Part shown: piece after piece, positions 1-64,000 of the stretch
How positions within the stretch are numbered: position 1 is the stretch's first letter
Layout of the letters: the number at the start of each line of letters is the position of its first letter
Source of the DNA: Streptomyces sulphureus DSM 40104
GTDB taxonomy: Bacteria; Actinomycetota; Actinomycetes; Streptomycetales; Streptomycetaceae
DNA length: 64,000 nucleotides
Direction of reading: 5' to 3'
Assembly (NCBI RefSeq): GCF_000381025.1
Contig: NZ_KB905823.1
Coordinates: 1-64,000, forward strand
The notes under the pieces: generated by a model
What the model was told of the DNA's origin: nothing
Seen by the model: the letters and a program-made list of their open reading frames with translations, nothing else
Databases searched by the model: none
Translations under genes and position numbers: made by a program

Positions 1-98
1 GGGAAACGCCCGGTCACATTTCGAACCCGGTAGCTAAGCCTTTCTGCGCCGATGGTACTGCATACGGGAGTGTGTGGGAGAGTAGGACACCGCCGAAC
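1..98 (+). rRNA. rrf: 5S ribosomal RNA, 3' part (5' end outside window)
   Basis: The first bases match the conserved body of actinobacterial 5S rRNA: the segment with CGAACCCGG, TAGCTAAGCC, GCCGATGGTACTGC and the closing GGGAGAGTAGGACACCGCCG. Roughly the first 20-25 bases of the gene lie before the window. The exact 3' end is placed by the expected end of the closing helix and may be off by a few bases. Its presence as the first feature, followed directly by a terminator, means the window begins at the end of an rRNA operon. Confidence 0.93.
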
Positions 99-105
99 TT
101 CCCTT

Positions 106-180
106 GAAGAGAGGGGGAGGGAGTGTGTGGAACCCGGTATTGTCCGGGAGGTTTTCCACACGCCCCCTCCCCCTCTTCTT
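106..180 (+). terminator. rRNA operon terminator, long hairpin
   Basis: A long inverted repeat follows the 5S gene. The left arm, G/A-rich and ending GTGTGTGGAA, pairs with TTTTCCACACG and the C-rich right arm. A small inner CCCGG/CCGGG helix sits at the top. The right arm runs into CTTCTTTGTGTTTG. This is an intrinsic terminator of the rRNA operon. Confidence 0.9.
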
Positions 181-351
181 TGTGTTTGAGGACCGGGCTG
201 ACACGGGCTGCGCGGGTCGCAGTGCCGGTGCCATGCGGAGTGGGTGCTTCCGGGATGTGTTGGTGCTGAGTGCACCCGGTGTCGGGGTTGCGAGGACGTG
301 CCGGTAAAGTCATGGGGCATCGTCGGTACGGTACTTAGGGGAGGCCCCCGG

Positions 352-960
352 GTGGAGGTCCAGGAGACGCGGGTCCAGACGGACCGGGTCCTCACCATCC
401 CGAACATTCTCAGCATGGCCCGCCTCGTGGGCGTCCCCGTCTTCCTCTGGCTCATCCTGTGGCCCGAGTTCGGTGGGCCCAACTGCGACGGATGGGCTCT
501 GCTCGTGCTCGCGCTGAGCGGAGTCAGCGACTACCTGGATGGGAAGCTCGCGCGGCGCTGGAACCAGATAAGCGGGCTCGGGCGCATCCTCGACCCCGCT
601 GCCGACCGGCTGTACATCCTCTCGACCCTCGTGGGGCTCACCTGGCGGGGCATCCTCCCCCTTTGGCTCACTGCTGCTCTCCTGGCGAGGGAAGTGCTGC
701 TGCTGGTCATGGTGTGGGTGCTCGACCGGCACGGTTACGCGCCCCCGCAGGTGAACTTCCTGGGCAAGGCCGCCACCTTCAACCTGATGTACGCCTTCCC
801 GCTGCTGCTTCTGAGCGACGGAAGTGGAGCCCTGGCGTCGCTCGCTGCTATTTTCGGATGGGCGTTCGCAGGTTGGGGCACCGCGCTCTACTGGTGGGCA
901 GGCATCCTGTACGTGGTCCAGGTGCGCCGGCTCGTCAAAGCGGACGCCGAGGCCGACTGA
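352..960 (+). CDS. CDP-alcohol phosphatidyltransferase (PgsA-like)
   Basis: Predicted 202-residue integral membrane enzyme that transfers a phosphatidyl group from a CDP-activated lipid to an alcohol. The family signature is complete at residues 60-85: D60, D63, G64, A67, R68, G77, D81 and D85, where the aspartates bind the divalent metal and CDP. Several hydrophobic segments surround it, as in PgsA and phosphatidylinositol-phosphate synthases. GTG at 352 is chosen because AGGGGAGG lies just upstream (337-344); an in-frame upstream extension lacks a ribosome site. The alcohol acceptor cannot be read from sequence. The gene occupies the place of pgsA2 in the related mycobacterial neighbourhood. 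Confidence 0.9.
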   Translation: MEVQETRVQTDRVLTIPNILSMARLVGVPVFLWLILWPEFGGPNCDGWALLVLALSGVSDYLDGKLARRWNQISGLGRILDPAADRLYILSTLVGLTWRGILPLWLTAALLAREVLLLVMVWVLDRHGYAPPQVNFLGKAATFNLMYAFPLLLLSDGSGALASLAAIFGWAFAGWGTALYWWAGILYVVQVRRLVKADAEAD

Positions 961-1076
961 GCCGGCCCTTCCGGCAGACGCAAAGGTCGGTTGCCCGTAG
1001 CGCCACCTCATGGGCCATCCTGGATGGGTGAGAGCCGGTACGACCGTCGTCTCTGTGCGAGGAGGACGCCTCCGAC

Positions 1077-3572
1077 ATGAAGGCAGTTGTCATGGCCGGC
1101 GGAGAGGGCACACGCCTTCGTCCGATGACCGCCAGTATGCCCAAGCCGCTGTTGCCCGTCGCCAACCGTCCGATCATGGAGCACGTGCTCCGGCTGCTGA
1201 AGCGGCACGGACTCAACGAGACCGTGGTGACCGTGCAGTTCCTCGCGTCCCTGGTGCGCAATTACTTCGGGGACGGTGAGGAGCTCGACATGGAGCTCAC
1301 CTATGCGAACGAGGAGAAGCCCCTCGGCACCGCGGGCAGCGTCAAGAACGCGGAGGAAGCCCTCAGGGACGATTCCTTCCTCGTCATCTCCGGTGACGCG
1401 CTCACCGATTTCGACCTGACCGACCTCATCCGGTTCCACAAGGAGCAGGGAGCCATGGTCACGGTCTGCCTGACGCGAGTGCCGAACCCTCTGGAGTTCG
1501 GCATCACCATCCTCGACGACGAAGGAAAGGTGGAGCGCTTCCTCGAGAAGCCGACGTGGGGCCAGGTCTTCTCCGACACCGTCAACACCGGCATCTACGT
1601 GATGGAGCCCGAGGTCTTCGACTACGTCGAGTCGGACGTCTCCGTCGACTGGTCGGGGGACGTCTTTCCGCAGATGTTGAAGGAAGGCAAGCCGATCTAC
1701 GGCTATGTCGCGGAGGGGTACTGGGAGGACGTCGGCACCCACGAGAGCTACGTCAAGGCCCAGGCCGACGTGCTGGAGGGCAAGGTCGACGTCGAGATCG
1801 ACGGGTTCGAGATCTCGCCCGGCGTCTGGGTCGCGGAGGGTGCCGAGGTGCACCCGGACGCGGTGCTGCGCGGCCCGCTCTACATCGGTGACTACGCGAA
1901 GATCGAGGGCGACGTCGAGATCCGGGAGCACTCCGTCATCGGCTCCAATGTCGTGGTGCGGAGCGGTGCCTTCCTCCACCGGGCCGTGGTGCACGACAAC
2001 GTCTACGTCGGGCAGCAGAGCAACCTGCGCGGGTGCGTCATCGGGAAGAACACCGACGTGATGCGTGCCTCGCGGATCGAGGACGGTGCCGTCGTCGGGG
2101 ACGAGTGTTTCATCGGCGAGGAGTCCATCGTCCTCGGCACCGTCCGGATCTACCCGTTCAAGACGATCGAGGCGGGGGCGTTCGTCAACGACTCGGTCAT
2201 CTGGGAGTCCCGGGGGCAGGCACGGCTCTTCGGGGCGCGGGGTATCTCGGGCATTCTCAACGTCGAGATCACGCCGGAGCTGTGCGTACGACTGGCCGGC
2301 GCCTACGCGACGACGCTGAAGAAGGGCTCCACGGTGACGACGGCGCGCGACCACTCGCGCGGCGCGCGGGCCCTGAAGCGCGCTGTGATCTCCGCATTGC
2401 AGGCGAGCGCGATCGACGTCCGGGACCTGGAGAACGTCCCGCTCCCCGTCGCCAGGCAGCAGACCGCGCGCGGCAGCGCGGGCGGCATCATGATCCGTAC
2501 CAGCCCCGGGCGTCCCGACTCCGTCGACATCATGTTCTTCGACGCCAGGGGCGCCGACCTCTCGCAGGCGGGGCAGCGGAAGCTCGACCGCGTCTACGCA
2601 CGCCAGGAGTACCGGCGGGCGTTCCCCGGGGAGATCGGCGACCTGCACTTCCCCTCCAGCGTCTACGACTCGTACACGGGCTCGGTCCTGCGGTCCGTCG
2701 ACACCGCGGGCGTGGCGGAGTCCGGCCTCAAGGTGGTCGTCGACGCCTCCAACGGAAGCGCCGGACTGGTGCTGCCGAGCCTCCTCGGGCGGCTCGGTGT
2801 GGACTCGTTGACGATCAACCCCGGGCTCGACGAGTCGCGCCCGACGGAGACCGTGGATGCGCGGAGAGCCGGGCTGGTGCGGCTCGGCGAGATCGTCGCG
2901 TCGGCGCGTGCCGACTTCGGCGTGCGGTTCGACCCCGTCGGTGAGCGCCTGTCGCTCGTCGACGAGCGCGGGCGGATCATCGAGGACCAGCGGGCGCTGC
3001 TCGTCATGCTCGACCTCATCGCCTCGGAGCGCAGAAGCGGCCGGGTGGCGCTGCCGGTGACGACGACGCGTATCGCCGAGCAGGTGGCCGCCTACCACGG
3101 AACGCAGGTGGAGTGGACGACGACCTCGCCCGACGACCTCACCCGCGTCTGCCGGGACGAGGCGACGGCGTTCGCCGGGGACGGACGGGGCGGCTTCATC
3201 GTCCCGGAGTTCAGCTCGGTCTTCGACGGTGTGGCGTCCTTCGTCAGGCTCATCGGACTTGTGGCCCGCACCCAGTTGACGCTGAGCGAGATCGACGCCC
3301 GCATCCCGCGGGCGCACGTGCAGCGCCGCGATCTGGCGACTCCCTGGGCGGTCAAGGGGCTGGTGATGCGGACCGTCGTGGAGGCGGCCGGTGACCGGTA
3401 CGTCGACACGACGGACGGTGTGCGCGTCGTCGAGTCCGACGGGCGCTGGGCGCTCGTGCTCCCGGACCCGTCCGAGGCGGTCACCCACCTGTGGGCGGAA
3501 GGACCCGACGACGCCTCGTCCCAGTCGCTCCTCGATGAGTGGGCGGCGGCGGTCGACAACGCCGGGAAGTGA
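1077..3572 (+). CDS. Mannose-1-phosphate guanylyltransferase-like, fused to a degenerate phosphomannomutase domain
   Basis: 831-residue three-part protein. Residues 1 to about 230 are a sugar nucleotidyltransferase, with the signature GGEGTRLRP near the start and PKPLLPVANRP following. Residues about 245-370 form a left-handed beta-helix of hexapeptide repeats (IGDYAKIEGDVEIRE and similar). Residues about 380-831 resemble a phosphohexomutase. The mutase part looks inactive: the phosphoserine loop TxSHNP is replaced by RTSPGRPDSVDI (about 472-483), and the metal loop DGDGDR reads DPVGER (619-624). It probably makes GDP-mannose or a related nucleotide sugar for glycolipid or protein mannosylation. 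A GAGGAGG ribosome site precedes the ATG. It lies 116 bp after the phosphatidyltransferase, possibly co-transcribed. Confidence 0.88.
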   Translation: MKAVVMAGGEGTRLRPMTASMPKPLLPVANRPIMEHVLRLLKRHGLNETVVTVQFLASLVRNYFGDGEELDMELTYANEEKPLGTAGSVKNAEEALRDDSFLVISGDALTDFDLTDLIRFHKEQGAMVTVCLTRVPNPLEFGITILDDEGKVERFLEKPTWGQVFSDTVNTGIYVMEPEVFDYVESDVSVDWSGDVFPQMLKEGKPIYGYVAEGYWEDVGTHESYVKAQADVLEGKVDVEIDGFEISPGVWVAEGAEVHPDAVLRGPLYIGDYAKIEGDVEIREHSVIGSNVVVRSGAFLHRAVVHDNVYVGQQSNLRGCVIGKNTDVMRASRIEDGAVVGDECFIGEESIVLGTVRIYPFKTIEAGAFVNDSVIWESRGQARLFGARGISGILNVEITPELCVRLAGAYATTLKKGSTVTTARDHSRGARALKRAVISALQASAIDVRDLENVPLPVARQQTARGSAGGIMIRTSPGRPDSVDIMFFDARGADLSQAGQRKLDRVYARQEYRRAFPGEIGDLHFPSSVYDSYTGSVLRSVDTAGVAESGLKVVVDASNGSAGLVLPSLLGRLGVDSLTINPGLDESRPTETVDARRAGLVRLGEIVASARADFGVRFDPVGERLSLVDERGRIIEDQRALLVMLDLIASERRSGRVALPVTTTRIAEQVAAYHGTQVEWTTTSPDDLTRVCRDEATAFAGDGRGGFIVPEFSSVFDGVASFVRLIGLVARTQLTLSEIDARIPRAHVQRRDLATPWAVKGLVMRTVVEAAGDRYVDTTDGVRVVESDGRWALVLPDPSEAVTHLWAEGPDDASSQSLLDEWAAAVDNAGK

Positions 3573-3578
3573 ACTGCC

Positions 3579-3613
3579 CGTCCCGCGGCCGGAGTTTGCC
3601 CGGTCGCGGGACG
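3579..3613 (+). terminator. Probable hairpin terminator after the nucleotidyltransferase gene
   Basis: CGTCCCGCG (3579-3587) pairs perfectly with CGCGGGACG (3605-3613), with an inner CCGG/CCGG extension. There is no clear T-run, as is usual in this GC-rich context. It separates the first two genes from the DUF881 operon. Confidence 0.6.
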
Positions 3614-3668
3614 ACGCCCGGGTGGGTCCGTTCGTTGAGGGGGCCGGCGGCATGCGACGATGTGCGGC

Positions 3669-4562
3669 ATGTCGCAGCAGCCGGGTAGCAGGAGTTCGCG
3701 GTTCTCGCGGCCCGACGCCTCCATGTCGCTGCTGAACAACGTCATGGACCACAGCCTCGACGAGGGATACGCGGAGGCCGCCGCACGCGAAGGGACCAGC
3801 GGCCACGCGCGGTTGCCGCGTACCCGGCGTGCGAAGGCCGGCCTCGCGGTGGGCCTCGCGCTCGCCGCACTCGTGGTGACGGTCGGCGCCGCGCAGGCGA
3901 GGCTCGCGGCGCCGAGCCTCGCCAAGGAGAAGGAAGAGCTGATCGACCGGATCGAGGACGGCACCGAGAACGCCGACCAGCTCCAGGGACGCGTCGACGG
4001 CCTCCGTGCCGACGTCGAGAAGCGGCAGCGTGCGGCTCTTCAGCGGCACGGCGACGAGCGGGACCGCAGCACGGCGCTGCTCTCCGGTGCGCTGCCCGTG
4101 GCGGGCCCGGGTGTCAAGCTCGTCATCAACGATGCCAAGGACACCGAGGCGGGCGACGGCGACGGACCGAGGGAGAGCAGCGGGTTCTCCGACACCGGCC
4201 GGGTGCGCGACCGGGACCTCCAGCGGGTCGTCAACGGCCTCTGGGAATCGGGCGCCGAGGCGGTCTCCGTCAACGGCCAGCGCTTGACGTCCCTTTCGGC
4301 GATCCGGGCGGCCGGGGACGCGGTGCTCGTCGACAACAAGCCGCTGGCACCGCCGTACACGCTCCTGGCGATCGGTCCGGGCAAGGACCTGAGCACGGCG
4401 TTCCAGGACAGCGAGGACGGCCGGTACCTCTACGTGCTGCGGGAGAACTACGGGGTGCGTACCAGCATTTCGGTACAGGACGAGGTGCGGCTGCCGGCGG
4501 CGCCGCACCTGAGCGTCCGGACAGCAAAGCCGGCGGGGACAGGAGAGGGCAGCACATCGTGA
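3669..4562 (+). CDS. DUF881 membrane-anchored coiled-coil protein (first copy)
   Basis: 297-residue DUF881 protein of unknown biochemical function. The cytoplasmic N-terminus carries the streptomycete-type start SRPDASMSLLNNVMDHSLDEG. One membrane helix lies near residues 55-77. A charged coiled-coil stretch and the DUF881 domain (VAGPGVKLVINDAKD, then an NGLWESGAEAVSVNGQR segment) follow outside the membrane. ATG 3669 is preferred over ATG 3660: a GACGAT box lies 7 bases before it, fitting a leaderless start. Its stop overlaps the GTG of sbp (GTGA, 4559-4562), so the two are translationally coupled. The DUF881-sbp-DUF881 arrangement is conserved in actinobacteria and suggests a membrane complex linked to envelope or division. 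Confidence 0.88.
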   Translation: MSQQPGSRSSRFSRPDASMSLLNNVMDHSLDEGYAEAAAREGTSGHARLPRTRRAKAGLAVGLALAALVVTVGAAQARLAAPSLAKEKEELIDRIEDGTENADQLQGRVDGLRADVEKRQRAALQRHGDERDRSTALLSGALPVAGPGVKLVINDAKDTEAGDGDGPRESSGFSDTGRVRDRDLQRVVNGLWESGAEAVSVNGQRLTSLSAIRAAGDAVLVDNKPLAPPYTLLAIGPGKDLSTAFQDSEDGRYLYVLRENYGVRTSISVQDEVRLPAAPHLSVRTAKPAGTGEGSTS

Positions 4563-4891
4563 TCGCCGTACTGGGGCTCGTCGTGGGCGTCGTGGCGGGG
4601 CTGGTCGTACGACCGGTCGTGCCGACCGTGATGGAGCCCTACCTGCCCATCGCCGTCGTCGCGGCACTCGACGCAGTCTTCGGTGGACTGCGCGCGATGC
4701 TCGACGGCATCTTCAACGACAAGGTTTTCGTCGTCTCGTTCCTCTCCAACGTCGTCGTGGCGGCTCTCATCGTCTTCCTCGGCGACAAGTTGGGCGTGGG
4801 CGCGCAGCTCTCCACGGGGGTGGTGGTCGTCCTCGGTATCCGGATCTTCTCCAACGCGGCCGCGATCCGTCGGCACGTCTTCCGGGCGTGA
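4559..4891 (+). CDS. sbp: Small basic protein (sbp, DUF1290 family)
   Basis: 110-residue protein with three to four hydrophobic helices: residues 1-17, about 25-43, 55-75 and 80-92. The recognisable core is FGGLRAMLDGIFNDKVF followed by a membrane helix and LGVGAQLSTGVVVVLGIRIF. It belongs to the small basic protein family first named in Bacillus beside ftsZ-region genes. Biochemical role is unknown. It starts on GTG overlapping the stop of the first DUF881 gene and its own stop overlaps the GTG at 4888 of the second DUF881 gene. The three proteins are probably produced together and probably associate in the membrane. Confidence 0.9.
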   Translation: MIAVLGLVVGVVAGLVVRPVVPTVMEPYLPIAVVAALDAVFGGLRAMLDGIFNDKVFVVSFLSNVVVAALIVFLGDKLGVGAQLSTGVVVVLGIRIFSNAAAIRRHVFRA

Positions 4892-5733
4892 GGCCGATGA
4901 GCGACGAGCACCGGTCCTCGGGGGAGCTGCCGCCGGAGGAGCCGAGCGACGGGCCGCAGGAGCCGGACGCCGGCGAGCGTCCGCAGACTCCGGAGAAGCA
5001 GGGGCCGACGGGACGGCAGCGGCTGGCGCAGGCGCTGTGGCCGCCGCGGGTGACGCGTGCCCAACTCGTCGTGGCCGTCCTCCTCTTCGTGCTCGGCCTC
5101 GCCCTCGCCATCCAGGTCAGGTCGACGAGTGAGAACAGCGCGCTGCGGGGCGCGCGCCACGAGGACCTCGTCCGCATCCTCGACGAACTCGACGACCGCA
5201 CCACACGTTTGGAGGACGAGAAGCAGGAGCTCCAGTCGCAGCGGACGGAGTTGGAGAACAGCTCCGACCGTGCGGAGGAGGCGCGGAAGCAGACGGCCGA
5301 GAAGCAGCGCCAGCTCGGCGTCCTCGCGGGTACGGTGGCTGCTCAGGGGCCCGGCATCGAGATGACGATCACGGACCCGCGGGGGACGGTGGAGCCCGAC
5401 ATGCTCCTCGACGCGGTGCAGGAACTACGAGCGGCCGGAGCGGAGGCGATCGAGGTGAACGAGGTCCGGGTGGTCGCCGACACGCACTTCTCGCCCGGGA
5501 GTTCGTCGGGTGACGGGGTGCGCGTCGACGGGCGTAGGATCAGTCGGCCTTACAGCTTCAAGGTCATCGGCAAGCCGCAGGACCTGGAACCCGCCCTGAA
5601 AATCCCGGGAGGGGTCGTGCAGACACTCAAGGAGGAGCAGGCCACCGTCTCCGTGACGCGTGAGGAGACGGTGAAAGTGGACGCCTTGCGATCGGCGAAG
5701 CGGCCTGACTACGCTCGGTCGTCATCCCAGTAG
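4888..5733 (+). CDS. DUF881 membrane-anchored coiled-coil protein (second copy)
   Basis: 281 residues. A charged, proline-rich cytoplasmic tail (about 1-55) precedes one membrane helix (VVAVLLFVLGLALAIQV). A long heptad-like coiled coil follows (LEDEKQELQSQRTELEN and the next 30 residues), then the DUF881 domain with GPGIEMTITDPRG and AGAEAIEVNEVR. The GTG at 4888 overlaps the sbp stop (GTGA); ATG 4897 is an alternative start three codons downstream. It is a paralogue of the gene at 3669 and flanks sbp symmetrically, supporting a three-component membrane assembly. Function is not known. Confidence 0.88.
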   Translation: MRPMSDEHRSSGELPPEEPSDGPQEPDAGERPQTPEKQGPTGRQRLAQALWPPRVTRAQLVVAVLLFVLGLALAIQVRSTSENSALRGARHEDLVRILDELDDRTTRLEDEKQELQSQRTELENSSDRAEEARKQTAEKQRQLGVLAGTVAAQGPGIEMTITDPRGTVEPDMLLDAVQELRAAGAEAIEVNEVRVVADTHFSPGSSSGDGVRVDGRRISRPYSFKVIGKPQDLEPALKIPGGVVQTLKEEQATVSVTREETVKVDALRSAKRPDYARSSSQ

Positions 5734-5895
5734 GAGGCGGAAGTTCGTGGGGGGTCGGGGGGCTCGTCCGGCTCCGTGTAAGGGAAACTGTGTGCAGGTC
5801 ATGGACGTTGAGTGGGCGTCCCGGCCGGCCAATGAGAGCATCGATGGTCTGTCCTGCCCCACGGGCGGGTCTGTTGTGTGCGAGGGGAATCGCCC

Positions 5896-6675
5896 GTGAG
5901 TTTTTTTGCGAAGTTGTTCGGCAAGGGCCGCCAGGACGGTGGCAACGCCGCTGCGCGCCACCGGGCTCCCCGTCAGCCCCAGGAATCGGGCGAGAGCCAG
6001 GAGGAGCGTCCGCTCTTCAGGGACGAGGTCGCAGGCGGCACGGCACTCGGTAACGGTGCGGCGTCAGTTGACCGCGGAGCGTCCGGCCGCATAGGTTCCG
6101 GGGTACCGCAAGCCTCGAATCCCGGTGGAGGGTCTGCCTTGCCCGTGTGTAACAGGTGCGGGACCCGTGCCTCCGAGGAGAGCCGCTTCTGCTCCAACTG
6201 CGGTGCGCCGCTCAAGGGTGGCGTCCCTGCGGCCGAGGGTTCCTCCGAGACGACGTCGACCATCTCCATCTCCGGTATCGAGGCGTACGACGCCGAGACG
6301 ACGGGCCAGCACCAGGTGCCGGTCCTGCCGCCGGAGGCGCAGGCGGCCGTCGACGCGCTGCCGATCGGTTCGGCGCTCCTCGTGGTGCGTCGCGGTCCCA
6401 ACTCGGGCAGCCGCTTCCTTCTCGACGGCGAACTCACCACGGCGGGACGGCATCCGGAGAGCGACATCTTCCTCGACGATGTCACCGTCTCCCGGCGGCA
6501 CGTCGAGTTCCGGCGCGGCTCCGACGGCACCTTCACCGTCTCCGACGTCGGCAGCCTCAACGGCACCTATGTCAACCGCGAGCGCATCGAGACGGGTGTG
6601 CCGCTCGCGTACGGCGACGAGGTGCAGATCGGCAAGTACCGCCTGGTCTTCTTCGCGAGCCAGCGCACCGCCTGA
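5896..6675 (+). CDS. garA: GarA/OdhI-type FHA protein with N-terminal zinc ribbon
   Basis: 259 residues. An FHA domain spans about 156-255 with the phosphothreonine-binding residues G184-R-H, S199-R-R-H and L221-N-G-T. It is very close to mycobacterial GarA, including GSALLVVRRGPNSGSRFLLD. The ETTS phosphorylation motif is at 118-121, as in GarA/OdhI. In those proteins phosphorylation by Ser/Thr kinases (PknB/PknG) causes self-binding and frees 2-oxoglutarate dehydrogenase and glutamate enzymes. Unlike GarA, an extra N-terminal 110 residues contain a four-cysteine zinc ribbon (C85, C88, C99, C102), and a second TT pair lies at 135-136. GTG 5896 is chosen because GAGGGGA lies at 5882-5888. The next gene is the FtsR-like MerR, as in mycobacteria and corynebacteria. 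Confidence 0.9.
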   Translation: MSFFAKLFGKGRQDGGNAAARHRAPRQPQESGESQEERPLFRDEVAGGTALGNGAASVDRGASGRIGSGVPQASNPGGGSALPVCNRCGTRASEESRFCSNCGAPLKGGVPAAEGSSETTSTISISGIEAYDAETTGQHQVPVLPPEAQAAVDALPIGSALLVVRRGPNSGSRFLLDGELTTAGRHPESDIFLDDVTVSRRHVEFRRGSDGTFTVSDVGSLNGTYVNRERIETGVPLAYGDEVQIGKYRLVFFASQRTA

Positions 6676-6692
6676 CGCACCAGGGAAGGCAC

Positions 6693-7391
6693 ATGCCCCA
6701 CACCGCCGCAGAGTCAGGGGCGGGGACGGCGCTGAGCTTCGGCGCCGTCCTCCAGGCGCTCCGCGAGGAGTTCCCCGAGGTGACCGCCTCCAGGGTCAGG
6801 TTCCTGGAGGCGGAGGGGCTGGTGCGGCCCTCCCGATCTCCCGCCGGCGCACGGAAGTTCGGCGAGTCCGACGTCGAGCGGCTGCGGCACGTGCTGCGCC
6901 TCCAGCGGGACCACTGCCTTCCGCTGAGCGCCGTGCGGGCCACGGTCTCGCCCGAGGAGGAGCCCGCGCGGACGTCGGAGGCCGACACGGGCGCCTCCGC
7001 GCGCGGTGCGCCCGCCGAGGCCGCTGCCCGGTACGGGCGTGCCGCTCTCGCGGCGGAGGTCGGCGTGAGCGAGGAGCAGCTCGCCGAGTGGGAGTCGTAC
7101 GGCCTGTTGCGGCCCGACGCCGAGGGGCAGTACGACGCCGGGCAGCTAGCGGTGGCGGGACTCGTCGCGGAGGTCGGGCGGTTCGGTCTGCAACCGCGCC
7201 ATCTGCGGGCCGTCAAGGCGGCCGCCGAGCGGGAGGCGGCCCTCGTCGAGCAGCTTGCCGCTCCGCTTCGCCTGCACGGCAACCCCGAGCGGCGCGCCAG
7301 GGGCGAGGAGGAGCTGCGCGAGCTCGCCGGACTCGCCTCGCGCCTCCACTCGGCTTTCGTCGAGGCGGCGCTCGGGCCCCGAGGGGCCTGA
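6693..7391 (+). CDS. MerR-family regulator, FtsR/Rv1828-like
   Basis: 232 residues. A MerR winged helix lies near residues 13-80 (FGAVLQALREEFPEVTASRV, then FLEAEGLVRPSRSPAGARKF). A second helix-turn-helix-like unit lies at about 118-180 (LAAEVGVSEEQLAEWESYGL). This two-part layout matches mycobacterial Rv1828 and corynebacterial FtsR, which activates ftsZ. ATG 6693 is 17 bp after the garA stop with GGGAAGG nearby, so the two are probably co-transcribed. No cysteine-rich metal site is visible, so a metal sensor role is unlikely. The target genes cannot be read from this window. Confidence 0.86.
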   Translation: MPHTAAESGAGTALSFGAVLQALREEFPEVTASRVRFLEAEGLVRPSRSPAGARKFGESDVERLRHVLRLQRDHCLPLSAVRATVSPEEEPARTSEADTGASARGAPAEAAARYGRAALAAEVGVSEEQLAEWESYGLLRPDAEGQYDAGQLAVAGLVAEVGRFGLQPRHLRAVKAAAEREAALVEQLAAPLRLHGNPERRARGEEELRELAGLASRLHSAFVEAALGPRGA

Positions 7392-7465
7392 ACCGGTACC
7401 CGGATGCGCTTGTTGAACGGGTGCCCGACTACCCAAACGGGCCGCCCACGGCCTAGGGTTGCTGT

Positions 7466-7939
7466 GTGAACGAGCTCGACGTCGTGGGTGTCAGGGTGGA
7501 AATGCCCACCAACCAACCGATCGTGCTCCTGCGCGAGGTGGGAGGCGACCGCTACCTCCCCATTTGGATCGGCCCCGGGGAGGCGACCGCGATCGCCTTC
7601 GCCCAGCAGGGCATGACCCCTGCCCGGCCGCTGACGCATGATCTCTTCAAGGACGTCCTGGAGGCGGTGGGCCAGGAGCTCACCGCGGTGCGCATCGTCG
7701 ATCTGCGGGAGGGCGTCTTCTACGCCGAGCTGGTCTTCGCCAGCGGCGTCGAGGTCAGCGCCCGGCCTTCCGACGCGATAGCGCTGGCGCTGCGTACCGG
7801 GACGCCGATCTACGGCAGCGACGGTGTGCTGGACGACGCGGGGATCGCGATCCCTGACGAGCAGGAGGACGAGGTGGAGAAGTTCCGCGAGTTTCTCGAC
7901 CAGATCTCCCCCGAGGATTTCGGGACCAGCAACCAGTAG
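7466..7939 (+). CDS. Bifunctional nuclease family protein (DUF151)
   Basis: 157 residues covering the whole BFN/DUF151 family from MNELDVVGVRVEMPTNQPIV through YLPIWIGPGEATAIAF to the RPSDAIALALRTGTPIY core and an acidic C-terminal tail. Members have been described with DNase/RNase activity. The mycobacterial counterpart is Rv1829, at the same place between two merR genes. GTG 7466 is exactly 6 bases after TAGGGT (7454-7459) and has no SD sequence, so the mRNA is probably leaderless with its own promoter. Catalytic residues are not defined well enough to check. Confidence 0.9.
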   Translation: MNELDVVGVRVEMPTNQPIVLLREVGGDRYLPIWIGPGEATAIAFAQQGMTPARPLTHDLFKDVLEAVGQELTAVRIVDLREGVFYAELVFASGVEVSARPSDAIALALRTGTPIYGSDGVLDDAGIAIPDEQEDEVEKFREFLDQISPEDFGTSNQ

Positions 7940-8051
7940 GGGCGTTCCGCCGGTGCGGCCCGACTCCGCATCCGGCAAGCTGTTCCCCGTGCCCCTTGCG
8001 GGAAACCATTCGCGGGGCCGGTGTCACCCGGCGTGCCGAATCCGGCGATCG

Positions 8052-8080
8052 TTGACCCACCGAGGGTGACTCCCTACCTT
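8052..8080 (+). promoter_or_regulatory. Promoter for the second merR gene
   Basis: TTGACC at 8052-8057 and TACCTT at 8075-8080 are separated by 17 bases, a near-consensus vegetative promoter. The transcript would start near 8087, giving a leader of about 24 bases to the ATG at 8111. Confidence 0.65.
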
Positions 8081-8110
8081 CAAGTGGGCAGGTTCCGGGG
8101 GTGACTCGGG

Positions 8111-8755
8111 ATGCGGAAGACGGAGGTCGGCGTGGTGCGCACCGGCGGTGACGACGCAGCGGCGGGGGATTCAGCCCCGTTCGCCCGGCCCTCCGCGGGG
8201 CCGGCCGCTCCGCCGGCGGGGTCCGCGGCTCAGGAGGCAGAAGCGGGGGAAGGACCTTCGGACGAGGTCGGCTATCGCGGGCCGACAGCCTGCTCGGCGG
8301 CGGGCATCACCTACCGGCAGCTCGACTACTGGGCACGGACCGGACTCGTGGAGCCGAGCATCAAGGCTGCCTACGGCTCCGGAAGCCAGCGTCTCTACAG
8401 CTTCCGCGACATCGTCGTTCTCAAGATCGTCAAACGGCTTCTCGACACCGGCGTCTCGTTGCAGAACATTCGGGCCGCCGTGCAGCACCTGCGCGCCCGG
8501 GGGCGTACCGACCTGCCGAGGATGACGCTGATGAGCGACGGGGCCACCGTCTACGAGTGCTCCTCGCCCGACGAGGTGGTCGACCTCCTCCAGGGCGGGC
8601 AGGGCGTCTTCGGGATTGCGGTGGGCGTCGTCTGGAAGGACGTCGAGGGGGCGCTCGCGCAGCTCCACGGGGAGCGGGTCGACACCGGCGAGACCGTGGT
8701 GGGCGAGCACCCGGAGGACGAGCTCGCGCGGCGGCGCCAGAACCGCGCGGGCTGA
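8111..8755 (+). CDS. MerR-family regulator (Rv1830-like)
   Basis: 214 residues. An alanine/proline-rich N-terminal tail of about 55 residues precedes a MerR helix-turn-helix and wing (AGITYRQLDYWARTGLVEPS, then GSGSQRLYSFRDIVVLKIVK and an RLLDTGVSLQNIRAAV helix). The C-terminal effector region, with VYECSSPDEVVDLLQGGQGV, is conserved in the actinobacterial Rv1830 group. Effector and targets are unknown. ATG 8111 follows a good promoter at 8052-8080; a later start near the HTH cannot be excluded because the tail is of low complexity. Confidence 0.85.
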   Translation: MRKTEVGVVRTGGDDAAAGDSAPFARPSAGPAAPPAGSAAQEAEAGEGPSDEVGYRGPTACSAAGITYRQLDYWARTGLVEPSIKAAYGSGSQRLYSFRDIVVLKIVKRLLDTGVSLQNIRAAVQHLRARGRTDLPRMTLMSDGATVYECSSPDEVVDLLQGGQGVFGIAVGVVWKDVEGALAQLHGERVDTGETVVGEHPEDELARRRQNRAG

Positions 8756-8817
8756 GCCGGGACCGCGGCTGCGTCGCGGGGTTCGGATGTCAGTGCGGTG
8801 CGGCAGTATCGGTGGGT

Positions 8818-10182
8818 GTGAGAAGCGGACCGACCATCCTCCATCTCGACATGGACGCCTTCTACGCCTCCGTGGAGCAGGCGTGCAAGCCGAGCCTGCG
8901 GGGGAAGCCGGTCGTCGTCGGCGGGTTGGGGCCGCGCGGTGTGGTGGCGACGGCCTCCTACGAGGCGAGGCAGTTCGGTGTGCACTCGGCGATGCCGACG
9001 GCGCAGGCGCGTAGGCGCTGTCCCAACGCCGCGTACCTGAACCCGCGGTTCGGTCTCTACCGCGAGATCAGCCAGACGGTGATGGAGCTGCTGGCCCGCC
9101 TCTCGCCCCTCGTCGAACCGCTCAGCCTCGACGAGGCGTTCGTCGACCTCGAGGCGGGCGAGGCGCTCGCGGAGGAGGACCCGCGGGGCGTCGGTGAGCG
9201 GCTGCGGAGGCAGATCTTTGCGGCGACGGGGCTGAAGGGCTCTGTCGGCCTCGCCGGGTCGAAGATGCTGGCGAAGATCGCCTCGGAGGAGGCGAAGCCG
9301 GACGGTCTCGTCGCGATCGCGCCGGGGACGGAGCGGGAGCTGCTCGCCGGGATGACGGTGCGCACGCTGCCAGGGATCGGTCCGGCGACCGAGCAGGTGC
9401 TCCGCCGGGCCGGCATCCACACCATCGGCGAGACGGCGGAGGCGGGGGAGGACGAGCTGCTGCGGCTCCTCGGCAAGGCCCACGGCACCGCCCTGTACAC
9501 GATGGCGCTCGGGGTCGACGAGCGCCCCGTCGTCGCTGAGCGGGACGCCAAGTCGGTGTCGGTGGAGGACACCTACGACGTCGACCTCACCGACCGCACC
9601 CAGGTCCAGGCGGAGGTGGCCCGGCTCGCCGACCGCTGCGTGCGGCGGCTGCGGGAGGCCGGACGCTCGGGCCGCACAGTGGTGGTCAAGGTCCGCAGCT
9701 ACGACTTCTCCACGCTGACCAGATCGGAGACCCTCCGCGGGCCGACGGACGACCCCGGCGTCGTCCGCGAGGCGGCAGCCCGGCTCCTCGAGGGGATCGA
9801 CACCACGGCGGGTGTGCGGCTGCTCGGCGTCGGTGTCAGCGGGCTGGCCGACTTCACGCAGGAGGACCTCTTCGCGCAGTGGAGCGAGGCGGAGGCCGCA
9901 GCGGCCGGCGTGGCCGAGCCGGCCGAGGCAGCGGCGCCTCAACCCGTGCGTGTGGACAGGGGGCAACCCGCGCGGGGCGAGTGGCGTCCGGGGCAGGACG
10001 TCGTGCACCGCGAGCACGGCGCGGGGTGGGTCCAGGGGAGCGGGCTCGGCAAGGTCACGGTGCGGTTCGAGGGCCCTGCCACCGCGCCCGGCAGGGTCCG
10101 CACCTTCGCCGCAGACGACGAGGGGTTGGAGCCCGCCCCTCCGCAGTGGCCCGTGCCGGGGCACGAGCCGCCCGCGGGGTGA
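8818..10182 (+). CDS. dinB: DNA polymerase IV (Y-family)
   Basis: 454-residue translesion polymerase. Catalytic metal ligands are in LDMDAFYASVE (D11) and PLSLDEAFVD (D105, E106). The helix-hairpin-helix thumb motif LPGIGPATEQVLRRAG and the little-finger domain (TDRTQVQAEVARLADRCVRR and on) follow. An actinobacterial C-terminal extension of about 100 residues contains DVVHREHGAGWVQGSG, a small barrel-like module. No clean QL.LF clamp motif is obvious, although DLFAQWSE is present. GTG 8818 lies 8 bases after CAGTAT and lacks an SD sequence, so it is probably leaderless. No LexA box was noticed. Confidence 0.93.
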   Translation: MRSGPTILHLDMDAFYASVEQACKPSLRGKPVVVGGLGPRGVVATASYEARQFGVHSAMPTAQARRRCPNAAYLNPRFGLYREISQTVMELLARLSPLVEPLSLDEAFVDLEAGEALAEEDPRGVGERLRRQIFAATGLKGSVGLAGSKMLAKIASEEAKPDGLVAIAPGTERELLAGMTVRTLPGIGPATEQVLRRAGIHTIGETAEAGEDELLRLLGKAHGTALYTMALGVDERPVVAERDAKSVSVEDTYDVDLTDRTQVQAEVARLADRCVRRLREAGRSGRTVVVKVRSYDFSTLTRSETLRGPTDDPGVVREAAARLLEGIDTTAGVRLLGVGVSGLADFTQEDLFAQWSEAEAAAAGVAEPAEAAAPQPVRVDRGQPARGEWRPGQDVVHREHGAGWVQGSGLGKVTVRFEGPATAPGRVRTFAADDEGLEPAPPQWPVPGHEPPAG

Positions 10183-10184
10183 AC

Positions 10185-10568
10185 TCAGGCGGTGGTGCCG
10201 CCCTCCGGCTCGCCGGCGATGCGGCCGAACTCCTGGTCCGGCGGCGCGGGGTCGGCGGGGACGTCGAGGCCGTAGTGCTCGTAGAGCTGTAGCTCCTGGG
10301 CGGGGGAGAGATGGCGTCCCACGCCCATGTCGGGGGCCGCGCGCACCTGGTTGCGTTCGTACGGGACGTGGAGGCTGCCCTCGTCGAACTCGCTGGGCTC
10401 CAGCGGGACGAAGGCGTCTCGGCTGAAGAGGCCGGTGCGAACGGAGGCCCACTGAGCCCGTCCGGTGGCGTCGTCGAGGTAGACCTCGTCGACTCTGCCG
10501 ATCTTGGCGCCGTCCCGGTCGAGCGCCGTGTGGCCTATCAGGCTCCGCGGGTCGATGTCGGTCTGCAC
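10185..10568 (-). CDS. PRC-barrel domain protein
   Basis: 127 residues. The N-terminal 75 residues form a PRC barrel: DPRSLIGHTALDRDGAKIGR, VDEVYLDDATGRAQWASV and FVPLEPSEF. The C-terminal part, with LSPAQELQLYEHYGLD, is typical of streptomycete members. Such domains are thought to mediate protein or RNA contacts; no specific role is known. Start is GTG at 10568 with GGAGGG just upstream on the minus strand. It converges with dinB, the two stops being 2 bp apart. Confidence 0.85.
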   Translation of the reverse strand: MQTDIDPRSLIGHTALDRDGAKIGRVDEVYLDDATGRAQWASVRTGLFSRDAFVPLEPSEFDEGSLHVPYERNQVRAAPDMGVGRHLSPAQELQLYEHYGLDVPADPAPPDQEFGRIAGEPEGGTTA

Positions 10569-10681
10569 GATCCCTCCAGTGGTCTCGGCGACGGGCCGTC
10601 GCGCGCACGCCGTCGCGGCGAGCGCCGTGAGTACAACGAAACGGTATTTTTCGGCCGTTGGCCACTCGAGTGCCTGCCCGG

Positions 10682-10709
10682 TTACGCAGAGCGGAACCGC
10701 TGGTAGGCT
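10682..10709 (+). promoter_or_regulatory. Candidate gcvP promoter
   Basis: TTACGC (10682-10687) and TAGGCT (10704-10709) are 16 bases apart. Transcription would start near 10716, immediately before the first glycine aptamer. The assignment rests on position and box similarity only. Confidence 0.45.
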
Positions 10710-10727
10710 CGGAAACGGCTGTCGACC

Positions 10728-10951
10728 CCGTGCGGGAGAGTCCTCCGGTGATGGTGCCGGGGGCGCCGAAGGAGCAAATCCTCCCCGGAATCTCTCAGGC
10801 ACACGTACCGTGCGGACGAGGTCACTCTGGAAAGCAGGGCGGGCCCGAGGACGAACGCCGAGAGTCCCCCTCACCGACGGTGTAAGCCGGGCCGGCCGAG
10901 AGAGGGCGGCGGCGCCGGTGAATCTCTCAGGTTGCGATGACAGAGGGGGAG
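10728..10951 (+). promoter_or_regulatory. Tandem glycine riboswitch
   Basis: Two consecutive glycine aptamers can be read. The first runs from TGCGGGAGAGTC through GCGCCGAAGGAGCAA and TCTCAGGCAC to ACTCTGGAAAG, near 10830. The second runs from GCCGAGAGTC through GGCGCCGGTGAATCTCTCAGG to GATGACAGAGGGG near 10948. These are the conserved family elements, and cooperative tandem aptamers are established for this class. The gene downstream is gcvP, matching the ligand. A GC hairpin (10956-10977) lies between the second aptamer and the SD site AGGAGG and may be the expression platform. There is no T-run, so translational control is more likely than termination; this last point is inference. Confidence 0.93.
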
Positions 10952-11003
10952 GCCGCAGGGCGCCCGCAGGGCGCCTGAAGGTCACAGCGACCAGGAGGCC
11001 TCC

Positions 11004-13889
11004 ATGACCCCCAACCCCGTCCCCCTCACCGAGCTCGAGAACGACAGTCCCTTCGCCGGCAGGCACATCGGGCCCGGCGCCGAGGCCCAGGCGAAGATGC
11101 TGGCGCAGGTGGGGTACGCCTCGCTCGACGAACTCACCGAGGCGGCCGTCCCCGACGCGATCAAGAGCACCGAGCGGCTGCGGCTCCCCGCGGCGCGCAC
11201 CGAGGCCGAGGTCCTCGACGAGCTGCGCGAAATGGCGGGGCGCAACCGCGTCCTCCACTCGATGATCGGGCTCGGCTACTACGGCACCCACACCCCGGCC
11301 GTGATCAAGCGCAACGTCCTGGAGAACCCGGCCTGGTACACCGCGTACACGCCCTACCAGCCGGAGATCTCCCAGGGGCGCCTCGAGGCGCTGCTCAACT
11401 TCCAGACCGTCGTCGCGGACCTGACCGGACTGCCGACGGCGGGCGCCTCGCTCCTCGACGAGTCGACGGCGGCGGCGGAGGCGATGGCCCTCTCCCGCCG
11501 CGTCGGCAAGGTCAAGGGCGGGGTCTTCCTCGTGGACGCCGAGACGCTGCCGCAGACGGTCGCCGTGCTGCGGACGCGGGCCGAGCCGACCGGCGTCGAG
11601 GTGGTCGTCGCCGATCTTGCGGAGGGGGTGCCGGAGGACGTCGCGGAGCGCGGGGTCTTCGGCGTACTCCTCCAGTACCCCGGTGCGTCCGGGGCCGTGC
11701 GGGACCTGCGGCCTGTGATCGAGCAGGCGCACGAGCGGGGCGCGGTCGTCACCGTCGCGGCCGATCTGCTGGCGCTGACGCTGCTCGCCTCGCCCGGTGC
11801 CCTCGGCGCCGACATCGCGGTCGGCACGAGCCAGCGGTTCGGCGTCCCGATGGCCTTCGGCGGGCCGCACGCCGGGTACATGGCGGTGCGGGAGAAGTTC
11901 GCGCGCAGCCTGCCGGGGCGGCTCGTCGGCGTCTCCAAGGACGCGGACGGGCGGCAGGCCTACCGGCTCGCGCTCCAGACGCGCGAGCAGCACATCCGCA
12001 GGGAGAAGGCGACGAGCAACATCTGCACGGCGCAGGTCCTGCTCGCGGTGATGGCCGGTATGTACGCCACCTACCACGGGCCCGAGGGGCTCACGGCGAT
12101 CGCGCGGCGCACCCACCGGTTCGCCGCGCTCCTCGCGGCGGGGCTCCGCGACGGGGGCGTCGAGGTGGTGCACGGCGGGTTCTTCGACACCGTGACGGCG
12201 CGGGTTCCCGGCGGTGCCGGGCAGGTCGTCGAGCGGGCCGGGGAGGCGGGTGTGAACCTGCGGCTCGTCGACGCCGACCACGTGGGCATCGCCTGCGACG
12301 AGACGACGACGCGGGAGCAACTCGCCCTCGTCTGGCAGGCGTTCGGCGTCTCGGCGGATGTGGAGGCGCTCGACGGGCGGACGCCCGACGCGCTCCCCGA
12401 GGGGCTGCTGCGCACGGAGGAGTTCCTGACGCACCCCGTCTTCCACGCCCACCGATCCGAGACGGCGATGCTGCGCTACCTCCGTCGGCTCTCCGACCGG
12501 GACTACGCGCTCGACCGGGGAATGATCCCGCTCGGTTCGTGCACGATGAAGCTCAACGCCACCACCGAGATGGAACCGATCAGTTGGCCGGAGTTCGCCG
12601 GTCTCCACCCCTTCGCGCCCGCCGATCAGGCCGAGGGGTACCTGAGCCTGATCCGGCAACTGGAGGAGCAGCTCGCCGAGGTGACGGGGTACGACGCCGT
12701 CTCGTTGCAGCCCAACGCCGGTTCGCAGGGTGAGTTGGCGGGGTTGCTGGCGGTCCGTGCGTACCACCGTGCGTGCGGTGAGACGCAGCGCGACGTCTGC
12801 CTGATCCCGTCGTCCGCGCACGGCACCAACGCGGCGAGCGCGGTGATGGCCGGGATGCGCGTGGTGCTCGTGGCGACGGGCGAGAGCGGTGACGTCGACC
12901 TCGACGACCTGCACGCGAAGCTGGCGAAGCACGGCGGGGAGCTCGCCGTGCTGATGGTCACCTATCCGTCCACGCACGGGGTCTTCGAGGAGCACATCCA
13001 GGACGTCTGCGCCGCCGTGCACGACGCGGGCGGGCAGGTCTACGTCGACGGGGCCAACCTCAACGCGCTGCTCGGGGTGGCGCGTCCGGGGCGGTTCGGT
13101 GCCGACGTCTCGCACCTCAACCTCCACAAGACGTTCTGCATCCCGCACGGCGGGGGCGGCCCCGGCGTCGGGCCGATCGGGGTGCGCGCGCACCTTGCGC
13201 CGTACCTGCCCAACCACCCGCTCCAGCCTGGTGCGGGGCCCGAGACGGGGATCGGTCCCGTCTCTGCGGCGCCGTGGGGGTCGGCCGGCATCCTGCCGAT
13301 CTCCTGGGCGTACATGCGCCTGATGGGCGCGGAGGGCCTGCGCACGGCGACGCAGGTGGCGGTGCTCGGCGCCAACTACCTTGCCAGGCGGCTCGAACCG
13401 CACTACCCGGTGCTGTACACGGGCCCGGGCGGTCTCGTCGCGCACGAGTGCATCATCGATGTACGGGGGCTGACGAAGCACACGGGCGTGAGCATCGACG
13501 ACGTCGCCAAGCGGCTGATCGACTACGGCTTCCACGCGCCGACGATGTCCTTCCCCGTCGCGGGGACGTTGATGACGGAGCCGACGGAGAGCGAGGACCT
13601 CGCCGAACTCGACCGGTTCTGCGAGGCGATGATCGCGATACGTGCGGAGATCGACCGCGTCGGTGCGGGGGAGTGGACGGCGGAGGAGAATCCGTTGCGC
13701 AACGCGCCGCACACCGTCGGTCAGCTCGCGGGTGAGTGGCCGCACCCCTACGGCAGGGAGGAGGCCGCCTTCCCCGCGGGGGTGGACGCTGCGGACAAGT
13801 ACTGGCCACCGGTGCGCCGCATCGACGGCGCGTACGGTGACCGCAACCTCGTCTGCTCGTGCCCGCCGATGAGCGACTACGAAGAGTGA
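11004..13889 (+). CDS. gcvP: Glycine dehydrogenase (decarboxylating), P-protein
   Basis: 961-residue single-chain P-protein of the glycine cleavage system. It decarboxylates glycine using pyridoxal phosphate and passes the aminomethyl group to lipoyl-GcvH. Full length matches the family. The N-terminal half (FAGRHIGPG near residue 18, [14 protein letters not shown]) and C-terminal half are both present. The PLP lysine is K709 in [18 protein letters not shown]. The ATG has AGGAGG at good spacing. Expression is under the tandem glycine riboswitch immediately upstream. gcvT and gcvH are not in this window, so the other subunits must be encoded elsewhere. Confidence 0.97.
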
Positions 13890-13969
13890 GCGGGACGGTG
13901 GCGCGGGGCTGAACACCCGGAGGCCCGGCGGGAGTCGGGCCCTCGGACGGCCGCGCGGCAACGCTGACA

Positions 13970-13999
13970 GAGGCCGGTACGCGCGGGCGTACCGGCCTC
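13970..13999. terminator. Bidirectional terminator between gcvP and the DUF5999 gene
   Basis: GAGGCCGGTACG (13970-13981) and CGTACCGGCCTC (13988-13999) form a perfect 12 bp stem with a 6-base loop, between convergent genes. Confidence 0.75.
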
Positions 14000-14021
14000 G
14001 GTTCTCCGCACGGCTGCCGGC

Positions 14022-14228
14022 TCAGGCCGCCGTGGTGATCCTGCCCGCCGTGAGCGGGCGGTGGGGCGCGATGACGCGCCCGTCGGGCAGCAGCTCACCG
14101 GTGTCCTCGAAGAGCAGGACCCCGTTGCACAGGAGGCTCCAACCCTGTTCGGGGAAGTGGACCAGCGGCTGGGCCGCCTCCCGGTCTGCTGATTCGGCTG
14201 TCGGACACGGTGGTTGGTGCTGGCACAT
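14022..14228 (-). CDS. DUF5999 small protein
   Basis: 68 residues. It opens with MCQHQPPCPTAESADREAAQ and contains PEQGWSLLCNGVLLFEDTGE and LLPDGRVIAPHRP, the features of the streptomycete-specific DUF5999 family. Two cysteines near the N-terminus (residues 2 and 8) are conserved as CQHQPPC and could bind a metal or a thiol; this is inference. Start at 14228 is chosen because the family begins at MCQHQ; the in-frame extension to 14285 looks noncoding. Function unknown. Confidence 0.82.
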   Translation of the reverse strand: MCQHQPPCPTAESADREAAQPLVHFPEQGWSLLCNGVLLFEDTGELLPDGRVIAPHRPLTAGRITTAA

Positions 14229-14683
14229 CTTCGGTGTCTTCCGTTGTGGTGTGTACGTCTCGCCGTCTGCGGATGTCGATTCCATGCCGCCGGTCCCCGT
14301 CGTCGTGCGTCGCCAGTCTTCCTCCTGCCGGCGCCGATCCGCGTGGATTCCGCGCCGGCTGCCCTCAATTGAGACAGACGTGACGCCTCGCCGAGCGGAT
14401 TCCGCGGAAGAACCACCAATCCGGGGTGTTCCCGTAGCCCGTAATGACTACGTCCTACGGTGCGCGGCGGTGCGTGGGGCGCGTGTGTCCGAAACCGAAA
14501 ATCCTGTGGGGGAAGGGCGATTGCGGCGTAGGCGGCGCGAACGGCCGGGCGTTGCCGACGCGGTTGCGGTCCAACGCGCCGAGCACCACGGTCCGTTGGG
14601 CGGGCCTCACCGAGCGCCCGGGGGCCTGTCTCCGCGGCAGGCGCGGGCCGTCCGTGGCGACGGGCCCCGGGGCGTGTGCGACG
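14229..14683. other. 455 bp intergenic region
   Basis: No convincing gene seen on either strand. It must hold the minus-strand promoter of the DUF5999 gene. GATTCCGCG occurs twice about 50 bp apart (near 14346 and 14398), and the part around 14370-14450 is less GC-rich than its surroundings. No terminator hairpin for the gene at 14684 was identified with confidence. Confidence 0.4.
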
Positions 14684-15328
14684 TCAGTTCGCCGAGGCGA
14701 GGTCGCCCGTGCCGGTCATCGGACGGCTGAGCGGCGCTGTGACGAGGCGGTGGGTGAGGAGCGCCAGGAGAGCGTCGGCGCGCTGCGGCTGGTGCGCGGC
14801 GATGCCGGGGGGCGCGGGTGCGAGCGGGATGAGGAGGTCGGCGTCGGAGGGGCTGCCTTCGGCCGGGTCGGCGTCGAGGTCCTCGCAGAGCCACAGCGTG
14901 AGCATGTAGAGCTCGGGTACCGAGAGGAGCCTCGGTTGGTGGCCGCCGGGCAACGTGTGCGCCTCACGGAGCGCGCGTACCGAGGAGGTGACGTACGGGC
15001 CCTCGCAGAAGTGCGCGAACGCCCAACCGTCCGCGGTGAGCACGGCCTCGGCGGCGCCGACCGGTTCGCCGCCCTCGGTGCCGCTGTCGTGGAGATGGAA
15101 CCGCCAGCCGGTGAGCCTGGTGTACGGCGCGTCGGCCGTTCTGCGGATGCCGGTCATCTCGTGGACGGGCAGCGGTAGTTGGGGGCGGAGTTGGCCTGCG
15201 GCCGCGCGGAGCGCGGAGCCGGCGTGGAGCGTCGGCGCCGTCCGCGGGTCGTGGACGGCGGTCGGGGAGCCGAGCGCGGTCTCGACGCTGCGGAGCGCGG
15301 GTGCGGGGGCCGGGGGGACATGCAGCAT
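14684..15328 (-). CDS. Conserved streptomycete hypothetical protein
   Basis: 214 residues, family not recognised. The protein is soluble, without a signal peptide or membrane helix. Visible features are an alanine/proline-rich N-terminus (MLHVPPAPAPALRSVETALG), an aromatic core (RLTGWRFHLHDSGTEGG, AHFCEGPYVTSSVRALREAH) and an acidic segment LWLCEDLDADPAEGSPSDAD. ATG 15328 is chosen because GAGAGG lies 9-10 bases upstream; a 45-residue in-frame extension is arginine-rich and looks noncoding. It is divergently oriented to the ligase gene at 15859. Confidence 0.75.
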   Translation of the reverse strand: MLHVPPAPAPALRSVETALGSPTAVHDPRTAPTLHAGSALRAAAGQLRPQLPLPVHEMTGIRRTADAPYTRLTGWRFHLHDSGTEGGEPVGAAEAVLTADGWAFAHFCEGPYVTSSVRALREAHTLPGGHQPRLLSVPELYMLTLWLCEDLDADPAEGSPSDADLLIPLAPAPPGIAAHQPQRADALLALLTHRLVTAPLSRPMTGTGDLASAN

Positions 15329-15858
15329 GATCGTTCGCCTCTCGTTCTGGAGACTCGGATACGCGGGCAACGGGTATGCGGCCGGGACACGACGACAGTG
15401 TCGTTTTCGGGGGAGGGCGGTGCGTGCGCGCACCGGTCGGTCGGGGCGGCGCCTGAACGCCAATTCCCGCCTCTTCAGGGGAGTTTATACGAACCGCGTT
15501 CCCCCGGCGTTTCGGCTAGCGTGCGCCGCCGGAAGAGGCAAGGCCGAGGCACGCCGAATCCGCGTGGTATTTCTCCGCATTTGCGCGGGATACGAGGTGC
15601 GTGCCCTGGTAATTCTCTGCCCGCGTAGTCGGCTTGATCTGCACCCGAGCTTTTCCTGAGGCGGACGTGCACGGCATGGTAGGAGCCGATGCCTGCCGTC
15701 TATGCCGTTGGCAGTCCGTATGCCGGAGGAATGTGCCGCATAACTCCCCTCAGCGTAATTGCATTCGCCCGCCGTCAGCCAGGGGGCGCAGGCGTTGTGG
15801 ATCGTGTTCCGGGGCATCATCGGTGCACTGCCGGGCCCCGACCGAGGAGGAAGCTTCG
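15329..15858. other. 530 bp divergent intergenic region
   Basis: Lies between the minus-strand hypothetical gene and the plus-strand GCS2 ligase and must carry both promoters. A 13 bp palindrome with arms ACGAC and GTCGT (15392-15404) and an AT-rich element TTTATACG near 15485 are visible. A second AT-rich patch is at 15740-15770. No gene or clear promoter pair could be assigned. Confidence 0.4.
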
Positions 15859-17343
15859 ATGGGAGAGAAGCTCGTCGCGGACAGGTTCGACCTGTCCGAC
15901 CGGCGGCTGTACCGGGAGAAGCTGCAGAAGTGCAGAGCGGCGCTCGGGGAGCTGCTCGCACAGGGGAGGTTCCAGGGGCCGCGCGATCTCATGGGCCTGG
16001 AGATCGAGTTGAATCTCTCGGACGCCTCCGGGCTCCCGCGCATGCGCAACAAGGAGGTGCTGGAGCGCATCGCGAGCACCGATTTCCAGACCGAGTTGGG
16101 GCAGTTCAACCTCGAAGTCAACGTCGTGCCGCACCGGTTGGTGGGACGCGTCTTCGACCAGCTCGCCGAGGAGCTGCGTACCGGGCTCGGGTACGCCGAC
16201 CGGCAGGCGAGCGAGGCCGCGGCCCGCATCGTGATGATCGGCATCCTGCCGACCCTGGAGGCGGACGACCTCGTGCCGGCGAACCTCACCGCCGTCGACC
16301 GCTACCGGCTGCTCAACGACCAGATCATGGCGGCACGCGGTGAGGAGGTCGCCCTCGATATCAGGGGCGTCGAGCAGCTCAGGCGGACCACCTCCTCGAT
16401 CGCGCCCGAGGCCGCGTGCACCTCGCTCCAGCTCCACCTCCAGGTGACGCCCGACCGGTTCGCCGACGTCTGGAACGCGGCGCAGGCCGTGACAGGGCCG
16501 CAGATCGCGATGGGGGCGAACTCCCCGTTCCTCTTCGGGCGGGAGCTGTGGCGCGAGTCGCGGATACCGGTCTTCGTGCAGGCGACCGACACCAGGCCGC
16601 CGGAGCTCGCGGCACAGGGCGTGCGCCCGCGCACCTGGTTCGGCGAGCGCTGGATAGACTCACCGCTCGACCTCTTCGAGGAGAACCTCCGCTACTTCCC
16701 GCCACTCCTGCCGCTCCTCGACGAAGAGGACCCGCAGGAGGCGCTCGCCGCCGGGCACGCACCCTCCCTCGCCGAGCTGGTGCTCCACAACGGCACCGTC
16801 TACCGCTGGAACCGGCCCGTCTACGCGGTGGCCGGAGGCGTCCCGCATCTGCGGGTGGAGAACCGCGTCCTGCCGGCGGGGCCCACCGTCACGGACGTCC
16901 TCGCCAACACGGCGTTCTACTACGGGCTCGTCCGCACCCTCGCCGACGAGCGCCGCCCCGTGTGGCGACGCATGACCTTCGCCGAGGCGGCCGCCAACTT
17001 CGACGCCGCCTGCCGCGACGGCATCGGGGCGCGCCTCAACTGGCCCAGGCCCGGCGGCGGTACGGCCGAGTGGCCCGCGGCGCGGCTGGTGCAGGAGGTC
17101 CTGCTGCCGATGGCGGCCGAAGGGCTCGACGCCTGGGGCGTGGAGCCCTCCGACCGGGACCGGTTCCTCGGCGTCATCGAGGGGCGCTGCCGTACGCGGA
17201 GCAACGGCGCCGAGTGGCAGGCTCGTGCCTACCACCGCGCCGTCGACTCGGGGTTGGACCGCGCCAAGGCGCTCGCGGGCGTCACCCGCAGGTACTCGGA
17301 GCTCGCCTGGGAGGGGGAGCCGGTGCACACCTGGCCGGCGTGA
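15859..17343 (+). CDS. Glutamate-cysteine ligase family 2 (GCS2) protein
   Basis: 494-residue carboxylate-amine ligase. The N-terminal GCS2 elements are clear: LMGLEIELNLSDASGLPRM, where the glutamates bind metal and ATP, and FQTELGQFNLEVNVVPH. SLQLHLQVTP and NSPFLFGRELWRESRIP continue the fold. Members join glutamate to cysteine or another amine. In actinobacteria, which use mycothiol and ergothioneine rather than glutathione, such enzymes may serve other gamma-glutamyl products, so the substrate is open. GAGGAGG (15844-15850) fixes the start at ATG 15859. The C-terminus converges with the VWA gene, 13 bp away. Confidence 0.85.
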   Translation: MGEKLVADRFDLSDRRLYREKLQKCRAALGELLAQGRFQGPRDLMGLEIELNLSDASGLPRMRNKEVLERIASTDFQTELGQFNLEVNVVPHRLVGRVFDQLAEELRTGLGYADRQASEAAARIVMIGILPTLEADDLVPANLTAVDRYRLLNDQIMAARGEEVALDIRGVEQLRRTTSSIAPEAACTSLQLHLQVTPDRFADVWNAAQAVTGPQIAMGANSPFLFGRELWRESRIPVFVQATDTRPPELAAQGVRPRTWFGERWIDSPLDLFEENLRYFPPLLPLLDEEDPQEALAAGHAPSLAELVLHNGTVYRWNRPVYAVAGGVPHLRVENRVLPAGPTVTDVLANTAFYYGLVRTLADERRPVWRRMTFAEAAANFDAACRDGIGARLNWPRPGGGTAEWPAARLVQEVLLPMAAEGLDAWGVEPSDRDRFLGVIEGRCRTRSNGAEWQARAYHRAVDSGLDRAKALAGVTRRYSELAWEGEPVHTWPA

Positions 17344-17356
17344 CGCGCGAGCGGCC

Positions 17357-19168
17357 TCAGGCGCCGCTGCCGGCCGCCATGATCGCCTTCAGGATCACCT
17401 CGTGGATCTGCGCCGGGTCGTTGACCTGGTGCGCCGAGCCGCTCGTCGCCTTGGCGATCTCCTTCGCCGCGTCCTCGTCCGCGTCCGGGCCGACGGCGAT
17501 CGCGATCAGCGGGACGGGGCGCTTGTCGTCGGCGAGGTCGTCGAGTTCGGTGAGGAGCTCCTTGCGCGAGATGCTGCCCGGGTCCTCGTTGGCGCCGTCG
17601 GTGAGGAGGACGACCGCGTTGAACTTGCCGCTGGAGTAGCTCTCGGCGGCCTTCTTGTACGCGGCGAGCGTCGTGTCGTACAGGCCGGTGGCGCCGCCGG
17701 GGATCGGGTGCATCTTGCCGAAAGCGGAGAGGAGCTTTTCGCGCTGCGTCGCGCCGCTGCCGGCGCGGTCACCGAGGCGGACGGTCGGCACCAGCTCGCG
17801 GTAGTCGTGCTTGCCGTCGAGGCGGGTGGCGAACTCCCAGAGGCCGACCTCGTCCTCCGGTGTGAACTGCGAGAGTCCCTGCATCAGGCTCGCCTTGGTG
17901 ACGTCCATCCTCGACTCGCCCGGCCGGCCGGGGACTTCGGCGGCCATCGAGGCCGAGGCGTCGACGACGAGGGTGAACCGTGCGCTCTGCACGGTGATCG
18001 TCCACATCCCGAGCGTCTCCTGGACGCTCTTGGGCGAGGGGGCGCCTGCCGGGCTCGCCGCGTAGGGCTGGGGCTTCTTCGCGCCGGCCGCGGTGGAGAT
18101 GTCCTCCACGGCGTCGCCGTTCTTCGGGCGGAAGCCGCCGGTGGTGAGGGCGCGTTGGCCCTGGGTGTCGCCGAGGAGCGTCTGGAACCGCATGGCGGCG
18201 CGGCTCTGTTCGGTGCTCAAGTCGTCGCTGTCGACGAGGGCGTAGGGGTAGTCGAGGAGCGTCAGGCCGTCCTTGGGGTAGAAGAGTTGCAGGTCGGGGG
18301 AGTCGCCCGAGCCCTTGTTGTGGGAGTGGGCCGCCTGTTCGGAGAGGACCAGCGCCTGGTTGCGCTTCGGGTTGCCCAGCTCGGTGCCGGAGTCGTCGCG
18401 GGGGAGGGTGGCGAGGACCTGGGAGTCGCCCGGTGCCGTGCGCTCCGCGAGCTGCTTGGCGGCGGCGGCCGTCTTGGTCTCCGCGTCCTTGCCGCCCGCC
18501 TTGGCGGCCGACTCCTGGATGCGGGTGAGTGCCAGCAGCCCGGTGGCGCTGCGGGCCGGGTCGGCGGTGCCGATGCGCAGTTCGTCCCCGGGCGCCGACG
18601 AGTCGGCTATCTGCCCCCACGAGTACTGCTTCTTCGGCCACCCGAGCGCCTTCGCCGCGGGGGGTACGGCGGCGAGGGTGATCGGTGAGGAGGCGACGCT
18701 GCCGAGCGAGTCGGCGGCCGACGCGTTCCCCGAGGCGGTGGCCTGCTCGATCCAGAAGGAGGAGTCCGGCAGCCACACCTCGTACTCCGGGGCTTTGCCC
18801 GAGGAGCCGCCGTGCTGGAGCGCGTCGGCCATCTCGGCGCCCGCGCGTGCGCTCACGCGGACGTCCATGCAGCGGCCGTCGGACTTCGCCTCGCCGTCCT
18901 CGGTGCGCTCGGCGACCCGGCGCAGCACGGGGGCGATGTCGGGCGAGGCGGCGACGCGCAGCTCCACGGTCTCCCCGTCGCACCCGCTGCCGAAGGGCAG
19001 CATCCCCTTCTGCGCCGCGACGCCCGTGCCTGCGCCGAGGGCCACGACCAGCGCCGTCGCGAGCATGACGTTCCGTCGTCTCGCACTCTTGCGGGAGGGA
19101 GGCGCGGCGGTCGGCGCGTACCCCGACCCAGAGGTGTCCTGATCGTCGGGCAAGCTGTGACGTGCCAT
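17357..19168 (-). CDS. Membrane-anchored solute-binding plus VWA domain protein
   Basis: 603 residues. A short cytoplasmic tail with basic residues precedes one membrane helix near 34-52 (MLATALVVALGAGTGVAA). Residues about 65-390 resemble a bacterial extracellular solute-binding domain (VELRVAASPDIAPVLRRVAE, YEVWLPDSSFWIEQA). Residues about 395-600 are a von Willebrand A domain with the MIDAS motif DASAS (from D403) and VVLLTDGANEDPG. It is probably an extracellular, membrane-tethered adhesive or sensing protein; the ligand is unknown. ATG 19168 has GAGGAG upstream. No transporter genes are adjacent, arguing against a simple ABC uptake role. Confidence 0.85.
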   Translation of the reverse strand: MARHSLPDDQDTSGSGYAPTAAPPSRKSARRRNVMLATALVVALGAGTGVAAQKGMLPFGSGCDGETVELRVAASPDIAPVLRRVAERTEDGEAKSDGRCMDVRVSARAGAEMADALQHGGSSGKAPEYEVWLPDSSFWIEQATASGNASAADSLGSVASSPITLAAVPPAAKALGWPKKQYSWGQIADSSAPGDELRIGTADPARSATGLLALTRIQESAAKAGGKDAETKTAAAAKQLAERTAPGDSQVLATLPRDDSGTELGNPKRNQALVLSEQAAHSHNKGSGDSPDLQLFYPKDGLTLLDYPYALVDSDDLSTEQSRAAMRFQTLLGDTQGQRALTTGGFRPKNGDAVEDISTAAGAKKPQPYAASPAGAPSPKSVQETLGMWTITVQSARFTLVVDASASMAAEVPGRPGESRMDVTKASLMQGLSQFTPEDEVGLWEFATRLDGKHDYRELVPTVRLGDRAGSGATQREKLLSAFGKMHPIPGGATGLYDTTLAAYKKAAESYSSGKFNAVVLLTDGANEDPGSISRKELLTELDDLADDKRPVPLIAIAVGPDADEDAAKEIAKATSGSAHQVNDPAQIHEVILKAIMAAGSGA

Positions 19169-19381
19169 GGCGTGTGCGTCTCTCCTCGGGTGGCCCTAGG
19201 TGACGGCGGGAGGCAGCACGCCTTGATCGTGCTCGTCCCCCCGAGTCGTCGCGCGCGATCTACGTAGTGTGTGTTTTCGAGACCATAGCGTGGCGGACGT
19301 GGCTGATGAGACGCGATTGGCGAACTCGAGTCAATGGCGGGGGCCGGTTCCGTGCGAAGCCGTTCGAATCTGGAGGTTGCT

Positions 19382-20176
19382 GTGGCGTCGGATGAGGGCG
19401 TACGTCCCGAACTTTCCCGACAGGCGCTGTCCCGGCGGGTGTTGGGAACCGAGACGCTGCTGGTCCTCGCCCTGTCGCTCGGTGCCAGCGGCGTCTCGGC
19501 GCTCATCAGCTTCGTCGGCTCCCTCACCGAGCCGGGGGGCCTCGCCGACCAGTCGGCGCACCTCAACTCCTCGCGGGCGCCCGGGCGTCCGTGGCTCGAC
19601 CTCGCCTGGCAGCTCTTCGGGATCGCGACGGCGCTCGTCCCCGTCGCCCTCGTGGCGCACCTGCTGCTGCGCGAGGGCGCGCCCGGGCTACGGGCGCTCG
19701 GCCTCGACCGGCGGCGCCCCTGGCCCGACCTCGGGTGGGGCGCCGCGGTGGCGGCCGGGATCGGTGGCTGCGGGCTGCTCCTCTACTTCGGGGCCAGGGC
19801 CGCAGGGTTCAACCTCACCGTCGTCCCCGAGGGGCTGCCCGACGTGTGGTGGAAGTACCCGGTGCTCGTCGCGGCGGCGGTGCAGAACTCCGTCGTCGAG
19901 GAGGTCATCGTCGTCGGTTATCTGCTGCGCAGGCTGGGGCAGTTGGGGTGGTCGCCGTGGACGGCGCTGGCGGCGAGTTCGCTGCTGCGCGGCTCGTACC
20001 ACCTCTACCAGGGCATCGGCGGCTTCCTCGGCAACGTGGCGATGGGCGTCGTCTTCGTCCTGCTGTACCGCAGGTGGGGACGAGTGGGGCCGCTCGTCGC
20101 CGCGCACGCGCTCATCGACGTCGTGGCGTTCACCGGGTACGGGCTGCTCGCCGGGCGGGTGGGGTGGCTGCCGTGA
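19382..20176 (+). CDS. CPBP-family intramembrane metalloprotease
   Basis: 264 residues with about six to seven membrane helices. The Abi/CPBP motifs are all present: EE at residues 173-174 in NSVVEEVIVVGYLLRRL, the second motif RGSYHLYQGIGGFLGN, and the third in AAHALIDVVAF. Homologues process prenylated or membrane proteins; the substrate here is unknown. GTG 19382 is preferred because GGAGG (19372-19376) lies 5 bases before it; an ATG at 19334 would give a longer, unsupported N-terminus. It is divergent from the VWA gene. Confidence 0.88.
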   Translation: MASDEGVRPELSRQALSRRVLGTETLLVLALSLGASGVSALISFVGSLTEPGGLADQSAHLNSSRAPGRPWLDLAWQLFGIATALVPVALVAHLLLREGAPGLRALGLDRRRPWPDLGWGAAVAAGIGGCGLLLYFGARAAGFNLTVVPEGLPDVWWKYPVLVAAAVQNSVVEEVIVVGYLLRRLGQLGWSPWTALAASSLLRGSYHLYQGIGGFLGNVAMGVVFVLLYRRWGRVGPLVAAHALIDVVAFTGYGLLAGRVGWLP

Positions 20177-20190
20177 GCCGCCCCACCCGC
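20155..20190. terminator. Bidirectional hairpin overlapping the CPBP stop codon
   Basis: GCGGGTGGGG (20156-20164 region) pairs with CCCCACCCGC (20181-20190), extended by GGC/GCC across one mismatch. It overlaps the last codons of the CPBP gene and ends 5 bp before the stop of the convergent phzF-like gene, so it can serve both. Confidence 0.6.
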
Positions 20191-20195
20191 ATTGC

Positions 20196-21023
20196 TCACA
20201 GCGGCACTCGGAGCTCGGCGTCGAGGACGGTGACGGCCGCACCCGTCAGGCGGGTGCGGCCACCGAGGACCTCGGTGCGCACGAGCCCGGTACGCCGCGA
20301 GCACTGAAGCCCGATGAGTTCGGTGCGGCCCAGCCGCTCCGCCCACAGCGGCGCGAGCGCGGTGTGCGCGCTCCCCGTGACGGGGTCCTCGGGGACGCCC
20401 TGCGCCGGTGCGAAGAAGCGGGAGACGAAGTCGTACTCGGCCCCGGCTGCCGCCTCGGCGGTGACGGCCACGCCGCGGCAGGGCAGCGCGGCGACGGCGG
20501 CGAGGTCGGGGGCGAGGGCGCGCACCGTCGCCTCGTCCGCGACCTCGACGACGAGGTCGCCGAGGTCGCCCGTCGTGTGGACTCGGCGCACCGGCGCGCC
20601 CAGCGCGGGCCGGAGGCCCTCCGGCGGCTCGACGAGGGCGAGGGCGGCCGTGGGGAAGTCGAGGGTGTGGCCGGAGCCGTCGGGGGTGGCCTCGGTGGTG
20701 AGGACGCCGCTGCGGGTGCGGAAGCGCACCATGTCCTGCGCGTGGCCGTCCTGGTGGAGGACGTGCGCGGTGGCCAGGGTGGCATGGCCGCAGAGGTCCA
20801 CCTCGACGGCAGGCGTGAACCAGCGCAGGGCCCAGTCGGCGGTGTCCTCCCTGAGGCGCAGTGCGAACGCCGTTTCGGCGAGGTTGAGTTCGGCGGCGAG
20901 CATCTGGAGGCGCTCGTCGTCGGGGAAGCCCGCGGGGAAGTCCGCCTCGTCGAGGAGGACGACCCCTGCCGGGTTGCCGGAGTAGGGCTGGTCGGTGAAG
21001 GCGTCGACGGTTCGGATCCTCAT
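20196..21023 (-). CDS. PhzF-family isomerase
   Basis: 275 residues, full length for the PhzF/diaminopimelate-epimerase-like fold. The catalytic glutamate is E50 in AELNLAETAF. The family signatures YSGNPAGVVLL, VDLCGHATLATAH and GVPEDPVTGSAHTAL are all present. Apart from PhzF itself, most members have no defined substrate, and there are no phenazine genes nearby, so the reaction is unassigned. ATG 21023 lies 7 bases after a minus-strand TAGACT box (21031-21036) without an SD sequence, indicating a leaderless mRNA. Confidence 0.9.
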   Translation of the reverse strand: MRIRTVDAFTDQPYSGNPAGVVLLDEADFPAGFPDDERLQMLAAELNLAETAFALRLREDTADWALRWFTPAVEVDLCGHATLATAHVLHQDGHAQDMVRFRTRSGVLTTEATPDGSGHTLDFPTAALALVEPPEGLRPALGAPVRRVHTTGDLGDLVVEVADEATVRALAPDLAAVAALPCRGVAVTAEAAAGAEYDFVSRFFAPAQGVPEDPVTGSAHTALAPLWAERLGRTELIGLQCSRRTGLVRTEVLGGRTRLTGAAVTVLDAELRVPL

Positions 21024-21070
21024 GGCGGCGAGTCTACGGAGCGGCCCGGCTCCTCGAAGAGGGCCAATCG

Positions 21071-21106
21071 CCGGTGGGTGGCCCGGGATTGAGAGCCACC
21101 CACCGG
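21071..21106 (-). terminator. Terminator after the DUF4232 lipoprotein gene
   Basis: A perfect 12 bp inverted repeat, CCGGTGGGTGGC (21071-21082) and GCCACCCACCGG (21095-21106), lies 20 bp past the stop of the minus-strand gene at 21126. Confidence 0.75.
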
Positions 21107-21125
21107 TGGAGGCGGCGCGGGTGCC

Positions 21126-21806
21126 TCAGCGTGGACCGGTCCCCGCACGGAGTGCGGCCGCCGTGACATGGCCTGCTCCGCAGACCTCGCCCTGCGACCA
21201 GTCCGCCTCGGTCGCGGTGCGCTGGTCGGGCGGGATGACACGGAGCGAGCCGGGCGCCGGGCAGGGCCCGTCGTCTCCCTCGCCGGGGACCACCGCCCAG
21301 TGGAGTCGGCTCCAGGCGTGCGCGCCCGGGCGGAGCGTCACTTCCTGGGCGGCCTGTTCGCGGTCCCTGACGTTGTCGGTGGGGAGGCCGGAGCCCCCGC
21401 CGTCGACGAACTGGAGGCCCGGCCAGCCCTTGGTGCGGCAGGTGGTGTCGCCGGTGTTGGTGAGGACGAGCGCGGCGTACCGGTTTCCGGCGCCGGGGCT
21501 GAGGCCGCGCACCGAGGCGGAGAGCGAGTCCGTCGGGCACCAGGCGACGAGGCCGTCGGGCTGCGGGGTGCTCTGCCCGCCGTCGGAGCGCGGCTCCGAC
21601 TGCTGCGGTGTCCCGGGCGACGGTTCCGCGGACGTGGGGGGCTCGCTCGTCGAGCCGCCGCCCGCCTTCGGGGCGGAGGCGCTCACCGTGGAGTCGCCGG
21701 CCTCCGTCGAGTCGGAGGTGCAGCCCGCCGCGAGGAGCGCGGTGCAGGCCGCGGCCGCGGCGAGTGCGATACGGGTGTGGCGCTGCGGAGAGGACGTGAG
21801 GGGCAT
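21126..21806 (-). CDS. DUF4232 lipoprotein
   Basis: 226 residues. A lipoprotein signal peptide ends in the lipobox LLAAGC, with the lipidated cysteine at C29. A serine/proline/glycine-rich linker of about 60 residues follows, then a DUF4232 domain (about 90-226) with the paired cysteines typical of the family (WCPTDSLSASVRG, TCRTKGWPGLQFVDGGG). It is expected at the outer face of the membrane. Function is unknown. ATG 21806 is chosen because GGGAGA precedes it and because it directly begins the signal peptide. Confidence 0.88.
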   Translation of the reverse strand: MPLTSSPQRHTRIALAAAAACTALLAAGCTSDSTEAGDSTVSASAPKAGGGSTSEPPTSAEPSPGTPQQSEPRSDGGQSTPQPDGLVAWCPTDSLSASVRGLSPGAGNRYAALVLTNTGDTTCRTKGWPGLQFVDGGGSGLPTDNVRDREQAAQEVTLRPGAHAWSRLHWAVVPGEGDDGPCPAPGSLRVIPPDQRTATEADWSQGEVCGAGHVTAAALRAGTGPR

Positions 21807-22158
21807 GGCGGTCTCCCTGTGCTGCCGTTGGCTGGAGGTGCCCTGGCGTGTGCCCTGTCGGGGTGGTGCAGCCGTCGGTGATGGGACCGCGGGCACGCGT
21901 TGTCGGTTCCCGCTCCCGAACGCTCCAAGCCCCCAGCGGGGGCGGCGCGTTGGGAGCGGGGCGGCGTCGTGTACCACCCGCGTACCCGGAGCGTGCGCCG
22001 CTCCGGGGGCGCCTGACGCGGCCGCTTTCCCTGAGACACGTGACCGGATCTCCTCCCTGCGGAGGAGGTCGCGGATACCGCGTGGTGACCAGTCGGCCGG
22101 GCGGTATATGCCACGGGGTGGTGATGTTGAGGGTGCGGGGATGTGATGTGGTGGTCCT
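21807..22158. other. 352 bp divergent intergenic region
   Basis: Separates the DUF4232 gene (minus) from the Clp-N gene (plus). No gene is supported. The stretch 22095-22150 is slightly AT-richer and probably contains the plus-strand promoter. No clear -35/-10 pair was identified. Confidence 0.35.
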
Positions 22159-22689
22159 GTGCAGATTCCGATGCCGTCGGATGCCGAGTCCTCGACGGGG
22201 CATCCCGAGAGCCAGGTCAGCGAGGCCGTCGCCGTGATGGTGGCGGCTGCGCGGCGGCGTGCTGCTCGCGACGGGGATCGCCAGGTCGACACGGCGCACC
22301 TGCTCCACAGCGTCCTCGAATCCGACCGGGAGGTCTGGGAGTTGCTGGAGGGCGGGGCACCCCAGCTCGGGCGCCTCCTCGGCTACCTCGTGCAGCGCAG
22401 CGTCGGCTACGGGCTGAAGTGGCAGGGGTCCGTGGAGGATTCGGGGTCGCTGCCCGCCGTCGCCGAGCAGCCGGGCGGCGCCGCCGGCTGGTCCCCGAGC
22501 GCGTCGGCGGCGCTGGAGTGCGCCGTGTGCAGGGCGCAGCGGCGCGGGGTCGAACTCGCCGAGGGCATCGACCTCTTCGCCGGTATCGTCGCCGATCGCG
22601 AGTGCCGTGCCGTGGAGGTGCTCGATGCCGCCGGTGTGGACGTCGAGCTCCTCGCCGTCCGTCTGGGCACGGGGCGCGAGGAGGCGTGA
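22159..22689 (+). CDS. Stand-alone Clp N-terminal domain protein
   Basis: 176 residues containing two Clp-N repeats: residues about 20-90 (VDTAHLLHSVLESDREVWEL) and about 115-170 (WSPSASAALECAVCRAQRRG, then GIDLFAGIVADRECRAVEVL). These are the substrate or adaptor-binding repeats found at the start of ClpC/ClpB. No AAA+ ATPase domain follows, so this is an orphan adaptor-like protein. GTG 22159 is used; ATG 22171 is an alternative and neither has a good SD sequence. Role, for example binding arginine-phosphorylated or aggregated proteins, is unproven. Confidence 0.8.
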   Translation: MQIPMPSDAESSTGHPESQVSEAVAVMVAAARRRAARDGDRQVDTAHLLHSVLESDREVWELLEGGAPQLGRLLGYLVQRSVGYGLKWQGSVEDSGSLPAVAEQPGGAAGWSPSASAALECAVCRAQRRGVELAEGIDLFAGIVADRECRAVEVLDAAGVDVELLAVRLGTGREEA

Positions 22690-22734
22690 GCCTTCATGAG
22701 TGACACGCTCAGTCGCTGCTGACATGATGCGGCC

Positions 22735-23742
22735 ATGCCCGCTGCCACCTCCCACGCGGAGCCGCGACGCGTCGGCCTGCTCCTCGCGCTCGTCTCCGCC
22801 TTCGCCTTCGGGAGCTCCGGCACCGTGGCCAAGCCGCTCATCGAGGCCGGGCTCGACCCGCTGGAGGTGACGTGGCTGCGCGTCGCCGGTGCGGCGCTCC
22901 TGCTGCTGCCGCTCGCCGTCCGGCACCGGGCGCTGGTGCTGCAACGCCCCGGTCTGATCGCGGGGTTCGGCGTCTTCGCCATGGCCGGCGTGCAGGGCTG
23001 CTACTTCGCCGCCGTGTCCCGCATCCCGGTCGGCGTCGCGCTGCTCATCGAGTACCTGGGGCCCGCGCTGGTGCTCGGCTGGGTGCGGTTCGTGCAGCGC
23101 CGTCCGGTGAGCAGGGCCGCGGCGCTCGGAGTGGTCCTCGCCGTCGGCGGGCTCGCGTGCGTCGTGGAGATCTGGGCGGGGCTGCGGTTCGACGCGGTCG
23201 GCCTGGCGCTGGCGCTCGGTGCTGCGGTGTGCCAGGCGAGCTACTTCGTCCTCTCCGAGCAGGGGAGCAGGAAGGGGCGGGCGGGCGACGACCGGCCGGT
23301 GCCGCACCCGCTCGGCGTCATCGCGCAGGGGGCGCTCCTCGCCACGGTGGTGCTGACGCTCGCCGCGCGTCCCTGGGGCATGGAGTGGGGCCTCCTCGTC
23401 GAGCGCGTCTCCGTCGACGGGACGCCGGTGCGGGGCGTGGTCCTGCTGGTCTGGATGGTGGCGGTGGCCACGGTCGTCGCGTACGTCACCGGGGTCGTGG
23501 CCGTGCGGCGGCTCTCCCCTCAGGTCGCCGGGGTCGTTGCGTGCCTTGAGGCGGTGGTGGCGACGCTCGTCGCCTGGGTGGTGTTGGGGGAGTACCTGGG
23601 CTGGGTGCAACTCGCGGGCGGCGCTGTGGTGTTGCTCGGCGCCGCCGTCGCGCAGGCGCCGGGGCGCCCGCGCGGCGGCGCGGCCGCGGAGGGCCCGGTG
23701 CGTGCCGATGCCGTCGACGTACCGCCGTCGCGCACCGGTTGA
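22735..23742 (+). CDS. EamA/DMT-family transporter
   Basis: 335 residues with ten predicted membrane helices arranged as two EamA repeats (GLLLALVSAFAFGSSGTVAK in the first; ACLEAVVATLVAWVVLGEYL closing the second). Such proteins usually export small metabolites or amino acids; the substrate is unknown. ATG 22735 follows CATGAT (22723-22728) by 6 bases with no SD sequence, so a leaderless mRNA is likely. It converges with the PNPOx gene, 6 bp apart. Confidence 0.9.
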   Translation: MPAATSHAEPRRVGLLLALVSAFAFGSSGTVAKPLIEAGLDPLEVTWLRVAGAALLLLPLAVRHRALVLQRPGLIAGFGVFAMAGVQGCYFAAVSRIPVGVALLIEYLGPALVLGWVRFVQRRPVSRAAALGVVLAVGGLACVVEIWAGLRFDAVGLALALGAAVCQASYFVLSEQGSRKGRAGDDRPVPHPLGVIAQGALLATVVLTLAARPWGMEWGLLVERVSVDGTPVRGVVLLVWMVAVATVVAYVTGVVAVRRLSPQVAGVVACLEAVVATLVAWVVLGEYLGWVQLAGGAVVLLGAAVAQAPGRPRGGAAAEGPVRADAVDVPPSRTG

Positions 23743-23748
23743 GGCCGC

Positions 23749-24420
23749 CTAGCGGAGCGCCGCCAGGTACTCGGGGACCGGTGTCCCCGCCGTGAGGTCG
23801 TCGGCGGGTACCGGGGCGCCGTAGGTGCGGGAGACCGGGACGACGCCGCTCCAGAAGGGAAGCGCGAGGTCCTCGGCGTCGTCGTTCGGGCCGCCCTCGC
23901 GGACCTTCGCCGAGACCTCGGCGAGGTCGACCCTGAGCACCGCCGTCGCCGCCGACTCCTTGGCGTTGGCCGGACGCGAGTCCGCGGAGCGTCCTGGGAC
24001 GACGGAGTCGACGAGCGTGTCGAGCGCCGCCGCCTTCTCCGCCTCGTCGCGGACCTGGACCGCCGTGCCGTGCACCACGACGGAGCGGTAGTTGAGCGAG
24101 TGGTGGAAGGCCGAGCGGGCCAGCACCAGGCCGTTCACCTGTGTGACGGTCACGCAGACCGGCAGGCCCTCCGGCGTCCCGCCGTCCCGCAGCGGACGCG
24201 ATCCCGTGGAGCCGTGGAGGTAGAGGCGTTCGCCGACGCGGGCGAAGAGGGTGGGGAGGACGACGGGCGCACCCTCGCGCACGAAGCCGAGGTGGCAGAG
24301 GTACTCGGAGTCCAGGACGGAGTGGACCGACTCGCGGTCGTAGGCGGCACGTTCGGCGTGACGGGTCGGTGTGGTGCGGTCGGTGCGCTCGTACGGGGCC
24401 TCGGCGGATGCGGGGGTCAT
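23749..24420 (-). CDS. Pyridoxamine 5'-phosphate oxidase-like FMN protein
   Basis: 223 residues of the Pyridox_ox_2-type split-barrel family: SVLDSEYLCHLGFVREGAPV, then PTLFARVGERLYLHGSTGSR and GLVLARSAFHHSLNYRSVVV. These proteins bind FMN or another flavin or haem. A CTGGAGG site precedes the ATG. It is divergent from a MocR-type regulator at 24505 with 84 bp between starts, a classic regulator/target layout in which PLP or a related vitamer is sensed. That link is inference from position; true PdxH activity is not assured. Confidence 0.87.
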   Translation of the reverse strand: MTPASAEAPYERTDRTTPTRHAERAAYDRESVHSVLDSEYLCHLGFVREGAPVVLPTLFARVGERLYLHGSTGSRPLRDGGTPEGLPVCVTVTQVNGLVLARSAFHHSLNYRSVVVHGTAVQVRDEAEKAAALDTLVDSVVPGRSADSRPANAKESAATAVLRVDLAEVSAKVREGGPNDDAEDLALPFWSGVVPVSRTYGAPVPADDLTAGTPVPEYLAALR

Positions 24421-24467
24421 CGGTCCTCCAGGCGTTCGGGGCGGCTCGGTGCCGCTTCCGGGGCGGG

Positions 24468-24520
24468 TTGCTCAACTTCCTTGTACTAGTGCATAGTTGA
24501 TTTTGTGCTAGGAGAGTACC
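24468..24520 (+). promoter_or_regulatory. Promoter/operator region of the MocR gene and its divergent partner
   Basis: TTGCTC (24468-24473) and CATAGT (24492-24497) are 18 bases apart, placing the transcript start at or near the GTG 24505, i.e. leaderless. The AT-rich core carries repeated elements: GTACTAG at 24484-24490, and GTGCTAG followed by GAGTAC at 24505-24519. Their placement across the -10 box and the first codons suggests an autoregulatory MocR operator. Confidence 0.5.
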
Positions 24521-25836
24521 GGATAGCAGGCCGGGGCGGTGCGGAGATCGCCGCCAGCGTGGAACGGGGCATCGCGGAAGGCGCGTTGGCGCCCGGCCAA
24601 CACCTGCCGCCGCTGCGCGAGTTGGCGCGCGAACTCGGCGTCAACCCGAACACCGTCGCCGCCGCGTACCGCACCCTTCGGGAGCGCGGCGTCATCGAGA
24701 CCGCGGGCCGCCGCGGCAGCCGCGTCCGTGCGCGCCCCGCGAGCACACCGCGCGAGGAGCTCCGCCCCGACGTGCCCGAGGGCGCCGTCGACCTCTCCAC
24801 GGGCAACCCGGACCCCGCGCTGCTCCCTCCGCTCGACGAGGCGCTCGCCGCCGCCGCCCGCCGTGCGGCGGCCGAGCCGACGGTCTACGGCTCTCCGCCG
24901 CTCGTCCCCCGCTTCGCCCGACTCGCCCGCGCAGCACTGGCGTCGGACGGCGTCCCCGAGGCGCCGCTCGCAGCCGCCTCGGGGGCGCTCGACGCGATCG
25001 AGCGCGTCCTCTCGGCGCACCTGCGCCCCGGCGACCGCGTCGCCGTCGAGGACCCGGGCTGGGGCAGCCTCCTCGACCTCGTCCCCGCGCTCGGTCTCCG
25101 CCCCGTCCCGGTGGCTCTCGACGACGAGGGCCCCACCCTGCGCTCGGCCGAGCGCGCACTCGCCTCGGGCGCCCGCGCGCTCGTCGTCACGGCCCGCGCG
25201 CAGAACCCGACGGGCGCCGCGGTGAGCGAGGAACGCGCTGCCCGGCTACGGGAGTTGCTCGCCACCCGGCCGACGACCCTCCTCGTCGAGGACGACCACG
25301 GGCACGGCATCGCAGGACTCCCGCACCACCCGCTCGCCGGCGCCACGGCGCACTGGGCGCTGGTCCGCTCCACCTCCAAGGCGTACGGCCCCGACCTGCG
25401 CGTCGCGGTGCTCACCGGGGACGACACCACGCTCGCGCGGGTCGCAGGGCGGCAGCGCCTCGGCCCCGGCTGGGTCAGCCGGCTCCTCCAACACGCGGTC
25501 GTCCACCTGTGGGAGACGGACGCGGTCGACGGCCGTGCCGTCGCCCACTCCTACGACCGGCGCCGCGAGGAGCTGCGCGGCCTCCTCGCGGCCCGGGGGA
25601 TCGAGGCGCGCGGGCGCAGCGGGATGAACCTCTGGCTCCCCGTCCCCGACGAGACCGGTGCCGTCGCCCGGCTCCTCCACGCGGGCTGGGCCGTCGCCCC
25701 GGGCGCGAGGTTCCGCACCTCCTCGGCGCCCGGAGTCCGGCTCACCGTCTCGCCGCTGACGCAGGCGTCGTTGGAGCCGTTCGCCGACGCCGTCGCCGCT
25801 GCGCTGCGCCCCTCCTCCGGCGGTCGCTACGACTGA
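24505..25836 (+). CDS. MocR-type regulator (GntR HTH plus aminotransferase fold)
   Basis: 443 residues. The N-terminal 75 residues are a GntR winged helix (HLPPLRELARELGVNPNTVA, AYRTLRERGVIETAGRRGS). The rest is a fold-type I aminotransferase domain with the PLP lysine K292 in RSTSKAYGP and the motif ARAQNPTGAAVSEERA. MocR proteins sense PLP or amino-PLP adducts and control vitamin B6 or amine metabolism genes. The divergent PNPOx-like gene is the likely target. Its 3' end overlaps the convergent S9 peptidase gene by 10 bp. Confidence 0.9.
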   Translation: MLGEYRIAGRGGAEIAASVERGIAEGALAPGQHLPPLRELARELGVNPNTVAAAYRTLRERGVIETAGRRGSRVRARPASTPREELRPDVPEGAVDLSTGNPDPALLPPLDEALAAAARRAAAEPTVYGSPPLVPRFARLARAALASDGVPEAPLAAASGALDAIERVLSAHLRPGDRVAVEDPGWGSLLDLVPALGLRPVPVALDDEGPTLRSAERALASGARALVVTARAQNPTGAAVSEERAARLRELLATRPTTLLVEDDHGHGIAGLPHHPLAGATAHWALVRSTSKAYGPDLRVAVLTGDDTTLARVAGRQRLGPGWVSRLLQHAVVHLWETDAVDGRAVAHSYDRRREELRGLLAARGIEARGRSGMNLWLPVPDETGAVARLLHAGWAVAPGARFRTSSAPGVRLTVSPLTQASLEPFADAVAAALRPSSGGRYD

Positions 25837-27944
25837 GACCCAGTCGGACGCAGCGCGGAGAGCAGGAAGTTCCGCTCGTAGCGGAGGAGTTGGCGCTGTG
25901 TCACCGGATCGCGCACCAGGTGGGTCTCGCCCGGAAGCGGCAGGACGGTGTGCGGGCGTCCGGCGGCGAGGAGCGCGGCGGACAGCTTGAGGGTGTGGGT
26001 GAAGGCGACATTGTCGTCCGCGGTGCCGTGCACCAGCAGGAGCGGGCGGCGCAGGCCGGGAGCGTCGTCGAGGAGGGAGCTGCGCGCATAGTGGGCGGGG
26101 TGCTCGTCCGGATGGCCGAGGAAGCGCTCCTTCCAGTGGCTGTCGTAGTGGCGCTGATCGGAAGGGGCGGCACCGGCGACGGCTACGTGGAAGACGTCCG
26201 GGCGGCGCAGCACGGCGGCAGCCGCGAGCGTGCCGCCGAAAGACCAGCCGCGGATGCCGACCCGGGAGAGGTCGAGGTACGGCAGCTCGGCCGCCGCGGC
26301 GCGGACCGCGTCGACCTGGTCCTCCAGCGCCGGGCCCAACTGGTCGCCGCTGATGGCCTTCTCCCACGCGAGTCCGCGTCCCGGAGTGCCGCGGCCGTCG
26401 ACGACGAGCACCGCGAAACCCTGTTCGGCGAACCACTGCGCGACGGCGTCCTGCCAGCCCGAACCCTTCCGCACGAGCTGCATCCCCGGCCCCCCGTACG
26501 GCGAGAGGAGCACCGGGAGCCGCGTGCCCGCGCGCGGCTCCCTGCCGCCCGGAAGGAAGAGAGCGCACCGCAGGCGCCGCTCCCCGAGTACCAGCAGCCG
26601 GGGCCTCGGCTGCGGGACGGGCTCCTCGGTGAGCGTCGCGAGCTCGCCGAGGAGCCCGTCACCGCGGTGGAGCGTGACGCAACTCCCGTGCGTGCCCGCG
26701 GAGTCGAGGACGAAGGTGTCGCCGCCGACGGCCGCCGTGTGCACCCCCGGCTCCTCGCTGAGCCGTTCGCATCCCCGCTCGGGCGTGTAGCGGTACACGT
26801 GCTCCTCGGTGGGCTCCTCGGCGCCGCCGAAGAGCACCGCGTCGCCCTGCGTCCCGTGTACGGCGATGAGTTGGAGCCCCGGAGGCGTCACGGCCCGGCC
26901 GTCCACGGCGAGCCGCCGCGTGTCGCAGCCCTCGTCGTCGTACGGCTCGACGAGCGCGCCGGACGCGGTGCGGCAGGGTGTTCCGCTGATCAGCTCCACC
27001 CAGTGCGCGTCGGTGCGCTCGGAGACCGTTCTGACGTGCCCCGTCGTCGGATCGACGGCGAGGGTGCGCAGCGTGCGCTGATCGCGGGTCTGTGCGGCGG
27101 CGAACGGGCCGTGCGCGTCCCAGCCGGCCGCCGGGAGGTACTCGAAGTCACCGCCCGGCAGGTCGATTCGGACCCGCTCGCCGTCGAGCCCCAGCACATG
27201 GAGCGTGACGCGCGGATTGGCCGTTCCGGCGGCCGGGTACGGCGCCGACCGCGGGGCGCGCTCGGGGCGGAACGGGTCGGCGTACCACCGCAGTTGGACG
27301 TCGGACTCGTCGACGCGCACCGCGAGGACGGCGTCTCCCCCGTGCGCCCACCAGTGGCCGCGCAGCCTGCCCATCGACTCGGCCGAGATGTGGTCGCTCG
27401 ACCCGTAGCCGACGCAGGGGCCTTCGGGCGCTGCGAGAGTGCGCGCACCGGTGCCGTCGACGCCGACGACGTGCAGGGCGCCCTCGCTGACGTAGGCGAT
27501 GCGGGAGCCGTCGGGGGAGGGCCGCGGATCGAAGACGGGTCCTGGTACGGGGACGCGGAAGGGGACGGCGTCCTCGGTGCGGACCGCCCAGAGTGCGCCG
27601 CCGAGCGTGAAGGCGGCGATGGTGCAGTCGGCGTCGGCCGCGAACGCCGTGATGCCCAGGGCGAGTTCGCGAGTGCGTTCGCGGAGCGGGTCCGCCGGCT
27701 CGGGGGCGGCGGGCAGCTCGCCCGGGTCGGCTAGGGTGCGCTCGGTGCCGTCCTGCCAGAGCCGGAGGAGGCTCACCGGATCGCTGCCTGTACGGGTGCG
27801 CAGGAACACGACGCGCCGACCGTCGGCCGAGACCGACGGTGCGCGTACGGCGCCGAGCGAGAAGCGCCGGGTGCGCGCGAACTGCTCGGGGAAGTCGGGG
27901 CACGGGTCGACGGGGCCGTCGTCCCGCGGGTCGGGAAGGTGCAT
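25827..27944 (-). CDS. S9-family prolyl oligopeptidase (dipeptidyl-peptidase IV type)
   Basis: 705 residues. An N-terminal beta-propeller domain (about 20-430; FSLGAVRAPSVSADGRRVVF, VFDPRPSPDGSRIAYVSEG) covers an alpha/beta-hydrolase domain. The catalytic serine is S568 in GIRGWSFGG, the aspartate is in HGTADDN (643-644), and the histidine is H675 in PGETHLV. No signal peptide is seen, so it is probably cytoplasmic and degrades proline-containing peptides. ATG 27944 has GAGGAG upstream. A strong intrinsic terminator lies in its leader, 55 bp before the start, suggesting attenuation. Confidence 0.92.
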   Translation of the reverse strand: MHLPDPRDDGPVDPCPDFPEQFARTRRFSLGAVRAPSVSADGRRVVFLRTRTGSDPVSLLRLWQDGTERTLADPGELPAAPEPADPLRERTRELALGITAFAADADCTIAAFTLGGALWAVRTEDAVPFRVPVPGPVFDPRPSPDGSRIAYVSEGALHVVGVDGTGARTLAAPEGPCVGYGSSDHISAESMGRLRGHWWAHGGDAVLAVRVDESDVQLRWYADPFRPERAPRSAPYPAAGTANPRVTLHVLGLDGERVRIDLPGGDFEYLPAAGWDAHGPFAAAQTRDQRTLRTLAVDPTTGHVRTVSERTDAHWVELISGTPCRTASGALVEPYDDEGCDTRRLAVDGRAVTPPGLQLIAVHGTQGDAVLFGGAEEPTEEHVYRYTPERGCERLSEEPGVHTAAVGGDTFVLDSAGTHGSCVTLHRGDGLLGELATLTEEPVPQPRPRLLVLGERRLRCALFLPGGREPRAGTRLPVLLSPYGGPGMQLVRKGSGWQDAVAQWFAEQGFAVLVVDGRGTPGRGLAWEKAISGDQLGPALEDQVDAVRAAAAELPYLDLSRVGIRGWSFGGTLAAAAVLRRPDVFHVAVAGAAPSDQRHYDSHWKERFLGHPDEHPAHYARSSLLDDAPGLRRPLLLVHGTADDNVAFTHTLKLSAALLAAGRPHTVLPLPGETHLVRDPVTQRQLLRYERNFLLSALRPTGSQS

Positions 27945-27998
27945 CGGTTGCTCCTCGTCCTGGAGGGTCGGTATGTGCGCCGGGCCGTGCGCGCACAC

Positions 27999-28032
27999 GA
28001 AAAAGCCTCCAGGCGGTGAACACCGGGAGGCT
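27999..28032 (-). terminator. Intrinsic terminator in the 5' leader of the S9 peptidase gene
   Basis: Read on the minus strand: AGCCTCC, then CGGTG-TT-CACCG, then CCT, then GGAGGCT followed by TTTTC. Stem and T-run are oriented with the downstream peptidase gene, and there is no other minus-strand gene between it and the divergent hipA-like gene. A partly overlapping alternative pairing (CCTCCAG with CTGGAGG) is possible. Candidate attenuator; no leader peptide was recognised. Confidence 0.7.
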
Positions 28033-28182
28033 GGAGGAACGGGGCGGCTGCACGGGCAACTCGCGTACTGCGCAAAGTCGTTGGAAGAGTACACCCTGAC
28101 ACCGCGCCCGGTCCCGCTCTTCGCGGGCCACGCGGCACCCACCGGGCACACGGCGGCGGTGCACTCGGCATAACCTGGGCGG

Positions 28183-29013
28183 ATGCTTCCAGAGACCACC
28201 GCCACGCGCTATGTGACGCCGCTCCGCGAGGGCGGCTCGCTCCCCGGCCTCGTCGAGGCCGGAGATCTGGGCACCTACGTGGCGAAGTTCACCGGCGCCG
28301 GGCAGGGGCGTAAGGCGCTCGTCGCCGAGGTCGTCGCCGGGCAGCTCGCCCGCAGGCTCGGGCTGCGCGTCCCCGAGCTGGTGTCCCTGGAGGTCGACCC
28401 GGTGATCGGGCTCGCCGAGCCGGACGAGGAGGTGCAGGAGCTCCTCAAGGAGAGCGGCGGTCGCAACCTCGGCATGGACTACCTGCCGGGCTCGCTCGGC
28501 TTCGACCCGCTCGCGTACACGGTCGGCCCCGAGGAGGCGGGCCGGATCGTGTGGTTCGACGCGCTCGTCGACAACGTCGACCGCTCGTGGCGCAACCCCA
28601 ACATGCTGGTCTGGCACGGCGACCTGTGGCTCATCGACCACGGGGCCACGTTGGTCTGGCACCACAGCTTCGGCTCCGCGGGCCGCGCCGTCGCGAAGCC
28701 GTACGACGCCTCCGACCACGCGCTCGCGCCCTTCGGTCCCGACATCGCGGCGGCTGCCGGGGCGCTGGCGCCCCGCGTCACCGAGGAGCTGGTCGCCGCG
28801 TGCGCCGCGGACGTCCCGGACGAGTGGCTCGCACCCGAGCAGGGCGCTCCGGACGCGGACGCCGTGCGCGCCGTCTACGCGCAGGTCCTCTCGGAGCGGG
28901 CGCGCACGGTCCACGAGCACGTCACCGTCGGCGAACCGACGCGGGACCGCCCTTCGCAGGCGCCGGGCTGGCTCACGGGCCGCGACGAGCCGAGCGGGTG
29001 CGGTGCGAGATGA
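28183..29013 (+). CDS. HipA-like kinase family protein
   Basis: 276 residues resembling the HipA-related kinase group: GDLGTYVAKFTGAGQGRKAL as nucleotide-binding strand and lysine, LVAEVVAGQLARRLGLRVPE as the following helix, and the catalytic/metal region WFDALVDNVDRSWRNPN then GDLWLIDHGATL. It lacks the HipA N-terminal domain and has no HipB-like repressor next to it, so it should not be called a toxin. ATG 28183 follows TAACCT (28171-28176) by 6 bases, indicating a leaderless mRNA. Its stop overlaps the ATG of the DUF3037 gene (ATGA), so the pair is coupled. Confidence 0.82.
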   Translation: MLPETTATRYVTPLREGGSLPGLVEAGDLGTYVAKFTGAGQGRKALVAEVVAGQLARRLGLRVPELVSLEVDPVIGLAEPDEEVQELLKESGGRNLGMDYLPGSLGFDPLAYTVGPEEAGRIVWFDALVDNVDRSWRNPNMLVWHGDLWLIDHGATLVWHHSFGSAGRAVAKPYDASDHALAPFGPDIAAAAGALAPRVTEELVAACAADVPDEWLAPEQGAPDADAVRAVYAQVLSERARTVHEHVTVGEPTRDRPSQAPGWLTGRDEPSGCGAR

Positions 29014-29441
29014 GCGGAAACGTACGGGCGAGCGGCAACCACCGAGTGAGCGGGGAGCGCAGGGAGTTGGACGTCTTCGAGTACGCGGTGCTGCGCGTGG
29101 TGCCGCGGGTGGAGCGGGGCGAGTCGATCAACGCAGGCGTGGTGGTGTACTGCCGTGCCCGTTCCTACGTCGGCGCCTGCGTCCACCTCGACGAGGCGCG
29201 GCTGCGGGCGCTCGACGCCGGTGCCGACGTGGTCGGTGTCCGCGCGGCGCTGCGTGCCGTCGAGGGGGTGTGCGCCGGCGGGCGGGCCGCGGGTCAGGCC
29301 GCCGACGAGGACCCGGGACGCAGGTTCAGGTGGCTGGTGGCGCCGAAGAGCACCGTGGTGCAGCCCGGTCCGGTGCACACGGGGCTCACGGCCGACCCGG
29401 AGGCGGAGACGGAGCGCCTGCTGGAGGAGCTCGTCCGCTGA
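29010..29441 (+). CDS. DUF3037 protein
   Basis: 143 residues of DUF3037: FEYAVLRVVPRVERGESINA, GVVVYCRARSYVGACVHLDE and FRWLVAPKSTVVQPGPVHTG. It is a soluble protein without known activity. The ATG overlaps the stop of the HipA-like kinase gene, and this pairing recurs in bacteria, so the two products probably act on the same process. What the kinase modifies and whether DUF3037 is its partner or substrate are unknown. Confidence 0.85.
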   Translation: MSGNVRASGNHRVSGERRELDVFEYAVLRVVPRVERGESINAGVVVYCRARSYVGACVHLDEARLRALDAGADVVGVRAALRAVEGVCAGGRAAGQAADEDPGRRFRWLVAPKSTVVQPGPVHTGLTADPEAETERLLEELVR

Positions 29442-29475
29442 CGACCGCGGCCGACGACCGGTGCGCAGGCGGCCG

Positions 29476-29504
29476 TTGACAGCGGGTGCCGGGGCTCATA
29501 GCGT
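29476..29504 (+). promoter_or_regulatory. Strong vegetative-type promoter of the fabG-like gene
   Basis: TTGACA (29476-29481), a consensus -35, is followed after 17 bases by TAGCGT (29499-29504). Transcription should start near 29511. Confidence 0.75.
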
Positions 29505-29516
29505 CACGACTGCCGT

Positions 29517-29534
29517 AGCAACTAAGCGTTTGCT
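29517..29534 (+). promoter_or_regulatory. Operator-like inverted repeat just after the transcription start
   Basis: AGCAA (29517-29521) and TTGCT (29530-29534) form an inverted repeat around CTAAGCGT, directly downstream of the predicted start point of the fabG-like transcript. The position would suit a TetR-type repressor; the regulator is unknown. Confidence 0.5.
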
Positions 29535-29562
29535 CACCATCCAGGACGAGGAGATACCCAGC

Positions 29563-30324
29563 ATGTCCACCACCGAGCAGCGTGTCGCGATCGTGACGGG
29601 TTCGGCCCGGGGCATCGGCGCGGCCACGGCCGTACGCCTCGCCGCCGAGGGCCGCGCGGTCGCCGTCGTCGACCTCGACGAGGCGGCCTGCCAGGAGACC
29701 GTCGACAAGATCACCTCCGCCGGCGGCACCGCGCGCGCCTTCGGCTGCGACGTCTCCGACTCGGCGCAGGTGGAGGCGGCCGTCGCCCGCGTCGCCGAGG
29801 AGCTCGGCGCGCCCACCGTGCTCGTCAACAACGCCGGCGTCCTCCGCGACAACCTGCTCTTCAAGATGAGCGACGCCGACTGGGACACCGTCCTCGGCGT
29901 CCACCTGCGCGGCGCCTTCCTGATGTCGCGGGCCTGCCAGAGCCACATGGTCGACGCCGGCTTCGGCCGCATCGTCAACCTCTCCTCGTCCTCGGCGCTC
30001 GGCAACCGCGGGCAGGTCAACTACGCCGCGGCCAAGGCCGGGATGCAGGGCTTCACCAAGACCCTCGCCAAGGAGCTGGGCAAGTTCGGCATCACCGCCA
30101 ACTCCGTGGCGCCCGGCTTCATCGCCACCGACATGACCGCCGCCACCGCCGAGCGTGTCGGCATGGGCTTCGACGACTTCAAGGCAGCGGCGGCGACGCA
30201 GATCCCGGTGCAGCGCGTCGGCGCCCCGGAGGACGTGGCCCACGCGATCGCCTTCTTCACCGGCGAGCAGGCCGGCTTCGTCTCCGGCCAGGTCATGTAC
30301 GTGGCCGGCGGCCCCCTCAACTGA
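29563..30324 (+). CDS. 3-oxoacyl-ACP reductase-like SDR
   Basis: 253 residues, classical short-chain dehydrogenase/reductase. The NAD(P) motif is TGSARGIGAATAV, followed by NNAGVLRDNLLFKM. The catalytic serine and Y-x-x-x-K are in NLSSSSALGNRGQVNYAAAKAG. GFIATDMT and the C-terminal VSGQVMYVAGGP are typical of FabG-type reductases. It likely reduces a beta-ketoacyl thioester in fatty acid or related metabolism; being away from fab genes, it may not be the housekeeping FabG. It is followed 17 bp later by another SDR, probably in one transcript. Confidence 0.9.
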   Translation: MSTTEQRVAIVTGSARGIGAATAVRLAAEGRAVAVVDLDEAACQETVDKITSAGGTARAFGCDVSDSAQVEAAVARVAEELGAPTVLVNNAGVLRDNLLFKMSDADWDTVLGVHLRGAFLMSRACQSHMVDAGFGRIVNLSSSSALGNRGQVNYAAAKAGMQGFTKTLAKELGKFGITANSVAPGFIATDMTAATAERVGMGFDDFKAAAATQIPVQRVGAPEDVAHAIAFFTGEQAGFVSGQVMYVAGGPLN

Positions 30325-30341
30325 ACCCGGAGGCAGGCAGG

Positions 30342-31100
30342 ATGGCAGAGCAGCAGGACACCGGGCGCGTCGCGCTCGTCACCGGCGCGAGCCGCGGGAT
30401 CGGCTACGGCGTCGCGGAGGCGCTCGCCGCACGGGGCGACCGCGTCTGCGTCACCGGGCGCAACGAGGACGCGCTCAAGGAGGCCGTGCAGTCGCTCGGC
30501 ACCGACCGTGCGATGTACGTCGCGGGCAAGGCGCACGACCCGGGGCACCAGGAGGAGGCCGTCGGCCGGGTGATGGAGGCGTACGGCCGCCTCGACCACC
30601 TCGTCAACAACGCGGGCACCAACCCGGTCTTCGGCCCGATAGCCGACGCCGACCCCGGCGTGGTGCGCAAGGTCTTCGAGACCAACGTCCTCTCCGCGCT
30701 CGGCTTCGCGCAGCAGACGTGGGCGGCGTGGCAGCAGGAGCACGGCGGCACCATCGTCAACGTCGCCTCGATCGCGGGGGTTTCGGCCTCGCCGTTCATC
30801 GGCCCCTACGGCATGAGCAAGGCGGCGATGATCAACCTCACGCTCCAATTGGCGCACGAGTTCGCGCCCGCGGTCCGGGTCAACGCGCTCGCGCCCGCGG
30901 TCGTCAAGACCAAGTTCGCGGTGGCGCTCTACGAGGGCCGCGAGGACGAGGCCGCCGCCCGCTACCCGATGGGCCGGCTCGGCGCCCCGGAGGACGTCGC
31001 AGGCGCCGCCGCCTTCCTCACCTCGGACGAGGCGGCCTGGATCACCGGGCAGACCCTCGTCCTCGACGGCGGTCTCTTCCTCAACGCCGGCGTGGAGTAG
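30342..31100 (+). CDS. SDR-family oxidoreductase
   Basis: 252 residues. The cofactor loop is TGASRGIGYGVAEALAARGD, the NNAG motif is HLVNNAGTNPVFGP, and the active site is VNVASIAGVSASPFIGPYGM with the lysine in SKAAM. Note that the catalytic pair reads Y-G-M-S-K, a normal YxxxK. GGAGG lies before the ATG, which follows the fabG-like stop by 17 bp. Substrate unknown; it presumably works together with its neighbour. Confidence 0.9.
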   Translation: MAEQQDTGRVALVTGASRGIGYGVAEALAARGDRVCVTGRNEDALKEAVQSLGTDRAMYVAGKAHDPGHQEEAVGRVMEAYGRLDHLVNNAGTNPVFGPIADADPGVVRKVFETNVLSALGFAQQTWAAWQQEHGGTIVNVASIAGVSASPFIGPYGMSKAAMINLTLQLAHEFAPAVRVNALAPAVVKTKFAVALYEGREDEAAARYPMGRLGAPEDVAGAAAFLTSDEAAWITGQTLVLDGGLFLNAGVE

Positions 31101-31104
31101 CCCG

Positions 31105-31135
31105 GTGGGGGCGCGCCGGAAAGGCGCGCCCCCGC
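31105..31135 (+). terminator. Terminator after the SDR pair
   Basis: GTGGGGGCGCGCC (31105-31117) pairs with GGCGCGCCCCCGC (31123-31135) with a GGAAA loop and one G-T pair. It closes the two-gene transcript before the VanX-like gene. Confidence 0.75.
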
Positions 31136-31163
31136 GGTTACCCTGCCTCCGGAGGGAGCGCCG

Positions 31164-31850
31164 ATGTCGTACACCGCCCGGCCCGTCGATCCGCGTACGG
31201 GCGTGCCGATCGTGTTGATGGGGGACGGCCGGGTGGCGCGGGTCCCCGTGCGCGAGTGCGGGGAGCCCCTCGTGGACTGCCGGGAGGCGGTGCGCGTCGA
31301 CGACAGGCGCGGTGACGCGGCGGGGGAGTGGGCGCGGTTGCGTGCCGGCGTTCTCGAACTCCTCGTGCGCGCAGAGGCGTTGCTGCCGCGCGACCGGCGG
31401 TGGCTGCTCGTCGAGGGGTACCGCCCGCTGGCGCTGCAGCACCGCATCAGGGACGGGTATCTCGCCGTGCTCCGGGGGCGCCATCCCCGCGCCGGCGAGC
31501 GGGAGTTGCGCACCGCGGCGAGCCGCTGGGTGGCGCCGCCGGAGACGGCGGGGCACGTTGCCGGGGCCGCCGCGGACCTGACGCTGTGCACGGCCAGCGG
31601 CACCGAGGTGGATCTCGGCTGTCCCGAAGCGGCGACGCCCGAGGAGAGCGCGGGCGCCTGCTTCACGGCGGCACGCGGTATCGGGGCCGCGGCGGCAGCC
31701 GAACGACGCGCCATGGCCGAGGCATTGGGCTCCGTCGGCATGGTCAACTATCCGACCGAGTGGTGGCACTGGTCGTTCGGCGACCGCTACTGGGCCTGGT
31801 CGACGGGGGCGGAGGCGGCGAGGTACGGCCCGCTCCCGCACGACGGTTGA
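31164..31850 (+). CDS. D-alanyl-D-alanine dipeptidase-like (M15D, VanX family)
   Basis: 228 residues. The zinc site of M15 peptidases is visible: GHVAGAAADLTL supplies H and D, and NYPTEWWHWSFGDRYW supplies the catalytic E and third H. VEGYRPLALQHRIRDGYL contains the conserved arginine region. It should split D-Ala-D-Ala or related dipeptides. No vanH, vanA or vanRS genes are nearby, so peptidoglycan recycling or nutrition is more likely than glycopeptide resistance. GGAGGGAG precedes the ATG. No signal peptide is seen. Confidence 0.87.
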   Translation: MSYTARPVDPRTGVPIVLMGDGRVARVPVRECGEPLVDCREAVRVDDRRGDAAGEWARLRAGVLELLVRAEALLPRDRRWLLVEGYRPLALQHRIRDGYLAVLRGRHPRAGERELRTAASRWVAPPETAGHVAGAAADLTLCTASGTEVDLGCPEAATPEESAGACFTAARGIGAAAAAERRAMAEALGSVGMVNYPTEWWHWSFGDRYWAWSTGAEAARYGPLPHDG

Positions 31851-32125
31851 GCGTCAACTCCCCTGCTTGCACCGCCGGTTGAAGCAGGTGTCGACGCGGA
31901 CGGGATGTTCCGCCGGCACGTGCTGGGGTAAGGTGCTCACTTGCCTCAGGCCAAAGGATTCGCCTGAGTGGTCACTCCCGGTACGGCGCACGCCTCGGGA
32001 GGCCGCTCGGCAGCGGACGGCCCGCAGGCCGAGCCCGGCGCCGCCGGAGCGCACCACCCGTGAGTTCCCGCCCCATCGCCGCCGGCGCCGAGTCGAGGCC
32101 GCGGCACCGCCGATCGAGGAGCGAC
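31851..32125. other. Leader/intergenic region before the peptide-binding lipoprotein
   Basis: No gene seen. A possible -10 box TAAGGT is at 31929-31934. A 7 bp inverted repeat, CTCAGGC (31945-31951) and GCCTGAG (31962-31968), follows at once and would sit at the 5' end of the transcript. The remaining leader of about 180 bases is GC-rich without further recognised elements. Confidence 0.4.
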
Positions 32126-33724
32126 GTGTTCGACCGGAAAGGCCCCCCGAGATCCGCTGCGCTGCTGCTGCCCCTCGCCCTGCTCGCCTCCGCGTGCAGC
32201 GCTTTCTCCGGTGACGAGGCCGACGCGGACCACACCCTCACCGTCGGCACCACCAGCGCCCCGAGCGTCCTCGACCCGGCCGCCGCCTGGGACGGTTCCT
32301 GGGAGCTGTACCGGAACGTCTACCAGACGCTGCTGAGCTTCCCCTCCTCCAGCACGGCCCCCGAGCCCGAAGCCGCCCGCACCTGCGGCTTCACCGACGG
32401 GCAGAGCAAGGTCTACCGCTGCACGCTCCGCAAGGGCCTCACGTTCTCCAACGGCAACAAGCTCGACGCCGCCGCCGTGCGGCACTCCATCGAGCGCGTG
32501 CGCACCATCGGAGCCAAGTCGGGCCCCGCAGCCCTCCTCGGCTCCCTCGACAAGATCGAGACCAAGGGCAACAGAACCGTCGTCTTCCGTCTGAAGCGGC
32601 CGGACGCCACCTTCCCCTTCCTCCTGTCCACCCCCGCGACCTCCCTCGTCGACCCGGCCTCCTACCCGCGCGACGCGCTGCGCGAGAAGAGCGGCATCGT
32701 CGGCTCCGGGCCCTACACCCTCCACCGGTACCGCAAGGACGACCGCGCCGAACTGCGCAGGAACGGCGACTACCGAGGCCCGATCGAGGCGAAGAACGAC
32801 GGCGTCACGATCCGCTACTTCAAGCGCTCGACCCGCATGGTCTCCGCGCTGGAGCGGGGCGACATCGACGTCACCTACCGCGGCCTCACGCCCTCGCAGA
32901 TCACCCGGTTCGAGAACACGGGACCCAAGAGCGCCGACGGCGCCGAGGAGATCCAGTTGAGCGAGATGGTGGGCACCGAGATCCACTACCTCGTCTTCAA
33001 CCCTCGCGACCCCGCGGCGCGCAAGCCGGCGGTCCGCCGCGCCGTCGCCCAGCTCATCGACCGCAAGGCGCTGGTGCGGCGCGTCTACTACCGCACGGCC
33101 GACCCGCTCTACTCGATGGTCCCCGGCGGCATCGCCGGGCACACCAACGCCTTCCTCGACGTCTACGGCGAGCCGGACGTCGACAAGGCGCGGAAGACCC
33201 TCGCCGAGGCCGGCGTCCGCGGCCGCACCACCCTGCGGCTCTGGTACCCCACCGACCGCTACGGCGCCGCGACGAAGCGCGAGTTCCAGGAGATCAAGCG
33301 GCAGTTGGAGGAGTCCAAGCTCTTCGAGGTCGAGCTGCGGGGGCGCTCCTGGGACGCGTACCAGAAGGGATACCTCGACGGCGAGTACCCGGTCTTCGGC
33401 CGCGGTTGGTCGGCCGACTTCCCCGACGCCGACAACTACGTGGCCCCCTTCGTCGGCCCCGAGAACGCCATGGGCACCCCGTACGCGAGCCCGGAGCTCA
33501 CCGAGAAGCTGCTGCCGGCCTCCCGCAAGCAGAGCAACCGCGGTGCGGCGGGCGGCGCCTTCAAGGAGGCCCAGCGGGTGCTCGCGGAGGACGCGAGGCT
33601 GCTGCCGCTGTGGCAGGGGCGCCTCTACCTCGCCTCGGCGAAGAACGTCGCCGGCATCGAGTTCGCCCTCGACCCCGCCGGGATCATGCGCATGTGGGAG
33701 CTGCACGAGAAGTCGAGCTGGTAG
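32126..33724 (+). CDS. Peptide/oligopeptide ABC transporter substrate-binding lipoprotein
   Basis: 532 residues of the SBP_bac_5 family. A lipoprotein signal peptide ends in LLASAC with the lipidated cysteine at residue 24. Family landmarks are VGTTSAPSVLDPAAAWDGSW, TCTLRKGLTFSNG-like CTLRKGLTFSNGNKLDAAAV, GSGPYTLHRYRKDD and LPLWQGRLYLASAKN. GTG 32126 is chosen because GAGGAG lies just before it and it directly begins the signal peptide; GTG 32060 would place 22 unsuitable residues ahead. No permease or ATPase genes are adjacent, so it either uses a system encoded elsewhere or acts as a sensor. Confidence 0.88.
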   Translation: MFDRKGPPRSAALLLPLALLASACSAFSGDEADADHTLTVGTTSAPSVLDPAAAWDGSWELYRNVYQTLLSFPSSSTAPEPEAARTCGFTDGQSKVYRCTLRKGLTFSNGNKLDAAAVRHSIERVRTIGAKSGPAALLGSLDKIETKGNRTVVFRLKRPDATFPFLLSTPATSLVDPASYPRDALREKSGIVGSGPYTLHRYRKDDRAELRRNGDYRGPIEAKNDGVTIRYFKRSTRMVSALERGDIDVTYRGLTPSQITRFENTGPKSADGAEEIQLSEMVGTEIHYLVFNPRDPAARKPAVRRAVAQLIDRKALVRRVYYRTADPLYSMVPGGIAGHTNAFLDVYGEPDVDKARKTLAEAGVRGRTTLRLWYPTDRYGAATKREFQEIKRQLEESKLFEVELRGRSWDAYQKGYLDGEYPVFGRGWSADFPDADNYVAPFVGPENAMGTPYASPELTEKLLPASRKQSNRGAAGGAFKEAQRVLAEDARLLPLWQGRLYLASAKNVAGIEFALDPAGIMRMWELHEKSSW

Positions 33725-33821
33725 CGGGGACCAGGGCGCCCGATGTCGGTGCCCGACGGTACGTTCTGTGGTGCGAGCGCGGGTATCTGCGCCCGTCCCA
33801 CCGCAACCGGAGGTCCCACGA

Positions 33822-34499
33822 GTGATCGGAACGCTCCCCGCATCCTGGCGCGAGGTACTCGCCGAGGAGGTCGAGCAGCCGTACTTCGCCGAGCTCTGCG
33901 AGTTCGTCGAGCAGGAGCGGGCCGCAGGCCCCGTCTACCCGCCGCAAGAGGAGGTCTTCGCCGCGCTGGAGGCGACACCGTACGACCGCGTCAAGGTGCT
34001 CCTCCTCGGCCAGGACCCGTACCACGGCGAGGGCCAGGGCCACGGCCTCTGCTTCTCGGTACGCCCCGGCGTGCGCGTCCCGCCGTCCCTCCGCAACATC
34101 CACCGCGAGCTCCGGGACGACCTCGGCCACCCCGTCCCGGACAACGGCTCGCTCACGCACTGGGCCGAGCAGGGCGTCCTGCTCCTCAACACCGTGCTGA
34201 CGGTGCGCGCGGGCGAGGCCAACTCGCACAAGGGGCAGGGGTGGGAGCGGTTCACCGACGCGGTGATCGGTGCCGTCGCCGCGCGGGAGCGGCCCGCCGT
34301 CTTCGTCCTGTGGGGCAACCACGCGAAGAAGAAGGCGAAGCTGATCGACACCGAGCGGCACGCGATCATCGAGGGCGCCCATCCCTCCCCGCTCTCCGCG
34401 CGGAGGTTCTTCGGCTCCCGCCCGTTCTCCGCCGTCGACAAGGCCCTCGCCGAGCAGGGGCACGCGCCGGTGGACTGGCGGCTGCCCGACCTCGCCTGA
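33822..34499 (+). CDS. ung: Uracil-DNA glycosylase, family 1
   Basis: 225 residues. It excises uracil from DNA in base-excision repair. The catalytic aspartate is D65 in LLLGQDPYHGEGQ, and the DNA-intercalation motif is HPSPLS starting at H187. LCFSVRPGVRVPPSL and LLLNTVLTVRAGEANSHKG are further family blocks. Start is GTG 33822 with CCGGAGG about 9 bases upstream. It appears to be a single gene with its own promoter. Confidence 0.96.
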   Translation: MIGTLPASWREVLAEEVEQPYFAELCEFVEQERAAGPVYPPQEEVFAALEATPYDRVKVLLLGQDPYHGEGQGHGLCFSVRPGVRVPPSLRNIHRELRDDLGHPVPDNGSLTHWAEQGVLLLNTVLTVRAGEANSHKGQGWERFTDAVIGAVAARERPAVFVLWGNHAKKKAKLIDTERHAIIEGAHPSPLSARRFFGSRPFSAVDKALAEQGHAPVDWRLPDLA

Positions 34500-34610
34500 G
34501 CCGTCCGCCTGCGCCTCACGTGCGTTGTCGGTGGTGGCGGTTAGCGTCGTGGCGACGGGCACCGGGCCGGGCGTCCGGGGCTTGCAAGTGCACTGAGTGG
34601 GAGGCAGCGC

Positions 34611-35147
34611 GTGGCGGAGGAAGAAGAGCGGACGACCCCGGCGGAAGCCGGGCCGATGACGGCCAGGATCGGCCAGGCGATCATGCTCCACCGGGCGGGC
34701 GACCGCGAGGAGGCGCGCAATCGCCTCGCGCAGCTTTGGGCGGAGACGGACCCTGAGCACGACCTCTTCCACCGCTGCACCATTGCCCACTATCTCGCCG
34801 ACACCCAGGAGGACCGGGCGGACGAACTCGCCTGGGACCAGCGGGCGATGGCCGCGGCCGAGGCGCTCACCGGCGCCGAGGTCCACTGGGGCGAGCACGC
34901 CCTGGCCGTCCGCTCCCTCTACCCGTCGCTCCACCTCAACCTCGCCGCCGACCACGCCGCACTCGGCGACGAGCGCTCGGCCCGACGCGAACTCCACGCC
35001 GCCCGCTCCTACCTCCCCGAGCTGTCGGAGGACGGCTACGGGGACGGCATCCGCGCCGCGGTCCATCGCCTGGGCCTGCGCCTCGGGGACGTCGGCGACG
35101 ATCCGGGCCCGCCCCCGTGCGGGGGAGCCGACGCGCAGGGGCGTTAG
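34611..35147 (+). CDS. Tetratricopeptide-like hypothetical protein
   Basis: 178 residues, all-helical by pattern. Repeated helix pairs such as AIMLHRAGDREEARNRLAQL, LHLNLAADHAALGDERSARR and ELHAARSYLPELSEDGYGD resemble TPR units. No catalytic motif, signal peptide or membrane helix is seen. The start is GTG 34611 with GGGAGG (34599-34604). Related proteins are common in streptomycetes without known function. It converges with the DUF664 gene. Confidence 0.75.
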   Translation: MAEEEERTTPAEAGPMTARIGQAIMLHRAGDREEARNRLAQLWAETDPEHDLFHRCTIAHYLADTQEDRADELAWDQRAMAAAEALTGAEVHWGEHALAVRSLYPSLHLNLAADHAALGDERSARRELHAARSYLPELSEDGYGDGIRAAVHRLGLRLGDVGDDPGPPPCGGADAQGR

Positions 35148-35204
35148 GCCGCGCGCCGCCAACCGCCGTGCGGCCGGGGCGAATCGGGCACCGGCAGGCG
35201 CCGC

Positions 35205-35723
35205 TCACATCCCCGTGGCGCCGTCGATGCGCTCCCGGACCAGGTCGGCGTGGCCGTTGTGGCGGGCGTACTCCTCGATCATGTGGAGGTGGACCCACCG
35301 CAGGCTGTACCTCTCGCCGGTGAGCGGGTCCGGGCTCGTCTCGTCGAGATCGCGCCCGGCCGCCGTGCTGCGGGCGAGGGCGATCTGCTCCCGCCAGGTG
35401 GCGAACGCCTCCTCCGTCGTGTCGCCCGGCTCGCACTCGAAGTCGCGGTCCGGCCTGTCCTCGGTGCAGTAGAGCGGCGCTGCCGGCTCACCGCCGAACA
35501 CCGAGACGAACCAGCCGCGTTCCACCTCCGCCATGTGCCGCACCAGCCCGAGGAGCGTGATCGGGGAAGGCGGCGCTGAGCGGGCGCGGAGCTGCGCGTC
35601 GTCGAGCCCGGCGCACTTGAGCGCGAGGGTCTCCCGGTGGAAGTCGAGCCACCCTTCGAGTTGCTTCCGTTCGCCGTCGGTGGGGTTCGGCCGGGCGCGG
35701 TTGTCGGCTGGGTCGGTCGTCAT
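35205..35723 (-). CDS. DinB-superfamily protein (DUF664)
   Basis: 172 residues of the DinB four-helix metal-binding superfamily. The putative metal histidines are in LLGLVRHMAEVERGWF and in WVHLHMIEEYARHNGHADLV. Relatives include mycothiol-dependent maleylpyruvate isomerase and thiol transferases, so a mycothiol-linked role is possible but unproven. It has nothing to do with DNA polymerase IV. ATG 35723 lies 7 bases after a minus-strand GAGACT box (35731-35736), fitting a leaderless mRNA. Confidence 0.88.
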   Translation of the reverse strand: MTTDPADNRARPNPTDGERKQLEGWLDFHRETLALKCAGLDDAQLRARSAPPSPITLLGLVRHMAEVERGWFVSVFGGEPAAPLYCTEDRPDRDFECEPGDTTEEAFATWREQIALARSTAAGRDLDETSPDPLTGERYSLRWVHLHMIEEYARHNGHADLVRERIDGATGM

Positions 35724-36434
35724 GGGGGAGAGTCTCCGGCACGGCCCGCGCTCGGTCCAGGTGATTTATGGCTGCGGAGCCGAACGCGGCCGCCCTCTTT
35801 ACGAGTTGGTTGCTGTGCGGCCGCGCGTGCCGAGCGTGCGGCGGCAGCGCGCGTCGTACGTGGGCGAGTTGACCGGCCGTGGTCGTGTCGGGGCTGAACT
35901 CGGCGCGGGACTGGGGGACGTGGCCGGCGGCGACCGGGCCTCGGCGCACGCCTCCGGTGCGAAGACGGCGGCCCGGACGCCGATGGCGCGCAGACGCGAG
36001 GAGCGGTGAGACCACCGCGACCCTCGCGGACGACCGCGACGGGGTGAGGGGTGCTCATGGCCTCCTTCGGATGACTGGCCGAGTGCGTGCGGGAACGGGG
36101 GCACGGAGCCGGCGAGTTGGCTTGCCTCCAACTGCCGGATGCTTTCCCGGCGTTCCTCGCCCGCAGGTCGCCGTCCTTGCTGTAGAAGAGGTCGTTGCCG
36201 GCGGAGTTCCGGTTCTGCACGATCGCCAACCCCCCACGATTCACCACCGGAAACGTCGGGCTGCGCCCCCGACAACCCGACCCGCGCCCTGCAACGCCGA
36301 GTCCCCCGAGGCAGCGCCCCGCACCGCCCACTCGTCCGCCCGTATGCTTCGCCCGCGCGGCCCGCCTACACGCAGCCGGTGGGGCCGTCGCGCGCCCGCC
36401 CGACCAACCGCTCCACCACCCTGAGGGGGGACCC
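35724..36434. other. 711 bp region without a supported gene; possible decayed coding remnants
   Basis: No intact gene is convincing. On the minus strand, short stretches look protein-like in different frames: LAIVQNRNSAGNDLFYSKDG near 36170-36230, MSTPHPVAVVREGRGG from 36058, and TTTAGQLAHVRRAL near 35880. They are not joined in one frame and give way to arginine/proline-rich shadow sequence. The stretch 36130-36250 is less GC-rich than its flanks. The right end holds the SD site (GGGGGG) of the gene at 36435. Confidence 0.4.
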
Positions 36435-37340
36435 GTGAAGATCGGCGTGATCGGCCTCGGCGACATCGCGCAGAAGGCGTACCTGCCGGTGCTCGCCGCC
36501 CAACCGGGCCTGGAACCGCACCTGTTCACCCGAACCCCTGCGACGCTCGAGCGCATCGGCGACGCGTACCGCGTCCCGGCGCACCACCGCCACCCCGACC
36601 TCGACGCGCTCCTCGACGCGCGTCCCGACGCGGCCTTCGTCCACGCGCCCACCGCGTTCCACCCGCCCCTCGTCCGCGCCCTGCTCGACGCCGACGTGCC
36701 CGTCTACGTCGACAAGCCGATCGGCTACCACCTGAGGGACGCCCAGGACCTCGTCGCCCTCGCCGAGGAGCGCGGCGTCCCCCTCGCCGTCGGGTTCAAC
36801 CGCAGGCACGCGCCCGGGTACGCCCAATGTCTCGAGCTGTCACGGGAGTTGATCGTCCTCCAGAAGCACCGCGTCGGCCTGCCCGACGACCCGCGCCGGC
36901 TCGTCTACGACGACTTCATCCACGTCCTCGACACACTCCGGTTCCTCGTGCCCGCTGACCCGGACCGGATCGACGTGCGCGGCCTGCTCCGCGACGGGCT
37001 CCTCCACCACGTCGTCGTGCAGCTCGCGGGGGAGGGGTTCACGGCGATCGGTGCGATGAACCGCCGCTCCGGATCGGCCGAGGAGGTCCTGGAGGTCTCG
37101 GGCCACGACGCGAAGCGGGAGGTACGCAACCTCGCCGAGGTCGTCGACCACCGGGGGCAGCCCAGCGTCCGCCGGCGGGGCGACTGGGTGCCGGTGGCCC
37201 GCCAGCGCGGCATCGAGCAGGCGGCGCTCGCCTTCCTCGACGCCGTACGCGAGGGCCGTACCCTCTCCGCGCAGGACGCGCTGCGTACCCACGAGCTGTG
37301 CGAGCGGGTCGTCATCTCCGTACGGGAACAGGAACGTTGA
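36435..37340 (+). CDS. Gfo/Idh/MocA-family oxidoreductase
   Basis: 301 residues. The NAD(P)-binding start is MKIGVIGLGDIAQKAYLPVL; the EKP-type motif reads VYVDKPIGYH and carries the conserved lysine. The C-terminal domain contains DDFIHVLDTLRFLV and HHVVVQLAGEGFTAIGAMN. The family oxidises or reduces sugars, inositols and similar compounds; the substrate is unknown. The protein is slightly shorter than most members (about 330-350). Start is GTG 36435 after GAGGGGGG. Its 3' end overlaps the convergent lnt gene by 29 bp. Confidence 0.88.
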   Translation: MKIGVIGLGDIAQKAYLPVLAAQPGLEPHLFTRTPATLERIGDAYRVPAHHRHPDLDALLDARPDAAFVHAPTAFHPPLVRALLDADVPVYVDKPIGYHLRDAQDLVALAEERGVPLAVGFNRRHAPGYAQCLELSRELIVLQKHRVGLPDDPRRLVYDDFIHVLDTLRFLVPADPDRIDVRGLLRDGLLHHVVVQLAGEGFTAIGAMNRRSGSAEEVLEVSGHDAKREVRNLAEVVDHRGQPSVRRRGDWVPVARQRGIEQAALAFLDAVREGRTLSAQDALRTHELCERVVISVREQER

Positions 37341-38850
37341 ACTCCTCGGCCTGCCGGGCGCGGACGGTGCGGGCCCACTCCAGCGCGCAGAAGGCGAGGA
37401 GCACGGTGGTACTGGCGTGCACCACCCAGTCCCCGAACCTGACGTACGGACTCGTCCCGGTGGCGGTCGGCGCCGCGTACTCGGCCACGCCGGAGCGGTC
37501 GGTGCCGAGCCGTTCGCCCTGCTGCCGGCCGTCGGGGCCGTAGACGGCGCTCACGCCTGTGAGGGTCGCGTGGACGACGGGCCGCCAGGTCTCGGCGGCG
37601 CGGAGCGCGGCGAGCGAGGCGTGCTGCTCGGGCGCCCAACTCTCCTGGAAGGAGGACGTGGCCGACTGTGCGACGAGCATTTCGGCGCCGTCGCCCGCGA
37701 GTTGGCGGCTCATGTCGGGGAACGCGGTCTCGAAGCAGATCAACGGCCCGATCCGGACGCCGCCCGCGTGCATCATCACGGGGCCCGAGCCGCGCTGCCT
37801 GTCCTCGTTGGCCGCCTTGCCCACCGAGGTGGCCCAGCCGAGCACGGAGCGTGCCGGGATGTACTCGCCGAAGGGGACGAGACGGGTCTTGTCGTACCGC
37901 TGTCCCGTGAGGCCGTCCCCGTCCACGAGGACCGAGCTCTTGTAGATGCCTCCGCCCCCGTCGGCGCGCGCCGAGTCGACGTTGACGAGGATCGGGGTGC
38001 CGATCCGTGCGGCGAGACCGCTGATCTTGCGGCGCAGGTCGGGCCGGTGCGTCAGATCGAAGCCGACGCTGCTCTCGCCCCACACCACCAGATCGGTGCG
38101 GGAGTCGGCGAGCCTTTCGGTGAGCGCGATGGCGCGGTAGAGGCGGTCGCCCGCAGTCTTCGTCATCCCCGGCTGTACCACCGCCACGCGTACGTCGTGG
38201 CCCGAGCGCTGCGGCGCGGGCGACCACAGCCAGGCACCGCCGATCGGCACGACGACGGCGGCGACCGCGGCGAGCGCCGGCAGGCGGCGGGTGCCGGGCG
38301 CGCAGGAGACGAGCAGCACCGCCAGCGCGGTGTTGGCCGCCACGAGCGCGAAGCTCACCAGCCACACGCCTCCCAACGAGGCGAGCCGCAGGGCCGGTTG
38401 GAACTCGTACTGGCTCGCCCCGAGCAGCCCCCACGGACCGCCCAGGTACTCCCAGGAGCGCACCAGCTCCACCATGAGCCATCCGGAGGGGAGCAGCACC
38501 AGCGCGGCAGCCGTACGCGCCCCCCGCTGAGGGCCGGAGAGCACCCGGCGCACCAGCCATCCCCACGGCGCCCACAACAGCCCCAGCAGTGCGGCGAGGA
38601 AGAGGATGAAGACGTGCAGGCTCGGCAGCAGCCAGTGGTGGACGGCGAGCATGAAGGCACTGCCGCCGAGCCACCCCGTCATCGCCGCAGCCCGCGCCGT
38701 CGGCGCCGTGCGCGCCAGCAGCATCCAGGGGACGAGCCCGAACCAGGCGAGCCACCAGAGGCTCGGCGTCGGAAAGGACAGCGCGGGGAGCGCCCCGGCG
38801 AGGAGGCTCAACGGCCAGCGGCCCCATCGGGACTCCAGCGCTCCCTGCAT
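37312..38850 (-). CDS. lnt: Apolipoprotein N-acyltransferase
   Basis: 512 residues. About six N-terminal membrane helices (to about residue 200) precede a periplasmic-side nitrilase-type domain. The E-K-C triad is visible in LVVWGESSVGFD, RYDKTRLVPFGEY and GPLICFETAFPD. The enzyme adds the third acyl chain to lipoproteins at the outer face of the membrane. Lipoprotein N-acylation is established in streptomycetes and mycobacteria, and this window also encodes lipoproteins (21126, 32126). ATG 38850 has GAGGAGG upstream. The GFGEY-like PFGEYIPARS loop is intact. Confidence 0.92.
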   Translation of the reverse strand: MQGALESRWGRWPLSLLAGALPALSFPTPSLWWLAWFGLVPWMLLARTAPTARAAAMTGWLGGSAFMLAVHHWLLPSLHVFILFLAALLGLLWAPWGWLVRRVLSGPQRGARTAAALVLLPSGWLMVELVRSWEYLGGPWGLLGASQYEFQPALRLASLGGVWLVSFALVAANTALAVLLVSCAPGTRRLPALAAVAAVVVPIGGAWLWSPAPQRSGHDVRVAVVQPGMTKTAGDRLYRAIALTERLADSRTDLVVWGESSVGFDLTHRPDLRRKISGLAARIGTPILVNVDSARADGGGGIYKSSVLVDGDGLTGQRYDKTRLVPFGEYIPARSVLGWATSVGKAANEDRQRGSGPVMMHAGGVRIGPLICFETAFPDMSRQLAGDGAEMLVAQSATSSFQESWAPEQHASLAALRAAETWRPVVHATLTGVSAVYGPDGRQQGERLGTDRSGVAEYAAPTATGTSPYVRFGDWVVHASTTVLLAFCALEWARTVRARQAEEFNVPVPVRR

Positions 38851-39043
38851 CCCGCGCCTCCTCTGTCCCGCTGTGACCCGGCAGCCGCATCGGCTACCCG
38901 CGCGTGTCGCCTCACCAGTGTGCGCAAACAACACGCTCCGGGCGAGGGCGCGATGGGGCGGGGCCCGACCTTTTCCGCCGTCCGGGGGTCGTACGGAGCG
39001 AGGAGAGGGGCAGCGCCGGCAGGCAGCCGAACGCGGGACGCCG

Positions 39044-40057
39044 TCAACCGGTGCGCCCGGCGTCCGTCCCTGGCGCAGGAAGCAGGACCCGCAGCTCGTC
39101 GCGCGTCGCGGAGCGCGGCGGGCGCCGGAACGTCGGCTGCTCCTCGCCGCGCTGGCGCGGGATCACCACGCGTACCCCGTGGCACGGGCCGCCGCGGTCG
39201 CGGGCGCTCTCGCGGGCGAGCACGGCGATGCCCCAGGCGGCGACGGCGCCGGCGCACACCGCGCCCGCCGCGCCCGCCGTGCCGAACCTGAACCCCTCGC
39301 CGAGCAGGAGGACGCCCGCCGTTGCCGCGAGGACGGGGTTGGCGACTGTGGTGGTCGCGAGCGGCGCCGCGAGGCCGCCGCCGCGGTAGGCGGCCTGCGA
39401 CAGGGCGAGGCCCGCGACGGCGAGTACGGCGACGAGCACGAGCAGCGGGGCGGCGGCCAGCAGCGAGCGGAGCGACGGCTCCTCGACCGCGGTCTTCACG
39501 AAGAACGACGCGGCACCGTGCGCCGTGCCGGAGGCTGCGGCGAGCAGGATGCTGCGGGTGACGGCCCGTTGACGTGCTCCGTGGCCTCCGCCGCCCGTAC
39601 GGCGTCCGAGTGCCCTGGCCAGGACCGTGAGGAGGGCCAGCAGCGCCGCTACCGCACCGGCCGCCCACCGCAGCTCGTCGCCGCTGCCCGGGTCGCTGCG
39701 CCCCGCCCCCGTCAACAGGAGCACCCCGCCGAGGCCGGCGGTGACGAGCAGGATGCCGCGCCAACCGGCCGCGCCGACGGGGCGTTTGACGACCACGGCG
39801 GCGAGCGGCGCCGCGAAGACGAGCGTCAGGACGCCGAGCGGCTGGACGACGACGAGCGGGCCGAGCGCGAGCGCGGCGACGTGGAGCAGTGCTCCGGTGC
39901 TCTGCAGCCCGGCCGCCGCCCACCAGCGCAGCCTGCGCAGCAGTCCGAACCGGCTGGGCGCGGTCGTCGCCGCGAGCCGCTCCTGCACGAGGGCCGCGCC
40001 CGCGTAGCCGAGCGCGGAGGCGAGCGCGAGCAGCACGGGCGCCAGCAGCGGGGTCAC
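39044..40057 (-). CDS. DMT-superfamily membrane protein
   Basis: 337 residues with about nine to ten membrane helices (LLAPVLLALASALGYAGAAL first; VAALALGPLVVVQPLGVLTL typical of the family; AAPLATTTVANPVLAATAGV later) and a 45-residue basic C-terminal tail. It resembles actinobacterial DMT permeases of unknown substrate. GTG 40057 is used although no SD sequence is seen. It lies upstream of lnt on the same strand with a 193 bp gap. Confidence 0.85.
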   Translation of the reverse strand: MTPLLAPVLLALASALGYAGAALVQERLAATTAPSRFGLLRRLRWWAAAGLQSTGALLHVAALALGPLVVVQPLGVLTLVFAAPLAAVVVKRPVGAAGWRGILLVTAGLGGVLLLTGAGRSDPGSGDELRWAAGAVAALLALLTVLARALGRRTGGGGHGARQRAVTRSILLAAASGTAHGAASFFVKTAVEEPSLRSLLAAAPLLVLVAVLAVAGLALSQAAYRGGGLAAPLATTTVANPVLAATAGVLLLGEGFRFGTAGAAGAVCAGAVAAWGIAVLARESARDRGGPCHGVRVVIPRQRGEEQPTFRRPPRSATRDELRVLLPAPGTDAGRTG

Positions 40058-40178
40058 CGGGTACTGCCGGGGCCGTGCGCGGGGAGAATCATGTCTCCAC
40101 GATGCGCCGTGGCCCTGCGCCTGTCGTCATCTCGGGGAGGGGCCCGACCTACCACCTCAGGAGTACTCCGAGTGGGAC

Positions 40179-40445
40179 TTACGACGGAAGGCCGCCCTCC
40201 CCGACGATCTCCGCGGGGCCGAAGCCGCTGCCCGTGATGCGTACGTAGCCCTCCCGGCCGTCGGAGAGGCGCAGTTGTGCGACGTCGGTGACGAACTCGG
40301 CCCACAGGGACTCGTCGCCCGTCGCGCGGAGCGTCCCCGTCCACGGCTTCTCCGGCCCTTCGGCGTCGGTGTAGAGAGCCGCGTCGACCTCGATCTCGAC
40401 GGCTCCGAAGATCAGCGTCGCAGGTCCGCGGTAGAAACTGTCCAT
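40179..40445 (-). CDS. Small hypothetical protein (DUF4873-like)
   Basis: 88 residues beginning MDSFYRGPATLIFGAVEIEV, with TGTLRATGDESLWAEFVTDV and GREGYVRITGSGFGPAEIVG. The beta-rich pattern and YRGPATL opening are reminiscent of DUF4873, but assignment is tentative. ATG 40445 is supported by a minus-strand CAGACT box 7 bases upstream (40453-40458), the leaderless pattern used by many genes here. A 17-residue longer in-frame start has no such support. Confidence 0.7.
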   Translation of the reverse strand: MDSFYRGPATLIFGAVEIEVDAALYTDAEGPEKPWTGTLRATGDESLWAEFVTDVAQLRLSDGREGYVRITGSGFGPAEIVGEGGLPS

Positions 40446-40536
40446 GATCGCCAGTCTGGCAGGCTCTGCCGACGGCACCACCGCAGACGGTTGCATGTCG
40501 CAGCGAGCGCAAGGCCGCCGCGCACGTCCGGGGGCG

Positions 40537-41304
40537 TCAGCCGGCGGTGTGGCCGGCGGGCTCCTGCTCGGCTTCGGCGTTCCCCGGCTTCGGCCCGCGG
40601 GCGACGACCCGGCGGATGCGACCGCGCCGGCACCAGGCGTACGCCGTCCCCGCCAATCCGGAGACGGCGATGAAGCCGAACGAGACGAGGAAGGCGGGCG
40701 AGGTCGGGGTGGTGGCGGCGCTGCCGGCGACCGTGTACGCGGCGGTGTTCGGCACCGAGCCGAGCGCGGTCGCGGCGAGGAAGGCCGGCCAGCGCATGCG
40801 GGAGACGGCGGCGCCGTAGTTGGAGGCGGCGAAGGGGATGCCGGGCAGCAGCCTGAGGATCAGGGTGGAGCGGAAACCGTGGCGGCTGAGGTACCTGTCG
40901 GCGGTGTCGAGCCAGCGTCCTCTCAGCAAGGGGCGCAGCGCGCACTGACCGAGGAGGCGGCCGAGGCCGAAGCAGATGCCGGCGCCGAGGACGGTCCCTG
41001 CGACGGCGGCGGCCGTGCCGACCTGGGCGCCGAAGAGCGCGCCCGCAGCGACGTTGAGCACGGGGCGCGGGACGAACGCCGCCGTGCACGCTCCGTAGCC
41101 GGCGGCGAAGAGGGCCGCGGCGCCGGCCCCGGTGAGGCGCGAGGGCCAGCCGTCGACGAGGAGGTCCTGGGGTTGGTAGGCGAGCGCGGCGGCGGCCGCG
41201 GCGCACAGGAGGAGTACCAGCAGGGCGAGTCGGGACCAGGGGGAGAGCAGGGTCTGGACGAGACGGCCGGGGACGCCGTCGGATTGCGTGGCGGGGACGG
41301 GCAC
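40537..41304 (-). CDS. VTT-domain (DedA/TVP38/TMEM64-type) membrane protein
   Basis: 255 residues. The SNARE-associated/VTT core is clear: FVPRPVLNVAAGALFGAQVG, then GFRSTLILRLLPGIPFAASN and AATALGSVPNTAAYTVAGSA. Five to six membrane helices are predicted. Family members are implicated in lipid scrambling and membrane homeostasis; the substrate here is unknown. GTG 41304 lies 6 bases after a minus-strand TACGCT box (41311-41316) without an SD sequence, so a leaderless mRNA is likely. The in-frame extension upstream is arginine-rich and not believed. Confidence 0.87.
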   Translation of the reverse strand: MPVPATQSDGVPGRLVQTLLSPWSRLALLVLLLCAAAAAALAYQPQDLLVDGWPSRLTGAGAAALFAAGYGACTAAFVPRPVLNVAAGALFGAQVGTAAAVAGTVLGAGICFGLGRLLGQCALRPLLRGRWLDTADRYLSRHGFRSTLILRLLPGIPFAASNYGAAVSRMRWPAFLAATALGSVPNTAAYTVAGSAATTPTSPAFLVSFGFIAVSGLAGTAYAWCRRGRIRRVVARGPKPGNAEAEQEPAGHTAG

Positions 41305-41582
41305 GGGGCGAGCGTAACCGACGCGACGGCGCGCGGCCGGACGCCGAGCGCCGCGGACCCGCCGCTCCGGCCGTCCTCTCCGGCCCACCGCCCGGCGCTT
41401 CTCCCGGCCGCCGACCTCGTCCGGAACCGGCGACGGCCGGCAACCGGCCCGTGCCCGGGCGGCGTTCGCGGAGTCGGCGAAGTGACGGAGAAAACACCGG
41501 ATTTGGGGAAAGGGGAGCAACGCGCAGGCGCACGGGCGCAGTCGGCACGCGGGTGCGGCCCCGCGCCCCGCACAATGGAGGT

Positions 41583-42428
41583 GTGCCAGAGCCGATCCCC
41601 GTCATCCGCGCCGTCGCAGGCGGCACCGCGAAGCTCCTGCCCGACGTCGACCGGCCGCGCGCCTGGCTGCTCACGCTCGACGGCGCGCCCCAGTCCTACG
41701 TCGACCTCGACGACCCGCACCATCTGGAGTTCGAGTACGCCCGCCGAGTGGCCCACCTCCTGGACGCCGCGGCGCCGCCCGAGGCGCCTTTGGCCGCGCT
41801 CCACCTCGGCGCCGGCGCCTGCACGCTGCCGCGGTACCTCGCAGCGACGCGCCCGGGCTCGCAGCAGACCGTCGTCGACGCGGACGGCGAACTCCTCGCG
41901 CTCGTCGAGGAGTTCCTGCCGCTGCCGGCGGAGTGCGGGGTGCGGCTGCACACGGCGGACGCGCGTGCGGCGCTGGAGGCGGCGGAGCCCGGCCGCTTCG
42001 ACGTCGTCCTCTCGGACGTCTTCGGCGGCGCCCGCGTCCCGGCGCACCTGGGCACCGTCGACTACGTGCGCGCGGCCTCGCGGGCGCTGCGCCCCGGTGG
42101 CCTCTACGTCGCCAACCTCGCCGACGCCGCGCCCTTCTCCTTCCTCGCCCCGCAGTTGGCGACGGTCGGCGCCGTCTTCTCCGAGCTCTGCGTGGTCGCC
42201 GAGCCCTCGGTGCTGCGCGGGCGCAGGTTCGGCAACGTGGTGCTGGCGGCGAGCCAGGGCCCGCTGCCGGTGGGCGAGTTGGCCCGCCGGTGTGCGGCCG
42301 ACCCGTTCCCCGCGCGGGTGGCGCACGGGGCGGCCCTCGGCGGATTGCGGCGGGGCGCCGCACCGGTGGCGGAGGGCGCCGCCGTCGCCTCACCCGAGCC
42401 GCCCGCCGGCGCCTTCAGCCTGGAATAG
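41583..42428 (+). CDS. Spermidine synthase-like methyltransferase-fold protein
   Basis: 281 residues. The Rossmann-like core of the spermidine synthase family is visible: SYVDLDDPHHLEFEYARRV, ALHLGAGACTLPRYLAATRP (motif I), QTVVDADGELLALVEEF and RFDVVLSDVFGGARVPAHL. The catalytic aspartate region differs from true SpeE, so polyamine synthesis is not assured; such proteins are abundant in actinobacteria without defined role. GTG 41583 lies 6 bases after CACAAT (41571-41576), suggesting a leaderless mRNA. Confidence 0.83.
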   Translation: MPEPIPVIRAVAGGTAKLLPDVDRPRAWLLTLDGAPQSYVDLDDPHHLEFEYARRVAHLLDAAAPPEAPLAALHLGAGACTLPRYLAATRPGSQQTVVDADGELLALVEEFLPLPAECGVRLHTADARAALEAAEPGRFDVVLSDVFGGARVPAHLGTVDYVRAASRALRPGGLYVANLADAAPFSFLAPQLATVGAVFSELCVVAEPSVLRGRRFGNVVLAASQGPLPVGELARRCAADPFPARVAHGAALGGLRRGAAPVAEGAAVASPEPPAGAFSLE

Positions 42429-42445
42429 CCGGGGGCGGCGGGGTC

Positions 42446-43456
42446 TCAGCCGCGGGGCTCGTCGTCGTCCCCGGCGGAGCCGGCGTCGTAGCTCCGCAGG
42501 CTCGCCATCATCTTCTTGACGGTCGTGTCCGGCACCTCGTCGTCGACGTTCATGTCGCTGTAGAAGACCCAGATCGCCAGGTCGTCATTGGAGTTGATCC
42601 AGGAGACGGCGGTGACCTTCCCGTCGGCCGAGCACTTGTCCTCCTTCGGCGCCCCCGTGATCTCGGCGGTGGAGACATGGCCCTTGATGCCGTGCTTGTT
42701 CTTGAAGGGGCGGGGCTTGCTCTGCTCGAGGCTGCCCTTCTGGTCCTGGTCGAAGCCGGCGATCGCGAAGTTGCCCGCGGCTATCCTGGCCGCCTCTTTG
42801 GTGTTCTTCGAGCCCTGCGCGCCCTTGGTGCCCACCCCTGCCCTCGTCGAGCTCTTGCACCAGTCGTCCTTGTAGTAGGCGGGCGCCGACATCGCGACGA
42901 GGACCTTGCCGTCGTCGTCCTCGAAGCCGGTGATGGTGCCGGGGCTCGACACCTCCCAGTCCTTGGTCTTCGGTACGTCGAAGGCCGAGTACCACTTGGG
43001 GTTGACGACGGCCTGCCAGCCGGGCGTCACCGGGTCGCTCCCGTCCGACTTCGTCGGCTGCGGCTCCGGCTGCTGCGTCGGCTGCTGGTTCGGTGAGGCC
43101 GAGGTGGTCGAGGAAGGCGCACCGCCCTTCGCCTCGTCGTCGTCCTCGCCGCCGCCGAGCACGAAGACCCCGGTCACCACGGCGGCCGCCACGACGGCGA
43201 CCGCGGCCACGACCGCGATCGCCGTGTTCCGGCCTCGCTTGCCGCCCGAGGGCTTCTGCGGCCCCGGCGAACTCGCCGGCCCCCACTGCGGGTTGGTGCC
43301 GTACGGGTTCTGGTCCTGCTGTCCGTACCCGGGCTGTGCCTGCTGCCCGTACCCGTGCTGCTGGTACGGGTTCGGCTGCCCGTATCCCGGCTGCTGGTAC
43401 GGGTTCGGCTGCTGCGGGTTCTGCTCGCCCCCTGGCGGCTGCTGTCCTGGCCACAT
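42446..43456 (-). CDS. Membrane protein with Q/P/G/Y-rich N-terminal tail
   Basis: 336 residues. The first 65 are repeats of the PYQQPGYGQ type, a low-complexity cytoplasmic tail common in actinobacterial membrane proteins. One membrane helix follows (about 75-97; AIAVVAAVAVVAAAVVTGVF). The external region has an acidic and Ser/Thr/Pro linker and then a globular domain of about 190 residues (WYSAFDVPKTKDWEV, KVTAVSWINSNDDLAIWVF) with two cysteines that may pair. Family not named with confidence. ATG 43456 lies 8 bases after a minus-strand TAGGCT (43465-43470), supporting a leaderless start. Confidence 0.82.
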   Translation of the reverse strand: MWPGQQPPGGEQNPQQPNPYQQPGYGQPNPYQQHGYGQQAQPGYGQQDQNPYGTNPQWGPASSPGPQKPSGGKRGRNTAIAVVAAVAVVAAAVVTGVFVLGGGEDDDEAKGGAPSSTTSASPNQQPTQQPEPQPTKSDGSDPVTPGWQAVVNPKWYSAFDVPKTKDWEVSSPGTITGFEDDDGKVLVAMSAPAYYKDDWCKSSTRAGVGTKGAQGSKNTKEAARIAAGNFAIAGFDQDQKGSLEQSKPRPFKNKHGIKGHVSTAEITGAPKEDKCSADGKVTAVSWINSNDDLAIWVFYSDMNVDDEVPDTTVKKMMASLRSYDAGSAGDDDEPRG

Positions 43457-43554
43457 GGCCGACAAGCCTATGGGCAGCGGTCGTTCGCGGCCACGCCGTG
43501 CGGGGCTTCGGTACCGAGCCGGTACATACGGGGGAGCGGCGGAAGGAGGCTTAT

Positions 43555-43577
43555 TACCCGGTGGTAACCTCCGGGTA
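43555..43577 (+). promoter_or_regulatory. Palindrome overlapping the DUF4442 start codon
   Basis: TACCCGG (43555-43561) and CCGGGTA (43571-43577) are a perfect 7 bp inverted repeat flanking TGGTAACCT. The second arm ends with the A of the ATG, and the -10 box TAACCT (43565-43570) lies between the arms. A protein bound here would block both transcription and the leaderless start. Confidence 0.55.
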
Positions 43578-44032
43578 TGACAGCCGAACCCCAGCCGTCG
43601 ATCGGCGAACTGATGGCGGCGAGCGTGCCGATGGTCCGTACGCTCAACCTGGAGTACCTGGAGACGACGCCGGAGCGCGCCGTCGTCGCCTTCCCCGACC
43701 AGCCCGAGTACCGCAACCACGTCCAAGGCCCGCACGCCGGCGCCATGTTCACCGTGGGCGAGTCGGCGAGCGGGGCCGTCACACTCGCCGCCTTCGCCGA
43801 CCAGCTCGCCAGGGCGGTGCCGCTGCCCGTCCGCGTCGAGGTCAGCTACAAGAAGGTGGCGAGGGGCCGCGTCACCGCGACCGCGACCCTGCGGCGGCCC
43901 GTCGCGGAGGTCGTGGCCGAGCTCGACGCGGGCAACCGCCCCGAGTTCCCCGTCCACGTCTCCCTCACGCGGGAGGACGGGGCCGAGACGGGGGAGATGA
44001 CCGTCGTCTGGACGCTCAGGCCCAACGACTGA
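43577..44032 (+). CDS. DUF4442/PaaI-like hotdog-fold protein
   Basis: 151 residues with the hotdog thioesterase pattern: ERAVVAFPDQPEYRNHVQGP, HAGAMFTVGESASGAVTLAA, then the beta-strand region VRVEVSYKKVARGRVTATAT. The HAGAMF segment carries the residues at the usual active site. It probably hydrolyses an acyl-CoA or is a binding relative; substrate unknown. ATG 43577 lies 6 bases after TAACCT, so the mRNA is probably leaderless. A palindrome spans the promoter and start. Confidence 0.85.
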   Translation: MTAEPQPSIGELMAASVPMVRTLNLEYLETTPERAVVAFPDQPEYRNHVQGPHAGAMFTVGESASGAVTLAAFADQLARAVPLPVRVEVSYKKVARGRVTATATLRRPVAEVVAELDAGNRPEFPVHVSLTREDGAETGEMTVVWTLRPND

Positions 44033-44082
44033 GCCCTGCCCGCGAGTCGGCCCCGCGCCCGCGCGGCACGCGGCCCGGGGCC

Positions 44083-44667
44083 TCACTGCTCGGGCGCCGC
44101 CTCGTCGCGCGAACCGCCGTCCTGTGCACGGCCGTCGACCGGTTCGGCTCCGCGGTGCGTCTCCGCGAGGTCGAGGTAGACGGCCGCGTTGAGGCGCACC
44201 CCTTCCCGCTCCTCCTCGGTGAGCTCCCGCTTCACCTTCGCCGGTACGCCGGCGACGAGCGAGCCCGGCGGCACCTGCATGCCCTGCGGCACGAGCGCCT
44301 GCGCCGCGACGAGCGAACCGGCCCCGATCCGGGCGCCGTTGAGCACCGTCGCGCCCATGCCGACGAGCACCTCGTCCTCGACGGTGCACCCGTGGAGTAC
44401 CGCGTTGTGGCCGACGGAGACGCGCTCGCCGACCGTCACGGGGAAGCCGGGATCGGCGTGGACGGTGCTGTTGTCCTGGATGTTGGACCCCGCGCCGATC
44501 GAGACCGAGGCGGTGTCGCCGCGCAGCACGGCGCCGTACCAGAGCCCCGTGCTCTCGCCCATCGTCACCTCGCCCACGACCACCGAGGTCGGTGCCGTGT
44601 ACGCGGTGTCGGCCAGTCTGGGACGTCGCCCACCGACAGCGGCCACCACCGCTTGCTGCTCGCCCAT
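44083..44667 (-). CDS. Gamma-class carbonic anhydrase family protein
   Basis: 194 residues. A left-handed beta-helix with hexapeptide repeats carries the metal histidines: NSTVHADPGFPVTVGERV and SVGHNAVLHGCTVEDEVLVG. GLWYGAVLRGDTASVSIGAG and GMGATVLNGARIG complete the fold. Members are zinc or iron/cobalt enzymes or bind other substrates (PaaY-like), so carbonic anhydrase activity is likely but not certain. GGAGG precedes ATG 44667 on the minus strand. The C-terminal acidic extension is longer than in minimal members. Confidence 0.88.
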   Translation of the reverse strand: MGEQQAVVAAVGGRRPRLADTAYTAPTSVVVGEVTMGESTGLWYGAVLRGDTASVSIGAGSNIQDNSTVHADPGFPVTVGERVSVGHNAVLHGCTVEDEVLVGMGATVLNGARIGAGSLVAAQALVPQGMQVPPGSLVAGVPAKVKRELTEEEREGVRLNAAVYLDLAETHRGAEPVDGRAQDGGSRDEAAPEQ

Positions 44668-44795
44668 CTCTCGACCTCCGCCGACTCGTTGGCTCCACCG
44701 GTACTCCGGCACGGCAGCACCGTAGGCGATCGGCGGGAGAAAGATCACAGCGACTCCGGAGGCGCCGCATCCGTCGCGCCGTCTACCGTGACCGC

Positions 44796-45596
44796 GTGTC
44801 CTCCCACCGCACCCCACGCGCGCGGCCGCGGCTCGGCGCGCTCGGTCGCAGGCTCGCCTCCCGCGCCGTGCACGGTGCCTGGCGACTGGCCCAGCGCGCC
44901 GGCGCCGTCACGGCGGAGCACCCGGGCGGCTACGCCTTCCATCGGATCGGCACCGGCACCCGACTCGCCTTCCCGCAGGGCACCGTCTTCGGCGCCGGGT
45001 GGATCGAACTCGGCGACCACTGCGTCGTCGGGCAGGAAGTGACGCTCACGGCAGGGATGATGCCCGACCTCGATCTCGGCCCCGAGACGGTGCTGCGGAT
45101 CGGCGACGGCGTCGTGCTCGGCCGCGGTAGCCACGTCGTCGCGGACACCGCCGTGACCATCGGCGACGACGTCTTCTGCGGCCCCTACGTCTACATCACC
45201 TCCACCAATCACTCCTACGACGACCCGTATCAGCCCGTCGGCCGGCAGTGGCCGCGCGCCGCTCCCGTGGAGATCGGCGCGGGTAGCTGGCTGGGCGCGG
45301 GCGCCGTGGTGCTGCCCGGGGCGCGGCTCGGGCGGAACACCGTGGTCGCGGCCGGCTCGGTCGTCCGCGGCGAGGTGCCGGATCACGCGGTGGTCGCCGG
45401 GGCGCCGGCGCGGGTGGTGCGCCGCTGGGACGAGGAGTCCGGCTGGCAGCCGCCGCTCGCGACACCGCCCCCGGCCCCGGTGCCGGAGGGCGTCACCCCG
45501 CAGGAGCTCCGCGCCGGCGCCGAGTTGGCGAGCGGCACCGGTCCCGACGGGGAGTCCAGGGGCGCGTCGGGCAAGGGCGGGAGCACTCGGCGGTGA
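44796..45596 (+). CDS. Left-handed beta-helix acyltransferase
   Basis: 266 residues of the hexapeptide acetyltransferase type: VFGAGWIELGDHCVVGQEVT, VTIGDDVFCGPYVYITSTNH (with the catalytic-type histidine H in STNHSYDDP) and GAGSWLGAGAVVLPGARLGR. An arginine-rich N-terminus and a Pro/Gly-rich C-terminal tail flank the helix. It presumably acetylates a sugar or antibiotic-like acceptor; unknown. GTG 44796 lies 6 bases after TACCGT (44784-44789), indicating a leaderless mRNA. It is divergent from the carbonic anhydrase gene. Confidence 0.86.
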   Translation: MSSHRTPRARPRLGALGRRLASRAVHGAWRLAQRAGAVTAEHPGGYAFHRIGTGTRLAFPQGTVFGAGWIELGDHCVVGQEVTLTAGMMPDLDLGPETVLRIGDGVVLGRGSHVVADTAVTIGDDVFCGPYVYITSTNHSYDDPYQPVGRQWPRAAPVEIGAGSWLGAGAVVLPGARLGRNTVVAAGSVVRGEVPDHAVVAGAPARVVRRWDEESGWQPPLATPPPAPVPEGVTPQELRAGAELASGTGPDGESRGASGKGGSTRR

Positions 45597-45652
45597 CGGC
45601 ACACTGGGGGAGAGCGCCCGCTGGAGAGCCCCGCGTCGAAGGGACGCCCACC

Positions 45653-45742
45653 GTGAACGACCGTCTGCTGCGCATCCTGCTCGCCTGCGCCGTCGCCCTC
45701 GTTGGCCTCGGCATGCTGCTGAGCCTGGTGGTGCGCGCGTAG
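45653..45742 (+). CDS. 29-residue small membrane protein
   Basis: A short frame starting at GTG 45653 encodes MNDRLLRILLACAVALVGLG followed by MLLSLVVRA, a single membrane helix flanked by basic residues. GAAGGGA lies about 9 bases before it. A longer in-frame start, GTG 45593, overlaps the acyltransferase stop (GTGA) and would add 20 residues. The hydrophobic pattern and ribosome site argue for a real small protein; no function is known. Confidence 0.5.
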   Translation: MNDRLLRILLACAVALVGLGMLLSLVVRA

Positions 45743-45835
45743 GAGTGCTTCGCCGGGACAACCCGGATTGCTCCCCGGTAGAAGCTCGGGGAGCTGCGTG
45801 ATCAGCACCATGGTGAGACACGCTGGAACGGCGGG

Positions 45836-46579
45836 TCAGGGTCTCTCCGAAGGCTGCGGATCTTGAGGGCACTCGTGCCAGGCGTCCCACGCCGTATCGA
45901 GTGCGGACTCCAGGGGCGGAGCCGAGGGGCCGAGATGGCGTACGAGCGCGCCAGGACCCGCGAGTGCGGTGAGGTACGGGTCGGCCGGGTCCTCGGGGCG
46001 CCCGGCGCCGAAGTGGGTGACGGAGCCCAGGAAGCGGGCCCCGCCCAGAATGCCGGGCAGATCGCGTTCTTCGGGCGCGGAGAAGGCCAGGTCCTCCACC
46101 AGAAGTTCGTCCCCGTCGTACGAGGCCCTGGTCACCGAGTGCAGGGCGCCGCCGCGTTCGCCACAGCGACCGAGCACGAGCAGCTCGCGCCAGAGCATCG
46201 CGGCCCCATGCGCGAGTTCAGCCGCCATGGAGCGGTGGACACGTGCGCCGGAGGAGACCACGAACGGGCGCGCGCCCCAGCACAGCCGCGCGCCCTCACC
46301 AAGCGTGACGTCTGCCGACCAAGTGGCGCCGCCGCCCCGGTGGTCGTAGGCCACCAGCCCTGCTGGTTCGACCAGTTCAAGCCGGGCACCGGGCCCGACG
46401 GTGACGCGCAAGTCGAGCGCGTCCCCCGTGAGGAGCCCGGCGCGAATGCCGACGAGCGCAAGCCGCAGGACCCCGGGCGGCGAGGCCAGGGGGCGCGGTG
46501 CCAGGAAGGTGCCGGAGGCCAGCTCACGCGCGACGTGCCGCTCGCCCTCGCGCTCGACGGTGACGACGGTGGGTTCCAT
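45836..46579 (-). CDS. ureD: Urease accessory protein UreD
   Basis: 247 residues. UreD binds urease apoprotein and, with UreF and UreG, forms the nickel-insertion complex. Family features are ASGTFLAPRPLASPPGVLRL, ARLELVEPAGLVAYDHRGGG and LWRELLVLGRCGERGGALHS. ATG 46579 overlaps the ureG stop by one base (TGATG), so translation is coupled. It is the last gene of the cluster. A TTG one codon earlier is possible but less likely. Confidence 0.93.
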   Translation of the reverse strand: MEPTVVTVEREGERHVARELASGTFLAPRPLASPPGVLRLALVGIRAGLLTGDALDLRVTVGPGARLELVEPAGLVAYDHRGGGATWSADVTLGEGARLCWGARPFVVSSGARVHRSMAAELAHGAAMLWRELLVLGRCGERGGALHSVTRASYDGDELLVEDLAFSAPEERDLPGILGGARFLGSVTHFGAGRPEDPADPYLTALAGPGALVRHLGPSAPPLESALDTAWDAWHECPQDPQPSERP

Positions 46580-47307
46580 CAAGGTCGCGCGTCGCCGTGG
46601 GTGTGGCTGCCCTCGTGCACGTGGCTGTGCGGGGCCATGGGGCCGGGGTCGACGGGGGTGTGGCGGTCCGCACGGTACCGGGCGAGCAACGAACGTACCC
46701 AGTCGGCGAGTTCGGCTACGGAGGAGGCGTCCTTCTTGGAGAGGGCGAGCACGGGCAGACCTTCACGGGCGCAGCGCGCGTCGTCGACCATGCGCGCCAC
46801 GTCGACATCGACGTGCGGTGCCAGATCCGTCTTGTTGATCACTAGCAGATCGGCCTTCGAGATGCCGGGGCCGCCCTTGCGCGCGACATCGCCGCCGCCC
46901 GCGACGTCGAGGCAGAATATCTGCGCGTCGACCAGCGCGGGACTGAAGGTGGCTGTGAGATTGTCGCCGCCGCTTTCGATGAGGATCACGTCCAGTGGCC
47001 CGTACGCGTCCTCCATGTCCTCGACAGCGTCCAGGTTCACGCTGACATCGTCGCGGATCGCGGTGTGCGGGCAGGCCCCAGTCTCCACGGGGCGTATGCG
47101 CTCGGCGGGCAGGACGCCGGCTGAGCGCAGAAAGCGTGCGTCTTCATCGGTGTAGATGTCGTTGGTGACGACGGCCATGGACAGCTCGTCGGCGAGCTCG
47201 CGGCAAAGCGTGGCCAGGATCGAGCTCTTGCCTGTGCCGACGGGACCCGCGACGCCGAGGCGCAGCGTCCTGCGGACGGTGCCAGCCTTGCTCCGGATGT
47301 TATGCAA
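46579..47307 (-). CDS. ureG: Urease accessory GTPase UreG
   Basis: 242 residues. SIMIBI GTPase delivering nickel to urease: P-loop [20 protein letters not shown], the nickel/dimer motif [32 protein letters not shown] and the guanine motif [11 protein letters not shown]. The C-terminal tail [16 protein letters not shown] is histidine-rich and may hold nickel, which could compensate for the missing ureE. Start is TTG 47307, with GGAGA upstream; it overlaps the end of ureF by 8 bp. Confidence 0.95.
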
Positions 47308-47998
47308 GGAAAAGTCTCCGTTCTGTTCGTGCGTGTTCCAGTGCCCACTGTTCGATCAGGGGCGCCGAGCGGGCCGGGAGGTCCGACGGCTTCGAGGTGG
47401 CGACCGCCTCGACGACGGCCTCTTCCACCGAGGAGGCGGTTTGCGCTACCCAGGCGACCGAGTCGAGCGGGTCGCCGGGCAGCAGTTTGAGCGCGGCCGA
47501 GGCGACGGCTTGGAGGTCGTCGTAGACGACGGTGCGCGCCAACTCGGCTTCGGCCAGGCCCAGTACGGCCCCGAGCGCCCCCGTGACCACGGGCCGCAGG
47601 GGTCGTAGTACGGGTGGCCCCGGCAGCACGGCCGTGTCCAACGCCGCGATCGCGGGATGTCCGGGCGCGAGCCGTAGTGCGAGGCGGTGCACGCCCCGGC
47701 CGAGTGCTGCACCGACCTCGCGTAGGGGAGCGACCGGCGTACGGGCCGCGAGGGCCCGTTGGAGCGGCCCGTAGTCGACGGGGTCGCGGGCGACTGCCTC
47801 TCGCGCCGCCAGCACCGCTGCCGCTGCCTCCGTCACGCATACCGTGCGCACTCGGGCCCGCAGAAGCGCCGGGATCTCCTCACGGGTCAGCCCCGCGGCG
47901 ACCGCAGGCTCCAGGCCGGCGCTGTAGACGTAGGCGCCGACCGGAAGGCGACCGTCGGCAAGCAGCAGCGCGGCCAGCGGCCCGATGCCTGCCGTCAT
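47300..47998 (-). CDS. ureF: Urease accessory protein UreF
   Basis: 232 residues, all-helical. It bridges UreD and UreG in the activation complex. Recognisable segments are [20 protein letters not shown] near the N-terminus (family SFPxG.FxxSxGLE region reads [15 protein letters not shown]), and [20 protein letters not shown]. It starts 10 bp after ureC and overlaps ureG by 8 bp. ATG 47998 is the best start; a longer frame reads back into ureC. Confidence 0.92.
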
Positions 47999-48008
47999 GG
48001 CGTCGCCA

Positions 48009-49730
48009 TCAGAACAGGCTGTACCGCTGGGCGAGCGGTACCTCGGTTGCGGGTTCGGGCCGTACCAGCTCGCCATCGACCCGGATGTCGAAGGTTTCGG
48101 GGTCGACGTGGATGTGCGGCGTCGCCGCATTGTTGCGCATGTCAGCCTTGGTGATCCCGCGCGTGGACCGTACGGGCAGCAACTCCCGTACGAGGCCGAG
48201 GCGTTCGGCGAGCCCGTCCTCCAACGCGGCGGGCGCGACGAAGCTGACGGACAGGTGCGGCGCGGCAGCCGCAGCGGCCGAGGGGCGCAGCAGCACGGGT
48301 TGGGCAGTGGGGATGGCCGCGTTCGGATCGCCGACGGGGGCGTAGACGACCATGCCGCCCTTGAGGACGGCCGAAGGCCGAATCCCGAAGAACGCCGGGT
48401 CCCAGAGCACCAGGTCAGCGAGCTTGCCGGGTTCGACGGAGCCGATGACGTGATCCACGCCGTGCGCGAGCGCCGGGTTGATCGTGTACTTCGCCACATA
48501 GCGCCGGGCGCGCTCGTTGTCGGCGCGCAGCCCGCCGGGGAGCGCGCCGTTGCGACCTTTCATCACGTGCGCGACCTGCCAGGTACGGCTGATGACCTCG
48601 CCGATCCTGCCCATCGCCTGTGCGTCGGAGGAGGTGATGGAGAGTGCACCCAGGTCGTGCAGGACATCCTCGGCAGCGATCGTGGAGGCCCGGATGCGGG
48701 ACTCGGCGAAGGCCAAATCCTCCGGGACGCGCGGATTGAGGTGATGGCAGACCATCAGCATGTCGAGGTGCTCGGCGACGGTGTTGACGGTGTGCGGCAG
48801 CGTCGGATTCGTGGAGGCCGGCAGTACGTTGGTGTGGGAGGCGACCGCGATGATGTCCGGGGCGTGGCCACCGCCCGCGCCCTCCGCGTGGAAGACGTGA
48901 ATGCCTCGGCCTCCGATCGCGTCCAGGGTTCGTTCGACGTATCCGGCCTCGTTGAGGCTGTCGGCGTGCAGTGCGACCTGGAGGCCGTAGGTATCGGCGG
49001 CGCGGAGGGCCGTGTCGATGGCTTGCGGGGTCGCGCCCCAGTCCTCGTGCACCTTGTAGCCGCCAGCGCCTGCGAGCGCCTCCTCACCGAGCGCCCGGTG
49101 GCCGGCCGGGCCGCGCGTGCTGCCCTTGGCGAACAGCAGGATGTTCAGCGGTACGTGGTCGAGGGCGCGGTGCATCATTGCCAGGTGCCGGGCCCCGGGC
49201 GTGACGGTGGTGGCCTTCGATCCCTCAGTGGGCCCGGTGCCGCCGCCGATGACGGTGGTTGTGCCGGTGGCCAGGGCCTCGTGCAGGGTGTGGGGGATCA
49301 GTACGTGCACATGAGTGTCGACTGCTCCCGCCGTCAGGATGCGGCCCTCGCCTGAGACGACGTCGGTGCCTGGACCGATCACCATTTCCGGGTGGATGCC
49401 GTCGGAGACCTCAGGATTGCCTGCGCGGCCGAGCGCGACGATCCGGCCGTCGCGCACGCCGACATCGGATTTGATCACGCCCCAGTGGTCCAGGACGACA
49501 GCGTTGGTGATGACGAGGTCGAGGGTGCCTTCGGAGCGTGGCGCGGCGGACTGGGCCATGCCTTCGCGGATGGACTTGCCGCCGCCGAAGACTGCCTCGT
49601 TCCCCGCGCCGTCCCCGCCGCAGCGGTCCTCCTCGACCTCGATCCACAGGTCGGTGTCGCCGAGGCGGATCTGATCACCGGTGCTCGGGCCGTACAGCGC
49701 CGCGTAGGCGCTCCTGTTCAGCTCAACCAA
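48009..49730 (-). CDS. ureC: Urease alpha subunit
   Basis: 573 residues, full length. Urea is hydrolysed at a dinuclear nickel site. Ligands visible: histidines in [11 protein letters not shown], the carbamylated lysine in [10 protein letters not shown], histidines in [10 protein letters not shown] and [15 protein letters not shown], and the aspartate in [13 protein letters not shown]. The flap cysteine and histidine are in [16 protein letters not shown]. The segment after DTHVH reads [11 protein letters not shown] instead of the usual FICPQQIEEAL, a divergent subtype. Start is TTG 49730, overlapping ureB by 13 bp. Confidence 0.95.
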
Positions 49731-49996
49731 TTACGACTGCCTCCGAATTCCACGATGATTACCTCCACATCCACGCCCGGATCAAAACGCAGGGAGGTGC
49801 CCGAAGGGTTGTTGATCCGAAAACCCCGAGTGGATTCCCGGTCGAATTCCAGGGCCGGATTCGCATCGGGCAGGTGGAGATGGGAGCCGATCTGGACGGG
49901 TCGGTCCCCAGTGTTGGTGACCGTCACCGAGCGGGTGCGCCTCCCGGAATTGAGAGCCACGGCGCCGGCGCCTGTGCGAATCTCGCCGGGGATCAC
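49718..49996 (-). CDS. ureB: Urease beta subunit
   Basis: 92 residues, slightly shorter than most Ure[41 protein letters not shown] and [20 protein letters not shown] are the defining blocks. It is a structural subunit stabilising UreC. GTG 49996 overlaps the ureA stop (GTGA) and its own 3' end overlaps ureC, so the three structural genes are coupled. Confidence 0.94.
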
Positions 49997-50295
49997 GGGA
50001 TGGGCTCCGTGATCGTGACGAGCTTGCGGCCGTCGGGGAAAGTGGCCTCGACCTGCACATCTTGCAGTATCTCGGGGATGCCGTCCATGACGTCGGCTCG
50101 ACCGAGGACCGTACGTCCCTGAGTCATCAGGTCCGACACGGTGTGGCCTTCTCGGGCGCGTTCGATGGCCCAGCAGGACAGCAGCGCGACGGCTTCGGGG
50201 TAGTTCAGGCGAACTCCGCGGGCCTGCCTGTCCCGTGCCACCAGACCGGCAATACTAAGCAGCAATTTCTCCGTGTCAGACGGAGTGAGCAGCAT
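49993..50295 (-). CDS. ureA: Urease gamma subunit
   Basis: 100 residues, normal length. It opens [20 protein letters not shown] and contains [40 protein letters not shown] and [20 protein letters not shown], all diagnostic. GGAGG lies 7 bases before ATG 50295 on the minus strand. It is the first gene of the cluster, read from the promoter at 50356-50385. Confidence 0.95.
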
Positions 50296-50317
50296 GAGAA
50301 ACCTCCACGGAAGGGGT

Positions 50318-50336
50318 TCACGAAATTTTTTCGTGA
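50318..50336 (-). promoter_or_regulatory. Palindrome in the ureA leader
   Basis: TCACGAAA and TTTCGTGA form an 8 bp palindrome with a 3-base centre, between the promoter and the ureA ribosome site. It could be an operator or a weak RNA hairpin. Confidence 0.5.
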
Positions 50337-50355
50337 GACCGCGAAAGACTTCTCT

Positions 50356-50385
50356 CTTATAGCTCCATCCAGCACGTAAAGGCAA
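50356..50385 (-). promoter_or_regulatory. Urease operon promoter
   Basis: On the minus strand, TTGCCT (50385-50380) and TATAAG (50361-50356) are 18 bases apart, both close to consensus. The transcript would start near 50349, giving a leader of about 54 bases. A second candidate further up is TTGTCA (50442-50437) with TAGGAC (50420-50415), 16 bases apart. Confidence 0.6.
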
Positions 50386-50431
50386 GTTTTCTGTGCGCCG
50401 CAAGAAGCCGCCTTGTCCTACTATGCCCTCA

Positions 50432-50464
50432 AACGTTGACAAAGTTTGCATATGGCATGTGCAA
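50432..50464 (-). promoter_or_regulatory. Two adjoining palindromes upstream of the urease genes
   Basis: AACGTTGACAAAGTT (50432-50446) matches its reverse complement at 6 of 7 pairs. TTGCATATGGCATGTGCAA (50446-50464) matches at 8 of 9 pairs. They share one base and lie over the upstream candidate promoter. The TTGCA/TGCAA half-sites recall the nickel-responsive Nur box of streptomycetes (tTGCaa-N5-ttGCAA), but the spacing is two bases longer. Confidence 0.5.
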
Positions 50465-50702
50465 CTCACCACTGATCGCCGTACGGCGTCGTGCGGCATG
50501 TACGGGGCGTAGAGCGTGACCGCCACGCAGTGTCGGGCCGTGTGATCTGTGCGCCCAGAGCGGACTGTCGGCGGACGGTGGGGCGGCTTGCGCCGTGAAG
50601 GGCGAGGTCGAAGCGCTGGTGCTGCGCTTCCGCACCAGTGCCGACTGAGGCACCCTCCAAGGCCGCACCGGAACCAACGATCAGGTGATCCGAAGCGACG
50701 GC

Positions 50703-51575
50703 CTAGCCCGAGGCGAGCAGCAGCGAACCGAGGAGTGCGAGGCCGGCCCCGGCCGTCTGGAGCGCGCGGAGCCGCTCCTGGAGAACGCCGCGTGCGGCGA
50801 GTGCCGTGACGACGGGGTAGAGCGACGCGAGCACGGCCGCGACGGTGACGGGGCCGCTCTGCGCCGCGACGGCGTAGGTGCCGTTGGCCGCGACGTCCGC
50901 GAGTCCGACGAAGGCGAGTGAGGGCAGCGCGGCCCGCACCTCGGCCACCCCGCCCGCCGGCAGCACGGGGGTGCCGCGGCGGGCCGAGACGGCGAGGGCG
51001 CCGCCGCCCACGAGCACGTTCACCAGCCGCTGGACGAAGAGCGCGAGGAAGAGCCCGGTGACCGTGGGCGTGGCCTCGGCGACGAGTTGGATCGTCGTGC
51101 CGAAGCCGAGTGCGGCCCCGAGCGTCAGCCCGATCGTGCGCCGCTCGACGGAGGCGCCGCCCGAGCCGACCCCGCCGGCGAGCACCACGCCGCCGAGCGC
51201 CACGAGGACGCCGGCCGCCTGCCAGACGCCCGGCCGCTCCGCGTGGAGGAGGACGCCGGTGCCGATCGGGACGACGACGCCGCCGAGGGTGGCGATCGGC
51301 GAGACGACGCCCATCGGGCCGAGCGCCAGGGCGCGGTAGAAGGCGAGCATGGCCACCGGGCCGATCGCGCCCGCCGCCCCTGCGCACCACAGCAGTCGCG
51401 CGTCGAGTTCGCTCCATGCACCCGTGGCCACCACGACCGCGCCGAGCACCACGGCGGCCGTCCCCTGGGAGACCACCACGACGGTCAGTTCGCGCATCCG
51501 CTTGCTGAGGAGCCCGCCGCCGAAGTCGGCGAGGCCCCACAGCAGGCTGGTGGCGAGCGCGAACGCAGCGGTCAT
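50703..51575 (-). CDS. EamA-family transporter
   Basis: 290 residues with ten predicted membrane helices in two EamA repeats ([60 protein letters not shown]). Likely an exporter of amino acids or other metabolites. ATG 51575 is supported by GGGGAG about 8 bases upstream. It is divergent from an XRE-cupin regulator with shared inverted repeats between them, so the regulator probably controls it. Confidence 0.9.
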
Positions 51576-51588
51576 CTCGGTGGCTCCC

Positions 51589-51671
51589 CTGAGTACAGTG
51601 GCGTGCAATCGGCGGTGGTGCGGAGTGCACTCCGCGCGCGCTTCAGTGTAGTCGAATCCACTGTACTTCAG
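51589..51671. promoter_or_regulatory. Inverted operator-like repeats between EamA exporter and XRE-cupin regulator
   Basis: CTGAGTACAGTGG (51589-51601) is matched in inverted orientation by CCACTGTACTTCAG (51658-51671), identical except for one added base. A related CTTCAGTGTAG lies at 51641-51651. Between them is a perfect 16 bp palindrome with arms GCGGAGTG and CACTCCGC (51620-51635). The arrangement covers both divergent promoters. Confidence 0.65.
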
Positions 51672-51700
51672 TATCAATTATTTTTGACTGAGAGGGGACG

Positions 51701-52285
51701 GTGCAGACGCCCGTGACCGACCTTGACCGCCTGACGCTGTCCCTCGCTCGCAACCTCAAACGCCTGCGCACGGAACGCCAGTTCACGCTGGACGCGCTCG
51801 CGGCGCGAGCAGGCGTCAGCCGCGGGATGCTGATCCAGATAGAACAGGCGCGGACCAACCCGAGCGTCGGCACCGTCGTCAAGATCGGCGACGCGCTCGG
51901 CGTCAGCATCACGACGCTTCTCGACTTCGACCAGGAGCCGCGCGTCCGGATCGTCCCCGAGGCGCAGGCGGTTCGGCTCTGGTCGACCGAGGCGGGCAGC
52001 CACAGCACGCTCCTCGCGGGGGCCGAGGCGCCCGGGCCTCTGGAGCTGTGGTCGTGGCGGCTGATGCCGGGCGACGCCAGCGACTCCGACGCGCATCCGG
52101 CCGGCACGGCCGAACTCGTGCACGTGTCGTCCGGCGAGCTCACCCTCACCGTGGAGGGCGAGGAGTACCGCATCCCGGCCGGCACCTCGGCCGCCTTCGA
52201 GTCGGACGCCGCCCACGGTTACCGCAACGACGGGGACGAGCCGGTCGCGATGGTGATGGCCGTCAGCGTCCCGCCGCCGCGCTGA
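51701..52285 (+). CDS. XRE-family regulator with cupin domain
   Basis: 194 residues. An HTH_3 domain (about 10-65; LARNLKRLRTERQFTLDALA, AGVSRGMLIQIEQARTNPSV) precedes a linker and a C-terminal cupin (about 115-190; DAHPAGTAELVHVSSGELTL, EEYRIPAGTSAAFESDAAHG). Such regulators sense small molecules through the cupin and often control divergent amino-acid exporters. Here the neighbour at 50703 is the probable target. GTG 51701 has GAGAGGGGA just upstream. Confidence 0.92.
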   Translation: MQTPVTDLDRLTLSLARNLKRLRTERQFTLDALAARAGVSRGMLIQIEQARTNPSVGTVVKIGDALGVSITTLLDFDQEPRVRIVPEAQAVRLWSTEAGSHSTLLAGAEAPGPLELWSWRLMPGDASDSDAHPAGTAELVHVSSGELTLTVEGEEYRIPAGTSAAFESDAAHGYRNDGDEPVAMVMAVSVPPPR

Positions 52286-52315
52286 GGGCGGTCCGCCGCC
52301 GACGCGCCGTCCGCC

Positions 52316-52726
52316 TCAGCCGCCGAGCCTCGGGATCTCGATGGCGGGGCAGCGGTCCATCACCATCGCGAGGCCGGCCGCCCGCGTCCGGTCGTACGCC
52401 GCCTCGTCGACGACACCGAGCTGGAACCAGACGGCTCGCGCCCCCACCGAGACGGCCTCGTCCGCGACGGGACCCGCGAGCCGGGAGTTGACGAAGACGT
52501 CCACCACGTCGACGGGGAAGGGGACGGCGGCGAGCGACGGATACCCCTGCTCGCCGTGGACGGTCTCCGCGTGCGGGTGGACGGGAACGATCCGCTTGCC
52601 GAACCGCTGGAGCACCTCGGCGACCCCCCACGCGGCGCGTGAGCGGTTGGCGGAGAGCCCCACCACGGCCCAGGTGTCGCCGAGTTCGGTGAGGATGCGC
52701 CGAACCTGGCCTGGCTCTGCGTACAT
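52316..52726 (-). CDS. CoA-binding domain protein
   Basis: 136 residues of the succinyl-CoA-synthetase-like CoA-binding fold: GDTWAVVGLSANRSRAAWGV, KRIVPVHPHAETVHGEQGYP and VDVVDVFVNSRLAGPVADEA, ending in VMDRCPAIEIPRLGG. The VSVGARAVWFQLGVVDEAAY segment is typical. Function of these YccU-like proteins is not established. ATG 52726 has GGAGG upstream; the longer frame beyond is not believed. Confidence 0.9.
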   Translation of the reverse strand: MYAEPGQVRRILTELGDTWAVVGLSANRSRAAWGVAEVLQRFGKRIVPVHPHAETVHGEQGYPSLAAVPFPVDVVDVFVNSRLAGPVADEAVSVGARAVWFQLGVVDEAAYDRTRAAGLAMVMDRCPAIEIPRLGG

Positions 52727-52833
52727 CTGCGCCTCCTGCGTCGCGCGGGTGCTCGTGCGGCGGGAGAACCCCCGCAGCGTTTCCGGTATTCCCCCGGCCG
52801 TACGTGCGGACCGCGCGTGCATAGGGTTGCCGT

Positions 52834-53469
52834 ATGGAGCAGGGTCCTGACGAGTTCGCGGCCGTCGCCGCCGAGGGCGTCCACGAGACGGAGATCAACC
52901 GGTCGCGGTTCCGGTGCGCCCTCGCGCCCGTGGCGGACGAGGACGACGCGCGTGCCTTCGTCGCCCGCGTACGGGCCGAGCACCCGGGGGCCAACCACAA
53001 CTGCTGGGCGTACGTGGTCGGTGCGGACGCCTCGGTGCAGAAGGCGAGCGACGACGGCGAGCCCGGCGGCACGGCAGGGGCGCCGATGCTCCAGATGCTG
53101 CTGCGGCGCGACGTGCGGTACACGGCAGCCGTCGTCACGCGCTACTTCGGCGGCGTCAAGCTCGGCGCGGGCGGGCTCATCCGCGCCTACGGCGGCGTCG
53201 TGGGCGAAGCGCTCGACGCGGTCGGCACCGTGCGCCGCCGTCGGTACCGCCTCGTCACCGTCACCGCCGACCACCAGCGTGCCGGCCGCCTCGAGAACGA
53301 CCTGCGGGCCGGCGGCCGTACCGTCCGCGAGGTGCGTTACGGCGCCGAGGTGGAGATCGAGCTGGGGGTCCCCGAGACCGAAATCGCGGCGTTCCGCGCA
53401 TGGTTGGCCGACGCGACGGCGGGCGGCGCGCGGCTGGAGCTCGGAGGAGAGGCGTACTTCACCGGCTGA
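52834..53469 (+). CDS. IMPACT/YigZ-family protein
   Basis: 211 residues with the UPF0029/IMPACT N-terminal domain (HNCWAYVVGADASVQKASDD, GEPGGTAGAPMLQMLLRRDV, VVTRYFGGVKLGAGGLIRAY) and a second ferredoxin-like domain (LVTVTADHQRAGRLENDLRA). The bacterial function is unclear; a translation-linked role is known only for eukaryotic IMPACT. ATG 52834 lies 6 bases after TAGGGT (52822-52827), indicating a leaderless mRNA. Confidence 0.92.
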   Translation: MEQGPDEFAAVAAEGVHETEINRSRFRCALAPVADEDDARAFVARVRAEHPGANHNCWAYVVGADASVQKASDDGEPGGTAGAPMLQMLLRRDVRYTAAVVTRYFGGVKLGAGGLIRAYGGVVGEALDAVGTVRRRRYRLVTVTADHQRAGRLENDLRAGGRTVREVRYGAEVEIELGVPETEIAAFRAWLADATAGGARLELGGEAYFTG

Positions 53470-53619
53470 GCAGGTGTCGACTCGGCGGCCAACCCCGCCT
53501 CGGGCCACCGGAGATGGCCTTCCGGACGCCAGGTGCGCCGCGGTCGCGGGAGGCGCGCGGCGGCCGTCGTGACGAGGGCGTACGGCCGGTGTCGGTGGTG
53601 GCGTCTAGGGTCGTTGACC

Positions 53620-54786
53620 ATGCGCCTGCTGCACACCTCGGACTGGCACCTCGGCCGGAGCTTCCACCGCGTGAGCCTCCTCGAAGCCCAGCGTGCCTTC
53701 CTCGACCACCTCGTGGAGACCGTCCGCGACCGCGAGGTCGACGCCGTCCTGGTCGCCGGGGACGTCTACGACCGTGCCATCCCCCCGCTCCCCGCCGTGG
53801 AGCTCTTCGACACCGTCCTCCACCGGCTCGCCGCACTCGACGTGCCCGTCGTGATGATCTCGGGGAACCACGACTCCGCCCGCCGACTCGGCGTCGGCTC
53901 GGGGCTGTTGGCCCGCGCCGGCGTCCACCTGCGCACCGACCCCGAGGGCTGCGCGGAGCCGGTCGTGCTCCGCGCCGGCGGGGTGGAGGCCGCCGTCTAC
54001 GGCCTGCCGTACCTGGAGCCGGCCCTGAGCGCCCCGGCCGTCGGCGCCGCGGGGCGCAGCCACACCGCGGTGCTCGGCGCCGCGATGGACGCGGTCCGCG
54101 CAGACCTGGCCGCACGTGCGCGCGGCACCCGTTCCGTCGTCCTCGCGCACGCCTTCGTCACCGGCGGCGAACCGTCCGACAGCGAGCGGGACATCACCGT
54201 CGGCGGCGTCTCCGCCGTCCCGGCCGCGGTCTTCGAGGGCGTCGACTACGCCGCCCTCGGCCACCTGCACGGCCCCCAGCGCCTCACCGACCGCGTCCGG
54301 TACAGCGGCTCGCCCCTCGCGTACTCCTTCTCCGAGGCCGACCACCGCAAGTCCATGTGGCTCGTCGACCTCGACGCCGCGGGCGGGCTCCGCACCGAGC
54401 GCCTGGAGCTGCCCGTGCCGCGGCCCCTCGCGCGTCTGAGCGGCACCCTCCAGGAACTCCTGGAGCGACCGGAGTTGGACCGTCACACCGACTCCTGGGT
54501 CGAGGCGACCCTCACCGACGCGCACCGCCCCGACGAACCCATGGCCCGCCTCGCCGAACGGTTCCCGCACGTCCTCTCCCTCGTCTTCGACCCGCAGGGC
54601 GCCGAGGCCGGGTCCGGCGGCTCGTACGCGGGCAGGCTGCGCGGCCGCTCCGACCGCGAGGTCGCCGAGGACTTCGTCACCCACGTACGCGCCGGCCGCG
54701 GCCCCGACGCTTCCGAGAGCCGCATGCTCCAGGAGGCGCTCGACACCGTCCGCGTGGAGGCGGCGGCGCAGGAGGTGGCCCGATGA
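53620..54786 (+). CDS. sbcD: Exonuclease SbcD subunit
   Basis: 388 residues, the Mre11-type nuclease of the SbcCD complex that cuts hairpins and processes DNA ends. Phosphoesterase motifs: HTSDWHLGRSF (D8, H10), LVAGDVYDRAI, MISGNHDSARR, VLAHAFVTGGE and ALGHLHGPQ. ATG 53620 lies 8 bases after TAGGGT (53606-53611), so probably leaderless. Its stop overlaps the sbcC start (ATGA), coupling the two subunits. Confidence 0.95.
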   Translation: MRLLHTSDWHLGRSFHRVSLLEAQRAFLDHLVETVRDREVDAVLVAGDVYDRAIPPLPAVELFDTVLHRLAALDVPVVMISGNHDSARRLGVGSGLLARAGVHLRTDPEGCAEPVVLRAGGVEAAVYGLPYLEPALSAPAVGAAGRSHTAVLGAAMDAVRADLAARARGTRSVVLAHAFVTGGEPSDSERDITVGGVSAVPAAVFEGVDYAALGHLHGPQRLTDRVRYSGSPLAYSFSEADHRKSMWLVDLDAAGGLRTERLELPVPRPLARLSGTLQELLERPELDRHTDSWVEATLTDAHRPDEPMARLAERFPHVLSLVFDPQGAEAGSGGSYAGRLRGRSDREVAEDFVTHVRAGRGPDASESRMLQEALDTVRVEAAAQEVAR

Positions 54787-57700
54787 GGCTCCACCGGCTC
54801 GACGTCACCGCCTTCGGCCCCTTCGCCCGAACCCAGCGCGTCGACTTCGACGCGCTGTCCTCCGGCGGCCTCTTCCTGCTCCACGGCCCGACGGGCGCCG
54901 GCAAGACCTCCGTCCTCGACGCCGTCTGCTACGCCCTCTACGGCAGCGTCCCCGGAGCCCGCCAGCAGCCCGGCGCCTCCCTGCGGAGCGACCACGCGGA
55001 CCCGGCGGTGCGCACCGCCGTCACCCTCGAACTCACCGTGGCCGGCCGCAGGTTGGAGCTCACCCGGCAGCCCGAGCAACTCCGCCCCAAGGCCCGCGGC
55101 AGCGGGACGACGCGCGAGCGCGCCCGCTCCGAACTCCGCGAATGGGATGCGGCGACGGCCGGTTGGCAGGGCCTCAGCCGCTCGCACCAGGAGATCGGCG
55201 AGGAGGTCGGCCGCCTCCTCGGGATGAGCCGCGAGCAGTTCTGCCAGGTCGTGCTCCTGCCGCAGGGCGACTTCGCGCGGTTCCTCCGCTCCAACGCGGA
55301 GGACCGCGCACGGCTCCTCGGGCGCCTCTTCGACACCGGTAGGTTCGCCGCCGTCGAGGAGCGCCTCGCAGAGCAGCGCCGCCTCGCCGCCCAGGACGTC
55401 CGCGAGGGGGACGAACAGCTACTCGCCCTCGCCCAGCGGATGCGCCAGGCCGCCGGCACCGACACAGGCGTCGGCGAGCTCCCGCTGCCCGGCGCGGAAT
55501 CGGGCACCTCCCCGGTGCCGAGGGCGCGCAGCGCCGAGCAGCTCGCCCCTGGCGACCCGCGCCTCGCCGAGACGGTGCTGGAGTGGGCAGCCCTCGCCCG
55601 CACGGCGGCGAGGGAGCGACTCACCGCAGCCAGCAGCGCCGTCGCGCTCGACGAGTCCCGCCACGTCTCGGTCACCGCCGAGCTGGAGTCGGTACGCCAA
55701 CTCGCCCGCGACCAGCAGGCGTACGCCGACTTCCGGAAGCGCGCCGAAAACCTCACCGCCACCGAGGGGAAGCGGGACGCCGCCGCGCGCCGGCTGGAGC
55801 TCGCGCGCGCCGCCGAGGCGGTCGCGCCTGCCGTCACCCGCAGCCGCACCGCGGCGGCCGAGCATCGACGGGCCGCCGAGGCGGAGACGCGCGCCCGGGC
55901 ACCGCTCCCGGTGGAGCTCGCTTCGGCTTCGCCCGAGCAGCTCGCCGCGCGCGAGGGCGCGCTGCGGGCCGAGCTCGGCGGCCTCGCAGCGGCCGCCCGC
56001 AGCGAGGGGCGGCTCGGCGAGGTCGAGTCCGAAGTCGGGGCGCTGGAGGCCGAGTCGGCAGCCGCCGAGGAGCTGCTGCGGGAGGCCGAGGAGTGGCTCA
56101 CCGGCTGGGAAGGGCGCAGGGCCGCGCTGCAACGCGGGATCGAGGAGGCGCAGCAGGCCGTCGCCCGTGCCGAGCACCTCGCCGGCCTGCTCGGCCCCGC
56201 CCGCGAGCGGCGCGACGCAGCCCGCACCCGGGACGCCCTCGCCGCGCGGCGCGAGGAAGAGGAGGCGCGGCGCCTACGGCTCGCCGAGCGGGCCGGAGCC
56301 GCACGCGAGACCTGGCTCGATCTCAAGGAGCGCCGGGTCCTCGGCATCGCGGCCGAGCTCGCGGAGCGGTTGGTCGCGGGGGAGCCGTGCGCGGTCTGCG
56401 GCTCGGCCGAGCATCCGGCTCCGGCGCGCGCCGGAGCCGGCCACGTCGACCGCGCCGCGGAGGAGCAGGCGTTCGAGCACTACCAGCGGGCCGACGAGGC
56501 GGCGGAGGAGGCGGAGCGCCGACTCGTCCCGCTGCGCGAGCAGCTCGCCGCCGCCACCGCCTCGGCCGGTGACCGCTCCGCCGAGGAACTCCTCCGCGAA
56601 CACGCGGACTTGGAGCAGGAGCACGCCGCAGCGCGGCACACGGCGGGCGAGGCGCACACCGCGCGGGAGGCGCTCGCCGCGGCCGAAGGCGAGCACGCAC
56701 GCAGGACGGCAGCGCGCGGCGAGGCCGAGCGCCGGGTGGCGGCGAACACCTCGCGCAGGGAGGCGCTGCTCCTGGAGGCCGGCCGGCTGGAGAAGGAGGT
56801 CGCGGAGGCGAGGGGAGATGCGGCGAGCGTCTCGGCCCGCACCGCGGAGTGGGAGAGACGGGTCGAACTCCTCGCCGTGGCGGCCGAGGCGGCGCGCGCT
56901 GTCCGTACCAGTGCGCAGCACCTCGAGGAGGCCGAGGCCGAACTCGCCGACGCAGCGCGGCGCGCGGACTTCGCCACCCCCCAGGAGGCGACGGAAGCCC
57001 TCCTCGGCGAGGCCGAGCAGCGCGAGCTGCGGGAGCGCCTAGCCCGCCGCGAGGCGGAGGAGGCCGCCGTCGCCGCCGGCCTGGAGGACCCGCGACTGCG
57101 GCAGGCCGCCGCGGCACCGACCGCCCAACCCGCGGAGACACAGGCCCGGTTGGAGGAAGCCACCCGCCGGCTGCGGCACTCCTCGGCGGCCGAGCAGAGC
57201 TGCCGCACCCGCTGCGCCGAACTCGACCGCCTCAGCCTCCTCGCCGCCGAGGACGCCGAGAACCTCGCACCGCTGCGCGAATCGGCCGCCCGGGTAGCCG
57301 GCCTCGCGTCGCTGGCTGCCGGCACCTCGCAGGAGAACGAGCACCGGATGCGACTGGAGTCCTACGTCCTCGCCGCCCGTCTCGAACAGGTCGCGGCGGC
57401 GGCCGGCGCCCGGCTCTCCCGGATGTCGGGCGGCCGGTACACCCTCGTCCACTCGGATCAACGCGCTCCCGGACGCGGCAGATCCGGCCTCGCCCTCCAC
57501 GTCGTCGACGCGTGGACGGGCGCGGAGCGCGACACCTCCACCCTTTCGGGCGGCGAGACCTTCTCCGCCTCGCTCGCGCTCGCCCTCGGACTCGCCGACG
57601 TCGTCACCGAGGAGGCGGGCGGCACCCGCCTGGAAACCCTCTTCATCGACGAGGGCTTCGGCAGCCTCGACGAGCAGACCCTCGACGAGGTGCTCGACGT

Positions 57701-57848
57701 CCTCGACTCCCTGCGCGAACGCGACCGCTGCGTCGGCATCGTCAGCCACGTCGGCGATCTACGGCAGCGCATCCCGACCCAGCTGGAGGTCCTCAAGACC
57801 CGCACCGGTTCGGCCCTGCGCCACCGGTCGGCACCGATGCAGGAGTGA
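54783..57848 (+). CDS. sbcC: Exonuclease SbcC subunit (SMC-like ATPase)
   Basis: 1021 residues, Rad50 family. Walker A GPTGAGKT is at 35-42. Two long alanine/glutamate/arginine-rich coiled-coil arms flank a zinc hook CAVC (C536, C539). The ABC signature is STLSGGETFSASLALALGLA and Walker B LFIDEGFGSLDEQ with D956-E957. It binds ATP and, with SbcD, degrades DNA ends. ATG overlaps the sbcD stop. No other repair gene is in the operon. Confidence 0.95.
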   Translation: MRLHRLDVTAFGPFARTQRVDFDALSSGGLFLLHGPTGAGKTSVLDAVCYALYGSVPGARQQPGASLRSDHADPAVRTAVTLELTVAGRRLELTRQPEQLRPKARGSGTTRERARSELREWDAATAGWQGLSRSHQEIGEEVGRLLGMSREQFCQVVLLPQGDFARFLRSNAEDRARLLGRLFDTGRFAAVEERLAEQRRLAAQDVREGDEQLLALAQRMRQAAGTDTGVGELPLPGAESGTSPVPRARSAEQLAPGDPRLAETVLEWAALARTAARERLTAASSAVALDESRHVSVTAELESVRQLARDQQAYADFRKRAENLTATEGKRDAAARRLELARAAEAVAPAVTRSRTAAAEHRRAAEAETRARAPLPVELASASPEQLAAREGALRAELGGLAAAARSEGRLGEVESEVGALEAESAAAEELLREAEEWLTGWEGRRAALQRGIEEAQQAVARAEHLAGLLGPARERRDAARTRDALAARREEEEARRLRLAERAGAARETWLDLKERRVLGIAAELAERLVAGEPCAVCGSAEHPAPARAGAGHVDRAAEEQAFEHYQRADEAAEEAERRLVPLREQLAAATASAGDRSAEELLREHADLEQEHAAARHTAGEAHTAREALAAAEGEHARRTAARGEAERRVAANTSRREALLLEAGRLEKEVAEARGDAASVSARTAEWERRVELLAVAAEAARAVRTSAQHLEEAEAELADAARRADFATPQEATEALLGEAEQRELRERLARREAEEAAVAAGLEDPRLRQAAAAPTAQPAETQARLEEATRRLRHSSAAEQSCRTRCAELDRLSLLAAEDAENLAPLRESAARVAGLASLAAGTSQENEHRMRLESYVLAARLEQVAAAAGARLSRMSGGRYTLVHSDQRAPGRGRSGLALHVVDAWTGAERDTSTLSGGETFSASLALALGLADVVTEEAGGTRLETLFIDEGFGSLDEQTLDEVLDVLDSLRERDRCVGIVSHVGDLRQRIPTQLEVLKTRTGSALRHRSAPMQE

Positions 57849-57914
57849 GCCGCCGGGCTTTCAAGGGGGCACCGGGCGGGCGTTCCGATCGCCGCCCGGC
57901 GGCTCAGGGGGCGC

Positions 57915-58095
57915 TGCGTTGGCGTCGATGCCGGTCGGTGCAAGTCGGGTTAGGGGTGCGCACCAGCCGCATACCTCCGAATGGCGGGCGGCCGAGCCCC
58001 GCGGTTGTGTCAGGCATACGCATGCAGGCGGACGGCAGCGGCGGCCTTGCGGAGGCTCCGCGTCCTGTCGGCGTCGAGGGCTCGGACGCCGAGCC
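57915..58095. repeat. Imperfect direct repeat, copy A
   Basis: Aligns with 58183-58370 over its length. Best shared blocks: CCGAATGG followed by GGGC, GAGCCCCGCGGTTGTG, and CATACG followed by GCAGGC. The start-to-start distance of the copies is about 268 bp. Confidence 0.65.
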
Positions 58096-58182
58096 ACGGT
58101 CGCCCCGCGGTCTCTCCGGACGCGGCCCGCTGGAGGCCGGTCCGCTGACGCCGCCGCCCGGTGTCCCCAGGGGCCGCGCCCC

Positions 58183-58370
58183 GCGTCGGCGCCAACACCG
58201 AGCGGAGCACGTCCGGTTGAGAGCGAACACCACCCCGTACCCCCGAATGGTGGGCAGCGGAGCCCCGCGGTTGTGCCCGGACATACGGACGCAGGCAACC
58301 GGAGGGAACGGTCCCCACGGAGGCGCCGCTTTCCGCGTCGACGCCGGAACGCCGACGCCGGAACGCCGAC
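58183..58370. repeat. Imperfect direct repeat, copy B
   Basis: Second copy of the element at 57915-58095, with the same block order (GCGT.GGCG, GGTT, CCGAATGG, GAGCCCCGCGGTTGTG, CATACG, GCAGGC, GAGG). Identity is highest in the central 70 bp and falls toward the ends. Confidence 0.65.
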
Positions 58371-58381
58371 GCCGGGGCGCC
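58340..58381. repeat. 14 bp tandem triplicate
   Basis: GACGCCGGAACGCC occurs at 58340-58353 and 58354-58367, followed by GACGCCGGGGCGCC at 58368-58381. Confidence 0.85.
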
Positions 58382-58684
58382 GGCTCCCCGACGCCCGCAG
58401 TAGGCCGGACCGCGAGCACCACCGCGCCGCGTGCATCCCCCCGGCCGGACTCGCCCCGTTGGTGCCACCGGTCGCGCAGACAACGCCACCGGCCGCCCCA
58501 CCCGGCCCGCTCCCCGCTCCCGGCTACCGGCCGCCCAGGTGAACACCCGCCGGCCGATGAACCGGCCCGCCTCCGCCGTCGGCCCCAAGTCCCCTTGGGC
58601 GCGCGGGAGACCGGAGGCAGGCGCACCGGCTGACCCGCCCCGGATACGCATGACACGGCGCGCCCCCTGTACCAGGATCGCCCC

Positions 58685-59551
58685 ATGAACCAGCCCCCGA
58701 AGCCCGCCTCCCCCTACCGCGACCCGTATCCCCTCCGTCGGCGCACGGCCCTGGTGACCGGCGCCAGCAGACGCCTCGGCATCGGGCACGCCGTCGCGCG
58801 CCGGCTCGCCGCCTACGGCGCCAGCGTCTACCTCCACCACCACACACCGCACGACGAGGAGCAGCCTTGGGGCGCCGACTCGGGCGGCATCGAGGCGGTC
58901 CTCGAAAGCGTCCGCGAGGTCGGCACCGAGGACGCCGTCTTCGCCGACGGCCCCGCCAACCTCGCCCAGCCGGACGCACCGGCGCGGCTCGTCGCCGACG
59001 CGGCGGAGGCGCTCGGCGGCCGCCTCGACATCCTCGTCGCCAACCACGCCCTCAGCGGCGACGACGGCCCTCTCGACGCGATCGACGCCGGCATGCTCGA
59101 TGCGCACTGGGCCGTCGACACCCGTTCCACCGTGCTGCTGACGCAGGCGTTCGTGCGTCAGCGGCGCAGCACCGAGGCGGAGCTGCGCCGCCGCGCCGAG
59201 GACGAGCCGCCGACGGGCCGCATCGTCTGCCTCACCTCGGGACAGGACCGCCGCGGAGGCATGCCGGACGAGGTCGCCTACGCCCTGGCCAAGGGCGCGC
59301 TCGCCTCCGCGACGCGGACCCTCGCCACCGCCCTCGCCGAGGAGCGCGTCACCCTCAACACCGTCAACCCCGGCCCCGTGGACACCGGTTACGTGACGGG
59401 CGAGGAGCATCTGGCCGTCGCCCGCCTCTTCCCGGGCGGCCGGTGGGGCACCCCCGACGAGGCGGCGAAGCTCGTCTCGTGGCTCTGCACGGACGAGGCC
59501 GAGTGGATCACGGGAGAGGTGATCAACTCCGAGGGCGGCTACGCGCGTTGA
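58685..59551 (+). CDS. SDR-family oxidoreductase
   Basis: 288 residues. Cofactor motif TALVTGASRRLGIGHAVARR, then the active site region IVCLTSGQDRRGGMPDEVAY with ALAKGALASA (a YxxxK pair), and NTVNPGPVDTGYV. The C-terminal ITGEVINSEGGYAR is typical. The NNAG motif reads LVANHALSGDDG, an unusual variant. Substrate unknown. ATG 58685 lies 6 bases after CAGGAT, indicating a leaderless mRNA. Confidence 0.88.
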   Translation: MNQPPKPASPYRDPYPLRRRTALVTGASRRLGIGHAVARRLAAYGASVYLHHHTPHDEEQPWGADSGGIEAVLESVREVGTEDAVFADGPANLAQPDAPARLVADAAEALGGRLDILVANHALSGDDGPLDAIDAGMLDAHWAVDTRSTVLLTQAFVRQRRSTEAELRRRAEDEPPTGRIVCLTSGQDRRGGMPDEVAYALAKGALASATRTLATALAEERVTLNTVNPGPVDTGYVTGEEHLAVARLFPGGRWGTPDEAAKLVSWLCTDEAEWITGEVINSEGGYAR

Positions 59552-59639
59552 CGCGCCGGGGTCCCGGGCGGGGAGACGGGGGCCGGACCGGCGGTGCCGG
59601 CTCCGCGTCCACCGAGTACGGTGGCGCGGAGCGCGGCGG

Positions 59640-61334
59640 CTAGAGCACCGAAAGCTCCTCGACGAGGTCGTCGAGCCCCAACGACCCCTGCGAAAGCGCC
59701 GCCATGTGCCACCTCTTCGCGTCGAACGCGGCACCGTGCGCCCTGCGCGCCGCCTCCCGGCCGGCGAGCCAGGCACGCTCGCCGAGCTTGTAGCCGATCG
59801 CCTGGCCCGGCATCCCGAGGTAGCGGACGATCTCGCTCTCCACGAACTCGGCCGGCCTTCCGCTGTGCCGGCCGAAGAACTCCTGCGCGAGGGCGGGCGT
59901 CCACCGCTCCCCGGGGTGGTACGGCGAGTGCGCGGGGATCTCCAACTCCAGGTGCATGCCGATGTCGACGATGACCCGGACCGCGCGCATCATCTGCGCA
60001 TCGAGGTAGCCGAGGCGCTGCTCGGCGTCGGTGAGGAAGCCCAGCTCGTCCATGAGGCGCTCGGCGTAGAGCGCCCATCCCTCCGCGTTGGCGCTCACCA
60101 TGCCGACGCCCGTCTGGTAGCGGGAGAGGTCGTCGGAGCAGTAGGCCCACTGCGCGAGCTGGAGATGGTGGCCGGGGACGCCCTCGTGGTACCAGGTGCT
60201 GACGAGGTCGTAGACGGGGAACTCGGTCTCGCCCATGGTCGGCAGCCAGGTGCGGCCGGGACGCGAGAAGTCGAGCGACGGCTGCGTGTAGTAGGGAGCG
60301 GCGGCGCTGCCGGGCGGGGCGAGGCGCGACTCCACGCGCTTGACGGGCTCGGAGAGCTCGAAGTGCGTCCCGTCGAGCTCGGCGATCGCCTCGTCCATGA
60401 GGGACTGGAGCCACCCCTGCACCTCGTCGATGCCGACCGAACGGCCGTGCTCGTCAAGGTACTTGAGCGCTTCCCAGGGGGTGGCGGCGCCGGGGAGCAC
60501 CTTCTCCGCCTCCGTGCGCATCTCGCCGAGGATGCGGTGGAACTCCTCCCAGCCGTAGGCGTACGCGTCCTCCAGGTCGAGGTCGCTGCCGTTCCACAGG
60601 CGGGACATCCGGGCGTACCGGTCGCGTCCGAAGATGTCGGAGGTGCCCGCGACGGCCGGTGCGTACACCTCGCCCAGCCAGCGGGCGAGTTCGGAGAAGG
60701 CGCGTGTCGTCTCCTCCGCGGCCGCGGCGAGTTCGCCGCGCAGCTCGTCCGGGCCCTCGGCGGCGAAGTCGGCGAACCAGTCGTCGCCGCCGGAGGCGCC
60801 CGTCCACTCCTCCAACTGCTCGATCATCGTCTCGACTTGGCGGGGGCCGCCGAGCAGGCCGCGCTCCAGGCCCTGTCCGAGTGAGGCCCGGTACCCTTCC
60901 AGAGCCGCCGGCACGGCGCGCAGCCGGGCGGCCACCGCCGACCAGTCCTCCACCGTCTCGGTGGGCATCACGGTGAAGATGCCGCGGACCGAGTGCACCG
61001 GGGACTCGATGTTGCTGACGGTGCGCAGCCCCTCGCCGGCGTCGTGCACGGCGAGTTCGGCGGTGAGGCGCTCGCGGAGGAGCCTGGCGCAGCGCCGTTC
61101 GGCGGGGGAGTCGCCGCCGGGGCGATTTTCGGCGTCGGTGAGGCGCTGGAGCGTCTCGCGTGCGAGCCCGGCGAGCCTCTCCTGGCCTTCGGGGGAGAAG
61201 TCGGGGAGGTATCGGTTGCTCTCCGGGACGCCGAGGTAGGTGCCGGTGAGGGGGTCGAGTGCGACGAGCGCGTCCACGTAGGCGTCGGCGACCTCGCGGG
61301 GCAGGGGGGCGGTGGCGTTCAATGCATCGGACAT
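59640..61334 (-). CDS. DUF885-family metallopeptidase-like protein
   Basis: 564 residues, normal length for DUF885. The probable zinc site is YHEGVPGHHLQLAQ (H383 to H390), an HExxH-like motif of this family, with the downstream NAEGWALYAERLMDELGF region providing a glutamate. FSRPGRTWLPTMGETEFPVY is also characteristic. No signal peptide is evident. A peptidase or carboxypeptidase activity is inferred from the motif only. ATG 61334 lies 6 bases after a minus-strand CAGGAT (61341-61346), so the mRNA is probably leaderless. Confidence 0.88.
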   Translation of the reverse strand: MSDALNATAPLPREVADAYVDALVALDPLTGTYLGVPESNRYLPDFSPEGQERLAGLARETLQRLTDAENRPGGDSPAERRCARLLRERLTAELAVHDAGEGLRTVSNIESPVHSVRGIFTVMPTETVEDWSAVAARLRAVPAALEGYRASLGQGLERGLLGGPRQVETMIEQLEEWTGASGGDDWFADFAAEGPDELRGELAAAAEETTRAFSELARWLGEVYAPAVAGTSDIFGRDRYARMSRLWNGSDLDLEDAYAYGWEEFHRILGEMRTEAEKVLPGAATPWEALKYLDEHGRSVGIDEVQGWLQSLMDEAIAELDGTHFELSEPVKRVESRLAPPGSAAAPYYTQPSLDFSRPGRTWLPTMGETEFPVYDLVSTWYHEGVPGHHLQLAQWAYCSDDLSRYQTGVGMVSANAEGWALYAERLMDELGFLTDAEQRLGYLDAQMMRAVRVIVDIGMHLELEIPAHSPYHPGERWTPALAQEFFGRHSGRPAEFVESEIVRYLGMPGQAIGYKLGERAWLAGREAARRAHGAAFDAKRWHMAALSQGSLGLDDLVEELSVL

Positions 61335-61405
61335 GCGCCCATCCTGGTACGCCGCGCCGGCGGCGTCACCCGTATTCGCCGCCGGCGCATCCGCGGAGCC
61401 CCCGG

Positions 61406-62764
61406 TCAGTTGGGTACGTGCTCGCCGGCGTCCGGCGCGCCCTCCGGTGCGTGCTCGGCCGTCAGCAGGGAGCTGACCACGAGGGTGCCCCCCTCGATCT
61501 GGTAGTCGAGCGGGAGCCCGAGGCTCCGCATCGCCGCCACCATCCCGGTGTTGGAGGCGCGCGTCACCGCGTAGACGCTCTCGGCGCGCGCTCGGCGTGC
61601 GGCGTCCACGAGGCGCCGTAGCAGGGCGCCGCCGACACCGCGCCGCTGCCACCCGTCCTCGACGAGCAGCGCGACCTCGGCCTCCTCCCCGTCCCAGAGC
61701 AGGTGCCCGAGCGCGACGAGCCTCCCCGACGCCGTCTCGACGGCGAGGGTGCGCCCGAACCGAGGGGAGAGCAGGTGCTCCAGGTACCGGTCGGCGTCCC
61801 GGAGCGGGCCGTGGTAGCGCGCGGTGAGCGTCTCGTCCGAGCAGCGTGCCTGCATCGCCTTGGCCGCTTCCAGGTCGTCGAGTCCCGCCCGGCGTACGGT
61901 GATCGGCTGCCCCTCGGGGAGGGTGCAGCGCTCGCGCCGGTCTGGCAGGCGGTGGCCGAGGCGGGCGTCGAGCTCGACGAGGGCGCGGGCGCGCGCGAAC
62001 TCCGTCGGCGTGAACGGCAGGGCAGGGCGCTCGACGAGGAGCCGTCCGCCTGCGGGGTCGGGCAGGGTGAGCACTGTTTCCGTCATGGACGCCGGCGCTT
62101 CCTCGCCGTCGGCCGGCAGCCACCGCAGCCGGCAGCGGCCGAGCAACTCGCGCAGGGTCAGGGGGAGTTCGGCCGGGTCCTGGGCGGTGCGGCCGGCGAG
62201 CCGCAGGACCCGCGTCGGGGTGTCGACGAGGTCGTGCGCGTCGGCCCGTTCCAGCCATGTGTCGCTCCCTCCGGCCGCGGAGACGCTGTGCGACAGCGTG
62301 CCGGCTTCCAGCGACTCGGGGGCGCGCAGGAGGAGTTCGTCGACGGCGGTGGGTCCGAGCGGGTGCGTCTGGAGGGCGAGGATGTCGACGCGGCGGTCGG
62401 CGAGGGCGCCGCACAGGGCGGCGAGCGCGCCGGGTTCCTCCCGCACGGTGGTCCGCATCCGCCACAGCGCCGTGGGTGCCTCGTCGGCCTCCGTCGGGGC
62501 GGGCGGCTCCGCGTCGGGTGCGGTGTGCCGGCGGCGCCTTCCCCACCAGGTGTGGAAGGCGACGGTGGTGAGGAGGACGAGCGCGGCGACGGCGAGTGTC
62601 ACGGGCCCGTCGGGCGCGTTGACCACCGTCTTCGCCGCGGTGTCGGCGACGGTGACGGCGAGGAACAGCGCGGCGAGCTCGACGAGTTCCCGCCGCCAGC
62701 GGTGCGGCTCCTGCGCGGTCGGCGCGGTACGGGTACGGGTGGCCTTCGCGGTCTTCTCCGTCAT
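61406..62764 (-). CDS. ACT-like plus GNAT acetyltransferase fusion with membrane segments
   Basis: 452 residues. Two hydrophobic segments near 25-75 (LVELAALFLAVTVADTAAK, TLAVAALVLLTTVAFHTWWG) are followed by an ACT-like regulatory domain (about 100-165; MRTTVREEPGALAALCGALA). A GNAT acetyltransferase domain is at about 290-440, with ITVRRAGLDDLEAAKAMQAR and the acetyl-CoA loop DGWQRRGVGGALLRRLVDAA. This suggests a small-molecule-regulated acetyltransferase at the membrane; target unknown. ATG 62764 is preferred over an upstream in-frame GTG at 62800. Confidence 0.83.
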   Translation of the reverse strand: MTEKTAKATRTRTAPTAQEPHRWRRELVELAALFLAVTVADTAAKTVVNAPDGPVTLAVAALVLLTTVAFHTWWGRRRRHTAPDAEPPAPTEADEAPTALWRMRTTVREEPGALAALCGALADRRVDILALQTHPLGPTAVDELLLRAPESLEAGTLSHSVSAAGGSDTWLERADAHDLVDTPTRVLRLAGRTAQDPAELPLTLRELLGRCRLRWLPADGEEAPASMTETVLTLPDPAGGRLLVERPALPFTPTEFARARALVELDARLGHRLPDRRERCTLPEGQPITVRRAGLDDLEAAKAMQARCSDETLTARYHGPLRDADRYLEHLLSPRFGRTLAVETASGRLVALGHLLWDGEEAEVALLVEDGWQRRGVGGALLRRLVDAARRARAESVYAVTRASNTGMVAAMRSLGLPLDYQIEGGTLVVSSLLTAEHAPEGAPDAGEHVPN

Positions 62765-62846
62765 GCCGTCCACCTTCGCGGACGGGCGTTGCGTGATCAC
62801 GAACGGTGTGTGACCCGTTGATTAAACGTGCATCTGCTGGCTTGTC

Positions 62847-63434
62847 TCAGGTTTCGCCGAGGTTGCACTCTTTGCCCGAATCGCCTGCCCGGTGCCGATG
62901 CGACCGCACCAGCCTGCGGAGCACCGCGCCGCACCAGTGCGCGTACGCGCGCTGGAAGAGCCGCACCAGCGGCAGGGCGGCGCGCACCCACCCGGCTGCC
63001 GGCGAGCTGAACGCCGTGACGGTGAGAACCACGGTCTCGTCGGGCTCCAGCCGCAGGGCGAACGCCTCCTCCCCGCTCAGCAGGTGCCCCGGCAGCGTGC
63101 CGTACGCCCACCCCGCCGCCGACCCGTCGCACCGCGTCCACACCACCCGGCAGGCGCACCGCACCCGTACCGCGCGCGGGCCGATCCCCACCCGCACCCG
63201 TACCCCGGGGGCGGCTCGCGGCGCGGACGCGCACATCTCGACGCCCATCGCACGGTGCAGCCGGAACTCAGACAACTCCCGTGCGGCGACGGCGAAGACG
63301 CCACGCCCCCGCCCGATCCGCTTCCGCACGCACAGCGAACCGGGGAGTCCGGGCGGCAGACGCCCCGCCGTCGCGCCGACGGCGCGGTACGTCAACTCGG
63401 AGGCGGCCGAGGCGTCGAGGTGGTGGTAGGCCAT
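62847..63434 (-). CDS. DUF1990 protein
   Basis: 195 residues. The DUF1990 blocks are present: LTYRAVGATAGRLPPGLPG, AAGWAYGTLPGHLLSGEEAF and LRLEPDETVVLTVTAFSSPA. Function unknown. ATG 63434 lies 8 bases after a minus-strand GATACT (63443-63448), the leaderless arrangement. It is downstream of the PhoD-like gene on the same strand but has its own predicted promoter. Confidence 0.87.
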   Translation of the reverse strand: MAYHHLDASAASELTYRAVGATAGRLPPGLPGSLCVRKRIGRGRGVFAVAARELSEFRLHRAMGVEMCASAPRAAPGVRVRVGIGPRAVRVRCACRVVWTRCDGSAAGWAYGTLPGHLLSGEEAFALRLEPDETVVLTVTAFSSPAAGWVRAALPLVRLFQRAYAHWCGAVLRRLVRSHRHRAGDSGKECNLGET

Positions 63435-63463
63435 GGCTGACGAGTATCAGGGCGCGTCCTCGT

Positions 63464-64000
63464 CTACGCGGAGCCGGGGCTGAGCGTCTGCGTGAAGAGG
63501 ACGGCTCCGCCCTGTTCGCGCAGCCGGACCGTCATCTCGCCCGTGGTGCCGTCGATGTCGACCTGGCCGAAGTACTGGCCGCCCTCCGACGGGGGTGTGT
63601 TCGCCTTCTGCGGAGCCTTGAGGAAGCGCTGGTCGGGTCCGAAGGTGGCGTCGAGCTCCAGCGCGGGGAACCCGCCGGCGTTGAGCGGCCCGGAGACGAA
63701 CTCCCAGAACGGCGTGAAGTCGCCGAACGCGGCCCGGTCGGGGTCGTAGCGGTGCGCGGCCGTGTGGTGGACGTCCGTGGTGAACCAGACCGTTCCCGTG
63801 ATGCCGTCGTGCTTGATGTGCCGCAGCAGTTCGGCGAGCTGGAGCTCGCGGCCGAGCGGCGCTCCGGGGTCGCCCTGTGCGACGGCCTCGACGTCGGTGT
63901 CGCCGTCGGGTACGACGAGGCTGATCGGCATGTCGGAGGCGATCACCTTCCACGTCGCGCGGGAGCGGGAGAGCTCCCGCTTGAGCCACTTCAGTTGCGC
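63464..64000 (-). CDS. PhoD-like alkaline phosphatase, C-terminal part (cut by window edge)
   Basis: 179 codons of the C-terminal part are present; the N-terminus lies beyond 64000. The frame enters as QLKWLKRELSRSRATWKV and continues IASDMPISLVVPDGDTD. The conserved metal-site block is GTVWFTTDVHHTAAHRYDPD. It ends with FGQVDIDGTTGEMTVRLREQ. PhoD enzymes are secreted phosphodiesterases/alkaline phosphatases that are induced by phosphate limitation in streptomycetes. Signal peptide and Pho boxes, if any, are outside the window. Confidence 0.88.
   Translation of the reverse strand, partial: AQLKWLKRELSRSRATWKVIASDMPISLVVPDGDTDVEAVAQGDPGAPLGRELQLAELLRHIKHDGITGTVWFTTDVHHTAAHRYDPDRAAFGDFTPFWEFVSGPLNAGGFPALELDATFGPDQRFLKAPQKANTPPSEGGQYFGQVDIDGTTGEMTVRLREQGGAVLFTQTLSPGSA

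Follow-up and report, generated by a model that had tools for sequence, protein, structure and literature searches.

Antibiotic-responsive leaders of the ABC-F and HflX type resemble the leader described here in terminating transcription prematurely, as predicted for ours. They differ from ours, which has no upstream frame with a stop codon and whose target is not a ribosome-protection factor. For Streptomyces, a Term-seq study of S. clavuligerus reports 150 premature units, made up of 17 riboswitches recognized by Rfam, 37 previously identified units, and 96 novel ones (PMC8269248). These units are the same kind of thing as ours, transcripts ending in a leader ahead of a coding gene; their 3′ ends come from Term-seq, whereas the peptidase leader is predicted from sequence alone. 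Leader-peptide attenuators of amino acid and tRNA-ligase genes are described for S. lividans (PMC8079986). The shared element is a leader, upstream of the gene, in which transcription is presumed to stop; here, in contrast, the target is a peptidase, and no stop-bearing leader peptide is present. Transcriptional riboswitches likewise place hairpins ahead of a terminator, but the peptidase leader has no Rfam match, no antiterminator fold, and no wide conservation. Premature termination in leaders is a frequent and known kind of event in Streptomyces. Among the literature titles listed by a search whose reach excluded most subscription papers, none deals with this S9 peptidase leader.

Layout of the locus and the promoter-like boxes

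The window is a stretch of 64,000 nucleotides of Streptomyces sulphureus DSM 40104 DNA, and the gene under study encodes a peptidase of the S9 family (Table 1). Read 5′ to 3′ on the minus strand, the locus runs from the start of a HipA-like gene through about 85 nt of intergenic DNA to the boxes CAGGGT and TACTCT, then about 50 nt further to the hairpin, and on to the ATG of the peptidase. As the initial annotation had stated, no minus-strand gene lies between the promoter-like boxes and the terminator; the upstream neighbour is the divergent HipA-like kinase gene, which starts at 28183.

Table 1. Features of the peptidase leader and its neighbours, in window coordinates
Feature	Position	Strand	Evidence or remark
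S9 family peptidase gene	25830..27944	-	PF00326, E 1.3e-45; PF00930, E 1.7e-25
Ribosome binding site GAGGAG	27951..27956	-	sequence; invariant in S. xiaopingdaonensis
Putative 5′ leader preceding the S9 coding region, about 137 nt	27945..28081	-	from the putative start site to the ATG
U-run TTTTT of the terminator	28000..28004	-	sequence; invariant in S. xiaopingdaonensis
Intrinsic terminator hairpin	28004..28032	-	-18.1 kcal/mol; pairing probability in the outer stem 0.87-1.0; kept in S. xiaopingdaonensis
Hairpin P1	28044..28064	-	alone -9.1 (window) and -10.4 (S. xiaopingdaonensis) kcal/mol
Hairpin P0, at the putative RNA 5′ end	28057..28080	-	alone -7.1 (window) and -10.5 (S. xiaopingdaonensis) kcal/mol
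Likely -10 box TACTCT	28086..28091	-	fits TAnnnT; TATCCT in S. xiaopingdaonensis
Alternative, perhaps older -10 box CAGGGT	28093..28098	-	CAGGAT in S. xiaopingdaonensis
Possible -35 box GGGACC, 18 nt from TACTCT	28110..28115	-	putative; weak fit to nTGACn; CGGACC in S. xiaopingdaonensis
Divergent neighbour, HipA-like kinase gene (HipA_2)	28183..29013	+	PF20613, E 3.3e-12

The surroundings offered several observations of their own. The gene for the HipA-like kinase has a leaderless appearance as well, with TAACCT 6 nt before its ATG (28171-28185, by eye), and sequence resembling its upstream box (CATTTCCCCAGGCTA read backwards) recurs, again by eye, in many relatives. Behind it lies a DUF3037 gene (PF11236, E 3.7e-43), and the two together span 28183-29438. 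The kinase finds a match in 198 of 199 genus genomes, and the divergent arrangement with an S9 gene was seen in some genomes only (G006, G152, G093, and G192, for example). At the other end of the S9 gene, a GntR/aminotransferase fusion gene (PF00392, PF00155; 24505-25836), whose product we take to be of the MocR type, converges on it so that the ends overlap by about 10 bases. Elsewhere in the window, a glycine riboswitch aptamer (RF00504) lies at 10723-10820 and a 5S rRNA (RF00001), cut by the window start, at 1-98.

For S. lividans, published work gives TAnnnT as the -10 element, with a weak -35 element nTGACn (PMC8079986). TACTCT, which the initial annotation had named as the likely promoter, is indeed present at 28091-28086, and both changes in the near relative Streptomyces xiaopingdaonensis fall on n positions of TAnnnT. 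CAGGGT is a candidate alternative because some S9 relatives of the leaderless type carry TGTCAnnnT upstream of the ATG, at a distance of 6-7 nt. These boxes, which we take as the putative promoter, stand about 50 nt upstream of the terminator. If the true transcription start lay downstream of the terminator instead, the hairpin would be a relic or an insulator that does not touch the peptidase mRNA. A fixed-rule scan of 25500-30500 found no sigma-70 promoter consensus, which would be compatible with such a start. However, no TAnnnT-type box between terminator and ATG is, by eye, kept in S. xiaopingdaonensis, where CACATACC of the window reads CACGTGCC, while both upstream boxes retain A2 and T6. 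We consider a downstream start unlikely.

The terminator hairpin

The hairpin and U-run upstream of the S9 peptidase are a well-formed stop signal: a GC-rich hairpin (-18.1 kcal/mol) followed directly by TTTTT. The arms AGCCTCC (28032-28026) and GGAGGCT (28010-28004) form seven outer pairs, inside which a C.U mismatch is followed by four inner pairs. The 12-bp GC stem described earlier is thus a real hairpin whose length was off by one, with 11 pairs and one mismatch, and its placement 55 nt before the peptidase start is accurate (T-run at 28004-28000, ATG at 27944). When folding of a growing transcript was simulated, the hairpin formed once its 3′ arm had been made. A 97-nt stretch that includes the terminator has a better fold than its own shuffles do (z -2.91), and for the 146-nt leader the advantage is weak (z -1.68).

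Among the hairpins scanned in the 64-kb window, this one alone is followed by five uninterrupted T. Under a strict rule (hairpin of at most -12 kcal/mol, then TTTTT), seven sites were found on both strands of 464 kb of the same genome, made up of the window and 400 kb taken from contig 2. None of the seven lies inside a called gene, and three are in a leader-only position, as judged by a crude gene caller that scored about 70% of the DNA as coding and placed the S9 start too far upstream. Of 2,000 dinucleotide shuffles of the 238-nt intergenic region 27945-28182, 30 contained a strict-rule site, with both strands counted. The leader terminator is absent from the list of the fixed-rule scan of 25500-30500, probably because of the stem mismatch; that scan reported one other terminator-like site, with 1.0 expected from shuffles. 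Another hairpin, on contig 2 of the same genome (L120:4437-4468), is followed by seven T, and the same gene caller gives it a leader-only position. The sequence GAGGCTTTTTCG is present twice in the genome, the second copy lying, by eye, in coding-like DNA without a 5′ arm nearby. Since the genome has one copy of the leader, a repeated leader was rejected.

Distribution and possible origin of the leader

A protein scan of genome contigs revealed one near relative, S. xiaopingdaonensis (L069), whose best S9 segment is 93% identical over residues 20-705. Its leader can be aligned with that of the window throughout, and the boxes, the hairpin, and the U-run are kept. AGCCT and GGAGGCTTTTTCG do not differ between the two, nor do the outer arms of the stem or TTTTTCG. 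The inner stem of the relative carries an inserted C and several substitutions, yet it forms ten continuous pairs (-21.1 kcal/mol). Strict covariation is not seen, since the outer stem is identical in both; the hairpin was retained through change. Twelve nt after the U-run are deleted in S. xiaopingdaonensis, and in this comparison of two sequences the leader is, by eye, no better conserved than its flanks.

Conservation of the stem in related genomes, which the initial annotation had brought up, extends to S. xiaopingdaonensis; in the other streptomycetes searched, the stem was not found. We built a covariance model, R1, from the two leaders and ran it with the stricter filters of Infernal on 392 genomes of the genus. 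Matches at E <= 1 appeared in 57 of the 392, and only the window's own leader is convincing (2.3e-24, the next best being 0.0027 per genome); an aptamer conserved across species, as in a riboswitch, did not emerge. Thirteen other matches inspected by eye have no run of four T after the hairpin, and most resemble coding DNA; the match in L131 is an intergenic-looking hairpin without a U-run. A DNA search with 27230-28180 at 1e-30 matched 29 other genomes of 383, a sample that overlaps heavily with the 392, and each match is confined to the S9 coding part (query position at least 255, the ATG being at 237). When 61 genomes were searched with DNA, seven besides the own genome matched 27-58 nt of the query, which we judged by eye to be chance, and the match over the terminator in L006 lacks a U-run. 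Plasmid records gave no leader match. These searches also bear on whether the product is the short RNA itself, a small RNA running from about 28080 to 28000, with the peptidase expressed by read-through or from separate transcription. The promoter-like boxes, the 5′ hairpin, and the terminator would suffice for that, but the single copy in the genome, the lack of an Rfam family, and the lack of a convincing model match elsewhere argue against it, and we find it very unlikely.

We then compared the regions upstream of S9 genes. From 61 S9 loci, seven without an anchor (L017, L023, L027, L033, L079, L081, and L096) and four repeats were removed, leaving 50 that include the window and S. xiaopingdaonensis. 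A leaderless layout, with [TC]AnnnT 6-7 nt before the ATG and no Shine-Dalgarno-like motif, is present in 25 of these 50, compared with 11.3% of random positions; the 50 include some that are close to one another and do not count as independent. The remaining 25, which include the window and S. xiaopingdaonensis, lack this layout, and several of these (L014, L016, and L019) have, by eye, GGAGG-like sites. L031 carries the window stretch TGTCAGGGTGT immediately before its ATG. The second S9 gene of the own genome (51% identical) has TACCGT 6 nt before the ATG, and no leader terminator was seen there by eye. Leaderless transcripts make up 17% in S. lividans (PMC8079986).

Under a looser rule, terminator-like sites precede 4 of the 50 S9 genes: those of the window, S. 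xiaopingdaonensis, L013, and L099. The site in L099 lies inside a predicted coding part. In L013 (G215) a strong terminator stands about 45 nt before the S9 start; it may serve the upstream gene, presumably reductase-like, since that gene is on the same strand and ends about 175 nt upstream. Because half of the S9 upstreams (25 of 50) look leaderless, the leader may have been gained in one lineage. The window's lineage may have acquired its leader between the old -10 box and the start codon, if the change ran in that direction.

Probable read-through and its possible control

The initial annotation described the leader as attenuation of the peptidase, possibly through an RNA sensor or a ribosome-dependent switch. 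The attenuation part is supported to the extent that a terminator lies in the gene's own leader, past promoter-like boxes, and is kept in the relative; the switch is unsupported. A competing pairing of CCTCCAG (28037-28031) with CTGGAGG (28012-28006) had been pointed out. It exists in the sequence, but we rejected it as a switch, since it folds to -8.9 compared with -18.1 kcal/mol for the terminator and S. xiaopingdaonensis has lost the partner of CCTCCAG. Because the pairing stops one base short of the same U-run, it would act as a second terminator register rather than as an antiterminator. That no known riboswitch class is present agrees with our Rfam search, in which the leader matched no family at the gathering threshold; at E up to 10, there was one match, on the opposite strand, with 15.8 bits vs the 45 needed (E 1.9).

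If the attenuator were regulated, a protein, a ligand, or a physical state would act on P0 and P1 or on the terminator and decide read-through. Such a regulating signal, or an RNA sensor, is possible, and what speaks for it in the folding models is the small overlapping hairpins alone. P0 and P1 overlap and are therefore mutually exclusive, each folds by itself in both species, and two differences in the P0 stem, in our own reading, keep pairing. However, neither hairpin involves the terminator arms. The best fold of this region in S. xiaopingdaonensis is a third, longer hairpin, neither P0 nor P1, which makes the switch reading less likely. No mutually exclusive antiterminator was found: blocking the 3′ arm of the terminator carries a penalty of 14.1 kcal/mol for the window and 17.9 kcal/mol for the relative, with no strong alternative fold. 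The leader also turned up in a single lineage and matches no Rfam family. We regard a regulated attenuator as quite unlikely. A further step would be that the peptidase gene, formerly leaderless in this lineage, acquired about 137 nt of leader that includes overlapping small hairpins and a strong terminator. The result would be a young, unclassified attenuator under protein or ligand control beside a HipA-like kinase gene; this we think highly improbable.

Control by a ribosome translating a leader reading frame was weighed separately. One frame of the leader differs between the two species by 7 synonymous and 9 nonsynonymous codons, as opposed to 4:14 and 2:14 in the others, a mildly coding-like pattern that is closer to that of the S9 coding frame (27:22) than to those of the off frames of that gene (7:44 and 10:40). 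With three frames tried, the sign is a weak one, and the counts start at 28090, so that they include a few promoter bases. In the alignment of the two leaders, a TTG and a GTG also stand at matching positions. However, the frames that these shared codons open run into the peptidase gene, in frame in the relative and out of frame in the window, and the coding-like frame has no common start, since its first codon differs between the species (TTG or CTG). Neither leader has an ATG or a stop codon in any frame; hence there is no self-contained leader peptide. The leader peptide was rejected, and ribosome-dependent control by this route appears extremely unlikely. We also rejected the idea that the peptidase extends N-terminally through the leader, since in our reading of the alignment the differences right before the ATG alter the amino acids encoded in the S9 frame.

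We think it fairly probable, from the sequence features described, that a premature intrinsic terminator in the peptidase leader sets expression by read-through, either fixed or modulated by a factor. The S9 gene would be transcribed from a promoter near 28086-28115, and its leader would measure about 137 nt. On reaching the terminator some 50-80 nt into this leader, RNA polymerase would release a fraction of the transcripts, each about 80 nt long. Read-through would give the peptidase mRNA, and the terminator would lower or set peptidase expression.

Taken alone, the terminator of the peptidase leader raises no large question. If termination is confirmed, Streptomyces would have one more leader with premature termination, for which no signal is known. 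If our reading is true, the leader was perhaps added to a formerly leaderless gene, so that its origin could be traced.
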